From Gemmatimonadaceae bacterium (GTDB lineage: Bacteria; Gemmatimonadota; Gemmatimonadetes; Gemmatimonadales; Gemmatimonadaceae), in contig JBBEBQ010000018.1 in NCBI GenBank assembly GCA_040882285.1, forward strand, positions 248,001 through 312,000: DNA of 64,000 nt. Reading direction: 5' to 3'. Shown in pieces: positions 1 through 64,000 of this stretch (position 1 is the first letter of the stretch; every line of letters begins with the position of its first letter). The notes under the pieces are model-generated. The model saw only the letters and a list, made by a program, of their open reading frames with translations. It had not been told where the DNA came from and did not search any database. The position numbers and the translations under genes are program-made.

Positions 1-534
1 ATGCCTTCGGGCACCGCGTTCAAGCCCGGCGACGTCGTGCGCAGCCACCTCGGCAAGTACATCGAGGTCGTGAACACCGACGCCGAGGGTCGCATGGTGC
101 TCGCCGACCTGTTGTCGTACGTGCGGCGATTCAACCCCGCCGTCACGGTGGATGCCGCCACGCTCACGGGCGCCGTGGTGATCGCGCTCGGGCACACCGC
201 GACGGGCGTGTTCAGCAGCGACGACGCGCTTGCCACCGAGGTGATCGACGCGGGCAAACGCGCGGGCGAGCCCGGCTGGCCGCTGCCGCTGTGGGACGAG
301 TACAAGGAACTGATCAAGTCGGACGTGGCCGACATGAAGAACGCGGGCGGGCGCGCGGCGGGCTCGACCTCTGCCGCGCTCTTCCTCCAGGAGTTCACGG
401 AAGGAATGCCGTGGATCCACCTCGACATCGCCGGCACCGCGTACTCCGAGACAGACCTGGTCGCCCTGCCGAAGGGTCCCACGGGCGTTCCGGTTGGAAC
501 GTTCGTCGAGTTCGTCCGGGGCCGGGCGAGCTGA
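1..534 (+). CDS. pepA: Leucyl aminopeptidase (M17 family), C-terminal part
   Basis: The reading frame is open from the first base, so this is the 3' part of a gene cut by the window edge; the ATG at base 1 is probably an internal Met. The M17 signature NTDAEGRMVLADL lies at residues 25-37 and holds metal ligands (Asp27, Glu29) and the catalytic Arg31 of the two-metal cytosolic exopeptidases that remove N-terminal residues from peptides. The following segment, VDAATLTGAVVIALG, is also typical. About 177 residues remain of a usual ~480-500. The stop lies 10 bases before the next gene. Family assignment is secure; substrate preference cannot be read from this part. Confidence 0.93.
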   Translation: MPSGTAFKPGDVVRSHLGKYIEVVNTDAEGRMVLADLLSYVRRFNPAVTVDAATLTGAVVIALGHTATGVFSSDDALATEVIDAGKRAGEPGWPLPLWDEYKELIKSDVADMKNAGGRAAGSTSAALFLQEFTEGMPWIHLDIAGTAYSETDLVALPKGPTGVPVGTFVEFVRGRAS

Positions 535-544
535 AGCGCAAAGC

Positions 545-2365
545 ATGACGCCTGTTCGCCTCGGCGCGCTCGCCGGGGCCCTCATGCTCGTTTTGACAGC
601 CCTCGCGCCCGGACAGCTGCGCGCGCAGGTGGTGCCGCCGCCCGCGAGCGAGCAGCCGATCCCGCCCAAGGAGCTGCCGGACACCATGCCGCCGGACACG
701 GTGAAGCGCGACACGATCAAGGCGGGGATCGGCCGGCTGCGAACGCCGGCTACATACGACATCGGCCCGCAGTACCGCTGGGACAGGGAGGAGCTGTTCG
801 CCAGCGGCGCGCTCACCGTGACCGATCTCCTGGCGCGAATCCCCGAGCTCACCGTCTTCCGGTCGGGATGGATCGCGACGCCGCAGTCCGTGGCGCACAA
901 CGGCAGCTTCGAGCGGATCCGCTTTTTCTACGACGGCGTGGAGCTCGATCCCATGGATCCGCGGCACCCGGGTCTGCACGACCTCGCGGCGATCCAGATC
1001 TGGACGCTGGAGGAGCTGGCCATCGAGCGCGCGGCCGGGGAGATACGCGTGCACATGCGCAGCTGGCGCGTAGACCGCACGACGCCGTACACCCGCACCG
1101 ACGTGGTCACCGGCAGCGAAGAGACCGACATCTATCGCGGGTTCTACGGCAAGCGATACAACGGCGGCCAGGCTCTCCAGCTCGCGGCGCAACAGTCGAG
1201 CACGCAGAATCAGCGCTTCGGCGGCGGCGGCGGCGGGCTGTCGCTGTTCGGGCGTGTGGGCATCGGCCGCCGGCTCTGGAGCGTGGACGCCACGGCCAAC
1301 CGGACCCATTTTGGACGCGACCCGCAGGACGCGTTCGTGCCCGGCCAGGGGATCCCGCCCTACGACGCCATGCACACCGTCGCGTACCTGCGCGGTTCGT
1401 TCGGCGCCGTGGGCTCGGGACCGTGGATCGAGCTGATCGCGGCGTCGCACGAGATCAAGGAATCCAGCCCGGCTCCGACAGCGCAGCAGATCGCATCGCG
1501 CGGCTTCGTGGCCGACACCGCCGACACCACGCGGTCGCGGACGCAGCTCGTCGCGACCGCGGGGTTCAACCGCTGGGGCGCGTCGATCACGCTGACCGAG
1601 CGGCTGCGACGGTACGAGGGGGAAGCGTTCAACGCCTTCAGCGGGAGAGCGGAGATCAACACCAGGCTGCTCGCCGCGGGAGTCTTCGCCGAATACGACG
1701 ACGAGCGCGACGTGCGGCGGACGGACGGCAATCTGCGCTTCACGCCGCTGCCCTTCATCGCCTTCGCCGGAGGTGTATCGGAGCAGACGGCCGAAGGACC
1801 CCGCGCGGCCGTGCCCGACTCACGCTCGGCGCGGGGCGAGGCCGCGCTGCGGCTCCTCGGCCCGTGGGTGTACGCGGGGCTGGTGCGATCCGACACGGTC
1901 CACACCCGTCCGCCATCCGTGTACGACACCGCGTACGTGGCTTCCGGAGCGCGGTCGAGAACCGCTACGTACGGCGGGGTCCGCGGTGCCATCTGGCGCG
2001 GATTGGGCGTCGATGCGTACTACACCCGGTGGGAGGCGGGACAGGGCTATCTCCCGGAGTACCAGACCCACGTCGAGCTGAACTTTGCCACGAAATGGCT
2101 GTCGCGGTTTCCCCGCGGGGACTTTGGCGTGCGCAGCTGGATAGCGTACGACTACCGGCCGTCCGTGTCTTTCCCGACCCGGAGCGGCACGGCGGAGATC
2201 ACGGTCCCGAGTCACGTCTTCTCCGGCCTGCTGGAGATCCGGATCATGCGGGCGGCTATCACTTACCAGACGCGGAACATGTTCGGATTCCAGCACGACA
2301 TCGTACCGGGCTATCTCGTGCGCCAGGTCCAGATATATGGCGTGCGGTGGGACTTCTGGAACTAA
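545..2365 (+). CDS. TonB-dependent receptor-like outer-membrane protein
   Basis: A 606-aa protein starting at ATG 545; the frame is open further upstream but the signal peptide begins here. Residues 1-27 form a Sec signal ending near LRAQ. Residues ~40-65 are Pro-rich. Residues ~70-150 resemble a TonB receptor plug, with an ALTVTDLLARIPELTVFR stretch and a following FFYDGVELD segment. The rest alternates polar and aromatic residues like a beta-barrel and ends in aromatic residues (WDFWN). It is shorter than most siderophore receptors and no clear TonB box is visible. The substrate is unknown. It sits 10 bases after pepA. Confidence 0.7.
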   Translation: MTPVRLGALAGALMLVLTALAPGQLRAQVVPPPASEQPIPPKELPDTMPPDTVKRDTIKAGIGRLRTPATYDIGPQYRWDREELFASGALTVTDLLARIPELTVFRSGWIATPQSVAHNGSFERIRFFYDGVELDPMDPRHPGLHDLAAIQIWTLEELAIERAAGEIRVHMRSWRVDRTTPYTRTDVVTGSEETDIYRGFYGKRYNGGQALQLAAQQSSTQNQRFGGGGGGLSLFGRVGIGRRLWSVDATANRTHFGRDPQDAFVPGQGIPPYDAMHTVAYLRGSFGAVGSGPWIELIAASHEIKESSPAPTAQQIASRGFVADTADTTRSRTQLVATAGFNRWGASITLTERLRRYEGEAFNAFSGRAEINTRLLAAGVFAEYDDERDVRRTDGNLRFTPLPFIAFAGGVSEQTAEGPRAAVPDSRSARGEAALRLLGPWVYAGLVRSDTVHTRPPSVYDTAYVASGARSRTATYGGVRGAIWRGLGVDAYYTRWEAGQGYLPEYQTHVELNFATKWLSRFPRGDFGVRSWIAYDYRPSVSFPTRSGTAEITVPSHVFSGLLEIRIMRAAITYQTRNMFGFQHDIVPGYLVRQVQIYGVRWDFWN

Positions 2366-2401
2366 TAACTGTATGTATCATAGCAACTTAGGGCTTCACT
2401 A

Positions 2402-3277
2402 ATGATAAATAGCATGACCGGCTTCGGCAGTGCCGAAGGGACGGTCGGACAGGCGCGAGTCGCGGTGGAGGTGCGCACCGTGAACCACCGCTTCTTCAAC
2501 TCCAGCATCAAGCTCCCGTCGGCTTTCAGCGCGTGGGAGGGTGACGTGCGGGAGGCGCTGCGCCGGCACATCGCGCGGGGCCACGTTTCGCTGAGCGCCC
2601 GGATCGAGCGGGCGGAAGAGTCGCCGATTCAGATCGACGAAGCACGGTTCGCGGCCTACGTGGCCCAGCTGAAGGAGCTGGGCGAGCGTCACGGCCTCGC
2701 CTCCGGGCTGGATCTCGCGACGGTGCTCCGCCTCCCCGGCGTGATCGTAACCGGGACGGTGGAGGAAGCAGGCGGTACTCCCGCGGAACTGGTGGCCATC
2801 GTCGACCAGGCGGCGCAGGCTCTGACGCAGATGCGCCGGGAGGAAGGCGGCAGGCTCGCGCAGTCGATTCGCGAGCGGCTCGACGTCATCGAGTACGCGC
2901 TCGAGCGGCTGGCCGCGCGCTCCCCGCTCAGGCTGGCGGAGCAGAAGACCAGGCTCGAGCGCGCGGTGGCTGAGCTGGCCGGCGGGGTCGCGGTGGATCC
3001 CCAGAGGCTGGCACAGGAGATCGCCATCATGGCCGACCGGCTGGACGTCGCGGAGGAGCTGGACCGGTTTCAGTCGCACCTGCGGTCCTTCAGGGACACG
3101 CTCGACGACGAGAGCGGCGACGCGGTCGGGAAGCGGCTCTCGTTTGTGCTGCAGGAGATGCTCCGGGAAGCGAACACCACCGGCAGCAAGGCCAGCGACG
3201 CCGCCATGCTCGCCGAGGTCGTGTCGATCAAGGAAGAGCTGGAACGGATCCGCGAGCAGGTCGAGAACCTCGAGTGA
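2402..3277 (+). CDS. yicC: YicC-family endoribonuclease
   Basis: A 291-aa protein beginning MINSMTGFGSAEG, the conserved YicC start, which fixes the ATG. YicC proteins are ring-shaped endoribonucleases; in E. coli YicC affects the turnover of small RNAs. Full length is present: the N-terminal domain includes EVRTVNHRFFNSSIKLP, and the conserved C-terminal region runs from about residue 200, with the Glu-rich helix near the end. It overlaps the gmk start by 4 bases (GTGA), the usual yicC-gmk-rpoZ linkage, so co-expression with gmk and rpoZ is likely. Confidence 0.92.
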   Translation: MINSMTGFGSAEGTVGQARVAVEVRTVNHRFFNSSIKLPSAFSAWEGDVREALRRHIARGHVSLSARIERAEESPIQIDEARFAAYVAQLKELGERHGLASGLDLATVLRLPGVIVTGTVEEAGGTPAELVAIVDQAAQALTQMRREEGGRLAQSIRERLDVIEYALERLAARSPLRLAEQKTRLERAVAELAGGVAVDPQRLAQEIAIMADRLDVAEELDRFQSHLRSFRDTLDDESGDAVGKRLSFVLQEMLREANTTGSKASDAAMLAEVVSIKEELERIREQVENLE

Positions 3278-3924
3278 CCCCGTTTCCGGTCATCCTGTCG
3301 TCGCCGTCGGGCGGCGGAAAGACGACGATCGCGCGCGCGTTGCTCAATCAGCGGCGCGATGTGGGCTACTCGATCTCCTGTACGACGCGCCGCCCGAGGG
3401 AGGGTGAGGTCGACGGGGTGGACTATTTTTTTCTGACCACCGCCGAGTTCGCGCTGGCCGCCGATCGCGGCGAGTTCGCGGAGTGGGCGGTGGTTCATGG
3501 GCAGCGCTACGGCACACTCAGGCGGGAAGTGGAGCGGGTGCTGTCTTCGGGAAAGCACGTGATCATGGACATCGACGTCCAGGGCGCGCGGAAGCTGGCG
3601 GACGCGTTCCCGAGCTCGGCGCTGATCTTCCTGCTTCCGCCGTCGGCGGAAGTGCTGGTGGAGCGGCTCCGCAACCGTCGGAGCGAGGGCCCGGAAGCGC
3701 TGATCCAGCGCCTGGAGACCGCGGTAGAAGAATTAAAGGCGGTTTCCATGTATCATTACATGGTCACGAACGACCGCCTGGACGTCGCGGTCGCCCGCGT
3801 CTCGTCGATCATCGACGCGGAGGCGGTAAGCCGGGGGCGCAGAGACCAGTCGGCGGAAGCCGAGGTCGGCGCGCTCATCGAGCAGCTGCAGATCGAAATC
3901 AGAAAACAACAGGAGATCGGATAG
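3274..3924 (+). CDS. gmk: Guanylate kinase
   Basis: A 216-aa GMP kinase (ATP + GMP to ADP + GDP) in purine nucleotide synthesis. The GTG start overlaps the yicC stop. The P-loop SPSGGGKTT lies at residues ~9-17, followed by the GMP-binding region SISCTTRRPREGEVDGVDY and the lid region with RLRNRR. Length is normal. The gene directly abuts rpoZ, whose ATG follows the stop with no gap. Confidence 0.96.
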   Translation: MTPFPVILSSPSGGGKTTIARALLNQRRDVGYSISCTTRRPREGEVDGVDYFFLTTAEFALAADRGEFAEWAVVHGQRYGTLRREVERVLSSGKHVIMDIDVQGARKLADAFPSSALIFLLPPSAEVLVERLRNRRSEGPEALIQRLETAVEELKAVSMYHYMVTNDRLDVAVARVSSIIDAEAVSRGRRDQSAEAEVGALIEQLQIEIRKQQEIG

Positions 3925-4128
3925 ATGCGAGTTTTCACCCCGGAAGAGGCGGCGCGCAGCGCCACCAACAAGTATCTCGCGGTGCTGGTTGCCGCCAAAT
4001 ACGCGCGCGTGCTCAACGAGTTCCCGGCCGGTATGTCGCGCGAGGTCAAGCTGACGACGCGCGCGATGGAGGAGCTGTCGAGCGGAACGATCGAGTACAA
4101 GGTCATTCCGCGCCGCAAGGCGGAGTAG
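3925..4128 (+). CDS. rpoZ: DNA-directed RNA polymerase omega subunit
   Basis: A 67-aa omega subunit, which helps fold and assemble the beta-prime subunit of RNA polymerase. It shows the conserved pattern of the family: N-terminal helix, then NKYLAVLVAAKYARVLNE and a Thr/Ala-rich helix with TTRAMEELSSGTIEYK. The ATG immediately follows the gmk stop. The stop is TAG, and the downstream coaBC frame is the same reading frame. Confidence 0.9.
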   Translation: MRVFTPEEAARSATNKYLAVLVAAKYARVLNEFPAGMSREVKLTTRAMEELSSGTIEYKVIPRRKAE

Positions 4129-4161
4129 TTTCCCGCGCGCCCGTACGACTCGCGGCGGGTC

Positions 4162-5340
4162 CTGCTCGGCGTATCGGGTGGGATCGCCGCCTACAAGTCG
4201 GTAGCGCTTGCCAGACTTCTCACGCAGGCGGGCGCGCAGGTTGACGTTGTACTGACCCGGGCCGCGCTGGAGTTTGTCGGCGCGATCACGTTCGAGGCGG
4301 TGACCGGCAGACAGGCGCTCGCCGAGATATTCGAGCCCGGACACGCTCTCGACCACATACGGCTGGCGCGAGAAGCGGACGTCGTAGTGATCGCTCCCGC
4401 GACGGCCGACCTCATCGCGCGCGCCGCGCACGGCCACGCGAACGATCTGTTGACCGCGAGCCTGCTCGCGACCAGCTCGCCGGTGCTGTTCGTTCCCGCG
4501 ATGAACGACCATATGTGGGCGCACCCGCAGACCGCGCGCAACGTCGCGCACCTGCGCGAGATCGGCTACCGCGTGCTCGACCCCGACGACGGCCCGCTGG
4601 CGATCGGCGAGGGCAGCGGCCCGGGGCGCATGCCCGAGCCCGACACGATCTTCGCCCACCTCGGCCGCATCCTGGAATCCGACAACACGCTCCGAGGCCG
4701 GTGCGTCCTCGTCACGACCGGCGCCACGCGGGAGCCGGTGGACCCGGTGCGGTTCATCTCGAACCACAGCACGGGGAAGATGGGCGCGGCGATCGCGGCC
4801 GCCGCGTGGCGGCGTGGCGCCGACGTGACGCTGATAGCGGGACACACTGACGTCCCGCTCCCCGGCGGGCCGCGCGTGATCCGGGCGGATACGACCGAAG
4901 CGATGGCCCACGCGGTGGCCGCCGAGATCGCCGCGGCCGACGCGTTGATCATGGCCGCCGCGCCCGCGGACTTCACCGTCAAGACTCCAAGCGCCGGCAA
5001 GATGAAAAGAGAGGGCGGCACGGCGTCGCTCGATCTCGTCCGGACCGCCGACATCCTGCAGGCGGCGTCGGCCGCGAGGAAGAAGGGATCGGTGGTCGTC
5101 GGCTTCGCGCTCGAGACGGGGAACGCCGCGGAACGCGGTGCGGAGAAGCTGCGCGCGAAGAGCGTCGACATGATGGTCGTGAACGATCAGAACGAGGAGG
5201 GCGCCGGATTCGGCGGGGACACGAATCGGGTCACGCTGCTGTCGCGCGACGGCAAGCGGGAAGAGTTGCCGCTGATGCTGAAGACGGAGCTGGCGGAAGA
5301 GCTGCTGGACCGCATCGGAGCCATGCTGAATGGATCCTAG
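4162..5340 (+). CDS. coaBC: Bifunctional CoaBC (PPC synthetase / decarboxylase), start unclear
   Basis: Makes 4'-phosphopantetheine for coenzyme A in two steps. CoaC (FMN decarboxylase) covers about residues 1-180, with GVSGGIAAYKS, the catalytic DHIRLA His and PAMNDHMW. CoaB follows, with the nucleotide-binding stretch around FISNHSTGKMG. No ATG, GTG or TTG occurs in frame between the rpoZ TAG (4126-4128) and GTG 4300, which lies inside the flavoprotein fold; CTG 4162 is the best candidate start. Homology seems to extend a few codons upstream (RRVL). The CoaC lid motif reads LAIGEGSGPGRM where an essential Cys (ACG) is expected. Length and the rest of the fold look intact. Confidence 0.85.
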   Translation: MLGVSGGIAAYKSVALARLLTQAGAQVDVVLTRAALEFVGAITFEAVTGRQALAEIFEPGHALDHIRLAREADVVVIAPATADLIARAAHGHANDLLTASLLATSSPVLFVPAMNDHMWAHPQTARNVAHLREIGYRVLDPDDGPLAIGEGSGPGRMPEPDTIFAHLGRILESDNTLRGRCVLVTTGATREPVDPVRFISNHSTGKMGAAIAAAAWRRGADVTLIAGHTDVPLPGGPRVIRADTTEAMAHAVAAEIAAADALIMAAAPADFTVKTPSAGKMKREGGTASLDLVRTADILQAASAARKKGSVVVGFALETGNAAERGAEKLRAKSVDMMVVNDQNEEGAGFGGDTNRVTLLSRDGKREELPLMLKTELAEELLDRIGAMLNGS

Positions 5341-6376
5341 AGAGCAGCTCCGGATTTACCTGGAGCAGCGGCGCGAGACCGGCGAAACCGAGCTGGTGCT
5401 CGACAAGCTCTCGATCGACGAGGTGCTGCGGATCATCGCCGGGCAGGCATCTTCGGCGCGCGGGACGGCGGTGGCCGCCGCGGCGGCCGCCGAGAGGGAG
5501 CATCCGACGAGCGCTCGCGCCGCCGAGCCAGGTAGCGCCGACTGGCGCGAGGCGCTGCGCGAAGCCGGAGTGCCTCAGCCCACCTCGGGCGTGAAGCCCG
5601 CCGGCCCCGCGCCGGCGCCGAAAATGGAAGCTCCACCGCGGATCGATGCTCCGCCGCCGGCAGCCGAAGCGCCGAAGCCGACCGCGATACCGCGGCTCGC
5701 GTTCCCGCAGCCGGGGCACGAAGCCGGAGCTCCGCCCACGCCCGGGGAGTTCAGGACCGGGATCGTCGTCGGCGCCGCCGACTCCGAGCTGTTCCACAGT
5801 CCGTTCGCGCACCTGGAATCGCTCGAGGCGATCGCCGAGGCCGTGCGCGGCTGCACCCGCTGCCCGCTCTACGCCACCGCTACGCAGTCGGTTCCGGGCG
5901 AAGGCTCTCCGACCGCGGATCTGGTGTGCGTCGGGGAGGCGCCGGGTGCCAACGAGGACGTGACTGGCCGTCCGTTTGTGGGGGAGGCCGGAAAACTCCT
6001 AACGAAAATTCTCGAGGCTATCAAGCTCTCACGGGAAGAAGTTTTTATCTGTAACGTGCTTAAGCATCGGCCGCCCGGAAATCGGAATCCGCTGCCGGGA
6101 GAGGTCGAAGCGTGCTCGCCGTATCTCGTTCGCCAGCTGGAGCTGATCCAGCCAAAGGTCATCGTCGCATTCGGCACATTCGCAGCTCAAACGTTGCTCA
6201 ACACGAAATCCTCGCTGAGCCAGCTCCGCGGGTTCGTGCACAGATATTACGGAACGCCACTGATCGTCACCTATCACCCGGCCGCGCTGCTGCGCAATCC
6301 AGCGTGGAAGCGGCCAACGTGGAACGATGTCCAGCTCGCCCGTAGAGTTCTCGATAACGCCCGGCAAGGGTCGTGA
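5330..6376 (+). CDS. Uracil-DNA glycosylase, family 4/5-like
   Basis: A 348-aa DNA repair enzyme that excises uracil from deaminated DNA. The catalytic domain covers the last ~200 residues: CTRCPLY (two Fe-S cysteines), VGEAPGANEDVTGRPFVGEA (motif 1, water-activating region), NRNPLPGEVEACSPYL (another cluster Cys) and VTYHPAALLR (motif 2 His). The usual KCRPP Cys is His here (LKHRPPGNR); a nearby Cys (ICN) might substitute. Residues ~40-130 are an Ala/Pro-rich low-complexity linker, giving an unusually long N-terminus. The ATG overlaps the coaBC end by 11 bases. Confidence 0.87.
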   Translation: MDPREQLRIYLEQRRETGETELVLDKLSIDEVLRIIAGQASSARGTAVAAAAAAEREHPTSARAAEPGSADWREALREAGVPQPTSGVKPAGPAPAPKMEAPPRIDAPPPAAEAPKPTAIPRLAFPQPGHEAGAPPTPGEFRTGIVVGAADSELFHSPFAHLESLEAIAEAVRGCTRCPLYATATQSVPGEGSPTADLVCVGEAPGANEDVTGRPFVGEAGKLLTKILEAIKLSREEVFICNVLKHRPPGNRNPLPGEVEACSPYLVRQLELIQPKVIVAFGTFAAQTLLNTKSSLSQLRGFVHRYYGTPLIVTYHPAALLRNPAWKRPTWNDVQLARRVLDNARQGS

Positions 6377-7751
6377 TCCCTTCCGCGACCGGCAGCCGCC
6401 GTATTCGGAGGATGCCGAACAAGCGGTAATCTCCGCGATGCTGCTCGACTCGGACGCGGTGCTCCGTGCGACGGAGTTCGTGGACGACTCGATGTTCCAT
6501 CGCGAGGCGCACCGCAGGATCATCCGCGCCATCCTCGCTCTGGCCGAGCGCGGCGACGTCATCGATCCGCTCACGCTCTCGGAGGAGCTGTCGCGACGCG
6601 GCGATCTCCAGGCCGCCGGCGGGAAGGACTACATCTCCGAGCTGCTCGACATGGTGCCGACCGCGGCCAACGTCGAGTACCACGCCAAGATCGTGCGGGA
6701 GAAGGCGCTCCGTCGCCGGCTCATCGAGGTGTCGACCGGCATCGTCGGCGACGCGTTCGATTCTCCGCTCGCCGCGCCGGAGCTCCTCGACGAAGCCGAG
6801 CACAAGATCTTCCAGATCAACAAGTCGCGCGGGCGCGAGGCGTTCACGCGCATCAAGGAGCTGCTCTGGCCCACGATGGAGCGGATCGAGAAGCTCCAGA
6901 GCAGCGGCGCGTCGCTCACGGGTGTCGGCAGCGGCTTCAAGGATCTCGACGAGATCACCGCTGGATTCCAGCCGAGCGATCTAGTCATCATCGCGGCCCG
7001 TCCGTCGATGGGAAAGACCGCGTTCGCGCTGAACATCGCGCAGAACTCCGCGCTCGACAACAACATCCCGATCTGCATCTTCTCGATGGAGATGAGCAAG
7101 GAAGCGATCGTGCAGCGGCTGCTCACCGCCGAGGGGCGCGTGGACGCCCAGCGGCTGCGCAAGGGGAAGCTGCAGGACGAGGAGTTCGTGCGGCTCGGGC
7201 GCGCGGCCGGGCTGCTTAGCCACGCCCCGATATGGATCGATGACACGCCGGGACTCACGCTGCTCGAGCTTCGCTCCAAGGCGAGGCGGCTCAAGATGGA
7301 GAGCGACGTGCAAATGGTGATCGTGGACTACCTGCAGCTCATGCAGGGCCCGACGAACGTGGAGAGCAGGCAGCAGGAGATCAGCTACATCTCCCGCTCG
7401 CTCAAGGCGCTGGCGCGCGAGCTCAACGTGCCCGTCGTCGCGCTGTCGCAGCTCTCTCGCGCGCCCGAGCAGCGCACCGGCGAAGGGAAGCGGCCGCAGC
7501 TCTCCGACCTGCGCGAGTCGGGCGCGATCGAGCAGGATGCCGATCTCGTCATGTTCATCTATCGCCAGGAAGTGTACGACGGCCCGACCGACAAGGACGG
7601 CAACTCGCTCGAGGGCCGCGCCGAGATCATCGTCGGCAAGCAGCGCAACGGGCCGACGGGATTGGTGAACCTGTACTTCAACAAGGCATACACTCGGTTT
7701 GACAACTTTTCGGCGAGGTCGACAGGGCCGGAAATAGTACGGACTGGGTGA
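6327..7751 (+). CDS. dnaB: Replicative DNA helicase DnaB
   Basis: A 474-aa hexameric helicase that unwinds DNA at the replication fork. The N-terminal DnaB domain begins PPYSEDAEQAVISAMLLD. The RecA-like domain carries Walker A ARPSMGKTAFALNIA, the Walker B region VIVDYLQLM, and the DnaB motif LSQLSRAPEQR, followed by SDLRESGAIEQDADLV. Length is normal and no intein is present. The ATG at 6327 overlaps the UDG gene by 50 bases; no in-frame start lies closer to the conserved region, so the overlap appears real. Confidence 0.95.
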   Translation: MSSSPVEFSITPGKGRDPFRDRQPPYSEDAEQAVISAMLLDSDAVLRATEFVDDSMFHREAHRRIIRAILALAERGDVIDPLTLSEELSRRGDLQAAGGKDYISELLDMVPTAANVEYHAKIVREKALRRRLIEVSTGIVGDAFDSPLAAPELLDEAEHKIFQINKSRGREAFTRIKELLWPTMERIEKLQSSGASLTGVGSGFKDLDEITAGFQPSDLVIIAARPSMGKTAFALNIAQNSALDNNIPICIFSMEMSKEAIVQRLLTAEGRVDAQRLRKGKLQDEEFVRLGRAAGLLSHAPIWIDDTPGLTLLELRSKARRLKMESDVQMVIVDYLQLMQGPTNVESRQQEISYISRSLKALARELNVPVVALSQLSRAPEQRTGEGKRPQLSDLRESGAIEQDADLVMFIYRQEVYDGPTDKDGNSLEGRAEIIVGKQRNGPTGLVNLYFNKAYTRFDNFSARSTGPEIVRTG

Positions 7752-7762
7752 CCGGTTGCACT

Positions 7763-7877
7763 GGAATCCAAGTTTGGAGTGTGGCAGTAAGGAGTCGCGC
7801 AGTTAGGAGTCATTACAGATCGTTGCAGTTACTCCGCACTGCAAACTCCCGACTGCCACACTCCGAACTTGGATTCC
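7763..7877 (+). repeat. Palindromic intergenic repeat between dnaB and radA
   Basis: Two 26-base arms (7763-7788 and 7852-7877) are inverted copies with one mismatch: the left arm starts GGAATCCAAGTTTGGAGTG and the right arm ends CCGAACTTGGATTCC. Inner sequence also pairs partly through repeated GGAGT/ACTCC and GCAGT/ACTGC blocks, so the 115 bases could fold into one long hairpin. It fills most of the 151-base gap. It contains no gene and resembles REP-like or MITE-like intergenic elements; transposition is not shown. Confidence 0.75.
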
Positions 7878-7902
7878 CTTTCCCTGGCTAGGAGCTCGTC
7901 GT

Positions 7903-9276
7903 TTGCCGAAAGCCGTCACCATCCACCGCTGCACGGGTTGCGGGGCCGATCATCCGAAGTGGGCCGGCCGGTGCGATGTGTGCGGCGAGTGGAACACGCT
8001 CGTGGAAGAGCCGATGGCCGCGCGCAAGACGGGGAAGAGCCTCGCCCGCGCCCGGAAGGCCGGCCACGCCGCGGGCCGGACAGCGGTTCTCCGCGACGTG
8101 ACCGGCGCCGAGAGCGCCCGCTGGACCACCGGCATCAACGAGTTCGATTTCGTCCTCGGCGGGGGAGTCGTGCCGGGCTCTATGGTGCTCGTCGGCGGCG
8201 AGCCGGGGATCGGCAAGTCCACGCTGCTGCTCCAGGTCGCCGCGCGGCTGCAGGCTCGGCCGCTTCGCTCGCTGTACGTCTCAGGTGAGGAGTCGGCGCT
8301 CCAGGTGAAGCTCCGCTCCGACCGGCTCACCGACGGCGCGGGCGACGTCGAGCTACTGAACGAGACGTCGCTGGAGACGATCATCGCCACGGCCGAGGCC
8401 GGACGCTACGACGTGATGTTCGTGGACTCGATTCAGACCGTGTACACGGAGGAGCTGGAAGGCGCGCCCGGCAGTGTCGGCCAGGTGCGCGAGTGCGCCG
8501 CGCGGCTCATGCGCTTCGCCAAGGACAGCGGGACCGCGGTGCTCGTGGTCGGGCACGTGACCAAGTCGGGCGGAATCGCGGGACCGAAGACGCTCGAGCA
8601 CATCGTGGACACCGTTCTCTATTTCGAGGGCGAGGGCACCGCCGAGCACCGCGTGCTGCGCGCGACCAAGAACCGGTTCGGCAGCGTGGACGAGATCGGC
8701 GTGTTCCGCATGAGCGGCGAAGGGCTGGTCGCGGTCGGCAATCCGTCGGAGCTGTTCCTCGGCGATCGCTCGCGCGACACGTCGGGCAGCGCGGTGACGG
8801 CGCTGATGGAAGGCTCGCGGCCGTTGCTCGTGGAAGTGCAGGGGCTCGCGGCGAAGTCCGGCTACGGGACGCCGCAGCGGGTGGCGACCGGCTACGACTC
8901 CAAGCGTCTCGCGCTGCTGCTAGCCGTGCTCGAGCGGCGCGCGGGGCTGTCCTTCTCGCAGATGGACGTATTCCTCAACATCGCTGGCGGCATCAGGATG
9001 CAGGAACCGGCGGGCGATCTCGCGGTCGCCACGGCGCTGGCGTCGAGCGTGTTCGACCGCGCGCTTCCCACCGACGCGATGTTCATCGGCGAAGTCGGGC
9101 TCGGCGGCGAGATCAGGCCCGTGGCGCAGGTGGAGCGCCGGCTCGCGGAGGGCGCCAAGCTCGGCATCACCCGCGCGTACGTAGCCACGCGCGGCGTGCC
9201 GCAGCGGCCGGTCAGGGGCGTGACGGTGCGCGGGACCGCGACGGTGCAGGAGCTGTTCGAGACTGTTTTCGCGTGA
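7903..9276 (+). CDS. radA: DNA repair protein RadA
   Basis: A 457-aa RadA/Sms ATPase that drives branch migration in recombination repair. It starts at TTG 7903, supported by the ribosome site AGGAG (7890-7894) eight bases upstream. The four-Cys zinc finger (CTGCGADHPKWAGRCDVCG) opens the protein, Walker A GGEPGIGKSTLL follows, then the RadA-specific KNRFGSVDEIGVF motif and a C-terminal Lon-protease-like domain. Full length. The stop overlaps the ispD GTG by 4 bases. Confidence 0.95.
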   Translation: MPKAVTIHRCTGCGADHPKWAGRCDVCGEWNTLVEEPMAARKTGKSLARARKAGHAAGRTAVLRDVTGAESARWTTGINEFDFVLGGGVVPGSMVLVGGEPGIGKSTLLLQVAARLQARPLRSLYVSGEESALQVKLRSDRLTDGAGDVELLNETSLETIIATAEAGRYDVMFVDSIQTVYTEELEGAPGSVGQVRECAARLMRFAKDSGTAVLVVGHVTKSGGIAGPKTLEHIVDTVLYFEGEGTAEHRVLRATKNRFGSVDEIGVFRMSGEGLVAVGNPSELFLGDRSRDTSGSAVTALMEGSRPLLVEVQGLAAKSGYGTPQRVATGYDSKRLALLLAVLERRAGLSFSQMDVFLNIAGGIRMQEPAGDLAVATALASSVFDRALPTDAMFIGEVGLGGEIRPVAQVERRLAEGAKLGITRAYVATRGVPQRPVRGVTVRGTATVQELFETVFA

Positions 9277-9971
9277 GCGCACAGGCGCGTGACGTAGGCG
9301 TCGTCATCGTCGCGGCGGGGAAAGGGAGCCGCACGGGATCGAGCGAGCTCAAGCAGTTTCGCTGGGTGGCCGGCAAGCCGATGCTCCTGCACAGCGTGCA
9401 GGCGTTCCACGAGCGCGACGACGTGGCGCTCGTGGTGTGCGTGCTCCCGCGCGAGCACGCGGGCGATCCGCCGGCCTGGCTGTTTCAGTGCGACGTGGAG
9501 CGGCTGCTGATCTCTGTGGGCGGACGCGAGCGGTCGGATTCCGTCGCGAACGGCATCGAGGATCTCCCGCCCGAGTGCGGGATAATCGTCGTGCACGACG
9601 CCGCGCGCCCGTTCGTCCCGGCTTCGGTGATCGAGAGCGTCATCGCCGAAGCGCGGCGCGGAAACGGAGCCGTGCCCGCGCTGCCGGTTGCCGACACGCT
9701 CAAGCGCGTGACCCGCTCGGGCGCAATCAGCGAGACCGTCGATCGCTCGGGACTCTGGCGGGCGCAGACGCCGCAAGCCTTTCCGCGCGAGATGATCGAG
9801 CAGGCGTACACGCACGCGCGCGCGAACGGCATCGCGGCCACCGACGACGCGTCGCTGTGCGAGCGGCTGGGCCTGCCGGTGGTGATCGTGCCCGGGAGCG
9901 AGCGGGCGCTCAAGATCACCGAAGAAGCCGATTTCGCCCGGGCGGAAGCACTGTATAGCTTGCATGAATGA
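9273..9971 (+). CDS. ispD: 2-C-methyl-D-erythritol 4-phosphate cytidylyltransferase
   Basis: A 232-aa enzyme coupling CTP and MEP in the non-mevalonate isoprenoid pathway. GTG 9273 overlaps the radA stop. The nucleotide-binding loop VAAGKGSRTGS is near residue 15, with GGRERSDSVANGI, VVHDAARPF and TDDASLCE following in order; the last is the IspD TDDAS signature. Length is normal. No ispF or fusion partner is adjacent. Translation is coupled to tsaC through an ATGA overlap. Confidence 0.93.
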   Translation: MSAQARDVGVVIVAAGKGSRTGSSELKQFRWVAGKPMLLHSVQAFHERDDVALVVCVLPREHAGDPPAWLFQCDVERLLISVGGRERSDSVANGIEDLPPECGIIVVHDAARPFVPASVIESVIAEARRGNGAVPALPVADTLKRVTRSGAISETVDRSGLWRAQTPQAFPREMIEQAYTHARANGIAATDDASLCERLGLPVVIVPGSERALKITEEADFARAEALYSLHE

Positions 9972-10642
9972 CTGCTGAAGTTCGCCCGATCCCGTTCTGG
10001 TCGGACAAAGAGGTCGAGGCCGCGATTCCCGGCACGATCGAGCATCTCAACGCGCGGCGCGTGCTCGCGTATCCGACCGAGACCGTGTACGGCTTCGGTG
10101 GCGCGGTGGACCAGGAGTCCGTGCAGGAGCTGATCCGCTTCAAGGGACGCCCGCAAGGCAAGCCGTTCCTGCTGCTCATCGCCGGCAGTGAGATGCTCGG
10201 CCGGTTGGACCTGCATCTTACTCCCGCAGCCTCGAGACTCGCCGCGCGATTCTGGCCCGGTCCCCTGACACTCGTTTTGCCCGGCGGCGAGAAGCGCGTC
10301 CCGTCCGAGCTGCGCGGTCCCGAGGGCGGGATCGCGGTGCGGTGGACTCCTCACCCCGCCACCAGTCGCCTCATTCGCGCGTACGGCGATCCAATTACTT
10401 CCACGAGCGCAAACAGGCCGGGCTCACCGCCCGCGACTTCCGCGGGAGAGATCGTGGCGCAATGGACGGCCGCGGCGGCCGGAGGAAAGCTGCGGGTGCT
10501 CGACGGCGGCCAGCTCACCAGCTCGGCACCCTCGACCGTCGTTGACTGCACCGCGCGCCAGCCGCGCGTGATCCGCCCCGGCGCGGTCGCTTCGTCCGCG
10601 CTGCGGGAAGTGGTTCCCGACCTGATAGGCGAGGCGCCGTGA
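9968..10642 (+). CDS. tsaC: L-threonylcarbamoyladenylate synthase (Sua5/YrdC/YwlC)
   Basis: A 224-aa enzyme making threonylcarbamoyl-AMP from Thr, bicarbonate and ATP for the t6A37 modification of tRNAs reading ANN codons. It shows YPTETVYGFG, the KGRPQGKPF motif that binds nucleotide, FWPGPLTLVLP, and STSANRPG. It lacks the extra Sua5 C-terminal domain, so it is the short YrdC/YwlC type. Starts and stops overlap both neighbours by 4 bases. The pairing with a YwlE-type phosphatase matches the Bacillus ywlC-ywlE neighbourhood. Confidence 0.93.
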   Translation: MTAEVRPIPFWSDKEVEAAIPGTIEHLNARRVLAYPTETVYGFGGAVDQESVQELIRFKGRPQGKPFLLLIAGSEMLGRLDLHLTPAASRLAARFWPGPLTLVLPGGEKRVPSELRGPEGGIAVRWTPHPATSRLIRAYGDPITSTSANRPGSPPATSAGEIVAQWTAAAAGGKLRVLDGGQLTSSAPSTVVDCTARQPRVIRPGAVASSALREVVPDLIGEAP

Positions 10643-11103
10643 AGGTCCTGTTCGTGTGCACGGGTAACACCTGCCGGAGTCCGCTCGCCGAGGCGGCGGC
10701 GCGCAAGCTCGCCGAGGAGAAAGGGCTGAAGGACGTGACGTTCGCCAGCGCCGGGATCGGCGCGCTCGGAGGCGCCGCCGCGTCCGAGGGCGCGATGCTG
10801 GTCGCGCTCGAGCGCGGTCTCGATCTTTCGTCGCATCAGGCCCAGCCGGTTACTGCCGAGCTGGTCGGCGGGAGCGACCTGATCCTCTGCATGTCGGAGC
10901 ATCACGTCGCGAGCGCGAGCGCACTGGGAGGAGAGGGGAAGACCTTTCTCCTGGACGAGTACGCGTCGAGCGGAAAGACGTCGGGCTCCGTGGCAGATCC
11001 ATTCGGGCAGCACATCGAGGCGTACCGGAACGCCGCGGACGACATCGACCGCCACGTCGCGCTGGCGGTCGAGCGGCTCGCTGCCGGCGGGCTTCCACCG
11101 TGA
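10639..11103 (+). CDS. ywlE: Low-molecular-weight phosphatase, YwlE-type
   Basis: A 154-aa cysteine phosphatase with the P-loop VCTGNTCRS: nucleophile Cys7, C-X5-R with Arg13, and DPFG near residue 117 as the general acid. Thr11 inside the loop is the residue that in Bacillus YwlE marks protein-arginine phosphatases, where tyrosine phosphatases usually have Ile. Arginine phosphatase activity is therefore an inference. No McsB-like arginine kinase lies in the window. GTG start overlapping tsaC by 4 bases. Confidence 0.88.
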   Translation: MKVLFVCTGNTCRSPLAEAAARKLAEEKGLKDVTFASAGIGALGGAAASEGAMLVALERGLDLSSHQAQPVTAELVGGSDLILCMSEHHVASASALGGEGKTFLLDEYASSGKTSGSVADPFGQHIEAYRNAADDIDRHVALAVERLAAGGLPP

Positions 11104-11107
11104 GACC

Positions 11108-11920
11108 GTGAAGCACGTGTCCCGGCCGGGGCGGTTGGTGCTGCTCGGCCATCCCGTTTCGCACTCGCTGTCGCCGGTGCTGCAGGGCGCGGCGCTCGCG
11201 AGCGCGGGGCTGGAACTAGCGTACGAAGTGATCGACGTCACGCCGCAGCTACTCGAGCACGAGATCAAGGGTCTCGTCGCCGAGGGCGCAGCCGGGAACG
11301 CGACGATTCCGCACAAGGAAGCGCTGGCCGCGCTGTGTGATCGTCTGACGCCCACGGCCGGCCTCGCGGAGGCAGTGAACGTGTGGTGGGTCGAGGATGG
11401 AGAGCTGGTCGGGGACAACACCGACGTCGCCGGATTTCACGCGCTGGCCCGGCGGGTGCTCGGCTGCGCTCCGAGCTGCGAGCGCGTGGCGCTCATCGGC
11501 GCGGGGGGCGCCGCTTCGGCGGTGCTCACCGCGGTGGGCGACTGGCCGGAGTCGCGGGTGCGCGTGTTCAACCGCGATCCCGCCCGCGCGCTCCGCCTTT
11601 GCTCGCGGCATTCCGATGTCGCGCGAGCCGAGTTGGTGATGGAAGAGGCGCTGGCCGGTGCAACGATCGTGGTTAATGCGACCCCCATCGGGCTTCTGGA
11701 CGAAGGGTTTCCCGTGGCGGTCGAACGGATTCCCGAGCGCGCGGCGGTCATCGACCTCGTCTATCGCCAGGGAGACACTCCCTGGGTGCGAGCCGCGCGC
11801 GAGCGGGGACTCCGCGCCGGCGACGGACTCGCCATGCTCGTCGAGCAGGCCGCGCTCTCGTTTCAGCGCTGGTTCGGACGCGAGCCGAACCGCCAGGCAA
11901 TGTGGGCGGCGGTTACTTAG
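11108..11920 (+). CDS. aroE: Shikimate dehydrogenase
   Basis: A 270-aa NADPH-dependent enzyme reducing 3-dehydroshikimate to shikimate in aromatic amino acid synthesis. The substrate-binding HPVSHSLSPVLQG is at residues ~16-28; the catalytic Lys lies in NATIPHKEA and the catalytic Asp in GDNTDVAGF. The Rossmann loop is LIGAGGAASAV. GTG start four bases after ywlE. Length is typical. Confidence 0.94.
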   Translation: MKHVSRPGRLVLLGHPVSHSLSPVLQGAALASAGLELAYEVIDVTPQLLEHEIKGLVAEGAAGNATIPHKEALAALCDRLTPTAGLAEAVNVWWVEDGELVGDNTDVAGFHALARRVLGCAPSCERVALIGAGGAASAVLTAVGDWPESRVRVFNRDPARALRLCSRHSDVARAELVMEEALAGATIVVNATPIGLLDEGFPVAVERIPERAAVIDLVYRQGDTPWVRAARERGLRAGDGLAMLVEQAALSFQRWFGREPNRQAMWAAVT

Positions 11921-11948
11921 CGACGTAGCCGCGCTGCTCCTCCCGGTC

Positions 11949-13690
<1,742 letters not shown>

Positions 13691-13705
13691 GACGCGCGGC
13701 ACCCG

Positions 13706-14905
13706 ATGAACAAGAAGACGGTCAAAGACCTGCGCGACGAGGAGGTGCGCGGGAAGCGCGCGCTCGTGCGCAGTGATTTCAACGTGCCGCTCGAGGGCGC
13801 GCGGATCACCGACGACTCGCGCATCACGGCGTCGCTGCCGACGATCAGGAACCTGGTGGACAGGGGCGCGCGCGTCGTGCTGCTGTCGCACCTCGGCCGG
13901 CCGAAGGGCAAGCCCGACGCGAAGTACTCGCTGCTGCCGGTGGCCATGAGGCTCGAGGAACTGCTCGGCAGGCCCGTGCAATTCGTCGAGAGCACCGACA
14001 CCGACGAAGCGATCAAGGCGACGCACTCCCTGAAGGACGGCGAAGTGCTGCTGCTCGAGAACACGCGCTTTCTCGGCGGCGAGGAGGAGAACGAGCCGCG
14101 GCTGTCGCGCGCGCTGGCCGAGCTGGGCGATCTCTATGTGAACGACGCGTTCGGCGCCGCTCACCGGGCGCACTCGTCCACCGCCGGCGTAGCGGAGCAT
14201 CTCAAGCCCGCCGTCGCCGGCCTCCTCCTCGAGAAGGAGCTGGACTACCTCGGCAAGGCGCTTGCCAATCCCAAGCGCCCGTTTGTGGCGATACTCGGCG
14301 GCGCGAAGATCTCGGGCAAGATCGACGTGATCGAGCAGCTCCTTCCGAAGGTGGACGCGCTGCTGATCGGCGGGGCGATGGCGTGCACCTTCTTCCGCGC
14401 GATGGGGCTCGAGACGGGCAAGTCGCTGGTCGAGGAGGACCGCGTGGACATGGCGAAGGACATTCTCGACCGCGCGGGCACCAAGCTGATTCTGCCGCAC
14501 GACGCGATCGTCGCGCAGGCGATCGACCGGCCGGAGAGCGCGCACGCCGTCACCCGCGCGGCCATTCCCGCGGGCGAGGGGATGTTCGACATCGGGCCGA
14601 AGACGGCAGAATCGTATTCGCGCGCCATCGCGACGGCAAAGACGGTGATCTGGAACGGGCCGATGGGCGTGGCGGAGACGCCCGCGTTCGCCGGCGGGAC
14701 GCAGGCGATCGCGAAGGCGATGGCAGCCGCGACGGACAAGGGCGCGGTCACGATCGTGGGCGGGGGAGATTCGGCCGCGGCGGTGGCCGAGGCCGGGCTG
14801 ACCGCGCGGATGAGCCACGTGTCCACCGGCGGCGGTGCGTCGCTGGAGTTCCTCGAAGGAAAAGTTCTGCCCGGAGTGGCCGCGCTCGAGGACCGCGCGG
14901 CATGA
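13706..14905 (+). CDS. pgk: Phosphoglycerate kinase
   Basis: A 399-aa monomeric kinase transferring phosphate from 1,3-bisphosphoglycerate to ADP. It shows [21 protein letters not shown], the C-domain nucleotide loop [11 protein letters not shown], and [12 protein letters not shown]. Length is standard, and it is not fused to TIM as in some bacteria: its stop overlaps the separate tpiA ATG by 4 bases. Confidence 0.97.
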
Positions 14906-15693
14906 ATCATCCGATCTTCGCCGCGAACTGGAAGATGAACCACGGGCCCAGCGAGGCGCGGTCGTTCATCAAGAGGTTTCTCACGCAATACACGCGGCAC
15001 TACGACCGCACCGTGATCTTCTTCCCGCCGTCCGCCTCCATCGAGGCGGTCGATCAGCTGGTGGAGGGCCGCGCCGACATCCTCGTCGGCGCGCAGAACA
15101 TCCACTGGGAGAGCCAGGGCGCGTTCACCGGCGAGATATCGGGGCAGATCGCGCGCGATGCCGGTGCCACGCTCGTGCTCGTCGGCCACTCGGAGCGGCG
15201 GCACGTCTTCGGGGAGACGGACGAAGACACCGCGCGCAAATGCGCCGCCGCGGAGCGCGCCGGACTGCGTCCGATGCTGTGCGTCGGCGAGAAGCTCGAG
15301 GAGCGTGAAGCGGGGAAGACCGAGAAGGTCGTTCTCCGGCAGTTGAGGGCCGGGTTCTCCAAGCTGGCGCAGATCGACGCGTTCAATCCGATCGTCGCGT
15401 ACGAGCCGGTCTGGGCGATCGGGACCGGCCGCAACGCGACATCCGACGATGCCAGCTCGATTCACGGCGTGATCCGCGCCGAGCTGAAGAAGATTGTCGG
15501 CGACCGGGCCCGCGCGATCCCCGTGCTGTATGGCGGAAGCGTGAATGCGGGCAACGCGCCCGCGCTGCTGTCCGCGCCTGACGTTGACGGAGTGCTAGTC
15601 GGCGGCGCGAGTCTGGATACCGGCAGCTGGACGTCGATAGTCCGCACGCGCCTGACCGCCGAGATCCCTCCGGGGGAGCTGGCCTCGGACTAA
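14902..15693 (+). CDS. tpiA: Triosephosphate isomerase
   Basis: A 263-aa enzyme interconverting DHAP and glyceraldehyde-3-phosphate. It begins FAANWKMN with the catalytic Lys, has the catalytic His in VGHSERR, the catalytic Glu in [11 protein letters not shown], and the phosphate-binding YGGSVN near the end. Start ATG 14902 is fixed by the NWKMN distance and the ATGA overlap with pgk. Confidence 0.97.
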
Positions 15694-15719
15694 GTGACCG
15701 GGCGATCGCGCTCGCGGCC

Positions 15720-15748
15720 TTGGATAACGCGCCCGTATCCGCGATATT
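15720..15748 (+). promoter_or_regulatory. Possible sigma-70 promoter for secG
   Basis: TTGGAT (15720-15725) and GATATT (15743-15748) are separated by 17 bases in the 84-base gap between tpiA and secG. Matches to consensus are 3/6 and 4/6, so this is a weak candidate; readthrough from the glycolytic genes is equally possible. Confidence 0.3.
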
Positions 15749-15777
15749 GACGCACCAACAATCCCCACCCGGAATCG

Positions 15778-16179
15778 ATGTACACATTTCTGCTCGTCAT
15801 TCTGATAATCGACGCGCTGCTCCTCGTCGGAGTGGTGCTGATGCAGGCTGGAAAGGGCGGCGGCATGGCCGCCAGCTTCGGAGGCGCGAGCTCATCCTCC
15901 GACTCCATCATCGGAACCCGCCAGGCCGGCAACGTCCTGACCAAGGCGAGTTGGTGGCTGGGCGGGGTTTTCCTCGCGCTCGCGTTCATCCTGCAGCTGA
16001 TGTCGTCGCGCCCGCGCACGCCCGAATCGGTGCTCGACCGTCCGCTGTCCGCGCCGGTCCAGTCCGCGCCGGCACCCACGGGTCCCGCGCCCGCGGTGCC
16101 GCTCGAGCCGGCTCCGACGACGCCGCCCGCCGGCACGCCGCAGGGAACCCCGACACAGCCGCCGGGGGGCACGCCCTAG
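15778..16179 (+). CDS. secG: Preprotein translocase subunit SecG
   Basis: A 133-aa subunit of the SecYEG channel in the inner membrane. Two membrane segments (residues ~3-22 and ~58-76) flank the conserved MQAGKGGGMAASFGG loop. After residue ~80 comes a Pro/Ala/Thr-rich tail of ~50 residues ending PPGGTP, which typical SecG lacks. SecG usually lies beside tpiA, as here. It ends one base before carA. Confidence 0.9.
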   Translation: MYTFLLVILIIDALLLVGVVLMQAGKGGGMAASFGGASSSSDSIIGTRQAGNVLTKASWWLGGVFLALAFILQLMSSRPRTPESVLDRPLSAPVQSAPAPTGPAPAVPLEPAPTTPPAGTPQGTPTQPPGGTP

Positions 16180-16180
16180 C

Positions 16181-17308
16181 TTGGCGGTGTCGGCCGCATC
16201 GTCCAATCCGGGGTTCCTCCTCCTCGAGGACGGAACCCTTTTTCACGGCCGCGTTCACGGGCACCCGCCGGGCGCCGCCGCGGAGGTCGTTTTCACGACC
16301 AATATGACCGGGTACCAGGAGGTCTTCACCGACCCCTCGTACAAGGGACAGATCGTCGTGATGACCGCGCCCCAGATCGGGAACTACGGCATCAACACCG
16401 AGGACCCCGAGTCGGCCGCTCCGCAGGTGTCGGGCGTGGTCGTTCGCGAGCTGTCGCGCACGTACTCCAACTGGCGCGCGACGGGTGACCTGCGCGGCTG
16501 GCTGCTCGATGCGCAAATACCCGTACTGGAAGAAGTTGACACGCGTCGGCTGACGCGCCACTTGAGGTCCGCGGGTGTGATGCGCGGAGTTGTGGCGGAG
16601 GGAGCCGAGCCGACCGCGGAGACTCTCGCCATTCTGGATGCCTGCCCGTCCATGGAAGGCCAGGACCTGGCGTCGGTCGTGTCGACGAAAAAAGTCTATA
16701 AGTGGGGTAACCCTCAGGCGCCGCACCACATCGTTGCGTACGACTTCGGAATCAAGCGCAACATTCTGCGCCTGTTCGACGAGAACGGGTGCCGCGTCAC
16801 CGTGGTTCCCGCGAACACGCCGCCGGAAGCGGCGCTGGAGCTGGCGCCGGACGGAATCTTTCTGGCCAACGGCCCGGGCGACCCAGCGGCCGTGACCTAC
16901 GCGCCGAACACGATCAACCGCCTGGCCAGCCAGGGCATTCCGATGTTCGGCATCTGCCTGGGGCATCAGCTCATAGGGCTCTCCTTCGGCGCGTCGACCG
17001 TGAAGATGCCGTACGGGCACAGGGGTGGAAATCACCCCGTACGGGAGCTTTCCACGGGGAGGGTGCTGATCACGTCCCAGAACCACGGCTTCGCCGTCGA
17101 GGGGAGCGAGGCCGGGATTCCCGGCGCTCCGGAGCTCGAGGTGACCCATCTGAACCTCAATGACGGGACGATCGAAGGCATGCGCCACCGCGAGCTGCCC
17201 GTCTTCGCGGTACAGTATCACCCCGAGGCCGCACCCGGTCCGCACGACGCCAGGCCGCTTTTTCAGGAGTTTCTGGCCGCCGTCACTGGAGCCGCCAAAG
17301 TCCTTTAA
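16181..17308 (+). CDS. carA: Carbamoyl-phosphate synthase small (glutaminase) subunit
   Basis: A 375-aa subunit that hydrolyses glutamine and passes ammonia to CarB for arginine and pyrimidine synthesis. The N-terminal CarA domain includes FTTNMTGYQEVFTDPSY. The glutamine amidotransferase domain carries the Cys nucleophile in FGICLGHQ and the His/Glu pair in VQYHPEAAPGPHD. TTG 16181 is taken as start; GTG 16187 is an alternative. carB is not adjacent: a hup-type gene follows. Confidence 0.95.
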   Translation: MAVSAASSNPGFLLLEDGTLFHGRVHGHPPGAAAEVVFTTNMTGYQEVFTDPSYKGQIVVMTAPQIGNYGINTEDPESAAPQVSGVVVRELSRTYSNWRATGDLRGWLLDAQIPVLEEVDTRRLTRHLRSAGVMRGVVAEGAEPTAETLAILDACPSMEGQDLASVVSTKKVYKWGNPQAPHHIVAYDFGIKRNILRLFDENGCRVTVVPANTPPEAALELAPDGIFLANGPGDPAAVTYAPNTINRLASQGIPMFGICLGHQLIGLSFGASTVKMPYGHRGGNHPVRELSTGRVLITSQNHGFAVEGSEAGIPGAPELEVTHLNLNDGTIEGMRHRELPVFAVQYHPEAAPGPHDARPLFQEFLAAVTGAAKVL

Positions 17309-17312
17309 ACGC

Positions 17313-17341
17313 TTGACACACAACAACTAAGGTCCTAGCTT
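17313..17341 (+). promoter_or_regulatory. Sigma-70-like promoter for the HU gene
   Basis: A perfect TTGACA (17313-17318) is followed after 17 bases by TAGCTT (17336-17341), giving a start near 17348, about 43 bases before the hup ATG. It lies in the 82-base gap after carA, a clear break between transcription units. Confidence 0.55.
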
Positions 17342-17390
17342 CGATTGTATGACAGCGCTTTCCGCGCCGTCTTTCAACTGAGGCCCCGAC

Positions 17391-17717
17391 ATGACGAAGG
17401 CCGACCTTGTCGAGCACGTGACCGCCGAGATTGCCAAGACGGCCGGTCCGATGATCTCCAAGAAGGACTGTGCTCGGGTCGTCGACGCTTTCCTGGAAGC
17501 GATCAAGGACGCACTGAAGGAACAGAAGAACATCGAGGTCCGCGGGTTCGGCACTTTCAAGATCCGACAGCGAAAGACGCGCATGGCGCGGAATCCCCGA
17601 ACTGGTGCTCCTGTAGAGGTTTCTGCGCGCCCGGTCCCGGTGTTCAAACCATCCAAGGAGCTCCGCGCTCTCGTCGCGAACCTGACCGACGCGGAGATGC
17701 ACGCCCTCCCCGAGTAG
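17391..17717 (+). CDS. hup: HU/IHF-family DNA-binding protein
   Basis: A 108-aa nucleoid protein that bends DNA as a dimer. It has the HU pattern: MTKADLVEHV at the N-terminus, VRGFGTFKIRQRKTRMARNP spanning the DNA-binding arm, and the Pro-containing tip NPRTGAPV. The C-terminal tail of ~15 residues (DAEMHALPE) is slightly longer than in E. coli HU. HU and IHF subunits cannot be told apart safely. It has its own promoter. Confidence 0.92.
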   Translation: MTKADLVEHVTAEIAKTAGPMISKKDCARVVDAFLEAIKDALKEQKNIEVRGFGTFKIRQRKTRMARNPRTGAPVEVSARPVPVFKPSKELRALVANLTDAEMHALPE

Positions 17718-17724
17718 CCGGCCC

Positions 17725-17976
17725 GTGGCGGGGGAGATACAGGTGAAGGCGCTCCTGTTCGCCTCCTACGCCGATGCCTTCGGCTCAGCCGAGGTGCCAT
17801 TACTACTGGTAGTAGGTTCCACCGTCGGCGACGCGGTTGCAGCGCTCCGCGCCAAATTCCCTGCGGCAGTCCCCGCGCGCCCGCTCGTTGCGCTCAACGA
17901 GCGCTACGCCCGCTACGACGAAGTCCTCGCCCAGGGCGACGAGGTCGCCGTAATTCCGCCGGTCGCAGGCGGTTAG
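17725..17976 (+). CDS. moaD: Molybdopterin synthase sulfur-carrier subunit MoaD
   Basis: An 83-aa ubiquitin-like protein ending VIPPVAGG; the C-terminal Gly-Gly is the thiocarboxylate site that donates sulfur to precursor Z. GTG 17725 start, seven bases after hup. It directly abuts moaE. Length is normal. Confidence 0.92.
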   Translation: MAGEIQVKALLFASYADAFGSAEVPLLLVVGSTVGDAVAALRAKFPAAVPARPLVALNERYARYDEVLAQGDEVAVIPPVAGG

Positions 17977-18441
17977 ATGCGCGCGGCTCTAGTGAAACGT
18001 CCGATCGATCCCGCTGCGCTGATCGCGGAGGTGGTCGACCATTCCTGCGGCGCGGTGTCGATCTTCCTCGGCACCGTTCGCAACGTGGACGAAGGGAAGG
18101 CCGTGACGGGAATGGAGTACACGGCGTATGAGTCGATGGCGGTGCGGGAGCTCGAGGCGATCCTCCTGCGAGCGCGCGAGCAGTTCGCCGTCGAGCATAT
18201 TGTGGTGGAGCACCGACTCGGCCGGCTGGAGCTCGGCGACGTGAGCGTCGCCATCGTCGCGGCGCACCCGCACAGACGAGAGGCCATGGACGCGACCCGC
18301 TACACGATCGAGGAGATAAAGAAGACCGTGCCGATCTGGAAGCTCGAGCACTACGCCGACGGTACCCGCGAATGGGTCGATCCCACGCGGGGCGCGGCTC
18401 TGGTGCAGCCGCCCGCGCACGTCGCGGAGGAGGTCGGGTGA
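17977..18441 (+). CDS. moaE: Molybdopterin synthase catalytic subunit MoaE
   Basis: A 154-aa partner of MoaD that converts precursor Z to molybdopterin. It shows GAVSIFLGTVRN, the HRLGRLELGDVSVAIVAAHPHR core, and EIKKTVPIWKLE with the active-site lysines. ATG directly after the moaD stop; the end overlaps the moaA GTG by 4 bases. Confidence 0.94.
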   Translation: MRAALVKRPIDPAALIAEVVDHSCGAVSIFLGTVRNVDEGKAVTGMEYTAYESMAVRELEAILLRAREQFAVEHIVVEHRLGRLELGDVSVAIVAAHPHRREAMDATRYTIEEIKKTVPIWKLEHYADGTREWVDPTRGAALVQPPAHVAEEVG

Positions 18442-19409
18442 AGGACGCCTTCGGCCGGAGCATCGAGTACCTCAGAATCTCCGTTACCGACAGGTGCAAC
18501 TTCCGCTGCCTTTACTGCATGCCGGAAGAAGGTCTGGAGTGGCTGCCGCGGAGCGAGATCCTGTCTTACGAGGAGATCGGCGAGGTAGTCCGCCAGCTCG
18601 CGCCGCTCGGCTTGCGCCGGCTGCGGCTGACCGGAGGTGAGCCGACTATCCGCCCGGAGCTGTACAAGCTCGTGGCCATGCTGCGCGCCATCCCGGGAAT
18701 CGAGGACATCGCGCTGTCGACGAACGGGTCCCGCTTTCCCGAGCTGGCGCCGCGTCTCAGTGCGGCGGGGCTCGACCGGGTCAACATCAGCGCGGACAGC
18801 CTTCGTCCGGGACGCGTGCGCGACATCGCGCGCCGGACGGTTACGACCGCGCCGGTGGACGCGCTGCGAGCCGCCACGCGCGCGGGGCTCTCGCCGGTCA
18901 AGGTGAACGTGGTGGTGATGCGCGGCATCAACGACGACGAGCTGGTGGACTTCGCGCGGCTCACGCTCGAGCACGAGTGGCACGTGCGATTCATCGAGCT
19001 GATGCCGGTGGGCGACATGCGCGGCGCGACCTGGGAGCACGTGGTTCCCAGCGACGAGATACTGGATCGCCTGTCCGCGTTGGGCGCAATGACTCCGTGC
19101 AACGGTCCGGCCCGCGGCAACGGACCGGCCGTGTATCACCGGTACGCCGGCGCGCCGGGCACGGTGGGCGTGATCACGCCGATGACGCACACCTACTGCG
19201 CGTCGTGCAACCGTGTCCGCCTCACCGCGGACGGCCGGCTGCGCACGTGCCTGTTCGGCGACGCCGAGGTGAACCTTCGCGACTCGCTGCGCGCGGGCGA
19301 GCCGCTCGAGCCGCTGTTCGTTCGAGCGCTGGCGGAAAAACCGGAGGAGCATGCCCTTCTCCAGATGAAGATCGGCGGATTGCGCGCGCTCTCCCAGGTC
19401 GGCGGGTAG
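18438..19409 (+). CDS. moaA: GTP 3',8-cyclase MoaA (radical SAM)
   Basis: A 323-aa enzyme that rearranges GTP for the first step of molybdenum cofactor synthesis. The radical-SAM cluster CNFRCLYC is at residues ~20-27, the SAM-binding LTGGEPTIR follows, and the second C-terminal cluster uses CASCNRVR and a later Cys (RTCLF). It ends in Gly-Gly, needed for activation in known MoaA. GTG 18438 is chosen for the short distance to the cluster. moaC is absent here; a molybdoenzyme is not seen in the window. Confidence 0.95.
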   Translation: MKDAFGRSIEYLRISVTDRCNFRCLYCMPEEGLEWLPRSEILSYEEIGEVVRQLAPLGLRRLRLTGGEPTIRPELYKLVAMLRAIPGIEDIALSTNGSRFPELAPRLSAAGLDRVNISADSLRPGRVRDIARRTVTTAPVDALRAATRAGLSPVKVNVVVMRGINDDELVDFARLTLEHEWHVRFIELMPVGDMRGATWEHVVPSDEILDRLSALGAMTPCNGPARGNGPAVYHRYAGAPGTVGVITPMTHTYCASCNRVRLTADGRLRTCLFGDAEVNLRDSLRAGEPLEPLFVRALAEKPEEHALLQMKIGGLRALSQVGG

Positions 19410-19463
19410 CGCTCTCGTTCCCGTCGGTCCGGAAAGCCGATTAACTTGCGCTGAGAGTTCTCG

Positions 19464-19479
19464 AACCAACGCGTTGGTT
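19464..19479. promoter_or_regulatory. Perfect 16-base palindrome upstream of mdh
   Basis: AACCAACGCGTTGGTT is a perfect dyad with no central spacer, 52 bases upstream of the mdh ATG in the moaA-mdh gap. It could be a repressor site or a small hairpin; the flanks (CGAAC and GTTCG) offer an alternative pairing. No T-run follows, so it is not a clear terminator. Confidence 0.45.
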
Positions 19480-19491
19480 GTTCGCGATTAG

Positions 19492-20460
<969 letters not shown>

Positions 20461-20627
20461 AAATCACACCTTCGCCGCTTCTGTCCGCGCCTGTGATGGC
20501 GCGAAAGATCAGTCGGGATGTCCCGCTTGTGGTCGGGGGAACCCTGATAGTCGCGCGCGGTCCTCCTGACAGACTTGCGTCAGACGGCAAGCCAGTATTG
20601 ATGCGGGGACATACCGCCGACAATACG

Positions 20628-22991
20628 ATGACTGCAGCGCTCGCCCAGCAAACTTCCGAGGCGGCTTCGGGACCGCGCTTTGCGGGCGTGGTGGTACCGT
20701 TCGCGAACGTCCGCCGCGCGGACGTAGCGACCGTCGGTGGCAAGGGCGCGAACCTCGGCGAGATGATCGCCGCCGGCTTGCCGGTTCCCCCCGGCTTCGT
20801 TCTCACGATCGAAGCGTACCGCCAGTTCTGCGACGCCAACGAGCTCGCGCCGCGGATCGAATCCGAGCTGAAGCGCATCGACCCGGATGATCCCGTCGCG
20901 CTCGATAGAAACGCGACGGCGCTGCGCCGGATAATCCTCGACGCGCCCGTGCCTGAGGATCTGCGCTTTGCGGTCGAACAGGCGTATGCGGCCCTGTCCA
21001 AGGATCGACCGGACGGCGGCCGGGTTGCGGTCCGCTCCTCGGCGACGGCGGAGGATACGGCTCAATTCTCGTTCGCCGGAATGTTCGAGAGCTTCCTGAA
21101 CGTGTCCGGCAATACCGCGCTCCTCGACGCGGTGAAGGCATGCTGGGCGTCCACATTCGGTGCGCGGGTGCTCTTCTATCGCCTGAAGCAGGGGATGCCC
21201 GCCGAGATGCCGGTCGCGGTCATCGTGCAGCTGATGGTCGATTCGGAGAAATCGGGCGTCATCTTCACTTCCGATCCTGCCTCACGGGATCCTTCTCGCA
21301 TGGTGATCGAGGCGGCCTGGGGGCTGGGCGAGTCGGTGGTACAGGGAGCCGTGACGCCCGACCGCCACGTACTCGACAAGCAGTCGCTCTCCGTCATCAC
21401 CACCAACATCGCGAAAAAAGAATTCCTGCTCACCTGGCGACAGGACAAGGAGGCGACTGTCCGCGTCGAGCTTGGCAGTGACCCGCGCGAGCAAGCGCCG
21501 GTGCTCACGCCGAGCGAGCTCGAGACGCTCGGCACGCTCGCGCGCCGGGCGGAAGAGCATTACGGGGTGCCGCAGGACCTCGAGTTCGCGATCGAGGGGG
21601 ACGAGATCTATCTGACGCAGAGCCGGCCCATCACAACGCTGCATCCGGCGGCGACCAGTGCGGCCGGTGGCGAGCCGACGGTGAAGGCGCTGGTGCAGGG
21701 ACTGGGCGCCAGCCCAGGTCGTGCCACGGGCGCGGTGCGCGTGCTGAATGCGACCGACGAGCAATCGTCAATGCAAACTGGAGAGATCCTGGTAACGCGC
21801 ATGACGTCCCCCGATTGGGTGCCGATCATGCGGCGGGCGGCGGCTATCGTGACCGACTCGGGCGGCATGACGTCGCATGCGGCTATCGTGGCCCGCGAGC
21901 TTGGCCTGCCGTGCATCGTCGGCGCGCACGACGCGACGCGAGTGCTCGCCACGGGCACTCTCGTGACCGTCGACGGAAGCGCCGGGACGGTCGTGGCCGG
22001 AGACGCCGGCGCCGGACAGCCGGCGGCAACGGCGCCCGAAGGGGCTCGAGACGGTCGCGGCCCGAGCGCCACGCCGATCACCGCTACCCGGCTGTACGTC
22101 AACCTCGGGGAGCCCGCGCGCGTCGCCGAGGTCGCCGCGCGCGACGTCGATGGCGTGGGTTTGCTGCGCGCGGAGTTCATGCTCCTAGAGGCGCTCGAGC
22201 ACATGCACCCCCGTGCGTTCTTGGCGCAGCGCAGCGGCGATGAGTTCGTGCGGCGGATGGCCGAGAGCCTTCGGGTGTTCGCGCGGGCGTTTGCGCCGCG
22301 TCCGGTTGTTTATCGCACGATGGATTTTCGCTCGAACGAATTTCGCAACCTGACCGGCGGTGATGCGTTCGAGCCGACGGAAGCCAACCCGATGATCGGC
22401 TACCGGGGCTGTTTTCGCTATACGCGTGAGCCCGATCTCTTCGCGCTCGAGCTGCGCGCGATAGCCGAAGTCCGCCGCGAGCACGGGAATCTCCATCTCA
22501 TGATCCCGTTCGTGCGCACGGCGCGCGAGCTCGAGACGTGTCTCCAGCTCGTGGATGCGAGTCCGCTCGCGGGCGATGCCCGTCTCGAGCGGTGGATCAT
22601 GGCGGAAGTGCCATCGGTCGTCTACTGGCTGCCGACGTATGCGTCGCTCGGTATCTCGGGCGTGTCGATCGGCTCCAACGACCTCACGCAACTCGTGCTC
22701 GGAGTGGATCGGGACAGCGAGCTGTTGGGCGTGTCGTACGACGAGCGCGATCCCGCCGTACTCGACATGATCCGGTCGATCATCACCGAATGCCGCCGGC
22801 TCGGACTCACATGCTCGATATGCGGCCAGGCCCCGTCGGTGCATCCCGAGTACGCCGAACGGCTCGTCGAGTGGGGAATCGATTCGATCTCGGTCAGTCC
22901 CGACGCGATAGAGCGGACCCGTCGCAACATCGCCGTTGCGGAGCAGAAGCTCGTCCTGGCGCAGGCGCGCCGGGCGGGCGCTACCGAATGA
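20628..22991 (+). CDS. ppsA: Phosphoenolpyruvate synthase
   Basis: A 787-aa enzyme making PEP from pyruvate and ATP (with AMP and phosphate), for gluconeogenesis. The N-terminal ATP-binding domain starts around VGGKGANLGEM and includes AVRSSATAEDTAQFSFAG. The swivelling His domain has the phospho-His motif GGMTSHAAIVARELGLPC. The C-terminal TIM barrel binds pyruvate with YRTMDFRSNEFRNL and ends near ICGQAPS with the catalytic Cys. ATG 20628 gives family length; ATG 20601 and a frame opening at 20493 are alternatives. Confidence 0.92.
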   Translation: MTAALAQQTSEAASGPRFAGVVVPFANVRRADVATVGGKGANLGEMIAAGLPVPPGFVLTIEAYRQFCDANELAPRIESELKRIDPDDPVALDRNATALRRIILDAPVPEDLRFAVEQAYAALSKDRPDGGRVAVRSSATAEDTAQFSFAGMFESFLNVSGNTALLDAVKACWASTFGARVLFYRLKQGMPAEMPVAVIVQLMVDSEKSGVIFTSDPASRDPSRMVIEAAWGLGESVVQGAVTPDRHVLDKQSLSVITTNIAKKEFLLTWRQDKEATVRVELGSDPREQAPVLTPSELETLGTLARRAEEHYGVPQDLEFAIEGDEIYLTQSRPITTLHPAATSAAGGEPTVKALVQGLGASPGRATGAVRVLNATDEQSSMQTGEILVTRMTSPDWVPIMRRAAAIVTDSGGMTSHAAIVARELGLPCIVGAHDATRVLATGTLVTVDGSAGTVVAGDAGAGQPAATAPEGARDGRGPSATPITATRLYVNLGEPARVAEVAARDVDGVGLLRAEFMLLEALEHMHPRAFLAQRSGDEFVRRMAESLRVFARAFAPRPVVYRTMDFRSNEFRNLTGGDAFEPTEANPMIGYRGCFRYTREPDLFALELRAIAEVRREHGNLHLMIPFVRTARELETCLQLVDASPLAGDARLERWIMAEVPSVVYWLPTYASLGISGVSIGSNDLTQLVLGVDRDSELLGVSYDERDPAVLDMIRSIITECRRLGLTCSICGQAPSVHPEYAERLVEWGIDSISVSPDAIERTRRNIAVAEQKLVLAQARRAGATE

Positions 22992-22994
22992 ATC

Positions 22995-23765
22995 ATGGGT
23001 AGAGTCGCAGGCAAGGTCGCGATCGTGACCGGCGGTGCCATGGGAATCGGCCAGGCCTGCGCGGAGCTTTTGGCGGCGGAGGGAGCCGCGGTGGCCGTGA
23101 CCGATCGCGAACGTGACGCCGGCGGAAAGGTCGTCGATGCTCTCGTCGCGCGGGGTCACCGCGCGATTTTCCTGGAACACGACGTCAGCCTGGAGAATGG
23201 CTGGCAAGGCGTTGTGGATGGCGTGGTCAAGACATACGGCAAGCTCGACATTCTGGTCAACAATGCCGGCGTGGGTTGGTTCGGAGACGTCGAGCACACC
23301 ACGCTCGAGGACTGGCACAAGCTGATGGGCGTCAACCTCGACGGAGTCTTCCTCGGCATCAAGCACGCGATCCCCGCAATGCGCGCGTCCGGTGGCGGAT
23401 CGATCGTCAACCTGTCGTCGATCGAAGGATTGGTCGGTGATCCCGGGCTCGCAGCCTACAACGCGAGCAAGGGCGCGGTGCGACTGCTCACGAAATCGGC
23501 GGCGCTGTACTGCGCGCGCGCGGGCATGAAAATCCGCGTCAACTCGGTGCATCCCGGCTACATCTGGACCCCGATGGTGCGGCACGCGCTGGAAGCTTCA
23601 GGGAATGCCGCCGAGATGCAGCGTGCGGTCGAGGCGCTTCACCCTGTGGGGCACCTGGGTGAGCCGAACGACATCGCGTACGGGGTGCTCTACCTCGCGT
23701 CCGACGAATCCACGTTCGTCACCGGGTCCGAGCTCGTGATCGACGGAGGCTACACGGCGCAATAA
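22995..23765 (+). CDS. SDR-family oxidoreductase
   Basis: A 256-aa classical short-chain dehydrogenase/reductase. Cofactor loop TGGAMGIG at residues ~12-19, NNAG in LDILVNNAGVGWFG, catalytic Ser in NLSSIEG and YNASK as the Tyr/Lys pair. Asp in VTDRER after beta-2 suggests NAD(H). Resembles cyclohexanol and glucose-1-dehydrogenase types, but the substrate cannot be assigned. It lies three bases after ppsA, so the two may be co-transcribed. Confidence 0.9.
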   Translation: MGRVAGKVAIVTGGAMGIGQACAELLAAEGAAVAVTDRERDAGGKVVDALVARGHRAIFLEHDVSLENGWQGVVDGVVKTYGKLDILVNNAGVGWFGDVEHTTLEDWHKLMGVNLDGVFLGIKHAIPAMRASGGGSIVNLSSIEGLVGDPGLAAYNASKGAVRLLTKSAALYCARAGMKIRVNSVHPGYIWTPMVRHALEASGNAAEMQRAVEALHPVGHLGEPNDIAYGVLYLASDESTFVTGSELVIDGGYTAQ

Positions 23766-23778
23766 CCGGAGACCACGT

Positions 23779-23889
23779 ATGTCCATGAAGCGCGCATTGC
23801 AATGGATTTTCGCGCTCAGCCTCTTTGGTGTGGCGTTTTCAGGGGTGCTCACGTATCGTGAGTTTTTGGGGACGGCGGGGGCACTGTAG
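23779..23889 (+). pseudogene. Fragment resembling the start of a VKOR-like membrane protein
   Basis: A 36-codon frame, ATG 23779 to TAG 23887, reads MSMKRALQWIFALSLFGVAF then SGVLTYREFLGTAGAL. It has one membrane segment, and the ISGxLTY-like end of that segment resembles the first helix of vitamin K epoxide reductase-like (VKOR) proteins, which form disulfides with later Cys pairs. Nothing of the remaining helices or cysteines follows; the next gene starts within 30 bases. Best read as a truncated remnant, but a genuine small membrane peptide is possible. Recognition rests on a short stretch. Confidence 0.4.
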
Positions 23890-23915
23890 TCGCTCACGTG
23901 GTGGAGGGGCAGGTG

Positions 23916-24413
23916 ATGAGAAGCATCTGGATGGCGGCAGTAGTGCTGATCATGGTGCCGGTGGTTGCGGAAGCGCAGGGCGGTGTCCCGGGGACGGGCG
24001 AAGCAACGGTGTTCGCCCCTGACGTTTCTGTTCTGAGCTTGATGTCGGCGCAGCAATTCACGGCCTCCGGCTTGAACAAGCTGACGCCGGCCGAGCTGCG
24101 CGCGCTGTCGGAGTGGGTCCGCGCGCACTCGCTGCACGTGGCGGAGCTGGCGCGAACGGCGGCGCTCAATCCGGAACCGGCGCCATCGGACAACCCGGGC
24201 ACGATAGAGACCCGGATGGCCGGTGACTTCACGGGCTGGGACGGGAGCACCGTGTTCCAGTTCACCAACGGCCAGCTATGGCGGCAGGCGTCGTTCGGCA
24301 CGCTGTACCATTTCCAGCGATCGCCGAAGGTCACGCTAGTGGCGACCGGAAGCGGCTGGCGATTGCAGGTTGACGGGGTACCGCAGTCGATCTACGTGCG
24401 CCGCTTGCGGTAA
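23916..24413 (+). CDS. Secreted protein of unknown function
   Basis: A 165-aa protein from ATG 23916, preceded by GGAGGGG at 23903-23909; GTG 23898 is a less likely start. A Sec signal (MRSIWMAAVVLIMVPVVAEA) precedes the mature part. Residues ~45-80 are helical with ELRALSEWVRAHSLHVAEL. The C-terminal ~70 residues (DFTGWDGSTVFQFTNGQLWR through VTLVATGSGW) look like a small beta domain with repeated aromatic residues. I do not recognise the family. Likely periplasmic. Confidence 0.7.
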   Translation: MRSIWMAAVVLIMVPVVAEAQGGVPGTGEATVFAPDVSVLSLMSAQQFTASGLNKLTPAELRALSEWVRAHSLHVAELARTAALNPEPAPSDNPGTIETRMAGDFTGWDGSTVFQFTNGQLWRQASFGTLYHFQRSPKVTLVATGSGWRLQVDGVPQSIYVRRLR

Positions 24414-24422
24414 CCGCTTTTT
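24407..24422 (+). terminator. Weak intrinsic terminator at the end of the secreted-protein gene
   Basis: GCGG-TAA-CCGC (24407-24417), whose loop is the stop codon of the secreted-protein gene, is followed by TTTTT (24418-24422). Outer CGCCG/CGGCG could lengthen the stem. It lies between convergent genes; the short stem makes it only moderately convincing. Confidence 0.4.
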
Positions 24423-24442
24423 CGGCGTAGCCGCGCGAATGC

Positions 24443-25429
24443 CTAGTTCCGCGGGCGCAGAACGAAGCCGGCAATGGCGTCAACGAGCGTGGGGTCGACC
24501 GCGAGGGTGGAATCGCCGTAGGCGGGCAGCTGCTCCAGCCTGCCGGCCGGTGTCTGTTTGAGAACGTGGTTCATCCCCTGAATCAGCCTGAGCGTCGCGC
24601 CCGGGTGCCCAGCCGCGATGGCCCGCGCGTCCTCCTCCAGCGCCTGAATGTCGTGCGTCCCCTGCACGACCAAGAGGGGAACGCCGAGCCGTCCCGCGAC
24701 CGCCGCCGGATTGTGCTTGAACCACGAGATCAGGTAAGGCTGCACGCTCGGCCGGAACAGCGCGGCCAGCCCCGGTGGAACGGTGTCGAGCAGCTCGCCG
24801 CGCTCGATCCTGTGGACCGCGGCGGTCGCCTGGGCCAGGAGCGGCGGCGGGAGCTGAGCCGAGAGCTGCCGGATGATCACGTCGCCCGCGGGAGCGCCCG
24901 CACCGGCGATCGACACCACTTTGGATGCGGGTATCGCCGGCGCGGCGAGCATTCCGATGAGCGAGCCCTCGCTGTGCCCGATCACCACCACGGAAGAGAA
25001 GCGCCGGTCCGCCGCCAGCCTGCGTCCCCACGCGGTGGCGTCGTCGACGAAATGGTCGAAGCGTAGATCCGCCTCGGTCAGTCCGGCTATGGTCGCGCGG
25101 CTCGCGCCGACGCCGCGCTTGTCGTACCGAAGGGAAGCGATCCCGCGCTCCGCCAGCGCCTCGGCGAGGTAGCGCAGCGAGTTGTTCTTGCCCGGGAGCA
25201 GCGGCGTATTCCCGTCGCGGTCGGTGGGGCCCGAACCGGCGATAATCAGCGCGACCGGAGCACCGCGGTTGGCGGGCACCAGCAGCGTGCCGTGCAGCGT
25301 AACAGATCCCGCGACGAGCGCATCGGGAAAGCTCCCGGGGATGTGCGGGGGATCGACCACGACCGGAGCCGGCGGCGCGCACGCCACGATCAGGACGAGT
25401 GCTGTGAGCGCGGAGCGGGAGCTTTTCAT
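24443..25429 (-). CDS. Alpha/beta-hydrolase lipoprotein
   Basis: A 328-aa serine hydrolase, convergent with its neighbour. The N-terminus MKSSRSALTALVLIVACAPP is a lipoprotein signal with the lipobox IVAC, so the enzyme is probably membrane-anchored on the periplasmic side. The oxyanion region is IIAGSGPTDRDG, the nucleophile elbow VIGHSEGS, the acid in VQGTHDIQA and the His in QGMNHVLK, in the right order. Similar proteins are annotated as esterases or peptidases; the substrate is unknown. It has its own promoter and operator-like dyads. Confidence 0.85.
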   Translation of the reverse strand: MKSSRSALTALVLIVACAPPAPVVVDPPHIPGSFPDALVAGSVTLHGTLLVPANRGAPVALIIAGSGPTDRDGNTPLLPGKNNSLRYLAEALAERGIASLRYDKRGVGASRATIAGLTEADLRFDHFVDDATAWGRRLAADRRFSSVVVIGHSEGSLIGMLAAPAIPASKVVSIAGAGAPAGDVIIRQLSAQLPPPLLAQATAAVHRIERGELLDTVPPGLAALFRPSVQPYLISWFKHNPAAVAGRLGVPLLVVQGTHDIQALEEDARAIAAGHPGATLRLIQGMNHVLKQTPAGRLEQLPAYGDSTLAVDPTLVDAIAGFVLRPRN

Positions 25430-25469
25430 CGGAAGCTCGTGCGTGAGAGAAAGTTGGCTCGCCGGCGAG

Positions 25470-25500
25470 CAGTTAGATACTTAGCTAACTGTCTAAGTAT
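25470..25500. promoter_or_regulatory. Interleaved dyads, probable operator of the hydrolase gene
   Basis: Two inverted repeats interlock: CAGTTAG (25470-25476) with CTAACTG (25485-25491), and ATACTTAG (25477-25484) with CTAAGTAT (25493-25500), each with an 8-base spacer. The second overlaps the predicted -10 box and start point of the hydrolase promoter, the position of a repressor site. MarR-, PadR- or TetR-type regulators bind dyads of this kind; none is encoded nearby. Confidence 0.6.
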
Positions 25501-25525
25501 GAGGCCGGTTCCCCCTGAATGTCAA
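25496..25525 (-). promoter_or_regulatory. Sigma-70 promoter for the hydrolase gene
   Basis: On the - strand, TTGACA (25525-25520) and CATACT (25501-25496) are 18 bases apart, giving a start near 25489, about 60 bases before the hydrolase ATG. Matches are 6/6 and 4/6. The -10 box lies inside the dyad operator. Confidence 0.6.
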
Positions 25526-25539
25526 GCCTCGCCGGCGCT

Positions 25540-25615
25540 GCTTCCGCCCCGGTACAGCGGGGAAACCCTGACATAAACACTCCTTAACGCCGACTGACAC
25601 CTCCGGGGCGGAAGC
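25540..25615. repeat. 13-base inverted repeat in the korA leader
   Basis: GCTTCCGCCCCGG (25540-25552) and CCGGGGCGGAAGC (25603-25615) are perfect inverted copies with a 50-base loop, ending 48 bases before the korA ATG. It may form a leader hairpin or mark a protein site. No known riboswitch pattern was recognised. Confidence 0.5.
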
Positions 25616-25663
25616 GAGAATTGGGGTACCTGCGGGTTTCCCAACATCTGAACGGCCCTGGCA

Positions 25664-27568
25664 ATGACCGCTGCTGCCGCGCTCCTCGAACGCGACGTCC
25701 CCGTCGCAACCCGCGTGCTCAAGCTCCCCGAGCACACGATCGAGATCGTTTCCGACTCCGGCGAAGGGGCACAGAAATGCGGCCAGATCTTCGGCGCCGT
25801 CTGCGCCAAGATGGGCAACGGAGTGTGGACGGTGGAGATCATTCCCGCCGAGATCCAGCCGCCGCCCAGAATCGCGGAAGGCGCCAGCGGGAACCGCATC
25901 CGCTTCGCCACCGGACCCGTCACCAACTGGGGCGATCAGACCGACCTCGTCGTCGCCTTTAACGAGCAGGTGCTCGTCGGCCGCCACCGGCTCGGGGCGC
26001 TCGCGAGCGACGCGATCATTCTCCTCGAGAACTCCTGGGCATCCAGCTCCAACCCGGACATCAAGGCCGCCTGGGACACGGCGCTCGCCGAGCTCGCCGG
26101 GCACGGGTACCGGATCATCGAAGTACCGATGGAAGAGCAGTGTCTCACCGTGGACGACAATCCGCGCAAAGGCAAGAACATGTTCGCGCTCGGAATGCTG
26201 GCGTACATCTACGACCGGAATCTCGAGCGGATCGAAGAGCAGATAGCGCACGCGTTCCGCCGGAAGTCGGAAGCGGTGTACGCGAAGAACGTCGCGCTGA
26301 TGCGGCTGGGCTACGACTGGGCCGCCGCCAATCTCGATTTCCGCGTCGAGATTCCCACCAATCCGCCGCAGCAGGCCCTCGTCGTGATGAACGGGAACGA
26401 GGCGCTCGGCATGGGCGCGCTGGCGTCGGGGATGGAGCTGTGCGCGATGTACCCGATCACGCCCGCCACCTCCGTCTCCCACTATCTCGCGGAGGTCTTC
26501 CGCAAGTTTGGCGGAATACTGCACCAGGCCGAGGACGAGATCGCCGCGGCGGGCGTCGCGATCGGCGCGTCGTACGCGGGCAAGGTCGCGTTCACCATCA
26601 CCTCCGGCCCCGGCCTCGCGCTGAAGACGGAGTTCATCGGGCTGGCCGTGATGACGGAGACTCCGCTGGTCGTCATCGACGTGCAGCGCGGCGGGCCGAG
26701 CACGGGCCTCCCCACGAAAGTCGAGCAATCCGATCTGCTCGCGGCGCTGGTCGGACAGCCGGGCGACACTCCGCATGTGGTGCTGGCGCCGGCGACGATC
26801 GAAGAATGTTTCCACTCGGTCGTCACCGCGCGGCAGATAGCGGAGACGTTTCACACTGTCGTCGTCATCCTGTCCGACGCAAATCTCTCGACGGGCGTTC
26901 AACCCTTTCCGCGGCCGCAGCTCAGGAAGGAATGGCTGGCGGCCGAGCTCGACCTCTCGCCCGTGGACGAAGGGCGGCGGCCCTACGAGTGGGATCCGCG
27001 CATGGGCACGTCCGCGAGACCGGTACCGGGCCAGCCCGGCGGGATGTACACGCTGACCGGCCTGTCACACGACGAATCAAGCAAGGTCGCGTACGGCGCG
27101 GGCATTCATCAGCACTCCACCACCATGCGCAGCCGCAAGATCGCAGTCCTTCAACAGACGCTGCTCCGGCCCGCCATTTATGGCGACCATGAGGGCGACT
27201 TGCTCGTCGTCGGCTGGGGCAGCACGAAGGGCGCCATCGAAGAGGCGATCGACCGGGCGCGCGCCGAGGGGCTGCACGCTTCGTCGACGCATCTGACTTT
27301 CCTCTCGCCGCTCCAACCGGGGCTGAAGGAGATCTTCTCGCGCTTCCGGAAGGTCATGACGGTCGAGATCAACTACAGCGACCCGCCGGGAGAGCCGTTC
27401 ATCACCGACGAGAACAGGCGCCGCGGGCAGCTCGCGATGCTGCTCCGCGCGCAGACGCTCTGTGACGTGGACTGCTGGACGCGCGTGCCCGGTGAGCCGC
27501 TCCGCCCCGGACTCATCCACGCCGCGATTCGCGACGCCACCGTCGGACTGGCCGGAGGCCTCGCATGA
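25664..27568 (+). CDS. korA: 2-oxoacid:ferredoxin oxidoreductase, alpha subunit (gamma-alpha fusion)
   Basis: A 634-aa subunit that with KorB oxidatively decarboxylates a 2-oxoacid, most likely 2-oxoglutarate, to the acyl-CoA while reducing ferredoxin. The gamma domain covers residues ~15-210, beginning IEIVSDSGEGAQKCGQIFGA. The alpha (Pyr) domain begins near residue 240 and has MYPITPATSVSHYLAEVF, the substrate-binding motif of this class. The C-terminal part, LLVVGWGSTKGAIEEAIDRA, is also typical. The two-subunit layout without a separate ferredoxin subunit matches aerobe-type KorAB. It opens a 14-gene run, overlapping korB by 4 bases. Confidence 0.92.
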   Translation: MTAAAALLERDVPVATRVLKLPEHTIEIVSDSGEGAQKCGQIFGAVCAKMGNGVWTVEIIPAEIQPPPRIAEGASGNRIRFATGPVTNWGDQTDLVVAFNEQVLVGRHRLGALASDAIILLENSWASSSNPDIKAAWDTALAELAGHGYRIIEVPMEEQCLTVDDNPRKGKNMFALGMLAYIYDRNLERIEEQIAHAFRRKSEAVYAKNVALMRLGYDWAAANLDFRVEIPTNPPQQALVVMNGNEALGMGALASGMELCAMYPITPATSVSHYLAEVFRKFGGILHQAEDEIAAAGVAIGASYAGKVAFTITSGPGLALKTEFIGLAVMTETPLVVIDVQRGGPSTGLPTKVEQSDLLAALVGQPGDTPHVVLAPATIEECFHSVVTARQIAETFHTVVVILSDANLSTGVQPFPRPQLRKEWLAAELDLSPVDEGRRPYEWDPRMGTSARPVPGQPGGMYTLTGLSHDESSKVAYGAGIHQHSTTMRSRKIAVLQQTLLRPAIYGDHEGDLLVVGWGSTKGAIEEAIDRARAEGLHASSTHLTFLSPLQPGLKEIFSRFRKVMTVEINYSDPPGEPFITDENRRRGQLAMLLRAQTLCDVDCWTRVPGEPLRPGLIHAAIRDATVGLAGGLA

Positions 27569-28515
27569 GCGGGCACTGCGCCATCCTTCCGATCTTCGAC
27601 GACGACGAGCGCGAGTTCGCGCTCACCGATTACGAGAAGGGAATTCCGCGCTGGTGTCCCGGCTGCGGCGACCACTCGGTTCTCACGGCCGTAGAGAAGC
27701 TCCTGGTCGCCGAGCAGCTCAAGCCGGAGCAAACCGTGTTCGTGTCGGGAATCGGGTGCTCGAGCCGGTTCCCGCACTACCTCAAGACGTACGGGTTCCA
27801 CGGGCTGCACGGGCGCGCGTTGCCCGTCGCCACCGGCGTGAAGCTGCATCGTCCCGAGCTGGAAGTGTTCGTCGTGATGGGAGACGGGGACTGCTGCTCG
27901 ATAGGCGCCGCGCACTGGATTCACGCGATCCGCTACAACATGCGGATGGTCGTGCTGCTGCTCGACAACAGCATTTACGGCCTCACCAAGAAGCAGACAT
28001 CGCCGACGACGCCGCAGGGATTCAAGACGAACACGCAGCCGTTCGGAACTCCGTTGCCGCCGCTGAATCCGCTGACGACCACGCTCGGCACCACGAACGT
28101 GTCGTTCGTCGCGCAGACGGCGGAGTGGATTCCCACGCACCTGTACGCCACGATCCGAGCGGCCTACCGCCACCCCGGATTCGCCTTCGTTCGGATTCTC
28201 CAGCGCTGCCCCATGTACACGGAAGGGCTGTACAACGAGACCGTCAAGAACCCGGGAATGGTCGAGCTGCTGGTGCACGACGACGGCATTGTGCCGCCGG
28301 AGATCGACAAGATCTACACCAACCGGATCACCCACGATCCCGCCGATCTCGATTCAGCCCGCAGGCACGCCGAGGATTCGGACCGCGTACGGCTGGGTTT
28401 GTTCTACCGGAACGAGAGCCGCGCGCGGTACGACCTGCTGATGCGCCCGCCCAAAGTCACGAGCAGCGAGCGAATCGCTCTCCTCAACGAGGAGTTCGAC
28501 CACTATGCCGTCTGA
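27565..28515 (+). CDS. korB: 2-oxoacid:ferredoxin oxidoreductase, beta subunit
   Basis: A 316-aa TPP-binding subunit. IPRWCPGCGDHSVL holds Fe-S cysteines, VVMGDGDCCSIGAAHW is the TPP/Mg2+ motif, LLLDNSIYGLTKKQTSPTTP follows, and another cluster Cys lies in LQRCPMYTEG. Length is normal. sucCD, which uses succinyl-CoA, lies later in the window, and this fits 2-oxoglutarate as substrate, but pyruvate cannot be excluded from sequence alone. The end overlaps the next gene by 11 bases. Confidence 0.92.
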   Translation: MSGHCAILPIFDDDEREFALTDYEKGIPRWCPGCGDHSVLTAVEKLLVAEQLKPEQTVFVSGIGCSSRFPHYLKTYGFHGLHGRALPVATGVKLHRPELEVFVVMGDGDCCSIGAAHWIHAIRYNMRMVVLLLDNSIYGLTKKQTSPTTPQGFKTNTQPFGTPLPPLNPLTTTLGTTNVSFVAQTAEWIPTHLYATIRAAYRHPGFAFVRILQRCPMYTEGLYNETVKNPGMVELLVHDDGIVPPEIDKIYTNRITHDPADLDSARRHAEDSDRVRLGLFYRNESRARYDLLMRPPKVTSSERIALLNEEFDHYAV

Positions 28516-29488
28516 CGAGCGGGTGCTCTCGGCCCTGTCGGGTCTGCGCCCGGCAATCGATCGCTACCGCCTCGCGGCGTCCGGCACGCTGGAGCGGGCG
28601 CGAGCGATGCTCGCCTTCGAGCCCGGCCCGGGGCGGACGCGCGCGGCACTCGGCGAGTTCGCCGGCGGCCGCATAGACCCGGAGCGCTTCGCGCTGGTGT
28701 CGGCCGGCACGGATCCTCTCGACATGACCGGACGCGAAGTGGTCGAGCACGTCGTGGAGGTGATCGAGGACATCCTCGGCGCGCGCGATGAGCAGTTCTT
28801 CATTCCCGTCGGTCAGGCCGGCAATGCGGCCGAGACGATCCGCGCGAGACTCGCCGGACTGGGCGCCGCGCACGCGGCCGCGCGGATTCTCGACCTGGTG
28901 AAGCGGCACGGCTACGATCTCCTGCGGCACGGATCACCCTCGGACGGATATCCTTTCGAGCGATGGACCGCGGCCGAGCGCGCGCTCGCGCCGCCGCTGG
29001 TCGTCCGGCTCGACGGCTCCGCTCTCGACGCGCTCGAGCTCGCGCCGCTTGTCGATGGCTGCGTGCGACTGGTGCTCATCGTGGATGGGCCCGCCGCGCC
29101 GGCGCCCCTGGCGCGACTCGTATCGCCCGGCACTCTGATCGCGCAGGTGGACGACGCGAGCTTGCTCGCCGGGCTGGCTGAGTTCGACGGGCCCGCCGTC
29201 ATCGCGGTGATGCAGGGCCAGGAAGCCCGCTTCGTTCACGATCCGCGCGCGGGGACCGCGCCGTGGCAGCGCATCCGGGTGGACCGCATGCCAGCGGTGC
29301 CGCCGCGAAAGACGCTCGGCTCGCGGACCGCATGGCAACAGCGTGACGATCTGGCCCACCTCAAGGCGCTCGTCGAGCCGCCGAGCCTCGCGCATTCCGC
29401 GGCCGGCGCCGGCAATGGCCACGCCGATCCAACCGATCGTCTCACGGCCTGGCTGATCGAGCAATCGGGCCAGGCAGGCGTTGCATGA
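28505..29488 (+). CDS. Protein of unknown function between korB and rnfB
   Basis: A 327-aa protein that I do not recognise. No signal peptide or membrane segment is seen. Residues ~1-60 are helical. Residues ~75-160 include a Glu/Val-rich helix (REVVEHVVEVIEDIL) and a stretch with FFIPVGQAGNAAETIRARLA. Residues ~175-265 alternate hydrophobic strands and helices, with VRLVLIVDGPAAPAPLARLV, like a Rossmann-type domain. The last ~60 residues are low-complexity. It has few cysteines and no Fe-S motif. ATG 28505 overlaps korB by 11 bases and its stop is 6 bases before rnfB, so it belongs to the redox operon. A scaffold, assembly or regulatory role is possible but unproven. Confidence 0.75.
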   Translation: MPSDERVLSALSGLRPAIDRYRLAASGTLERARAMLAFEPGPGRTRAALGEFAGGRIDPERFALVSAGTDPLDMTGREVVEHVVEVIEDILGARDEQFFIPVGQAGNAAETIRARLAGLGAAHAAARILDLVKRHGYDLLRHGSPSDGYPFERWTAAERALAPPLVVRLDGSALDALELAPLVDGCVRLVLIVDGPAAPAPLARLVSPGTLIAQVDDASLLAGLAEFDGPAVIAVMQGQEARFVHDPRAGTAPWQRIRVDRMPAVPPRKTLGSRTAWQQRDDLAHLKALVEPPSLAHSAAGAGNGHADPTDRLTAWLIEQSGQAGVA

Positions 29489-29494
29489 TCACCG

Positions 29495-30337
29495 ATGGCT
29501 GACATCCTGATCGCGGTCTTCACCCTCGGCGGCGTCGGGCTCGTGTTCGGCACCCTCATAGCGACCGCCAACAAGCGGCTCTGGGTGTGGGAAGATCCGC
29601 GCGTCGACGTCGTCACGCAGATGCTGCCCAGCGCGAACTGCGGCGCCTGCGGCCTTCCCGGGTGCCGCGCGTTTGCCGAGCAGGCCGTGCAGGGCAAGGT
29701 GACTCCAGCACAGTGCACGGTCGCCGGCGAGGAGGCCCGCCAGCAGATCGCCGGCTACCTCGGCGTGGAAGCGGGAGAAGCCGTGAAGAACGTCGCGCGG
29801 CTGCTGTGCGCCGGCGGGCTCGACGTCGCGGGCTATCAGGCGGAGTACCGCGGACTCCCGACCTGCGCGGCCGCGGCGGCCGTCGCGGGCGGAGGCAAGG
29901 GCTGCGTCTGGGGCTGCCTCGGACTCGCGGACTGCGAGCGGGTGTGCGACTTCGACGCGATCCACATGAGCGAGACGGGACTGCCGGTCGTGGACGTCGA
30001 GAAGTGCACGGCATGCGGCGACTGCGTGGACGCGTGCCCCAAGGCGCTGTTCGAGCTGCGGCCGTTGAGCGCGGGGCTCCTGGTGCAGTGCAAGAACCTC
30101 GTCGCCGGCGACGAAGCGCTCGAGCAGTGCACGGTCGCTTGTACCGCATGCGCCAAGTGCGTGCAGGACGCGGTCGAAGGGCTGATCAGCGTAGCCAGCG
30201 GAGTCGCGGTGATCAACTACGACAGGATCGCGCTGGCCGAGCCGCGCGCGATCGAGCGGTGTCCGACCGGAGCCATAGTGTGGCTCGCGGGAGCGCAGTT
30301 CACGCACGAGCCCATGGCCGCGAGGCAGCTCCAATGA
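29495..30337 (+). CDS. rnfB: Rnf complex subunit RnfB
   Basis: A 280-aa Fe-S subunit taken to receive electrons from ferredoxin in the Rnf complex. Membrane anchor at residues ~3-24. The RnfB cluster site NCGACGLPGC starts with Cys49 and Cys52. After this come WGCLGLADCERVCDFDAI, CTACGDCVDACPK and a further set CTVACTACAKCVQ, so several [4Fe-4S] clusters are likely, as in the long clostridial RnfB rather than the short gamma-proteobacterial form. It is separated from the other rnf genes by the giant oxidoreductase that follows with an ATGA overlap. Confidence 0.9.
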   Translation: MADILIAVFTLGGVGLVFGTLIATANKRLWVWEDPRVDVVTQMLPSANCGACGLPGCRAFAEQAVQGKVTPAQCTVAGEEARQQIAGYLGVEAGEAVKNVARLLCAGGLDVAGYQAEYRGLPTCAAAAAVAGGGKGCVWGCLGLADCERVCDFDAIHMSETGLPVVDVEKCTACGDCVDACPKALFELRPLSAGLLVQCKNLVAGDEALEQCTVACTACAKCVQDAVEGLISVASGVAVINYDRIALAEPRAIERCPTGAIVWLAGAQFTHEPMAARQLQ

Positions 30338-33300
30338 AGCTCTGGCCCAAGTCGAGGAGCAAGTCCACTCCCCCGGCCTCGTACCCCTACCCGGGCGAGC
30401 TGCGGGCGCTCGACGGCGGGAGCGCCGTCGTGGAGATGGAAATCGCGGCAAGCGAGGCGGCGGGCGCTTATCCGATCACGCCCTCCACCCAGATGGGCGA
30501 AGGGTGGGCGGTAGCGGTCGCGGACGGCAAGCGCAACGTGCACGGCCGGCGCCTCCTTTTCTTCGAGCCCGAGGGCGAGCACGCCGCGGCGGCCGTCACC
30601 GCGGGCATGTCGATGGCCGGCCTGCGCGCGACGAACTTCTCGAGTGGGCAGGGAATCGTGTACATGCACGAGTCGCTGTACGCCGCGGTCGGCAAGCGAC
30701 TCACCTATGTGCTGAACATCGCCGCCCGCGCGATCACCAAGCACGCGCTGAACGTGCACGCCGGCCACGACGACTACCACGCCGTGGACGACACCGGCTT
30801 CTTTCAGCTCTTCGCGAAAGACGTACAGGAATGCGCCGACCTCAATCTCGTCGCGCATCGCGTGGCCGAGCTGTCGCTCAACCCGGGCATCATCGCGCAG
30901 GACGGATTCCTCACGAGCCACGTGATCGAGTCGCTGCGGCTTCCCGAGCGCGAGCTCATCAAGACCTATCTCGGCGACCCCGCGGACCTGATCGAGTCAC
31001 CGACGCCCGCTCAGCGCATGGTATTCGGCGACACGCGCCGCCGGATACCGGAAGCGTTCGATCTCGACTATCCGGCGATGCTCGGCGTCGTGCAGAACCA
31101 GGACAGCTACGCGCAGGGCGTGGCCGCGCAGCGGCCGTTCTACTTCGACCACATCGCCGAGCTGACGGACCGCGCCTTCGACGAGCTTGCCGCGCTCACC
31201 GGGCGGCGCTACGCGCGCGCCCGCGGTTACCGGGCCGACGACGCCGAATGGCTGATAGTCGGACAGGGCTCGGTCGTGTCCAACGCCGAAGCCGTCGCCG
31301 ATCACCTGCGCGCGACGCGCGGACTCAAAGTCGGCGTCGTCAATCTCACGATGTTCCGGCCGTTTCCCACGGACCTGCTGGTCGATTTGCTCGCCGGCAA
31401 GAAAGGCGTCGTGGTGATGGAGCGCACCGACCAGCCGCTGGCGGTGGATCCTCCACTGCTGCGCGAGATCCGCGCGGCCATGTCGAAGGCGGTGGAGAAC
31501 GGACGCGCCGCTCCCGGCGCGCCGCCGCCGTACGCCGGGATCGCGCCGCTGGCCGCGGAGCTGGTGCCCGATTTCTTCACCGCGTGCTTCGGGCTCGGCA
31601 GCCGCGACCTGCAGCCTGGTCACATCATCGCGGCCGTGGAGAACATGCTCCCGGGCAGCGCGCGCACGCGGCAGTTCTACCTCGGGATCGACTTCGTGCG
31701 GCCGCGCACGCGACTGCCCAAGCTGCAGATCTGGCAGGAGCAGCTGCTCGAGAGCTATCCGCTCCTCGCCGACCTCGCGGTCGAGTCATCGAGCGAAGTA
31801 AACCTGCTGCCGCCCGGCTCCACTGCGCTGCGCATCCATTCGGTGGGCGGCTGGGGCGCGATCACGATGGGCAAGACCCTCGCGATGACGGCGTTCGAGC
31901 TGCTCGGCCTGAGCATCAAGGCGAATCCAAAGTACGGCTCGGAAAAGAAAGGACAGCCGACGACGTTCTACGCGGTGCTCGCGCACGAGCCGGTCCGGCT
32001 CAACTGCGAGCTGCGCCACGTGGACGTCGTGCTCTCGCCGGATCCGAACGTGTTCCGCCACAGCGATCCGCTCGAAGGGCTGGCCGAAGGCGGCGTGTTC
32101 GTGGTGCAGAGCGATCTCGCGCCCGAATCGTTCTGGCAGACGCTGCCGGCCAAGGCGCGTCACACGATTCGCGATCGCGGCATCAAGCTGTACGTCCTCG
32201 ACGCGTTCGTGATCGCGCGGCAGGAAGCGTCCGACGCCGATCTGCGCTTCCGGATGCAGGGCGCCGCGTTCATGGGCGCGTTCTTCGCGACCTCGTCGCT
32301 GCTCGCCAGCGAAGGCTCGAGCGAAGCCTCGCTCTTCGAGGGGATCCGCAAGCAGCTCACCAAGAAGTTCGGGTCGAAGGGCGAGCGCGTAGTGGAAGAC
32401 AACGTCCGGGTCATACGTCGCGGGTTCGACGAAGTCCGCGCGGTGGAAATCGCCGCGGGCGACGTGCCCGACGAGCCGGGAAAGGTGCCGCGGATGCCGG
32501 CGCTGCTCGATTCGCCCGGCGCCGAGCGGGGCCCCGGCAACCAGGGCCGGTTCTGGGAGCAGGTGTGCGCGCCGTGCCAGTTGGGCCAGGACGGAATCGC
32601 CGACCCCTTCGCGGCCATCAGCACCGTGCCGGCCGTGACGGGTGCCGTGCGCGACATGAGCGGCGTGCGGCTCGAGGTCCCCGAGTTCATCGCCGATAAA
32701 TGCAGCGGCTGCGGCCAGTGCTGGGTGCAGTGTCCGGACTCGGCGATTCCCGGACTCGTCAACAGCGTGGAGGATGTGCTGGTCGCCGCGATAGACGCGT
32801 CGGTGAACGGGCTGCGCATGGATCGCGTTCGACCCATCGTCAAGCACTGGGCCCGCGAAGCGCGGAAGATCATCGATCAGAATCCCGCGGCACCGGTCGC
32901 CGACGCGTGGGAGCAGTCCTACCGCACGGTCGTGGACAAGCTCGGGTGGGACGCAGACCGGAAAGCAGCCGCAGAGCCGGAGTTCCTCGCGGCCAATGCC
33001 CGGCTCGCCGAATTCCCGCTCGCCCGAACCAAGCCGTTCTACGACGCGCTCGAAGGAAAGGCGAAAGGCACGGGCGGGCTGCTCTCCATCACGGTCAACC
33101 CCGAGGCGTGCAAGGGCTGCAATCTGTGCGTGGAGGTCTGCCCCGACGGCGCGCTGCTGACCGTGAAGCAGGACGAGCCCGGCCTCGAGAGATTGCGCCG
33201 CAACTGGAGCATCTGGAACAGGCTGCCCGACACCGACGACAGGTACGTGAACGTGTCGAGCGTGGACGAGGGGATCGGCGTGCTGTCGTCGCTGCTGCTC

Positions 33301-35358
33301 AAGAAGGCCACCTATCGCTCCATGGTCGGCGGTGACGGAGCCTGCATGGGCTGCGGCGAGAAGACGGCCGTCCACCTCATCGTCTCCGCGATCCATGCGT
33401 GGATGCAGCCGCACGTGGCGAAGCACGTCGCGCGCCTCACCGAGCTCATCGCCGCGCTGGATAAGCAGGCGCGTGATCTGGTGTCGTCGGCGGCCGATCT
33501 CGACGCCGCGGCGTCCGCGAGCGGCTCGGTCGCGGTTCCGATCGACGCGGCCAGGGCCGAGCGGCTGCGCCTGCTCAATTCCGCGCTCCGCGATCTGCGC
33601 GACATCAAGTGGCGCTACGTCGAGGGACCCAGTGGCAAGGGCCGCGCGTCGCTCGGAATGACGAACAGCACGGGCTGCTCCTCGGTGTGGGGGAGCACGT
33701 ATCCGTACAACCCGTATCCGTTCCCCTGGGTCAACCACCTCTTCCAGGATTCGCCGTCAGTCGCCATAGGCCTGTTCGACGCCCACATGCGCAAGATGGC
33801 GGACAACTTCACCGCGGTCCGGCGGGCGGCGCTGCTCGCGTCGGGCGAATACGACGCGGCGCGCGACGAGCCGTTGATCGGTGATCTCGAATGGACCCGG
33901 TTCACCGACGAGGAGTTCGCGCTCTGCCCGCCGATCGTCGCCATGGGCGGCGACGGAGCGATGCTCGACATCGGATTCCAGAACCTTTCGCGCCTGCTCG
34001 CATCGGGGAAGCCGATTCGCGTGGTGGTGCTCGACACGCAGGTGTACTCGAACACCGGCGGCCAGGCGTGCACGTCGGGGTACACCGGCCAGGTCGCGGA
34101 CATGTCGGCGTGGGGCAAGTCGCAGCACGGAAAAACCGAGACGCGCAAGGAGCTGGCGTTGCTCGCGATCGCGCATCGCGGCGTGTACGTGCACCAGAGT
34201 TCACAGGCCGCGGCCTCGCACCTCATCTCGGGGGTGCTGCGCGGGCTGCAGAAGCGGCGCCCCGTGCTCATCAACGTGTACACGCCGTGTCCGGTGGAGC
34301 ACGGACTCGCCGACGACTGGGCGCAGCACGCGGCGCGCCTCGCGCTCGAGAGCCGCGCGTTCCCGTTCCTCACGTACGACCCCGACGGCGGCCCGAGCTT
34401 CGCCGACTGCCTGAGTCTCGACGGTAATCCGTCGCCCGATGGCGAGTGGCCGTCGTACGCGCTCAAGTACCTGGACGAGGCCGGCGCCGAGCAGACGATG
34501 GAGCTTCCACTCACCATCGCCGACTGGGCCGCCACCGAGACGCGGTTCAAGCAACACTTCTCCGAGCTGCCCGCGTCCGACTCGGGCGACGAGATGCCGT
34601 TCCACGAGTATCTCGCCGCCGGTGCGGACGACCGCGCCGAACGCACTCCCTTCATCTGGGCGCTAACTAAGGACCGGAAGCTCCGGCGACTGAAGGTGTC
34701 GGGCGAGATGGTCGGGCTCGCCCAGGAGCGGCTGCAGTTCTGGTCGCAGCTCCGGCAGCTCGCCGGCCTCGAGATCCCGGTGACAGTGCACGACACCGTC
34801 GTGGCCGAGATGGAATCGGAGTTCGAGCGGCGCGCCGACGCGCTGCGGCTCGAATACGAGGCGAAGATGGCGGAGCTGCAGAGCAGCCTTCCGGCCAAGA
34901 TCGCGCGCCGGATGGCGGAAGGGTTGGTCAGGAGCGCGGGCAGCTCGGCCGCGGTGGCCGACCTGCTTGCCTCGCTGCCACCTCCCGGTAAGTCGTCGGG
35001 CAACGGCTCCGCGCCGGTCGTCGCCGCGGCCCCAGCGCCGGTCGCCACGCCGGCACCAGTCGCCGCGCCTGCGGCGGCCGCGGCCGCAGTGGCCGACGAC
35101 GAGCCGCTCGTGCTCGAGGCGTATATCGATTCCGCCAGCTGCACGACGTGCAACGAGTGCACGGACCTGAACAACAGGTTGTTCGCGTACAACGCCGACA
35201 AGCAGGCGTACATCAAGGACGTCACTGCCGGCACGTTCCAGCAGCTCGTCACCGCGGCCGAGCGCTGCCCCGTGGCCATCATCCATCCCGGCACGCCGCT
35301 CAACGCGAAGGAGAAGGATCTCGCGAAGTGGGTGAAGCGCGCCGAGAAGTTCAACTGA
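30334..35358 (+). CDS. nifJ: Giant fused pyruvate:ferredoxin oxidoreductase with C-terminal ferredoxin-like domain
   Basis: A 1,674-aa single-chain PFOR (pyruvate + CoA to acetyl-CoA + CO2 with low-potential electrons; reversible). Order: Pyr domain with AAGAYPITPSTQMGE (~40-55); core domain; gamma domain (SVGGWGAITMGKTLAMTAF, ~508-526); two-cluster ferredoxin domain (Cys790/793/796/800 and Cys926/929/932/936); TPP domain with CMGCGEK (Cys1004/1007), STGCSS (Cys1115), GGDGAMLDIG (~1205) and Cys1319 as likely proximal-cluster ligands. A helical hairpin is inserted at ~1020-1085. Beyond a normal ~1,180-aa PFOR come a coiled-coil-like stretch (~1460-1545), an Ala/Pro linker (~1555-1590) and a ferredoxin-like domain with Cys1603/1606/1609 and Cys1646. 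ATG 30334 overlaps the rnfB stop. Confidence 0.9.
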   Translation: MKLWPKSRSKSTPPASYPYPGELRALDGGSAVVEMEIAASEAAGAYPITPSTQMGEGWAVAVADGKRNVHGRRLLFFEPEGEHAAAAVTAGMSMAGLRATNFSSGQGIVYMHESLYAAVGKRLTYVLNIAARAITKHALNVHAGHDDYHAVDDTGFFQLFAKDVQECADLNLVAHRVAELSLNPGIIAQDGFLTSHVIESLRLPERELIKTYLGDPADLIESPTPAQRMVFGDTRRRIPEAFDLDYPAMLGVVQNQDSYAQGVAAQRPFYFDHIAELTDRAFDELAALTGRRYARARGYRADDAEWLIVGQGSVVSNAEAVADHLRATRGLKVGVVNLTMFRPFPTDLLVDLLAGKKGVVVMERTDQPLAVDPPLLREIRAAMSKAVENGRAAPGAPPPYAGIAPLAAELVPDFFTACFGLGSRDLQPGHIIAAVENMLPGSARTRQFYLGIDFVRPRTRLPKLQIWQEQLLESYPLLADLAVESSSEVNLLPPGSTALRIHSVGGWGAITMGKTLAMTAFELLGLSIKANPKYGSEKKGQPTTFYAVLAHEPVRLNCELRHVDVVLSPDPNVFRHSDPLEGLAEGGVFVVQSDLAPESFWQTLPAKARHTIRDRGIKLYVLDAFVIARQEASDADLRFRMQGAAFMGAFFATSSLLASEGSSEASLFEGIRKQLTKKFGSKGERVVEDNVRVIRRGFDEVRAVEIAAGDVPDEPGKVPRMPALLDSPGAERGPGNQGRFWEQVCAPCQLGQDGIADPFAAISTVPAVTGAVRDMSGVRLEVPEFIADKCSGCGQCWVQCPDSAIPGLVNSVEDVLVAAIDASVNGLRMDRVRPIVKHWAREARKIIDQNPAAPVADAWEQSYRTVVDKLGWDADRKAAAEPEFLAANARLAEFPLARTKPFYDALEGKAKGTGGLLSITVNPEACKGCNLCVEVCPDGALLTVKQDEPGLERLRRNWSIWNRLPDTDDRYVNVSSVDEGIGVLSSLLLKKATYRSMVGGDGACMGCGEKTAVHLIVSAIHAWMQPHVAKHVARLTELIAALDKQARDLVSSAADLDAAASASGSVAVPIDAARAERLRLLNSALRDLRDIKWRYVEGPSGKGRASLGMTNSTGCSSVWGSTYPYNPYPFPWVNHLFQDSPSVAIGLFDAHMRKMADNFTAVRRAALLASGEYDAARDEPLIGDLEWTRFTDEEFALCPPIVAMGGDGAMLDIGFQNLSRLLASGKPIRVVVLDTQVYSNTGGQACTSGYTGQVADMSAWGKSQHGKTETRKELALLAIAHRGVYVHQSSQAAASHLISGVLRGLQKRRPVLINVYTPCPVEHGLADDWAQHAARLALESRAFPFLTYDPDGGPSFADCLSLDGNPSPDGEWPSYALKYLDEAGAEQTMELPLTIADWAATETRFKQHFSELPASDSGDEMPFHEYLAAGADDRAERTPFIWALTKDRKLRRLKVSGEMVGLAQERLQFWSQLRQLAGLEIPVTVHDTVVAEMESEFERRADALRLEYEAKMAELQSSLPAKIARRMAEGLVRSAGSSAAVADLLASLPPPGKSSGNGSAPVVAAAPAPVATPAPVAAPAAAAAAVADDEPLVLEAYIDSASCTTCNECTDLNNRLFAYNADKQAYIKDVTAGTFQQLVTAAERCPVAIIHPGTPLNAKEKDLAKWVKRAEKFN

Positions 35359-35362
35359 GCCC

Positions 35363-36706
35363 ATGACCGGCTTCCGGACCGCGCTCCGGACTGGATTCCG
35401 GCACGGGGTGCACCCGGCCGAGGAGAAGGGGCTCACGAGCCATCTCCCCATCCGGCGCATGCCCTATCCGGCCGAGCTGATCCTCCCTCTGCGGCAGCAC
35501 GCGGGCAAGCCGGCGAAGCTGTGCGTCAAGGTCGGGGACATAGTCGAGCGCGGCGACAAGATCGCGGAAGCCGACGGCTACATGTCGGTCCCGGTTCATG
35601 CGTCGGCGGCGGGCACCGTGGTTGGCGTTGAGCTGTGGCCGCACCCCGACGGATCGATGGCGGAGGCGGTGCGCATCGAGGTGGCGCAGTACGCTCCGCA
35701 CGTTCCACGTCCCCGGCTCGTGCCGCATTGGGAGGGACTGACGCCGGAGCAGGTCGTGTCGGCGGTGCAGCAGGCGGGAGTGGTAGGGCTCGGAGGCGCG
35801 GCGTTTCCCACGCACGTGAAGCTGGCGCCGCCCAAGGAATTTCCGGTGCACACGCTGATCATCAACGGCGCCGAGTGCGAGCCGTATCTCACCTCCGATC
35901 ACCGGACGATGGTCGAGTATCCGGAGCGGGTCCACTTCGGCGTGCGGGTGATGATGCACGCGATCGGCGTGCGGCGGTGCGTGATCGGAGTCGAGCGCAA
36001 CAAGCCGGACGCGATCGAAGCGCTCCGGCGAACCGTGCCGACCGACCTGGACGTGACGATTCTCCCGCTCACGGTCAAGTATCCGCAGGGCGCGGAGAAG
36101 ATGCTCATCCACGCCGTGACCGGCGTCGAGGTAGCGTCGGGGAAGCTGCCCGTCACCGCGGGAGTCGTGGTGCAGAACGTCGGCTCGGTCGCGGCCATCG
36201 CGGAGGTGTTCGAGACGGGGCTGCCGCTGGTGGAGAGGATCGTCACGATATCGGGCCACGGGCTGAGAAAGCCCGCGAACCTCATCGTTCCCGTGGGCAC
36301 CAGGCTGCGCGACGTGCTCGCGTTCTGCGACGGAATGACCGCGGACGCCGCCGAGGTGATCGTCGGCGGACCGATGATGGGTCTGGCGCAGGCCAATCTC
36401 GACGCGCCGGTAGTCAAAGGGACGTCCGGCGTCGTCGTGCTGGAGAAATCCGAGACGCGCAGCGCGAAGGTGTATCCGTGCGTGCATTGCGGGAAGTGCG
36501 CGGACGCATGCCCGGTCTTTCTCAATCCGTCGCTGCTCGGCGATCTCGCGCGCGTGCAGCGGTACGAAGAGATGGCCGCTCTCCACCTGGCCGACTGCAT
36601 GCTCTGCGGCTCGTGCGCGTACGTCTGCCCGTCGAACATCCCGCTCGCGCAGCTCTTCCAGGCGAGCAAGGTCGCGCTGCGGCGCGCCGCGGCGGCTGTC
36701 GCGTGA
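35363..36706 (+). CDS. rnfC: Rnf complex subunit RnfC
   Basis: A 447-aa NADH/flavin-binding subunit, cytoplasmic side. Residues ~10-40 are the RnfC barrel start (GVHPAEEKGLTSHLPIRRMP). GLGGAAFPTHVKLAPPKE and INGAECEPYLTSDHRTM form the NuoF-like nucleotide/FMN-binding region. Two [4Fe-4S] motifs follow, CVHCGKCADACP and CMLCGSCAYVCPSNIPLAQL. Length is near the usual minimum. It starts 4 bases after the oxidoreductase and overlaps rnfD by 4 bases. Confidence 0.95.
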   Translation: MTGFRTALRTGFRHGVHPAEEKGLTSHLPIRRMPYPAELILPLRQHAGKPAKLCVKVGDIVERGDKIAEADGYMSVPVHASAAGTVVGVELWPHPDGSMAEAVRIEVAQYAPHVPRPRLVPHWEGLTPEQVVSAVQQAGVVGLGGAAFPTHVKLAPPKEFPVHTLIINGAECEPYLTSDHRTMVEYPERVHFGVRVMMHAIGVRRCVIGVERNKPDAIEALRRTVPTDLDVTILPLTVKYPQGAEKMLIHAVTGVEVASGKLPVTAGVVVQNVGSVAAIAEVFETGLPLVERIVTISGHGLRKPANLIVPVGTRLRDVLAFCDGMTADAAEVIVGGPMMGLAQANLDAPVVKGTSGVVVLEKSETRSAKVYPCVHCGKCADACPVFLNPSLLGDLARVQRYEEMAALHLADCMLCGSCAYVCPSNIPLAQLFQASKVALRRAAAAVA

Positions 36707-37698
36707 GCACCGACAAGCTCGTCGTCACCGCCTCGCCGCACGTGCGGTCGGCCGATTCCACGCCGCGCATCATGTGGCACGTGGTGGGGAGCCTCGTCCC
36801 GGTGATCCTCGCCGCAGCGTGGTTCTTCGGGGTGAGCGCGCTGCTCCAGGTCGCTACCGCGGTCCTGGTCTCGCTGGTGACGGAGCGCGCGACGGGGAAG
36901 GGTGGAGCGATCGCCGACGGATCGGCCACCATCACCGGGATCCTGCTCGGGCTTTCGCTGCCCGCCGGTTTTCCGCTGTGGATGACGGCGCTCGGCGCCG
37001 CGTTCGCCATCGTGTTCGGCAAGCAGGTTTGGGGCGGCCTCGGACAGAACGCGTTCAACCCGGCGCTCGTCGGCCGCGCGTTCCTGCAGGGCGCATTCCC
37101 GGTGGCGATAACCACCTGGCCGTCGGCCGGCGGAGGATTCTTCACTCTCCGCGGCGACTTGTTTGCGCTCCCGTTCGCCCGTCCGCAGCCGTACGCGGAG
37201 ACATCCGCGACTCCCCTCGGACTGTTCAAGTTCGAGGGCGAAGGGACGTCGCTCGGCAATCTCGTCATCGGCAATACCGGCGGCTCGCTCGGCGAGACCG
37301 CGGCGCTGGTAATTCTCGCGGGCGGCATCTACCTCGCTTGGCGCGGCTACCTCAACTGGCGGATTCCGGTCAGCGTCATAGCCACGGTCGCCGCGGTCAG
37401 CGCGGTCGTGCGCCTGCTCGACGCGAGCGCGCCGGATCCGTGGTTCATGGTCTTCTCCGGCGGGCTGATGCTCGGCGCCGTGTATATGGCGACCGACATC
37501 GTCACCGCGCCCATCACGAATGCCGGCAGATGGGTCTTCGGCGCGGGCATCGGAATCCTCGTGGTCGTTATCCGGCTATGGGGCGGGCTCGCAGAAGGCG
37601 TGATGTACGCGATTCTCTTCATGAACGCCCTCACGCCGTTCATCAACAGGGCAACACAGCCGCGCGTGTTCGGGACGCGGCTTCGCACCGCTACATGA
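36703..37698 (+). CDS. rnfD: Rnf complex subunit RnfD
   Basis: A 331-aa membrane subunit with about ten hydrophobic segments. It begins LVVTASPHVRSADSTPRIMW, typical of RnfD/NqrB, and has WGGLGQNAFNPALVGRAFL. SATP at residues 168-171 puts Thr170 at the position flavinylated with FMN by ApbE in this family. GTG 36703 overlaps rnfC; the stop overlaps the antiporter-like gene by 4 bases. Confidence 0.93.
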   Translation: MSTDKLVVTASPHVRSADSTPRIMWHVVGSLVPVILAAAWFFGVSALLQVATAVLVSLVTERATGKGGAIADGSATITGILLGLSLPAGFPLWMTALGAAFAIVFGKQVWGGLGQNAFNPALVGRAFLQGAFPVAITTWPSAGGGFFTLRGDLFALPFARPQPYAETSATPLGLFKFEGEGTSLGNLVIGNTGGSLGETAALVILAGGIYLAWRGYLNWRIPVSVIATVAAVSAVVRLLDASAPDPWFMVFSGGLMLGAVYMATDIVTAPITNAGRWVFGAGIGILVVVIRLWGGLAEGVMYAILFMNALTPFINRATQPRVFGTRLRTAT

Positions 37699-39119
37699 TC
37701 AAGCCAACCAAACCCATGCCTTCATTGCGCATTGCACTGCTTCTCGCCGTTATCCTGCCAAGCCCGGCGTCCGCCCACGACGGCACCACCGGCTTTACCG
37801 GCGCGTGCATCGGTCCGGTCCCGATCGAGTTCATCCTCTTCGGGATCGTCCTCGCGGGCGTCGCCGCGTTCCATCTGCACACGCTCCGCATCGCGCTCTT
37901 CGGCGCCATCGGCATCGCGCTGTACAAGATCATCGCGTCGCCGTTCGGCACCGGGGGAGGTGTCGGCGGCTTCGGTCTGCATCTGGCGCACGAGTGGGTG
38001 ATCCTCATCAACCTGCTGCTGCTGCTGGTCGGCTTCGTGCTCCTCGCGAGGCACTTCGAGGCGAGCCAGCTGCCCGCCGTCCTGCCGCGGTTCCTGCCCG
38101 ACGGCTGGCTGGGCTGCTTCGTGCTGCTGGCGTTGGTCTTCGTCCTGTCGAGCTTCCTGGACAACATCGCGGCGGCGATGATCGGCGGTGCCATCGCTCA
38201 CACCGTGTTCAAGGGCAAGGTCCATATCGCGTATCTGGCCGGTCTCGTCGCGGCGGCGAACGCGGGCGGCGCCGGCAGCGTGATCGGAGATACCACCACC
38301 ACGATGATGTGGATCGCCGGTATCGCGCCGCTGGAGGTGGCGCATGCCGCCGCCGGCTCGATCGTCGCGCTGCTGATCTTCGGCGTGCCGGCATCGCTGA
38401 CGCAGCAGCGGTACTCACCCATTCAACAGCACGCCTCCCCCGATGCCCGGGTAGACTGGATGCGTGTCGGCACGGTCGGCGCGATCCTGGCGGCCGCGGT
38501 CGGGATGAACGTCCTGATCAACACCCGCTTCACCGAGCTGTCGGACAGTTTTCCGTTCCTGGGCGCGGCCGTATGGGGCGCGCTGCTGCTGACGGCCGGA
38601 CTGCGCACGCCCCAATGGAGCCTGGTGCCGAACGCGCTGAAGAGCTCGGCGTTTCTGCTCTCCCTCGTATTGATCGCGTCGATGATGCCCGTGGAGCGCC
38701 TGCCGGCCGCGTCCTGGCTCTCGGCGCTCGGGCTCGGGTTCGCGTCGGCGGTGTTCGACAACATCCCGCTCACGGCGCTCGCGCTCAAGCAGGGCGGCTA
38801 CGACTGGGGTGTCCTGGCGTACGCCGTCGGCTTCGGCGGCTCGATGATCTGGTTCGGATCGTCGGCCGGCGTGGCGCTCTCGAGCATGTACCCGGATGCG
38901 CGCTACGCGGGCCGCTGGCTGCGGCAGGCGTGGTACGTTCCGGTGGCGTACGTGGCGGGGTTCTTCGTCGTCGTGCTCCTGCTCGGCTTCAATCCGGGGA
39001 GCGTGCCGAGGAACAGCCAGGCTGCTGCCCGGCGCCCCGCGCCGGAGGCAGTCGTCACCACACCGGCAAAAGTGTCTACGGTGTCGCTGACGGACACCAC
39101 CGCCGGCCCGCGTCGGTGA
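37695..39119 (+). CDS. Putative Na+/H+ antiporter (NhaD/ArsB ion-transporter superfamily)
   Basis: A 474-aa membrane protein placed between rnfD and rnfG. A possible signal or first helix (residues ~9-27) ends ASAHDG, then about eleven hydrophobic segments. Two related halves carry SSFLDNIAAAMIGGAIAHTV and ASAVFDNIPLTALALKQGG, the repeated Asp-Asn motif of NhaD/ArsB transporters, plus SVIGDTTTTMMWIAG. The last ~45 residues are soluble and low-complexity. ATG 37695 overlaps rnfD by 4 bases. Location suggests exchange of the ion moved by Rnf, but the substrate is not proven. Confidence 0.8.
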   Translation: MIKPTKPMPSLRIALLLAVILPSPASAHDGTTGFTGACIGPVPIEFILFGIVLAGVAAFHLHTLRIALFGAIGIALYKIIASPFGTGGGVGGFGLHLAHEWVILINLLLLLVGFVLLARHFEASQLPAVLPRFLPDGWLGCFVLLALVFVLSSFLDNIAAAMIGGAIAHTVFKGKVHIAYLAGLVAAANAGGAGSVIGDTTTTMMWIAGIAPLEVAHAAAGSIVALLIFGVPASLTQQRYSPIQQHASPDARVDWMRVGTVGAILAAAVGMNVLINTRFTELSDSFPFLGAAVWGALLLTAGLRTPQWSLVPNALKSSAFLLSLVLIASMMPVERLPAASWLSALGLGFASAVFDNIPLTALALKQGGYDWGVLAYAVGFGGSMIWFGSSAGVALSSMYPDARYAGRWLRQAWYVPVAYVAGFFVVVLLLGFNPGSVPRNSQAAARRPAPEAVVTTPAKVSTVSLTDTTAGPRR

Positions 39120-39144
39120 CGAACCGCATGCCTGGAGCCTGCAC

Positions 39145-39810
39145 GTGAACGGCCAGGGCGCGATCTCGGTGCCGGCCGCCGCTCCTCCGGGGTCGTCGAC
39201 TCCCGCGTGGCGGCTACTCGGAACGCTGACGCTCGCCGGAGCTTTTGCCGGCGCGCTCATCGCGCTCGTGTATCAGATGACGCTGCCCTCGATCGAGCGG
39301 TACGCCGGCGCCAAGATCTCGGGCGCGGTGCGCGAAGTGCTGGGCGCGCCCGCCAGGCTGGATACGCTGTATCTCGTCGGAGACAAGCTCACCAGAACGT
39401 CTCCCGGCGCCGGGGCTCGCAACGTCTCGCGGGCGTTCGTCGGCTTCGACGAGAAGGGAGCTCGCACCGGCGTCGCGGTCGAAGCCGCCGAGCCCGGGTT
39501 CGCCGACCTGGTGCTGCTGATGGTCGGCTTCAACCCCGATACGCGCGCCATCACCGGCTTCGTCGTGCTGGGCCAAAAGGAAACTCCGGGGCTCGGCGAC
39601 AAGATCAAGCGCGACAGCTCTTTCGTGAGTCAGTTCCACGGCAAGGTCGCTCCGCTCAGGGGCGCGAAGAGCGAGACCGCCGACGCCAGCACGGTGCGGA
39701 CGATCACCGGCGCGACGATCTCCTCGCGCGCGGTCATCCAGATCATCAACAACGCCGTGGCGCTCTGGCAGCCGCGGGTCGCCGCGTTCGACGCGGGGGA
39801 AGGCCAATGA
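39145..39810 (+). CDS. rnfG: Rnf complex subunit RnfG
   Basis: A 221-aa subunit with one N-terminal membrane anchor (~23-48) and a periplasmic FMN domain. ITGATISSRAV near the C-terminus places Thr191 as the flavinylated residue (S/T-GAT motif). VVLGQKETPGLGDKI is the other conserved RnfG/NqrC stretch. GTG 39145 lies 25 bases after the antiporter-like gene, one of the widest gaps in the operon. It overlaps rnfE by 4 bases. Confidence 0.93.
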   Translation: MNGQGAISVPAAAPPGSSTPAWRLLGTLTLAGAFAGALIALVYQMTLPSIERYAGAKISGAVREVLGAPARLDTLYLVGDKLTRTSPGAGARNVSRAFVGFDEKGARTGVAVEAAEPGFADLVLLMVGFNPDTRAITGFVVLGQKETPGLGDKIKRDSSFVSQFHGKVAPLRGAKSETADASTVRTITGATISSRAVIQIINNAVALWQPRVAAFDAGEGQ

Positions 39811-40484
39811 CCGCCCCGACGACGACCGTCTCGACGGCAGCGTTCGTTCCCGGCGCGCCGCCGCCCGCGCCGCTGTGGTCGGACGTGGCGCGCGGCATCG
39901 CGCGCGAGAATCCGGTGTTCGTGCAGATGCTCGGCCTGTGCCCGGCGATGGCCGTCAGCAACATGCTCACCAACGGTCTTGCCATGGGGATCGCCACGAC
40001 GTTCGTGCTTACGGCGTCGAGCTTCATGATCTCGATGCTGCGTAAGTACATCGCGACCGAGGTGCGGATAGCGGCGTACATCCTCACCATCGCGACGTTC
40101 GTGACGGTGGCCGACCTCGTTCTCGCGGCGACCTTTCCGGTGACCTCCGAGGCACTGGGACCGTTCGTTCCGCTGATCGTCGTCAACTGCCTGATCCTCG
40201 GGCGGGCGGAAGCGTTCGCCAGCAAGGTGCGGCCCGTCCGCGCGCTGGCCGACGCGGTCGGCATGGGCGCCGGCTTCACGCTCGCGCTTTCGACCATCAG
40301 CGCCATCCGCGAGCTGCTGGGCAGCGGATCGCTCTTCGGCGTCAACGTGCTCGGTCCGGCGTTCGAGCCTTGGGTGGTGATGGTGATGCCGGCGGGCGGA
40401 TTCCTTACCCTCGGTGTCGTGCTGCTGCTGATGGGGTGGTACGGCACGTTGAAGGCCCAGCGCGTGAAGGCGGCTGCCGCATGA
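39807..40484 (+). CDS. rnfE: Rnf complex subunit RnfE
   Basis: A 225-aa membrane subunit with six hydrophobic segments. It carries the RnfE/NqrD pattern ENPVFVQMLGLCPAMAVSN with the conserved Cys near the membrane Fe centre shared with RnfA, and VNCLILGRAEAFA for the second inverted half. ATG 39807 overlaps rnfG; the end overlaps rnfA by 4 bases. The N-terminal ~25 residues are a Pro/Thr-rich extension. Confidence 0.93.
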   Translation: MTAPTTTVSTAAFVPGAPPPAPLWSDVARGIARENPVFVQMLGLCPAMAVSNMLTNGLAMGIATTFVLTASSFMISMLRKYIATEVRIAAYILTIATFVTVADLVLAATFPVTSEALGPFVPLIVVNCLILGRAEAFASKVRPVRALADAVGMGAGFTLALSTISAIRELLGSGSLFGVNVLGPAFEPWVVMVMPAGGFLTLGVVLLLMGWYGTLKAQRVKAAAA

Positions 40485-41056
40485 GCAATCTCGCCTGGAT
40501 TTTTCTCTCCACGGTCCTCGTCAACAACTTCACGCTGGCGATGTTCCTCGGACTGTGTCCGTTCTTCGGCGTCACCTCCAAGGTCGGCAACGCCTGGCGG
40601 CTGGGCGCCGCGAACATGTTCGTGCTGCTGATCACCGCGGTGAGCGTCTGGTTCCTGAACGCGTTCGTTCTCGCGCACACGCCCTTTCTGCGCACGATCG
40701 CCTTCATCGTCGTCATCGCGTCGTCGGTGCAGATCGTGGAGATGATCATCAAGAAGTTCCTGCCCGTTCTCTTCCGCGAGCTCGGCATCTTCCTGCCGCT
40801 TATCACCACCAACTGCGCCATCCTGGGACTCGGCCTCTTTCAGACGAGCCGGGGCTACGGCCTGGCGGAAGGTCTCGCCTTCGCGCTCGGCGCCGGCTTC
40901 GGCCTCACGCTGGCGCTGACGCTGATGGCGTCCATCCGCGAGCGGATCGAGGTGGCCGACGTGCCGGCGATGGCGCGCGGGATGGGACTCGTGCTCGTCG
41001 TGGCGTCGTGCCTGTCCATGGCCTTCATGGGGTTCGCCGGGATGGGAACCAGCTGA
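40481..41056 (+). CDS. rnfA: Rnf complex subunit RnfA
   Basis: A 191-aa membrane subunit with six segments. VNNFTLAMFLGLCPFFGV and TTNCAILGLGLF hold the conserved Cys pair that, with RnfE, ligates an Fe centre inside the membrane. The length is exactly that of the family. ATG 40481 overlaps rnfE; the stop TGA shares its last base with the ATG of the small peptide gene. Confidence 0.95.
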   Translation: MSNLAWIFLSTVLVNNFTLAMFLGLCPFFGVTSKVGNAWRLGAANMFVLLITAVSVWFLNAFVLAHTPFLRTIAFIVVIASSVQIVEMIIKKFLPVLFRELGIFLPLITTNCAILGLGLFQTSRGYGLAEGLAFALGAGFGLTLALTLMASIRERIEVADVPAMARGMGLVLVVASCLSMAFMGFAGMGTS

Positions 41057-41199
41057 TGGGCAGCATTCTCGGAATCATCGCCTGCGCCGCTCTCTTCGCG
41101 CTGTACGGCATGGTGCGCCATCGCGGCTGCACCGGCCATTGCGCGGGTTGCGCGGGAGAGTGCGGGCGTCACACAGAGGGAGATTACGATGGCGCGTGA
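41056..41199 (+). CDS. 47-aa Cys-rich single-span membrane peptide in the Rnf operon
   Basis: MGSILGIIACAALFALYGMV forms one membrane helix, then RHRGCTGHCAGCAGECGRH gives C-X3-C-X2-C-X3-C (Cys25, 29, 32, 36) on what should be the cytoplasmic end, followed by an acidic tail. The TGATG coupling to rnfA and the 11-base overlap with apbE argue strongly that it is translated. The layout resembles the small NqrM and FeoB-associated Cys-rich proteins; NqrM is needed for Fe-centre maturation in Na+-NQR. A similar role for RnfA/RnfE is an inference. Confidence 0.75.
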   Translation: MGSILGIIACAALFALYGMVRHRGCTGHCAGCAGECGRHTEGDYDGA

Positions 41200-42190
41200 C
41201 CCGATCCTCCGCCGGCACCCCGACCGGCGCGAATTCCTGACCATCGGCGTAGGCGTGTTCGTAGCGCTCTCGCTGCCGGCGTCGCTGCGCCGGTACACAC
41301 CGCTGGTGCGGCGCAGGATCCCGTTGATGGGAACAATCGCCGAGATACAGGTGGCGGACCGTGACGAGCGCTTCGCCGCGCGCGCGATCGACGCGGCTGT
41401 CTCCGAGCTGCGGTGGGTGGAGAGCACGATGACCCGCTTCCGGAGCGATTCGGACATCGGTCGGGCCAATCTCGGCGCCGGCCGTGATGGCGTGCGCGTC
41501 ACCGCCCAGTCCGGCGCGGTGATCGCGACCGCGCTGCGCGTTGCGTCGGCGAGCGACGGCCGGTTCGATCCCGCCATCGGAGCCGTGTCGGAGCTGTGGG
41601 ACGTTCTCAACAGGCACGAGCCCCCCGCGCCCGACCGCGTTCAGCGGCTCGCGGCGCGCGACATGTGGCGGAAGGTGGACGTGGCGGCGGACGCGGGCTC
41701 CGATGGAGCGCTGGTTCGCTTCAATGATCCCGATCTCCGGCTCGATCTCGGAGCGATCGCCAAGGGCTACGCCATCGACCGCGCCGCCGGCGCGCTGCGC
41801 AGCCGCGGCGTGCGCCACGCGATAATCACGGTCGGCGGCGACCTGTACGCGCTTGGCCGGTCGCCGGAAGGGGAGCCGTGGACCGTCGGCATCCGCTCGC
41901 CGCACGACCGGGACGAGCTCGTCTCGACCCTGCACGTGAGCGACCGCGCCGTTGCCACCTCGGGCGATTACGAGCGCTTCTTCAGCTGGCGCGGCCACCG
42001 GTACCACCACTTGATCGATCCGCTGACGGCCGCGCCGCGAAGCACGCCGTTTCACAGCGCGACGGTGCTCGCCGACCGGTGCATGGACGCGGACGCCGCG
42101 GCCACGGCGATATTCGGGCTGCCCCGGGACGCCGCGCTCGCGATCGCGCGAAGGCTCGACACTACCGCCGACGTGATTCCATTGACCTGA
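41189..42190 (+). CDS. apbE: FAD:protein FMN transferase ApbE
   Basis: A 333-aa enzyme that attaches FMN to Thr of RnfG and RnfD. The N-terminus has a twin-arginine-like signal (RRHPDRREFLTIGVGVFVAL), so it should act outside the inner membrane. Conserved parts: MGTIAEIQV, LDLGAIAKGYAIDRAA, TVGGDLYALG, SGDYERFF and HHLIDPLTAAP, and near the end DADAAATAIF. Length is normal. ATG 41189 overlaps the small peptide gene. Confidence 0.94.
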   Translation: MARDPILRRHPDRREFLTIGVGVFVALSLPASLRRYTPLVRRRIPLMGTIAEIQVADRDERFAARAIDAAVSELRWVESTMTRFRSDSDIGRANLGAGRDGVRVTAQSGAVIATALRVASASDGRFDPAIGAVSELWDVLNRHEPPAPDRVQRLAARDMWRKVDVAADAGSDGALVRFNDPDLRLDLGAIAKGYAIDRAAGALRSRGVRHAIITVGGDLYALGRSPEGEPWTVGIRSPHDRDELVSTLHVSDRAVATSGDYERFFSWRGHRYHHLIDPLTAAPRSTPFHSATVLADRCMDADAAATAIFGLPRDAALAIARRLDTTADVIPLT

Positions 42191-42204
42191 GCCAGGGAGC
42201 TGCC

Positions 42205-42561
42205 ATGAAGACAGTCAACGCGTACTGCTCGGCGTGCGATCAGGAGGTGAGGCTCGTCCTCACCGACGAGCCGATCGCCGATGATCCCTCGCCGATACAC
42301 GACCGCGAGGTCGTGTGTCTCGAGATCGGCGAGCATTGCACCGGCGCGATGTGTCCGATCGGCGCGGTTCCGCCGGTCGTGATGGCGGCGCGGCTCGTCC
42401 GGAACGGACTGCAGACGACGATGCAGCCGATCATGACGGCGATGTGCCCCGCGTGCGACGGCCGCGCGGATTTCGTGATCGTGAGCAGGGAGTACTGCAT
42501 CTGCTCGGTGTGCGGCACGACGTCGCGGCGGGAGAGCATCTTTCCAAAGGCTGTGTGCTGA
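42205..42561 (+). CDS. Cys-rich zinc-ribbon-like protein of unknown function
   Basis: A 118-aa soluble protein, last gene of the redox run, 14 bases after apbE. It starts MKTVNAYCSACDQEV and has CPAC and CICSVC in the C-terminal half, so two C-X2-C knuckles could form a zinc ribbon; further Cys lie in EHCTGAMCPIG and at the final residue. I do not recognise the family. A metal-binding or Fe-S assembly link to the operon is possible but only by position. Confidence 0.65.
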   Translation: MKTVNAYCSACDQEVRLVLTDEPIADDPSPIHDREVVCLEIGEHCTGAMCPIGAVPPVVMAARLVRNGLQTTMQPIMTAMCPACDGRADFVIVSREYCICSVCGTTSRRESIFPKAVC

Positions 42562-42563
42562 TG

Positions 42564-42593
42564 GGCTGAGGCCCGGCGGCCGAAGGCTCAGCC
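42564..42593. terminator. Hairpin between convergent genes
   Basis: GGCTGAG (42564-42570) and CTCAGCC (42587-42593) form a 7-bp stem around a 16-base GC-rich loop. It spans the 26-base gap between the redox operon and the convergent membrane-protein gene and runs into the latter's stop. There is no T-run, so termination is inferred from position. Confidence 0.4.
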
Positions 42594-43427
42594 GGCAGGC
42601 GCGTCCGCGTTCTTGGTGAATTCAATCCAGTGGTGCCAGGAGATCGAGTTGACGCTCGACGTGAGCTGCACGCGCAGACCGTCGACGTCGGTCGCTTCGC
42701 CCAGTATCACGAGCGCCTGATCGCCGGCCCCGAAGATCGACCAGACGTCGTAGCCTTCCGGGCTCGCGGCGATGAAGCGCCAGTGGATGAACTGCCCGTA
42801 GTCCCTGCCGACCTCGAACCCCAGCAGATCACCGCCGTATAGCGCGGAGTCGACCGCGTCGGCGTACTGCGCCCTTTCCGCAACTTGGAGCACCTGTCGC
42901 CGTTCGCCCGCGTCATTGACGACGATGGCGACTCCGGGCTCGTCCGTGGGCTCGATGCGCCAGTTGGTGGGCAGGTACAGCTCGAACGGCGAGGGAAATT
43001 CCGGCGGCGCGAACCGGGCGAATCCCCAGTCGGGCCGGACATGGTGTTTGTGCTGGAAGTCGTCGAAGCTGAGCTCGATGCCGCCGCCGAGCAGCTCGCG
43101 CAGAGCAGGTACGGTTCCTTCGACCGCGTCGTCCGGGATCTCGCCGGTCTCGAGCCAGCGGTCCGTGAGGTCGCCCGCCAGGGTGCGGATCGCGGTCTGG
43201 GCGTCATCCGGATTAGGCGGAGGAGACATCTCGCCTCCAGTGGGGCGGGCGCTGGACTGAGGCGTCTCCTTGCACGTCCACCTCGAGTAGCCGTCGAGCA
43301 CAAGGGCAACGCCGATCGCAACCACGGCCGCCATTCCCAGCGTGCTGGTGATGCCGAGCCATTGCGCGATCAACGCAGCAGCGATACCGGCGAAGAGTCC
43401 CAGCGCGATCATGATTCCGCGGATCAA
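42588..43427 (-). CDS. Membrane-anchored protein of unknown function
   Basis: A 279-aa protein with two hydrophobic segments near the N-terminus (~3-22 and ~29-46) and a soluble remainder. Residues ~75-125 are helical (TAIRTLAGDLTDRWLETG). From ~145 on, FELYLPTNWRIEPTDEPG to the end looks like a beta-rich domain reminiscent of PsbP/Mog1-like folds, but this is only an impression. It follows dcd on the - strand after 45 bases and may be co-transcribed. Function unknown. Confidence 0.7.
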   Translation of the reverse strand: MIRGIMIALGLFAGIAAALIAQWLGITSTLGMAAVVAIGVALVLDGYSRWTCKETPQSSARPTGGEMSPPPNPDDAQTAIRTLAGDLTDRWLETGEIPDDAVEGTVPALRELLGGGIELSFDDFQHKHHVRPDWGFARFAPPEFPSPFELYLPTNWRIEPTDEPGVAIVVNDAGERRQVLQVAERAQYADAVDSALYGGDLLGFEVGRDYGQFIHWRFIAASPEGYDVWSIFGAGDQALVILGEATDVDGLRVQLTSSVNSISWHHWIEFTKNADAPAG

Positions 43428-43472
43428 CGGAACCCTCCGGATCAGTGGACGAGGTCGAGCTCCAAAAACGGG

Positions 43473-44027
43473 CTACAGCCTCGGGAGCGTTACCCCCGTC
43501 TGCGACTGGTACTTGCCTTTCTTGTCCTTGTAGCTCACCTCGGGCGGCTCGTCGCCGCGGAAGAACAGCACCTGCGCGATCCCCTCGTTCGCGTAGATCT
43601 TCGCCGGCAGGGGAGTGGTGTTCGAGATCTCCAGCGTCACGTGCCCCTCCCACTCCGGCTCGAGCGGCGTGACGTTTGTAATAATTCCGCACCGGGCGTA
43701 GGTGGACTTGCCCACCGTCACCGTCAGCACGTCCCGTGGAATCCTGAAGTACTCCACCGACCGCGCCAGGGCGAACGAGTTGGGCGGCACGATGCAAACA
43801 TCCCCCTCGAACTCCACGAACGAGTTGGAATCGAACTGCTTGGGGTCCACCACCGAGCTGAGCACGTTGGTGAAGATCCTGAACTCGCTGGCCACCCGCA
43901 TGTCGTAACCGTATGAGCTGACTCCGTAGGAGATCACGCCCTCCCGCACCTGCCGTCCCTCGTACGGATCGATCATGCCGTGCTCGGTGGCCATGCGCGT
44001 GATCCAGCGATCGTTCATTATCGACAT
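43473..44027 (-). CDS. dcd: dCTP deaminase
   Basis: A 184-aa trimeric enzyme deaminating dCTP to dUTP for dTTP synthesis. Start ATG 44027 gives [19 protein letters not shown], the usual N-terminus; the frame is open 23 codons further without homology. [23 protein letters not shown] and the catalytic-Glu region [16 protein letters not shown] are present. Ends near [10 protein letters not shown]. Divergent from nuoA. Confidence 0.93.
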
Positions 44028-44092
44028 AACGACTCGGAAATAGGCGGTTTCGGAGGAGATCGCGACCGCCGCAATGTACGGACGTCGAAAGT

Positions 44093-44109
44093 GCATCGGA
44101 AGCCGATGC
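44093..44109. promoter_or_regulatory. 17-base dyad upstream of the nuo promoter
   Basis: GCATCGG-N3-CCGATGC is a perfect inverted repeat in the dcd-nuoA divergent gap, ending 9 bases before the predicted nuo -35 box. The position suits an activator site for nuo or an operator for dcd; it could also be a hairpin. Confidence 0.45.
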
Positions 44110-44118
44110 TCGATGGCG

Positions 44119-44147
44119 TTGAAATAGCTTTTCTCCCCGGATAGACT
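44119..44147 (+). promoter_or_regulatory. Sigma-70 promoter for the nuo operon
   Basis: TTGAAA (44119-44124) and TAGACT (44142-44147) are 17 bases apart, matching consensus 5/6 in... the first two thirds of the -35 box and at T, A, A and T-type positions of the -10 box; more simply, both are good but imperfect. The start would be near 44154, five bases before ATG 44159 and ~68 bases before ATG 44222. Confidence 0.5.
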
Positions 44148-44163
44148 TCCCCGCGTCGATGCT

Positions 44164-44179
44164 CGTGAAAAATTTCACG
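44164..44179. promoter_or_regulatory. 16-base dyad near the nuoA start
   Basis: CGTGAAA-AA-TTTCACG is a perfect 7-bp inverted repeat just downstream of the predicted nuo start point. If nuoA begins at ATG 44222 it lies in the leader and could be a repressor site; if it begins at 44159 it lies inside the coding region. Confidence 0.45.
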
Positions 44180-44221
44180 AAGTCGGCCCTCCCCGTTTCC
44201 ACGAGCCCGTACCGCCCAGCG

Positions 44222-44626
44222 ATGGTTAAAGCCTACATACCGGTTCTGCTGTTGATGGGCTTCGCCGCGCTGAACGCGGTGTTGATGCTCGGCATGTCCG
44301 CGCTCATGCTGCGCAGCCGGCCCACGGCGGACAAGCAGATCCCGTACGAATCCGGCATCACGCCGCTCGGCGACGCGCGTGAACGATTCTCGGTGAAGTT
44401 CTACATGGTCGCGATGCTGTTCATCATCTTCGACATCGAGATCGTGTTCATGATCCCGTGGGGCGCGCACTACAAGCAGCTCTCCTGCTCCGAGCCACTG
44501 GTGAACGGGAGCTGCGCCGCGGCGAACGTCTCCTTCTTCGGGCTGGGTGAGATGCTCGTCTTCATGGCGATCCTGCTCGTGGGCTACATCTACGTATGGA
44601 AGAAGGGAGCGCTGCAGTGGGATTGA
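44222..44626 (+). CDS. nuoA: NADH-quinone oxidoreductase subunit A
   Basis: A 134-aa membrane subunit of complex I with three helices. [20 protein letters not shown] is the conserved loop, and [14 protein letters not shown] the second helix with its acidic residues. ATG 44222 starts just before the first helix ([10 protein letters not shown]); ATG 44159 would add 21 non-hydrophobic residues. Neither has a clear ribosome site. An inserted loop with two Cys ([12 protein letters not shown]) precedes the last helix. First gene of the nuo operon. Confidence 0.9.
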
Positions 44627-45285
44627 GCAGGCATCCGTCCCTGGCCGACACACAGACGCTGGCCGCCAGAACCACGGCGGACCGCCAGATCGTCTCCTAC
44701 GACCCCAAATCGCAGGAAGGCTGGGTCACCACGCGGCTCGACTTCCTGGTGAACTGGGGACGCGCCAACTCCCTCTGGCCGATGCCGTTTGGCACCGCCT
44801 GCTGCGCGATCGAGTTCATGGCGACCGCCGCGAGCCACTACGATCTCGCGCGCTTCGGCATGGAGCGCATGAGCTTCTCGCCGCGCCAGGCGGACGTGCT
44901 AATCTGCGCCGGCCGCGTGCCGTTCAAGCTCGCGCCGATCATCCGCCGGATCTGGCAGCAGATGCCGCAGCCAAAGTGGTGCATCTCCATGGGCGCGTGC
45001 GCCTCTACCGGCGGGATGTTCGACAACTACGCCGTGGTGCAGGGGATCGACACGATCATTCCCGTCGACGTCTATGTCCCGGGCTGCCCGCCGCGGCCCG
45101 AAGGGCTGCTGCACGGAATCCGAATGCTCCAGGAGAAGGTCAAGAACGAGCGCGCCGCCGACAAGCGCACGCGGGATGAGATGGAGCCCGATCCCAACAG
45201 CAAGCTGTACATCCCGCCGGACATGATCGACGAGCTGTCCGAGCCGTTCGGCAACTCCATCCACCAGACCCGCTCCGCTCCGTGA
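44617..45285 (+). CDS. nuoB: NADH-quinone oxidoreductase subunit B
   Basis: A 222-aa peripheral-arm subunit carrying cluster N2, the last Fe-S centre before quinone. [25 protein letters not shown] and [12 protein letters not shown] give the four cysteines. GTG 44617 has GGAG-like bases upstream and overlaps nuoA by 10 bases; ATG 44596 is an alternative. The tail of ~50 residues after the core is longer than in E. coli. Confidence 0.95.
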
Positions 45286-45983
45286 CGGCGCCTTTCGGAG
45301 TCGTCACGCCGGGCAGCGCGGCGCCCGGCGCGAGCGCACCGGCTACGCCGAGGAACCTGCCGCATACCGGTGGCGAGGCCAATCCGTCGGCGGAAGCGCT
45401 GCGCGCGAAGTTCGGCGCCGCGATCGAGCGCGTGGACGTGGTGTGGGGGGAGACGACGGTGTACGTGCAGCGCGCTCGGCTGCTCGACATCGTGCGCTGG
45501 CTGCACGACGATCCCTCGCAGCAGTACGACTACCTGTCCGACGTCACCGCAGTGGAGCACCGCGACCTCGACCAGCCGCTGGAAGTCGTCTGGCATCTGC
45601 GCTCGCTGCCGTTCCGCCGCTTCCTCCGCCTGAAGGTGAGAATCCTGAAGGGTGAGAAGCTCGAGGTGGACAGCGTGTGGCCCGTGTACAAGGGCGCCGA
45701 CTGGCTCGAGCGCGAAGCCTACGACATGTTCGGCGTCAACTTCCGCGGCCACCCGGACATGCGCCGCATCCTCATGTGGGAGTCCTTCAAGGAGGGCTAC
45801 CCGCTGCGGAAGGATTTCCCGCTCCGCGGCCGGTTCAGCCGCTCCGAGCAGCTGCGGCAGGCGCTCGACCAGGATCCGGAAGCGCGCTACTCCATGGAAG
45901 AGCTGTCCGTGGCGGACGCGTTCGAGGACCTGCCGCCGGACATGCGCGAGCGTCTCGCCTCGGGCGAGAAGGTCGGCGAATGA
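45282..45983 (+). CDS. nuoC: NADH-quinone oxidoreductase subunit C
   Basis: A 233-aa peripheral subunit, separate from nuoD. The core has [12 protein letters not shown] and the signature [20 protein letters not shown], followed by [17 protein letters not shown]. The first ~35 residues are low-complexity. GTG 45282 overlaps nuoB by 4 bases, and the end overlaps nuoD by 4 bases. Confidence 0.95.
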
Positions 45984-47287
45984 GCCCGCGGCGGACCGTC
46001 GAGTACGAGCTTTCCACCACCGGCGTGGACGCGCAGGGCCGCCCGCGCCGCGTGCCGCTGGTCACGGAAGGCGGGACCGCCGTGGCGGTCGAGCCTGAGC
46101 TCACGCTGGAGCCGGAGCTCGAAGGCGAGCACATGCTTATCAACCTCGGACCGCAACACCCCGCCACGCACGGCGTGTTGCGCCTGGTGCTCGAGCTGGA
46201 CGGTGAGACGGTCGTCCGCTGCATCCCGCACATCGGCTACCTGCACTGCGGCTTCGAGAAGATCGGCGAATACCGGCAGTACAACCAGATAATCCCGTGG
46301 ACCGACCGGGAGGACTACCTCAACTCGCCGGGCAACAACGTCGCGTTCGCGCTTGGCGCCGAGCGCCTGTTCGGGATCGAGATCACCGAGCGGTGCAAGG
46401 TCCTCCGCGTCATCGCCTGCGAGCTGTCGCGGATCATGTCGCACCTCGTCTGGCTTGGCACCACCTGCATCGACATCGGCGCGTTCACGCCCTTCCTGTG
46501 GAGCTTCCAGGAGCGGGAGAACATCTACAAGCTGCTGGAGGACTGGATCGGCGCGCGGCTCACGACTTCGCTCACGCGCGTGGGCGGCATGGGCGCCGAC
46601 ATCCCATCGGGCTGGACGCAGGGACTCAACAACTTCATCCGCACCTTCCCGAAGACGATCGACGAAGTGGACCGGCTGCTCACGCGGCACGCGATCTGGG
46701 TGGGACGCACCGTCGGGCTCGGCGTGATGTCGCCGGAAGAAGCGGTGAACTACGGCCTGTCCGGCCCGATGCTGCGCGCCTCCGGCGTGGCGTACGACGT
46801 CCGCCGCGATTTCCCGTACCTCGATTACGAGACGTACGACTTCGACGTGCCGGTCTCAACGCATGGCGACGTGTACGACCGCTACCTCGTTCGCATGGAG
46901 GAGATGCGGCAGTCGGTGCGCATTCTCCAGCAGGCGCTCGCCCGCCTTCCGGACGGCCCGATCAACGTGGACGATCCGCGCGTGATCCTGCCGCCCAAGA
47001 ACAAGGCGATGAACGAGATGGAATCCATGATCCATCACTTCAAGCTGGTGATGGAGGGCCCGCGCCCGCCGATCGGGGAAGCGTACGTCGCGGTCGAGAG
47101 CCCCAAGGGCGAGAAGGGATACTACATGGTCTCCGACGGCACGTCGAAGCCGGTGCGCTGGCGGATCCGGCCGCCGTCGTTCGTGAACCTTTCCGCCATC
47201 CCGAAGATGGTCGAAGGGCATCTGCTCTCCGACGTGATCGCGATCAATGCGAGCATCGACATCGTCATGGGAGAGATCGACCGGTGA
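45980..47287 (+). CDS. nuoD: NADH-quinone oxidoreductase subunit D
   Basis: A 435-aa 49-kDa-type subunit lining the quinone site. NLGPQHPATHGVLRLVLELD holds the conserved His residues, IGYLHCGFEKIGEYR follows, and the protein ends DIVMGEIDR as in the family. The first ~40 residues are extra. ATG 45980 overlaps nuoC. Not a NiFe hydrogenase: the metal-ligand cysteines are absent. Confidence 0.96.
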   Translation: MSPRRTVEYELSTTGVDAQGRPRRVPLVTEGGTAVAVEPELTLEPELEGEHMLINLGPQHPATHGVLRLVLELDGETVVRCIPHIGYLHCGFEKIGEYRQYNQIIPWTDREDYLNSPGNNVAFALGAERLFGIEITERCKVLRVIACELSRIMSHLVWLGTTCIDIGAFTPFLWSFQERENIYKLLEDWIGARLTTSLTRVGGMGADIPSGWTQGLNNFIRTFPKTIDEVDRLLTRHAIWVGRTVGLGVMSPEEAVNYGLSGPMLRASGVAYDVRRDFPYLDYETYDFDVPVSTHGDVYDRYLVRMEEMRQSVRILQQALARLPDGPINVDDPRVILPPKNKAMNEMESMIHHFKLVMEGPRPPIGEAYVAVESPKGEKGYYMVSDGTSKPVRWRIRPPSFVNLSAIPKMVEGHLLSDVIAINASIDIVMGEIDR

Positions 47288-47814
47288 CGCACGCTCCCCC
47301 GCTCGCGATGGCTCCCGGCGGACACGCTCCGGAACCGCACGTTCCGGTCTTCACCGGCGAGGCGCGCCGGCAGCTCGACGAGCTGCTCACACGTTACCCG
47401 ACGAAGATGGCGGCGCTCCTGCCCGCGCTCTGGATCGTGCAGGATTCGCGCGGCTGGGTCAGCGACGGATCCATGGCGGAAGTCGCCGAGCTGCTGGACC
47501 TGACGCCCGCGTACGTGAAGGGCGTGGTGACGTTCTACTACATGTATCATCAGCACCCGGTGGGGAAGTACTTCATCCAGGTGTGCACGACGTCGCCGTG
47601 CGCCATTCGCGGCGCCGAGGACGTGGTCAAGTCGCTGCTCAAGCACACCAGGTGCGGCGAGCTGGGCACGACCTCGCCCGACGGAAAGTTCACGGTGATC
47701 GAGGTCGAGTGCCTCGGCGCGTGCGGCTTCGCGACGCCGATCATGGTGAATTCGGAATTCATCGAATCCGTCACTCCTGACGGGGTGCCTGACTTACTGG
47801 CCAGGTTCGAATGA
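47284..47814 (+). CDS. nuoE: NADH-quinone oxidoreductase subunit E
   Basis: A 176-aa thioredoxin-fold subunit with the [2Fe-2S] cluster N1a. Ligands are in CTTSPC and ECLGAC. Helical N-terminal half, with VKGVVTFYYMYHQHPVGKY before the cluster. GTG 47284 overlaps nuoD. The stop is followed by the heptamer repeat rather than direct coupling to nuoF, the widest gap in the nuo operon. Confidence 0.95.
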   Translation: MTHAPPLAMAPGGHAPEPHVPVFTGEARRQLDELLTRYPTKMAALLPALWIVQDSRGWVSDGSMAEVAELLDLTPAYVKGVVTFYYMYHQHPVGKYFIQVCTTSPCAIRGAEDVVKSLLKHTRCGELGTTSPDGKFTVIEVECLGACGFATPIMVNSEFIESVTPDGVPDLLARFE

Positions 47815-47820
47815 GAGAGC

Positions 47821-47848
47821 TATTGGCTATTGGCTATTGGCTATTGGC
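47821..47848 (+). repeat. Heptamer tandem repeat between nuoE and nuoF
   Basis: Four exact copies of TATTGGC in a row, preceded by GAGAGC, in the 58-base gap between nuoE and nuoF. It matches, in opposite orientation, the repeat before mdh (19494-19521), with A in place of G at one position. Confidence 0.8.
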
Positions 47849-47872
47849 TACGGCGATCACGAGGGCGGCCTG

Positions 47873-49186
47873 ATGGGTTTCCCTCATAAATCGCATGAGC
47901 GCGAGACGCCCGTTCTGTCGGAGCACTTCGGCAACGTCGGGGCGCGTTCGCTCGACGGCTGGAAGAAGCTGGGCGGGTACAAGGCGTTGGAGAAGGCGCT
48001 GGGCATGCAGCCCGCCGAGATCGTCGAGGTCGTGAAAGCTTCCAGACTGCGCGGCCGCGGCGGCGCGGGATATCCCACGGGCTTGAAGTGGTCGTTCATG
48101 AAGCCGGGCGACGGCAAGCCGCACTACCTGTGCTGCAACGCCGACGAGTCGGAGCCCGGGACGTTCAAGGACCGCGAGATCATGCGCTGGACGCCGCACG
48201 CGCTCGTCGAGGCCTGCGCCATCGGCGCGTACGCGATCGGTGCGGAGACGGCGTACATCTACATCCGCGGCGAATTCACGGAGCCGCTAGCCGAGATGAA
48301 CCGCGCGGTGAAGGAAGCGTACGACGCCGGCATCGTCGGGAAGAACGCGATGGGCACGGGCAAGCGCGTGGACATGCACGTGCACAAAGGCGCGGGCGCG
48401 TATATCTGCGGCGAAGAGACCGCGCTGATGAACTCGCTCGAGGGCCGGCGCGGCAATCCCCGGATCAAGCCGCCGTTCCCGGCGGTGTCGGGATTGTTCG
48501 GGATGCCCACGACGATCAACAACGTCGAGACGCTGGTCGCGGTGAACCACATCCTCCTGCGCGGCGCCGATTGGTACAAGGGGATGTCGCTGTCCAACCC
48601 GAAGAGCACGGGCACCAAGCTGTTCTCGGTGTGCGGCAACATCGCGCGTCCCGGTAATTACGAAGTCCAGATGGGATTCCCGTTCAAGGAATTCCTGTAC
48701 GACGTGTGCGGCGGCCCGCTCGAGGGGCGGCAGTTCAAGGCGGTCATTCCCGGCGGCGTGTCCGTGCCGATTCAGAACATGGAGGAAGCCGAAGCGACGC
48801 TCATGGACTACGAGGGCTTCGTCGAGCGCGGCTCGATGCTCGGCTCCGGCGGAGTGATCGTGATCGACGACGCGCAGAACATGGTCAAGGTGATCGCGCG
48901 CATCGCCCGCTTCTTCGCGCACGAGAGCTGCGCGCAGTGCACGCAGTGCCGGGAGGGAACGGCGTGGGCCACCCGTATCCTCGAGCGGATCGCCGACGGC
49001 CACGGCGCGACCGAGGATCTCGACACGCTGCTCGACATCTCCGAGAACATGACGGGGAAGACGATCTGCGTGCTGAGCGATTCGTGCGCCACGCCCATCG
49101 TGTCGGGCATCAAGAAGTTCCGGGAGGAGTTCGAGGTGCTGATCAAGCAGCGGCGGTTCCATCCGGTCGCGGCGGTGGTGGCCTGA
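47873..49186 (+). CDS. nuoF: NADH-quinone oxidoreductase subunit F
   Basis: A 437-aa subunit holding FMN, the NADH site and cluster N3. RGRGGAGYPTGLKWSF is the NADH-binding motif, CNADESEPGTFKDRE the FMN motif, and ESCAQCTQCREGT plus a later Cys the cluster ligands. ATG 47873 is preceded by GAGGGCGG; the frame runs 12 codons upstream into the repeat. With nuoE and nuoG it shows that this complex I uses NADH. Confidence 0.96.
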   Translation: MGFPHKSHERETPVLSEHFGNVGARSLDGWKKLGGYKALEKALGMQPAEIVEVVKASRLRGRGGAGYPTGLKWSFMKPGDGKPHYLCCNADESEPGTFKDREIMRWTPHALVEACAIGAYAIGAETAYIYIRGEFTEPLAEMNRAVKEAYDAGIVGKNAMGTGKRVDMHVHKGAGAYICGEETALMNSLEGRRGNPRIKPPFPAVSGLFGMPTTINNVETLVAVNHILLRGADWYKGMSLSNPKSTGTKLFSVCGNIARPGNYEVQMGFPFKEFLYDVCGGPLEGRQFKAVIPGGVSVPIQNMEEAEATLMDYEGFVERGSMLGSGGVIVIDDAQNMVKVIARIARFFAHESCAQCTQCREGTAWATRILERIADGHGATEDLDTLLDISENMTGKTICVLSDSCATPIVSGIKKFREEFEVLIKQRRFHPVAAVVA

Positions 49187-50757
49187 TGGCCGAGCAGACG
49201 CAGGCGCCGGTGAAGACGGTGACGCTCACGATCGAGGGCCGGCAGGTGACGGTCCCCGAGGGAACGTCGATCCTCGAGGCCGCCAAGCAGGTCGGCGTGC
49301 TCATCCCGCACTACTGCTACCATCCGGGGCTGCCGGTCGCCGGCGTGTGCCGGATGTGCCTGGTGGACGTCGAGAAGGCGCCCAAGCTCGCGCCGTCGTG
49401 CGCCACGGCGGCGATGGACGGACAGGTCGTGCACGTGCACTCCGAGAAAGCGCTGGACGCGCGGAAGGGCGTGCTCGAGATGCTGCTCATCAACCACCCG
49501 CTCGACTGTCCGATCTGCGACCAGTCCGGCGAGTGCGAGCTGCAGGATTACACCTTCCAGGAAGGGCGCAAGGACTCGCGCTACCGCGAGCCGAAGCGCT
49601 TCAACCCGGTGGAGGATTTCGGCGGCGACGTGGTGTACGTCCCCAACCGCTGCATCCTCTGCACGCGCTGCGTCCGCTTCATGGAGGACATCGCGCATGA
49701 TCCCGTGCTGAACGTGAGCGAGCGCGGCGACCGCGCGTTGATCGGCAAGTTCGAGGGCAGGGACCTCACCCACCCGTGGGCCGCGAACGTCGTGGACCTG
49801 TGCCCGGTCGGCGCGCTCCTGTCCAAGGACTCGCTGAACAAGGCGCGCGCCTGGGAGCTGGACCGCACGGCGTCGGTGTGCCCGAACTGCACGCAGGGTT
49901 GCAACGTCATCGTCGAGACGCGCGACAACGTCGTCGTCCGGCTCAAGCCGCGCTTCAACGAGGAAGTCAACGAGTACTTCATCTGCGACTACGGCCGCCT
50001 CAACTATCGCTGGCTCAACCGGCAGGACCGCGTGAACACGCCGATGGTGCGCCGCGGAGAATCGCTCGCCGAGACCGATTGGGACGCGGCGATCGCGGCC
50101 GCGGCGAGTCTGCTCGAGGGGCAGAAGGTCTCCGTGATCGCGTCGCCGATGCTGTCAAACGAGACGCTCTTCCTGCTGTCGACTCTGATCGAGCGGAACG
50201 GCGGAGAAGGGAGCTTCACCGTCGAGACCGGTCCTGAAGCGGCGCTGCCCGGGGTCGAAGATCTCTCGCTTCGTTCCGATCGCGCGGCCAACGTTGTCGG
50301 AGCCGAGCGGCTCGGCTTCAAGCGTGGCGCCGGGGCGGCGGGCGGTGGTGTCGTCGTGATCGCCGGAGACGAGCATTTCGGGCTGGACCTGTCGAAGCTT
50401 CCCGCGGGCGCGCGCCTGCTGGTGATCGGCTCGGTGATCCCCGACGGCGGACACGGCGCGGAAGCCGTGCTTCCCATCGCCAACATGGCCGAGGAAGAGG
50501 GGACGTTCACGAACATCCAGGGACGGGTGCAGCGGTTCCGCCAAGCCAAGGCGCCGCCGGGATACGCGCGCTCGAGCTGGTCCGTGGTCGGCGACCTGCT
50601 CCACGCCCTGGGCGACTCCGGCCAGTATTTCCTGCCGTCTGAAGTATTCGCCGCAATGGCAAGCTCGCGCGCGGCGTTCAAGGGTTTGAGCTGGGAGCGG
50701 CTGGGCTCCAGAGGTCTGCCCGTGCTGAACGGGAACGGCGCGGGAGCGCGCGCGTGA
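49186..50757 (+). CDS. nuoG: NADH-quinone oxidoreductase subunit G, short form
   Basis: A 523-aa Fe-S subunit. The [2Fe-2S] ferredoxin domain has YCYHPGLPVAGVCRMC; HPLDCPICDQSGECELQDY, CILCTRCVRF and a final set, CPNCTQGCN, give further clusters. From ~residue 270 only part of the molybdopterin-oxidoreductase-like domain remains, against ~700-900 aa in many NuoG. No frameshift is seen: it continues in frame to a stop coupled to nuoH. Confidence 0.93.
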   Translation: MAEQTQAPVKTVTLTIEGRQVTVPEGTSILEAAKQVGVLIPHYCYHPGLPVAGVCRMCLVDVEKAPKLAPSCATAAMDGQVVHVHSEKALDARKGVLEMLLINHPLDCPICDQSGECELQDYTFQEGRKDSRYREPKRFNPVEDFGGDVVYVPNRCILCTRCVRFMEDIAHDPVLNVSERGDRALIGKFEGRDLTHPWAANVVDLCPVGALLSKDSLNKARAWELDRTASVCPNCTQGCNVIVETRDNVVVRLKPRFNEEVNEYFICDYGRLNYRWLNRQDRVNTPMVRRGESLAETDWDAAIAAAASLLEGQKVSVIASPMLSNETLFLLSTLIERNGGEGSFTVETGPEAALPGVEDLSLRSDRAANVVGAERLGFKRGAGAAGGGVVVIAGDEHFGLDLSKLPAGARLLVIGSVIPDGGHGAEAVLPIANMAEEEGTFTNIQGRVQRFRQAKAPPGYARSSWSVVGDLLHALGDSGQYFLPSEVFAAMASSRAAFKGLSWERLGSRGLPVLNGNGAGARA

Positions 50758-52088
50758 GCGTGACCGGGCTGCTGCTGCTCCAGGCCGCGAATCCGCAGGA
50801 GGAAGCCGCCGGCACGGGCGTCTTCCTCACCTCCACGCTCGTGAAGCTGGTGGTCGTCTTCACGCTTTACATGGTAGGCGTGGCGCTGCTCACGCTCGCG
50901 GAGCGGAAGATCTCGGCGTGGATCCAGGACCGGCACGGCCCGAACCGGGTTGGCCCGCACGGGCTGCTCCAGCCGTTCGCGGACGGGCTCAAGAACATGA
51001 TGAAGGAGGAGACGTACCCGGACGCGGCGTACAAGCCGCTGTTCATCCTTGCTCCGGCGATGTCGTTCATCGTCGCGCTGACCGCGTGGGCGGTGATTCC
51101 GTTCGCCTCTCCGCTGCCGACGCGGTGGGGGCTGATTCCGATGGTGGTCGCGGACCTGCCGATCGGATTCCTGTTCATCCTCGCGCTCACCTCGCTCGGC
51201 GTGTATGGGATCGTGCTCGCCGGCTGGTCGTCGAACAACAAGTACTCGCTGCTGGGCGGACTCCGGGCGAGCGCGCAGATGGTGTCGTACGAGATCGCCA
51301 TGGGGCTGTCGATCATCCCCGTGCTCCTGCTCGCCGGCAACGTCACGCTCAGCGTGGTCATCGATCAGCAGGCGCACGGGCTGTACAACATCCTCAATCT
51401 CACGATCGCGTTCTTCATCTTCATGGTCGCGGCGCTCGCCGAGACGAACCGGCTGCCGTTCGACCTGCCCGAGGCGGAATCCGAGCTGATCGCCGGGTAC
51501 CACACCGAGTACAGCGCGATGAAGTTCTCGTTTTTCTTCATCGCCGAGTACGCCAACATGGTGACGGCCAGCGCGCTCATGGCGACGCTGTTCTTCGGCG
51601 GCTGGGACATCCCGTTCACCGGTTGGGAGAACGCGGCGCCGTACACCGTGCTCAAGACGGTGGTGACGGGGCTCGTGTTCGGGGCGAAGGTGTTGTTCTT
51701 CGTCTTCACCTTCATGTGGATCCGCTGGACGCTCCCGCGGTTCCGCTACGACCAGCTCATGTCGCTCGGCTGGAAGTTCATGCTGCCGCTCGCGCTCGGG
51801 TACATCGTCGTCATCGCGGCGGTCATGCTCGGCCTCGGCGCGTCGGGGATCGCTTACGGCCCGCTGTACGGGCTCGCGCTGTTCGGCGTGAACCTGGCGC
51901 TGATCATGATCCTGTTCGTGATGGTGGACCACGGCCGCATCATCAGTCCCGCGTACGGCCGGCTGGATCCACGGGAGCTGGAGAAGCTCCGCGCCATGCG
52001 GCAGCGGTCCGCCCTCGCCCGCCGTCCCGAAGCCAGGCCCGCGGTCGGCAAGCCCACACCGGCTCCTGTCGCCGGAGGGACCGACTGA
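50754..52088 (+). CDS. nuoH: NADH-quinone oxidoreductase subunit H
   Basis: A 444-aa membrane subunit forming the quinone chamber, about eight helices. RHGPNRVGPHGLLQPFADGL, AETNRLPFDLPEAESELIAG and the first loop with ERKISAWIQ are diagnostic. A C-terminal tail of ~50 residues (after SPAYGRLDPREL) is extra. GTG 50754 overlaps nuoG; the stop shares a base with the nuoI ATG. Confidence 0.96.
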   Translation: MSVTGLLLLQAANPQEEAAGTGVFLTSTLVKLVVVFTLYMVGVALLTLAERKISAWIQDRHGPNRVGPHGLLQPFADGLKNMMKEETYPDAAYKPLFILAPAMSFIVALTAWAVIPFASPLPTRWGLIPMVVADLPIGFLFILALTSLGVYGIVLAGWSSNNKYSLLGGLRASAQMVSYEIAMGLSIIPVLLLAGNVTLSVVIDQQAHGLYNILNLTIAFFIFMVAALAETNRLPFDLPEAESELIAGYHTEYSAMKFSFFFIAEYANMVTASALMATLFFGGWDIPFTGWENAAPYTVLKTVVTGLVFGAKVLFFVFTFMWIRWTLPRFRYDQLMSLGWKFMLPLALGYIVVIAAVMLGLGASGIAYGPLYGLALFGVNLALIMILFVMVDHGRIISPAYGRLDPRELEKLRAMRQRSALARRPEARPAVGKPTPAPVAGGTD

Positions 52089-52585
52089 TGGCCATCAGCG
52101 TCAAGGTGGTGAACCGGCCGACGGGGGACGTCAGCTACGTGCGCGCCACGCTGAAGGGAATGGCGCTCACCTTCAAGCACCTCGTCGATCCGCACAAGGT
52201 CACCATCCAGTATCCCGAGGAGAAGCACTCGCTCTCCGCGCGCTGGCGGGGCACGCACCGCATGCTCACCACCGAGGACGGCAAGGCGAAGTGCGTCGCC
52301 TGCGGCCTGTGTCCGACGGTGTGTCCGGCCAACTGCATCAAGCTGGTGCCGGGCGAGGACGAGAACGGCAACCGCTACCCGCTGATCTTCGAGATCGACG
52401 AGTTCCGCTGCATTTTCTGCGGCTACTGCCAGGAGGTGTGCCCGGAGGAAGCCATCCACCTTGGCCGGCACTACGAGAACTCCGAGTACAGCCGCGCGGG
52501 CTTCGTGTACGACCTCGAGCGGCTCACCGCCCAGACTCACCCGGTGACCGAGCTGTGGGACCCGGAGGATCCGAAGGGACAATGA
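52088..52585 (+). CDS. nuoI: NADH-quinone oxidoreductase subunit I
   Basis: A 165-aa subunit with clusters N6a and N6b. CVACGLCPTVCPANCIKL and CIFCGYCQEVCPEEAIHL are the two 4Fe-4S motifs. Length is normal. TGATG coupling with nuoH; 4-base overlap with nuoJ. Confidence 0.96.
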   Translation: MAISVKVVNRPTGDVSYVRATLKGMALTFKHLVDPHKVTIQYPEEKHSLSARWRGTHRMLTTEDGKAKCVACGLCPTVCPANCIKLVPGEDENGNRYPLIFEIDEFRCIFCGYCQEVCPEEAIHLGRHYENSEYSRAGFVYDLERLTAQTHPVTELWDPEDPKGQ

Positions 52586-53166
52586 TCGATCCGGCGTATC
52601 CTCTCTTCTACACGTTCAACTTCTATCTCTTCGGCGTGATCGCGCTGGCGTCCGCGCTGGCGTTCGTCACCCGCAAGAGTCCCGTCGCGGCCGCGCTCTG
52701 GCTGGTGAACGTGATGTTCGCGCTCGCCGCTCTGTACGTGATGCTCGACGCGCATTTCATCGCCGCGATCCAGGTGCTGGTGTATGCCGGGGCGATCATG
52801 GTCGTGTTCCTCTTCGTCATCATGCTGCTCAACCTCGGTCACCCGTCCGAGATCGCCGACATACGCGGGAAGTGGGGAAAGGTGGGGGCCCTCGTGCTCG
52901 GGCTGATCCTGCTGGCCGAGATCGCCGTGGTGAGCGAAACGCGCGTCAGCCCCGAATGGATTCTGCCGCGCGGCGAGATGGACCGGCTGCTGGCCGAGAA
53001 GGGCGCGGTCGGCGTCGTGGCCGACCCGCTGTTCACGCATTACCTGCTCGCGTTCGAGCTGACCAGTATCCTGCTGCTGATCGCGATAGTGGGTGCCGTG
53101 GCGCTTGGCCGGCGCGCCGAGCATCACGTCGAGCCCGTTTCGGAGGAGAGCGCGCATGCTGGCTGA
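52582..53166 (+). CDS. nuoJ: NADH-quinone oxidoreductase subunit J
   Basis: A 194-aa membrane subunit with five helices. The third helix region has [20 protein letters not shown], the conserved pi-bulge-type helix of NuoJ. ATG 52582 overlaps nuoI; the end overlaps nuoK by 11 bases. Confidence 0.93.
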
Positions 53167-53445
53167 GGCCCTCGCGCTGTCCGCGGCGCTCTTCACCATC
53201 GGCGTGATCGGAGTGCTGATCCGCCGGAACGCGATCATCATCTTCATGTGCGTCGAGCTGATGCTCAACGCCGTGAACCTCAGCTTCGTCGCGCTGTCGC
53301 GGTACTACGGCGCCGATGGACAGGTGTTCGTATTCTTCGTGATGACCGTGGCCGCCGCCGAGGCGGCGGTGGGTCTGGCGATCATCATCTCGATCTTCCG
53401 CCACCGGCAGACGGTCAACCTGCAGAACATCAACATCATGCGCGG

Positions 53446-53449
<4 letters not shown>
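53156..53449 (+). CDS. nuoK: NADH-quinone oxidoreductase subunit K
   Basis: A 97-aa membrane subunit with three helices and the conserved Glu in [14 protein letters not shown] second Glu lies in [13 protein letters not shown] 53156 is supported by a GGAGGAG site at 53142-53148 inside nuoJ. Length is typical. Overlaps nuoL by 4 bases. Confidence 0.95.
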
Positions 53450-55673
<2,224 letters not shown>

Positions 55674-55677
<4 letters not shown>

Positions 55678-57248
55678 CCCAGCTCCTCGCTGCGATCGGT
55701 TACACGAGCTGGGTGCTCCCGGCGCTGCTGATCATTCCTCTGGTCGGCGCCGGCGTTCTGCTGGCCCTCGCCGCCGGCGGAAAGGGCGACCAGCCGGGCC
55801 CGGCGCGCACGGCGCGGATGATCGCGTTCCTCACGCTGCTCGCCGAGTTCATCGTGTCCGTCGGTCTCTGGTGGTCGTTCGAGAACGGCGCCGGCTGGCA
55901 CGCATCGGTGGACGTGCCGTGGATCCCGACGTGGGGCGTGCGATTCTCCATCGGCCTCGACGGGTTCGGCCTCATGATGGTGCTGCTGACGACCTTCCTG
56001 ATGCCGCTAACGGTGCTCGGCGGCTGGACGAGCGTGCGCACGAAGGTCCACAGCTACCTGATCCTGCTACTCGTCATGACGACGGGAATGCTCGGCGTGT
56101 TCCTCGCGCGCGATTTATTCCTGTTCTACGTGATGTGGGAAGTGATGCTCATGCCGATGTACTTCATCATCGGCATCTGGGGCGGGGAGCGGCGCATCTA
56201 CGCCAGCATCAAGTTCTTCATCTACACCATGGTCGGGTCGATCCTCATGCTGGTGGGGATCATCTACCTCGGCATTCAGTCGGGCAGTCCTATCACCGGC
56301 GCGCCGGACTTCAGCTACGCGGCCGCGCTGCAGCTTTCGCTCTCGCCCGCCGCTTCGTTCTGGCTGTTTGGCGCGTTCTTCCTGGCGTTCGCCGTGAAGG
56401 TGCCGATGTTTCCGTTCCACACGTGGCTGCCGGACGCCCACGTGGAGGCCCCGACGGCCGGCTCGGTCATCCTCGCGAGCATCATGCTCAAGACGGGCAC
56501 GTTCGGCTTCCTGCGGTTCGCGCTGCCGCTATTCCCCGGCGTCGCGATGGACCCCACGGTGCGGATGATCATTCTCGTGCTCGCGGTGATCGCGATCATC
56601 TACGGCGCGCTGGTCGCGCTGGTGCAGCCCGACTTCAAGAAGCTCGTGGCGTACTCGTCGGTGAGCCACATGGGCTTCGTGGTGCTCGGCATCTTCGCGC
56701 TGACGGTCGAGAGCGTGCAGGGCGCGCTGATGGTGATGATCAACCACGGCATCTCCACGGGCGCGCTGTTCTTCCTCGTGGGAATGATCTACGAGCGCCG
56801 GCACTCGCGGATGATCGACGCGTACGGCGGAATAGCGCGGGTGGTGCCGATGTTCGCCGCGGCGCTGACGCTGGTCGGGCTCAGCAGCATCGCCCTGCCG
56901 GGAACCAACGGCTTCATCGGCGAGTTCCTGGTGCTGGTCGGCGCGTTCAAGACCTATCCGGTCTTCACCGCGCTCGCCGCGACCGGCGTGATCTTCGCCG
57001 CGGCGTACATGCTGTGGGCGCTGCAGCGGATCCTGTTCAACAAGTTGGACAAGGACGAGAATCGGCACCTCCCCGATCTCAACTGGCGCGAGATCGGCCT
57101 CCTGACCCCGCTCATCGCGGCGATCATCTGGATCGGCGTGTATCCCGCGCCGGTGCTGCGGCGGATGGAAGCCGCGGCGCATGACCTCGTGCAGCGGGTG
57201 GAGCGCGGACCGCCTGCACGGTTTCCCCGGCCACCGATGATCCCATGA
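55674..57248 (+). CDS. nuoM: NADH-quinone oxidoreductase subunit M
   Basis: A 524-aa antiporter-like subunit with ~14 helices. FYVMWEVMLMPMYFIIGIWG contains the conserved Glu, FHTWLPDAHVEAPTAGSVIL is diagnostic, and SSVSHMGFVVLG follows. Length is normal. Overlaps nuoL and nuoN by 4 bases each. Confidence 0.96.
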
Positions 57249-58732
57249 CGGCGCTCGACCTGACGATTCCGTCGCAGCTGATGACCGCACTGGCGCCCGA
57301 CATCACGCTGATGGTCGGGGCCATGGCGCTGCTCCTGTGGGCGGCCTGGGGGCGCGAGAGCATCCAGCGCCAGCGGGCCGTCGGCGTCGCGAGCATGATC
57401 CTGTGCGGCATCGTGGCCGCCATGGTCGTGTATTTCATGCGCGAGGGCGGCGCGGTCGGGCCCGGGCCTATCGCCATGGACCGGTTCCGCTGGACCGCCG
57501 ACCTCCTGCTGCTGCTGGCCACGTTCGCCACGATCGCGCTGGCGATGGACTACAACGCGCGCGAGCGGATCACGTCCGCCGAATCGCACGTGCTCGTGTT
57601 GCTCGCGACATCGGGAATGATGGTGCTGGTGTCGGCGCGCGACCTGATCATCGTATTTCTCGGCATCGAGATCATGTCGGTCGCGGTGTACGTGCTCGCC
57701 GGCCTCAACCGCCGCAGCGGCCGCGCGGCGGAAGGCGCGTTGAAGTACTTCCTGCTGGGAGCATTCTCGACCTGCTTCCTGCTGTACGGCATCGCGCTGG
57801 TGTACGGGGCGACCGGGAGCACCAACCTGACCACCATCGCCGAGCGCGTCGGCGGCACGGGACCGGTAAGTCCGCTGCTGCTGATCGGCATGGCGCTGCT
57901 GGTGGTAGGGTTCGGCTTCAAGATCGCGGCGGTGCCGTTTCACATGTGGGCGCCGGACGTATACGAGGGCGCCCCCACGCCGATCACCGCGTACATGGCC
58001 GCGGCGGTGAAGGCGGCCGCGTTCGCCAGCTTCCTGCGCGTGTGGATGGAGGCGTTCCCCGAGGTCTTCGTTCAGTGGCACTACGGGGTGTGGTGGCTGG
58101 CGGCGGTGACCATGGTGGCCGGCAACCTCATCGCGCTGGCGCAGAAGAACATCAAGCGCATGCTGGCGTACTCGAGCATCGCGCACGCCGGCTACATCCT
58201 GGTCGCGGTGCTGGCGCGTGGCAACCTCGGCAGCTCCGCCTTCCTGTTCTATCTGTTCGCGTACACGCTCGCGACCTTCGGCGCTTTCGCCGTAGTAATC
58301 GTGCTCTCGGGCAGGGGAGACAGATATCTCAAGATCAAAGACTACGCCGGGCTTTGGACCGTGCGCCCCTGGCTCGCCGGCAGCATGGCGGTGTTCATGC
58401 TGGCGCTGCTCGGATTCCCGATCTTCGGCGGCATCGGCTTCTTCGCGAAGTGGTACATGCTGCAGGCGGCGCTCGACTCCATCACGCCGCTGACGAATCT
58501 CTCGATCATTCTCGTCCTGACCAGCGTCGTGTCCGCGGGCTACTATCTGTACGTGGTGATGGTGATGTTCATGAAGCCGGTATCGCGGCCGGACAGTGAG
58601 CCGCAGCCCGCTGGCCGGCTCACGCAATGGGTTATCGCCGCGGCGGCCGTGCTCATCCTCGCCTTCGGAATCTTCCCCGACCCGGTGGTGCGCCTGACGC
58701 GCAGCAGCGTCATCGTGCCGATCGACCGGTGA
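57245..58732 (+). CDS. nuoN: NADH-quinone oxidoreductase subunit N
   Basis: A 495-aa antiporter-like subunit with ~14 helices, last of the 14-gene complex I operon. PFHMWAPDVYEGAPTPITAY is diagnostic and RMLAYSSIAHAGYIL follows; IEIMSVAVYVLAGLNR carries the conserved Glu. Length is normal. The stop overlaps the GTG of the next gene, so the mutase may be read through from nuo. Confidence 0.96.
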   Translation: MTALDLTIPSQLMTALAPDITLMVGAMALLLWAAWGRESIQRQRAVGVASMILCGIVAAMVVYFMREGGAVGPGPIAMDRFRWTADLLLLLATFATIALAMDYNARERITSAESHVLVLLATSGMMVLVSARDLIIVFLGIEIMSVAVYVLAGLNRRSGRAAEGALKYFLLGAFSTCFLLYGIALVYGATGSTNLTTIAERVGGTGPVSPLLLIGMALLVVGFGFKIAAVPFHMWAPDVYEGAPTPITAYMAAAVKAAAFASFLRVWMEAFPEVFVQWHYGVWWLAAVTMVAGNLIALAQKNIKRMLAYSSIAHAGYILVAVLARGNLGSSAFLFYLFAYTLATFGAFAVVIVLSGRGDRYLKIKDYAGLWTVRPWLAGSMAVFMLALLGFPIFGGIGFFAKWYMLQAALDSITPLTNLSIILVLTSVVSAGYYLYVVMVMFMKPVSRPDSEPQPAGRLTQWVIAAAAVLILAFGIFPDPVVRLTRSSVIVPIDR

Positions 58733-60096
58733 GCATCGCGCGCGGGATCTTCCGCGAGTACGACATTCGCGGCATCGCCGGCACGGACCTCACGCCGGCT
58801 ACGGCGCGCCTCATCGGGCTCGGATATGCCGCGTACCTGCGCGAGCAGGGCGAGTCCGGCGCAATCGCGGTCGGCCGCGACAACCGGCCGAGCGGCACCG
58901 GCTTGCGCGACGGACTGGCGGAGGGGCTGAGGGAAGCCGGCCTGGACGTCGTCGACATCGGCGTGGTTCCGACGCCGGTCACGTACTGGGCGCAGCACAA
59001 GCTGGACGTCATCGGCGGCATCCAGATCACCGGCTCGCACAATCCGCCCGAGTACAACGGCTTCAAGCTCGGCCTGAGGACGAAGTCGATCTACGGGCAG
59101 CAGATCCAGCGAATATACGAGCTGATCTCGGCCGGAGATTTTCCGAAGGGGAAGGGAACGCTCCGCGAGGAAGCATTGATCGACCGGTACGTGGACGACA
59201 TCGTGCGGCTCGCCGGTCCGCTCACGCGGAAGCTGCGCGTGGTGGCGGACTGCGGCAACGGCGCCGGGGCGCTCGTCGCCCCCAGGATGCTCGAGCGCAT
59301 GGGACTGAGCGCGGACCTCCTGTTCTGCGAGAGCGACGGCACGTTCCCCAATCACCATCCCGACCCGACGGTCGCGGAGAACGTGGCCGATCTGATCGCG
59401 GCCGTGCGGGCGAACAAGGCCGACCTCGGCGTCGCGTTCGACGGGGACGCGGACAGGATCGGCGTCGTCGACGACACGGGCGAGATCATCTGGGGCGATT
59501 ATCTGCTGATCGTGTACGCGCGCGACGTGCTGCAGCGCACGGGGCCGGGACAGTCGATCGTGTTCGACGTGAAGTGCACGCAGGCGCTCCCCGAGGCGAT
59601 CGAGCAGGCCGGCGGCGTGCCGGTGATGTCTCGCACGGGACATTCGCTCGTCGAGGAGAAGATGCACGAGACGCACGCCCCGGTCGGCGGGGAGATGTCG
59701 GGCCACATGTTCTTTGCCGAGGGCTTCTACGGCTTCGACGACGCGTTGTACGGCGCCGCGCGGCTCATCCGGATCGTGGCCGATTCGGGGAAGTCTTTGC
59801 GGGAGCTGCTGGCCGACGTGCCCCGGTTCGTGTCCACGCCGGAGATCAGAGTGCACAGCGACGACGACAAGAAATTTCCGATCGTGGAGGAAGCCAAGCG
59901 GCACTTCGGCGCGAAGTACGAGACGAACGACATCGACGGCGTGCGCATTCTCTTCGAGCACGGCTGGGGGCTGATCCGCGCGTCCAACACGCAGCCGGTG
60001 ATCGTAATGCGGTTCGAGGCGGACACCGAGGAGCAGCTCGCCGCGATCCGCGGCGAGGTCGAGGGCTGGCTGGCGGCGAAGGGGGTTGCAGTCTAG
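58729..60096 (+). CDS. manB: Phosphomannomutase/phosphoglucomutase
   Basis: A 455-aa alpha-D-phosphohexomutase, for sugar-nucleotide and polysaccharide precursors. FREYDIRGIAG opens it; ITGSHNPPEYNGFK holds the phosphoserine, FDGDADRIG the Mg2+ site, GGEMSGHMFF the sugar-binding loop and RASNTQPVIV the phosphate-binding loop. The AlgC-like pattern favours Man/Glc use, not GlmM. GTG 58729 overlaps nuoN. Confidence 0.93.
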   Translation: MSIARGIFREYDIRGIAGTDLTPATARLIGLGYAAYLREQGESGAIAVGRDNRPSGTGLRDGLAEGLREAGLDVVDIGVVPTPVTYWAQHKLDVIGGIQITGSHNPPEYNGFKLGLRTKSIYGQQIQRIYELISAGDFPKGKGTLREEALIDRYVDDIVRLAGPLTRKLRVVADCGNGAGALVAPRMLERMGLSADLLFCESDGTFPNHHPDPTVAENVADLIAAVRANKADLGVAFDGDADRIGVVDDTGEIIWGDYLLIVYARDVLQRTGPGQSIVFDVKCTQALPEAIEQAGGVPVMSRTGHSLVEEKMHETHAPVGGEMSGHMFFAEGFYGFDDALYGAARLIRIVADSGKSLRELLADVPRFVSTPEIRVHSDDDKKFPIVEEAKRHFGAKYETNDIDGVRILFEHGWGLIRASNTQPVIVMRFEADTEEQLAAIRGEVEGWLAAKGVAV

Positions 60097-60100
60097 GGCG

Positions 60101-61801
60101 ATGCGCAAGCGACATTTGGCCATCGCGATTGCATCCGGCGCGATCCTTCTCCTGCTGGGTCGCGCCTTCGTATTTCTCTATACGGATTTCGTCTGGTACG
60201 AATCGCTCGGCGCCGCGCCGCTCTGGCGCGAGAAGACGCTCGACCAGCTCCTGATTTTCGCCGGCGGAGTCACGGGCGCATTTCTGTTCGCCTACGTGAA
60301 TCTCTCCGCGGTACGGCATTCCATCATTTCGCTCGTCCTGCCCCGGCGCATCGCCAACGTGGAGTTCGCCGAAGCGGTGCCGGTCCGGCTGCTCGACGCC
60401 ACGGCGCTCGCAATCGCCGCGCTCATCGCGCTCGCGACGACCGCCGCGCTTCCTCCCTGGACCGACGTCGCCAAAGTGCGCGCCGCGGCGCGGTTCGGCG
60501 AGAGCGATCCGTATCACCAGCTCGACCTCGCGTTCTACACCTCCTGGCTGCCGCTCGAGATGCGGCTGCACACGTGGCTGATCGTGGTGGTAACCACGGT
60601 GATTCTCGTGGTGGTCGGGCTGTACGCGCTCACGCCGAGCCTTCGCTGGAGCGACGGAGCGCTGCGGGTCTCGGGCTACGTGCGCCGTCATTTCGGCGTT
60701 CTCTGCGCCGTGCTGCTGTTGATGCTCGCGTGGCGGTTCCGGCTCGAGTCCTACACGCTTCTGTCGGACGGGAGCGGGCCCGCCGGAGCGTTTACTGCCG
60801 TGGACGACCGGTTCGTGCTCCCATGGTACGTGGGATTGGTGATCATCACGGTCGCCGCGGCGGCTGTTGTCGCCTGGAGCTTGTGGAGCGGACAGGTCAC
60901 CATCGCCTTCGGGGTCCTGACGCTCGTTCTGCTGCTGATCGCCGGCGTGCAGCTGTGGCGGCCGGTCGCCGTGGGACGGGCCGGACCCGACGCCGCCTAC
61001 GAGAGCACGCGCCGGGCGTTCACCGCGCGCGCCTTCGCGCCGACGGGATCCGACAGCGCGGGCCAGCTCGCCGGCGACTCGCTCCCGGCCGCGGCGGACC
61101 GGTTGGTGGCCGCCGCGGAATCGCGCGCGCTGGTCGCGCCCGGTGCCAGCGGATACGTGGTGGTTTCCGGAATCGGACGCGGAGTGGTCGCGCCGTCGCT
61201 CGCCTCGATGTTCTCGCGTCTCGCGCACGCGTGGCGCGAGCAGGACGGGCGCGTGCTGCGCCACGACAGGCCCGGCGACCCGCGAATCGTCCGCGTCCGC
61301 GACCTGTACGACCGCGTGCACCGTCTGGGACCGGTGTTCTCGGTGCTGGAGGAGCACGACGCGCTATTCCACATGGACACGCTGTACTGGGTCGTTCCGG
61401 TCTACTCGTCGTCCAACCTTTACCCGCTCTCGGAGCGGCGGCAGATAGCCGACACCGCGCGCACGTTCTTTCGGGAGGCGGGGCGCGCGTACGTCCATTC
61501 CGTGTCGGGGCGCGTGATGTTCGTGCCGTCGGAGACGGGTGAGCCGCTCGCCAACGCGTGGCGGAAGCGCTTTCCGTCCCTGTTCCGATCGCGCGCCCAG
61601 ACGGCGACGTGGCGGCGCGAGCTCACGCCGTTGCCGCGGCCCGTACTACCGTTACCGGCGATGGCTGACGACGGCAAGTTCCACGAGACGGTACGGCGTC
61701 TTTATCTGCGCATGCAGGAAGCGCTCGCGAGATCGGACCTGACCGCTTTCGGCCAGGCCTTCGACTCGCTGGGCATCGTGCTGCGCGACCGGCCACGATG
61801 A
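60101..61801 (+). CDS. UPF0182-like membrane protein, short form
   Basis: A 566-aa protein with about seven hydrophobic segments in the first ~290 residues and a soluble C-terminal half. DFVWYESLGAAPLWREKTL, the aromatic stretch after the first helix, is the UPF0182 hallmark; YWVVPVYSSSNLYPLSE in the second half also fits. Family members are often ~900 aa, so part of the extracytoplasmic domain appears missing. Function of the family is unknown. ATG 60101 follows manB by 4 bases; ends in a 4-base overlap with arcC. Confidence 0.75.
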   Translation: MRKRHLAIAIASGAILLLLGRAFVFLYTDFVWYESLGAAPLWREKTLDQLLIFAGGVTGAFLFAYVNLSAVRHSIISLVLPRRIANVEFAEAVPVRLLDATALAIAALIALATTAALPPWTDVAKVRAAARFGESDPYHQLDLAFYTSWLPLEMRLHTWLIVVVTTVILVVVGLYALTPSLRWSDGALRVSGYVRRHFGVLCAVLLLMLAWRFRLESYTLLSDGSGPAGAFTAVDDRFVLPWYVGLVIITVAAAAVVAWSLWSGQVTIAFGVLTLVLLLIAGVQLWRPVAVGRAGPDAAYESTRRAFTARAFAPTGSDSAGQLAGDSLPAAADRLVAAAESRALVAPGASGYVVVSGIGRGVVAPSLASMFSRLAHAWREQDGRVLRHDRPGDPRIVRVRDLYDRVHRLGPVFSVLEEHDALFHMDTLYWVVPVYSSSNLYPLSERRQIADTARTFFREAGRAYVHSVSGRVMFVPSETGEPLANAWRKRFPSLFRSRAQTATWRRELTPLPRPVLPLPAMADDGKFHETVRRLYLRMQEALARSDLTAFGQAFDSLGIVLRDRPR

Positions 61802-62745
61802 GCCCGGCCCGGTCCCGCACGGCTGTTATCGCGCTGGGCGGGAACGCGCTCTCTCCGGCCGGAGAGCGAGCCACGATCGCGGATCAGTTCCGGCACACCC
61901 GGAAGAGCGTCGAGCCAATCGTCGACCTCGCGATCCAGGGCTGGAATCTCTGCGTCGTGCACGGCAACGGCCCGCAGGTGGGCGACGAGCTGACGCGGAA
62001 CGAGCTTGCCCGCGGCGAGGTCGAGCCGCTTCCGCTCGGTGTGCTGGTCGCCAGCACCGCCGGTTGGATCGGGTACATGATTCAGCAGTCGCTGGAGAAC
62101 GCGCTCCAGCGGGCGGGTAGCGGGCGGGAAGTCGTCACGCTCATAACCCAGGTGCAAGTGCGGCCCGACGATCCCGCGATGGCCGACCCGACCAAGCTCA
62201 TCGGGCACGACCTGACGGAAGGTCGCGCTCGCTCTCTCGAACTGAAGGGCCACGCCGTAAGGGAAGTGGACGGCGCCTATCGGCGCATCGTCGGCAGTCC
62301 GGCGCCGTGGATGGTGCACGAGCTGGGCGTGATCAAGGTCCTGGTGGAGCGCGGCACGATCGTGATCGCCTGCGGCGGTGGCGGCGTGCCGGTTTATCGC
62401 GATGAGAAGCTCGGGCTCGAGGGCGTGGACGCCGTGGTGGACAAGGACCTCGCGGCCGCCGTCATTGCGCGGGACATCGGCGCCGACCTGTTCATGATTC
62501 TCACCAACGTCGACGCGGTCTACGCCGACTGGGGAACCGACCAGCAGCGCGCGCTCACTGAGCTGACGGTGGAAGAAGCAGAGCGGCTGGACGCGGCCGG
62601 CGCGTTCGGCGAAGGGAGTATGGCACCGAAGGTGCGCGGGGCTGTTGATTACGTGCGGCACACGAGCGGGCTGGCGATCATTGCCGAGTTGGCGCAGGGG
62701 CGCGACGCCGTGCGCGGAACGGCCGGCACGACCATTCTACCATGA
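61798..62745 (+). CDS. arcC: Carbamate kinase
   Basis: A 315-aa enzyme interconverting carbamoyl phosphate + ADP and carbamate + ATP. VIALGGNALSPAG and VVHGNGPQVGDEL are the signature motifs, IACGGGGVPVYRD lies in the middle and MAPKVRGAVDYV near the C-terminus. It overlaps the membrane gene by 4 bases. No arginine deiminase genes are nearby, so its direction (ATP formation or carbamoyl phosphate supply) is unclear. Confidence 0.94.
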   Translation: MSPARSRTAVIALGGNALSPAGERATIADQFRHTRKSVEPIVDLAIQGWNLCVVHGNGPQVGDELTRNELARGEVEPLPLGVLVASTAGWIGYMIQQSLENALQRAGSGREVVTLITQVQVRPDDPAMADPTKLIGHDLTEGRARSLELKGHAVREVDGAYRRIVGSPAPWMVHELGVIKVLVERGTIVIACGGGGVPVYRDEKLGLEGVDAVVDKDLAAAVIARDIGADLFMILTNVDAVYADWGTDQQRALTELTVEEAERLDAAGAFGEGSMAPKVRGAVDYVRHTSGLAIIAELAQGRDAVRGTAGTTILP

Positions 62746-62752
62746 CGAGACA

Positions 62753-63898
62753 GTGAACATCCACGAATATCAGGCGAAAGAGATCTTCCGCTCGCACGGG
62801 ATGCCGATCCCCGAGGGCGAGATAGCGACCACTCCCGAGCAGGCCGAAGCGCTGGCGAAGAAGTACGGGGGGACGGTGGTCGTCAAAGCGCAGGTGCACG
62901 CCGGCGGACGCGGCAAGGCGGGCGGCGTGAAGCTCGCGAAGAATCCGAAGGAGGCGCGCGAGATCGCGGAGAAGATTCTCGCGCTCACCATCAAGGACCT
63001 GCCGGTGAAGAAGGTGCTGGTCACGCCCGCGGCCGACATCGCTACGGAGGCGTACGTCGGAGTCATCATCGACCGCGCGTCCAAGCGCGCGACATTCATG
63101 GTGAGCCCGGCGGGCGGAATAGACATCGAGGAGGTCGCCGCCAAGACGCCGGAGAAGCTGCGCAAGCTGGCGGTGGACCCGCGGTACGGGCTGCAAACCT
63201 ACGAGGCGATGGAGCTGGGCTTCTTCCTGTACGACGACGTGAAGCAGGTGCGTCAGGCCGCGAAGATCATGCAGCAGCTGTACGCCGCGTTCGTCGCGAG
63301 CGGCGCGTCGCTGGCCGAGATCAATCCGCTGGTGACGACGCCCGACGGCAAGGTCCTCGCGCTCGACGCCAAGATGGTGATCGACGACAACGAGCTGGAC
63401 CGCAAGCCGGAGCTCGCGGCGCTGCGCGACGAGAGCGCGGAAGCGCCGAGCGAAGTCGAGGCGCGGAACGCGAGCCTCACGTTCATCAAGCTGGACGGCA
63501 ACGTGGGCTGCATCGTGAACGGCGCCGGGCTCGCCATGGCGACGATGGATCTCGTGAAGTACTACGGCGGTGAGCCGGCCAACTTCCTGGACATCGGCGG
63601 CTCGTCGAATCCCGAGAAAGTGGTGGCGGCGCTGAAGATCATTACCGAGGATCCCAGCGTGAAGGCGATCCTGTTCAACATCTTCGGCGGGATCACCCGC
63701 ACCGACGACGTGGCCAACGGCATCGTGACGGCGACGAAGCAGACGCCGCTCACCGTGCCGATCGTCATCAGACTCACCGGCACGAATGAAGAGATCGCCG
63801 TGAAGATCCTCGAGGACAACGGCTTCACCGCGCTCACCGACATGGACGAGGCGGTGCAGCGCGCGGTCGAGCTCGCCACGGCGAAGGAGGCCGCATGA
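62753..63898 (+). CDS. sucC: Succinyl-CoA synthetase beta subunit
   Basis: A 381-aa ATP-grasp subunit (succinyl-CoA to succinate with ATP or GTP). It starts [20 protein letters not shown] at GTG 62753. [18 protein letters not shown] is the nucleotide-binding region, with [13 protein letters not shown] and [14 protein letters not shown] later. Slightly shorter than most (385-390). Overlaps sucD by 4 bases. It would use the product of KorAB if that enzyme acts on 2-oxoglutarate. Confidence 0.96.
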
Positions 63899-64000
63899 GC
63901 ATCTTCATCGACAGCGGCACCCGGCTGATCGTGCAGGGGATCACCGGCCGCGACGGCTCCTTCCACACGAAGCAGATGATCGAGTACGGCACGACCGTCG
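63895..64000 (+). CDS. sucD: Succinyl-CoA synthetase alpha subunit, N-terminal part
   Basis: The first 35 codons of sucD, cut by the window end. The ATG overlaps the sucC stop. [20 protein letters not shown] is the CoA-binding start of the alpha subunit; the catalytic His lies beyond the window. Confidence 0.92.

Follow-up and report, generated by a model that had tools for sequence, protein, structure and literature searches.

A 47-aa frame directly downstream of rnfA was found to be a real, conserved coding gene that defines a new Rnf-linked protein family. The encoded protein has four Cys residues after a single helix; it is not universal in Rnf and marks one clade of these complexes, found in at least three phyla. 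By analogy with NqrM of the Na+-NQR system, the protein may be a dedicated accessory factor of this clade that hands iron to the [2Fe-2S] centre of RnfA/RnfE, a function to which we assign about an even chance.

The gene was examined within a 64,000-nucleotide stretch of a Gemmatimonadaceae genome (i.e. the window). This stretch carries a complete rnf cluster in the order rnfB-PFOR-rnfC-rnfD-NhaD-like gene-rnfG-rnfE-rnfA-small gene-apbE-Cys-rich ORF, with the following features:

28505-29488, + strand: 327-aa ORF without a Pfam match, between 2-oxoacid oxidoreductase genes and rnfB
29495-30337, + strand: rnfB
30334-35358, + strand: pyruvate:ferredoxin-type oxidoreductase (PFOR) with a C-terminal ferredoxin-like domain, within the rnf operon between rnfB and rnfC
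35363-36706, + strand: rnfC
36703-37698, + strand: rnfD
37695-39119, + strand: NhaD-like antiporter gene in the rnfD/rnfG interval (TIGR00775, far below cut-off)
39145-39810, + strand: rnfG
39807-40484, + strand: rnfE, with two of the four Fe-ligand Cys (C45 and C128)
40481-41056, + strand: rnfA, with the other two Fe-ligand Cys (C26 and C112)
41056-41199, + strand: 47-aa single-helix four-Cys membrane protein, a proposed Rnf accessory or Fe-centre maturation factor, sequence MGSILGIIACAALFALYGMVRHRGCTGHCAGCAGECGRHTEGDYDGA
41189-42190, + strand: apbE, flavin transferase of Rnf maturation, whose start overlaps the small gene
42205-42561, + strand: 118-aa ORF containing several CxxC motifs, without a confident Pfam assignment

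The TGA stop codon of rnfA (41054-41056) shares a base with the ATG of the small gene (41056-41058), producing a TGATG overlap, and the apbE ATG (41189-41191) lies inside the small gene upstream of its TGA stop (41197-41199), giving an 11-base overlap. Cys residues 25, 29, 32 and 36 form a C-X3-C-X2-C-X3-C motif, and a fifth Cys falls within the helix. The window sequence thus bears out the helix, Cys motif and both overlaps described in an earlier, sequence-only reading of this DNA. In many rnf loci of Gemmatimonadota, a homologue of the 118-aa CxxC ORF comes after apbE or rnfA, and rnfC is also preceded by a nifJ-like gene in KSB1-type and Bacteroidota representatives of the clade described below (L241, L242 and L244).

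The sequence-only reading had suggested looking for similar small frames after rnfA in other genomes. RnfA/NqrE matches were obtained in 69 of 298 Gemmatimonadota genomes and the DNA around rnfA was examined for one-helix ORFs with 3–5 Cys after the helix, adjoining rnfA (or, in genome G079, apbE). Six f11-family loci, seven loci of NQR type and a single truncated contig were omitted, which left 61 Rnf loci, the window included. A Cys-rich one-helix ORF was present in 58 of these 61 non-f11 loci; the carriers include the window, two loci read from stop-to-stop frames (L011 and L038) and G079, where the gene is beside apbE. In a background scan of 2.04 Mb of the window genome, only 5 of 3950 stops of frames of at least 200 aa (0.13%, window gene included) were followed by a helix-plus-Cys ORF. 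Divergence per site was 0.44 for synonymous and 0.13 for non-synonymous changes (27 pairs with at least 70% protein identity), demonstrating that the small gene is under purifying selection. A chance ORF, or a frame that is not a gene, has small size in its favour; the divergence values and the background rate rule it out, conservation across three phyla also speaks against it, and its residual probability is negligible.

Conservation extends to the number of Cys residues more than to their arrangement. All four Cys are invariant in an alignment of 26 sequences (A1) and exactly four follow the helix in 57 of the 62 listed proteins, with some members having three. The spacing varies: Cx3Cx2Cx3C is the commonest form (23/55), and others are found (e.g. 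Cx2Cx8Cx2C). Lack of a conserved Cys pattern among relatives, which the sequence-only reading would have taken as a refutation, is thus not observed; the residues themselves are kept, their exact spacing is not. A constant number with variable spacing is more in keeping with a metal carrier than with a fixed redox cluster. Of 54 scanned loci, 29 have the rnfA stop and the start of the small gene overlapping as ATGA and nine as TGATG. NCBIfam contained no match for the window protein and no family matching more than one of 26 relatives; such a gene is therefore easily missed, as the sequence-only reading had supposed. A PDB search with profile A1 also produced no match.

The distribution of the gene was examined with profile A1 (26 members) and by inspection of rnf loci in other phyla. 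Profile matches were observed in 44 of the 298 Gemmatimonadota genomes, with 43 at an rnf locus and a single weak match elsewhere (G158, E 4.6e-4); by this profile, nearly all genomes of the phylum without Rnf lack the gene. No small-gene ORF was detected within the examined flanks of 80 Rnf loci drawn from a wide range of other phyla; of three pattern hits there, one resembles a ferredoxin, one the start of RnfB and one a chance frame. None of 30 examined loci from the phylum of G308 (reached via an Acidobacteriota-type genome) has the gene, and the phylum of G299 yielded no RnfA above the chosen threshold. In KSB1 (the phylum of G302), four loci with RnfA 56–58% identical to that of the window carry the gene and more distant loci do not. 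The same was observed in Bacteroidota, where the two closest loci (RnfA 54–56%) are carriers and the other 18 are not.

An RnfA tree of 162 rows was constructed by a quick method with SH-aLRT support and without bootstrap. All 62 carriers were located in one clade of 66 rows (SH-aLRT 99, branch 0.59), which spans Gemmatimonadota, the KSB1-type phylum and two Bacteroidota; none of the 96 rows outside this clade is a carrier. The small-gene label required five changes on the tree as compared to about 50 with shuffled labels, and RnfA of the clade has the marker residues R40, N60, F98 and Q121. The proposed tie to Rnf is thereby supported, carriers being found at rnf and within one RnfA clade. 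Four clade rows lack the gene. Three of these (L029, L066 and L067) are second rnf copies in genomes whose other rnf locus carries it (G283, G096 and G119) and the fourth, L194, sits on a 6.1-kb contig. In L066 and L067, the rnfE-rnfA pair stands without a match to rnfG, rnfD or rnfC in the stretch examined, and the next ORF in L067 resembles NuoA by eye. RnfA of the f11 loci (L005-L010) groups outside the carrier clade, and in L005 and L009 rnfA is followed instead by the frame of a small, soluble-looking protein. The small gene adjoins rnfA in carriers of all three phyla. It is usually beside apbE in Gemmatimonadota, and no apbE was found near it in the stretches examined for KSB1-type and Bacteroidota carriers. 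The rearranged operon of G079 (order rnfG-small gene-apbE-rnfE-rnfA) keeps the gene beside apbE and near rnfE/rnfA.

The one-helix, four-Cys build was judged from hydropathy and Cys count. A single-sequence AlphaFold model, with helices at residues 4–17 and 23–40, was of low confidence (pLDDT 65, pTM 0.32) and was set aside. The 12 residues after the helix contain 96 K/R as compared to 11 before it, with 52 proteins having more after the helix and none fewer. The Cys tail is therefore predicted to be cytoplasmic, giving a putative N-out/C-in orientation. Nearly all loci retain the full set of four Fe-ligand Cys in RnfA/RnfE, indicating that the client of a putative iron-delivery factor exists. 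The tail would transiently bind Fe(II) or a cluster in formation before passing it on to the four RnfA/RnfE Cys, giving rise to the intramembrane [2Fe-2S] centre; translational coupling to rnfA would ensure that the small protein is made beside its client.

The model for such a role is NqrM (DUF539, PF04400), a maturation factor of Na+-NQR that was predicted by Kostyrko and co-workers, as cited in PMC6209661 and PMC12174285, to deliver Fe to NqrD/NqrE. NqrM resembles the small Rnf protein in having one helix and four Cys and in being encoded beside apbE, and its NqrD/NqrE client is homologous to RnfE/RnfA. In the NQR operons of Gemmatimonadota, apbE is followed by the gene for an NqrM-type protein that is built in the same way. 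The main argument for a maturation role is this analogy of position and build, i.e. apbE and a small Cys membrane protein beside D/E-type subunits, as in NQR. There are differences in gene position, as the small gene belongs to an rnf operon and lies between rnfA and apbE rather than after apbE, and in sequence, as the NqrM-type proteins of the phylum have a GSCGG...C-x-C...C signature unlike that of the small Rnf protein. Homology to NqrM, for which alignment had been suggested by the sequence-only reading, was not recognisable by HMM or profile comparison. PF04400 gave no hit among the 26 A1 members or the window protein; in a control with two NqrM-type proteins from the phylum, one scored 21.3 bits (cut-off 22) and the other had no hit, indicating that this model is of limited sensitivity here. 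Comparison of A1 with the NqrM-type proteins of the phylum (A3) in hhalign produced a probability of 60% over 36 columns, mostly helix. A PF04400 search of 61 genomes had no match even in NQR genomes and is thus uninformative on the presence of NqrM.

Several observations run against iron loading. Rnf loci sampled from other clades need the same centre and have no such gene near rnfA, so the need would be clade-specific or met otherwise, perhaps by RseC. Genome G079 retains the gene despite loss of the second Fe-ligand Cys of its RnfA (L069, a long branch in the tree), where C112 is changed to Ser (TTNC to ASNS). The gene is absent from the three second-copy loci and L194, and KSB1-type and Bacteroidota carriers lack apbE in the stretches examined. 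The sequence-only reading had also stated that no such factor is generally assigned to Rnf. In favour of iron loading, NqrM is given for NQR in a 2025 review that lists no counterpart for RNF (PMC12174285). The statement nevertheless overlooked RseC and RnfF, two Cys-containing membrane proteins with a link to Rnf/Rsx function (PMC11729352, PMC9124969); neither is known to load iron. E. coli needs RseC, whose Cys are cytoplasmic and which interacts with RsxB/RsxD, for Rsx function. RnfF of Rhodobacter is a combination of RseC-like and ApbE-like parts (PMC11729352).

The main rival to iron loading is that the small protein is an Rnf assembly, stability or regulatory factor in the place of RseC, which we consider unlikely. 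RseC/MucC (PF04246) and RnfF share with the small protein a membrane location, a cytoplasmic Cys motif and a tie to Rnf/Rsx function. Of 18 sister-clade Bacteroidota loci, nine encode RseC beside rnf. RseC was not found near rnf in the stretches examined for small-gene clade loci; the RseC profile detected nothing in 2.04 Mb (71%) of the window genome. This absence of RseC from the clade rests, however, on the surroundings of rnf and on that part of one genome. The N-terminal domain of RseC binds an Fe-S cluster (PMC11729352) and deletion of rseC abolishes Rnf-dependent autotrophy in C. ljungdahlii (PMC9124969). Against a substitution, no sequence relation between the two proteins was found, PF04246 having no hit for the window protein or the A1 members, and RseC has two helices preceded by its Cys domain whereas the small protein has one helix followed by Cys. 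Substitution for RseC and iron loading overlap because RseC itself may serve Fe-S assembly. Tentatively, and with somewhat less than an even chance, the small protein is the clade's own Fe-centre maturation factor, without detectable sequence relation to NqrM and replacing RseC, and would be the first such factor with an assignment to this centre in RnfA/RnfE.

Were the protein a small stoichiometric subunit in this Rnf clade (e.g. an anchor that binds metal or an additional site for electron transfer), this would explain why presence of the gene is nearly invariant with the clade, and R40, N60, F98 and Q121 of RnfA could form a contact. RnfH of Azotobacter RNF1 is a comparable extra protein limited to some Rnf, differing in being a cytoplasmic subunit without a cofactor (PMC12174285). 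The variable Cys spacing, the three-Cys members and the second-copy loci without the gene argue against a subunit, as do the solved Rnf complexes, which lack one but come from other clades (PMC12174285), making this possibility improbable. It is quite improbable that the protein belongs to PF12669, acts in iron uptake or in iron handling more generally and is situated in the rnf operon by chance. This 'FeoB-associated' family, of unknown function (PMC8749426), has an architecture like that of the small Rnf protein and was the only Pfam family matched by the window protein (E 3.9e-5, 24.3 bits; cut-off 27). It was also the sole recurrent Pfam match of the A1 members (15/26 at E up to 1), and the G079 counterpart passes the cut-off with 28.4 bits, such that relatedness to PF12669 is borderline. 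The small gene is, however, encoded with rnf and not with feoB and, by profile A1, is missing from nearly all genomes without Rnf. FeoB_C had no match in the window genome, and FeoB was undetected in this and 14 more of the 62 carrier genomes searched, indicating that the FeoB name does not describe the small protein.

As the gene follows one Rnf clade almost without exception, it offers a single-gene test of insertion of the [2Fe-2S] centre, and it matters for heterologous Rnf production. It is also a marker of an Rnf clade with a link to genes for pyruvate:ferredoxin oxidoreductase, and it suggests possible roles for PF12669 and RseC proteins.
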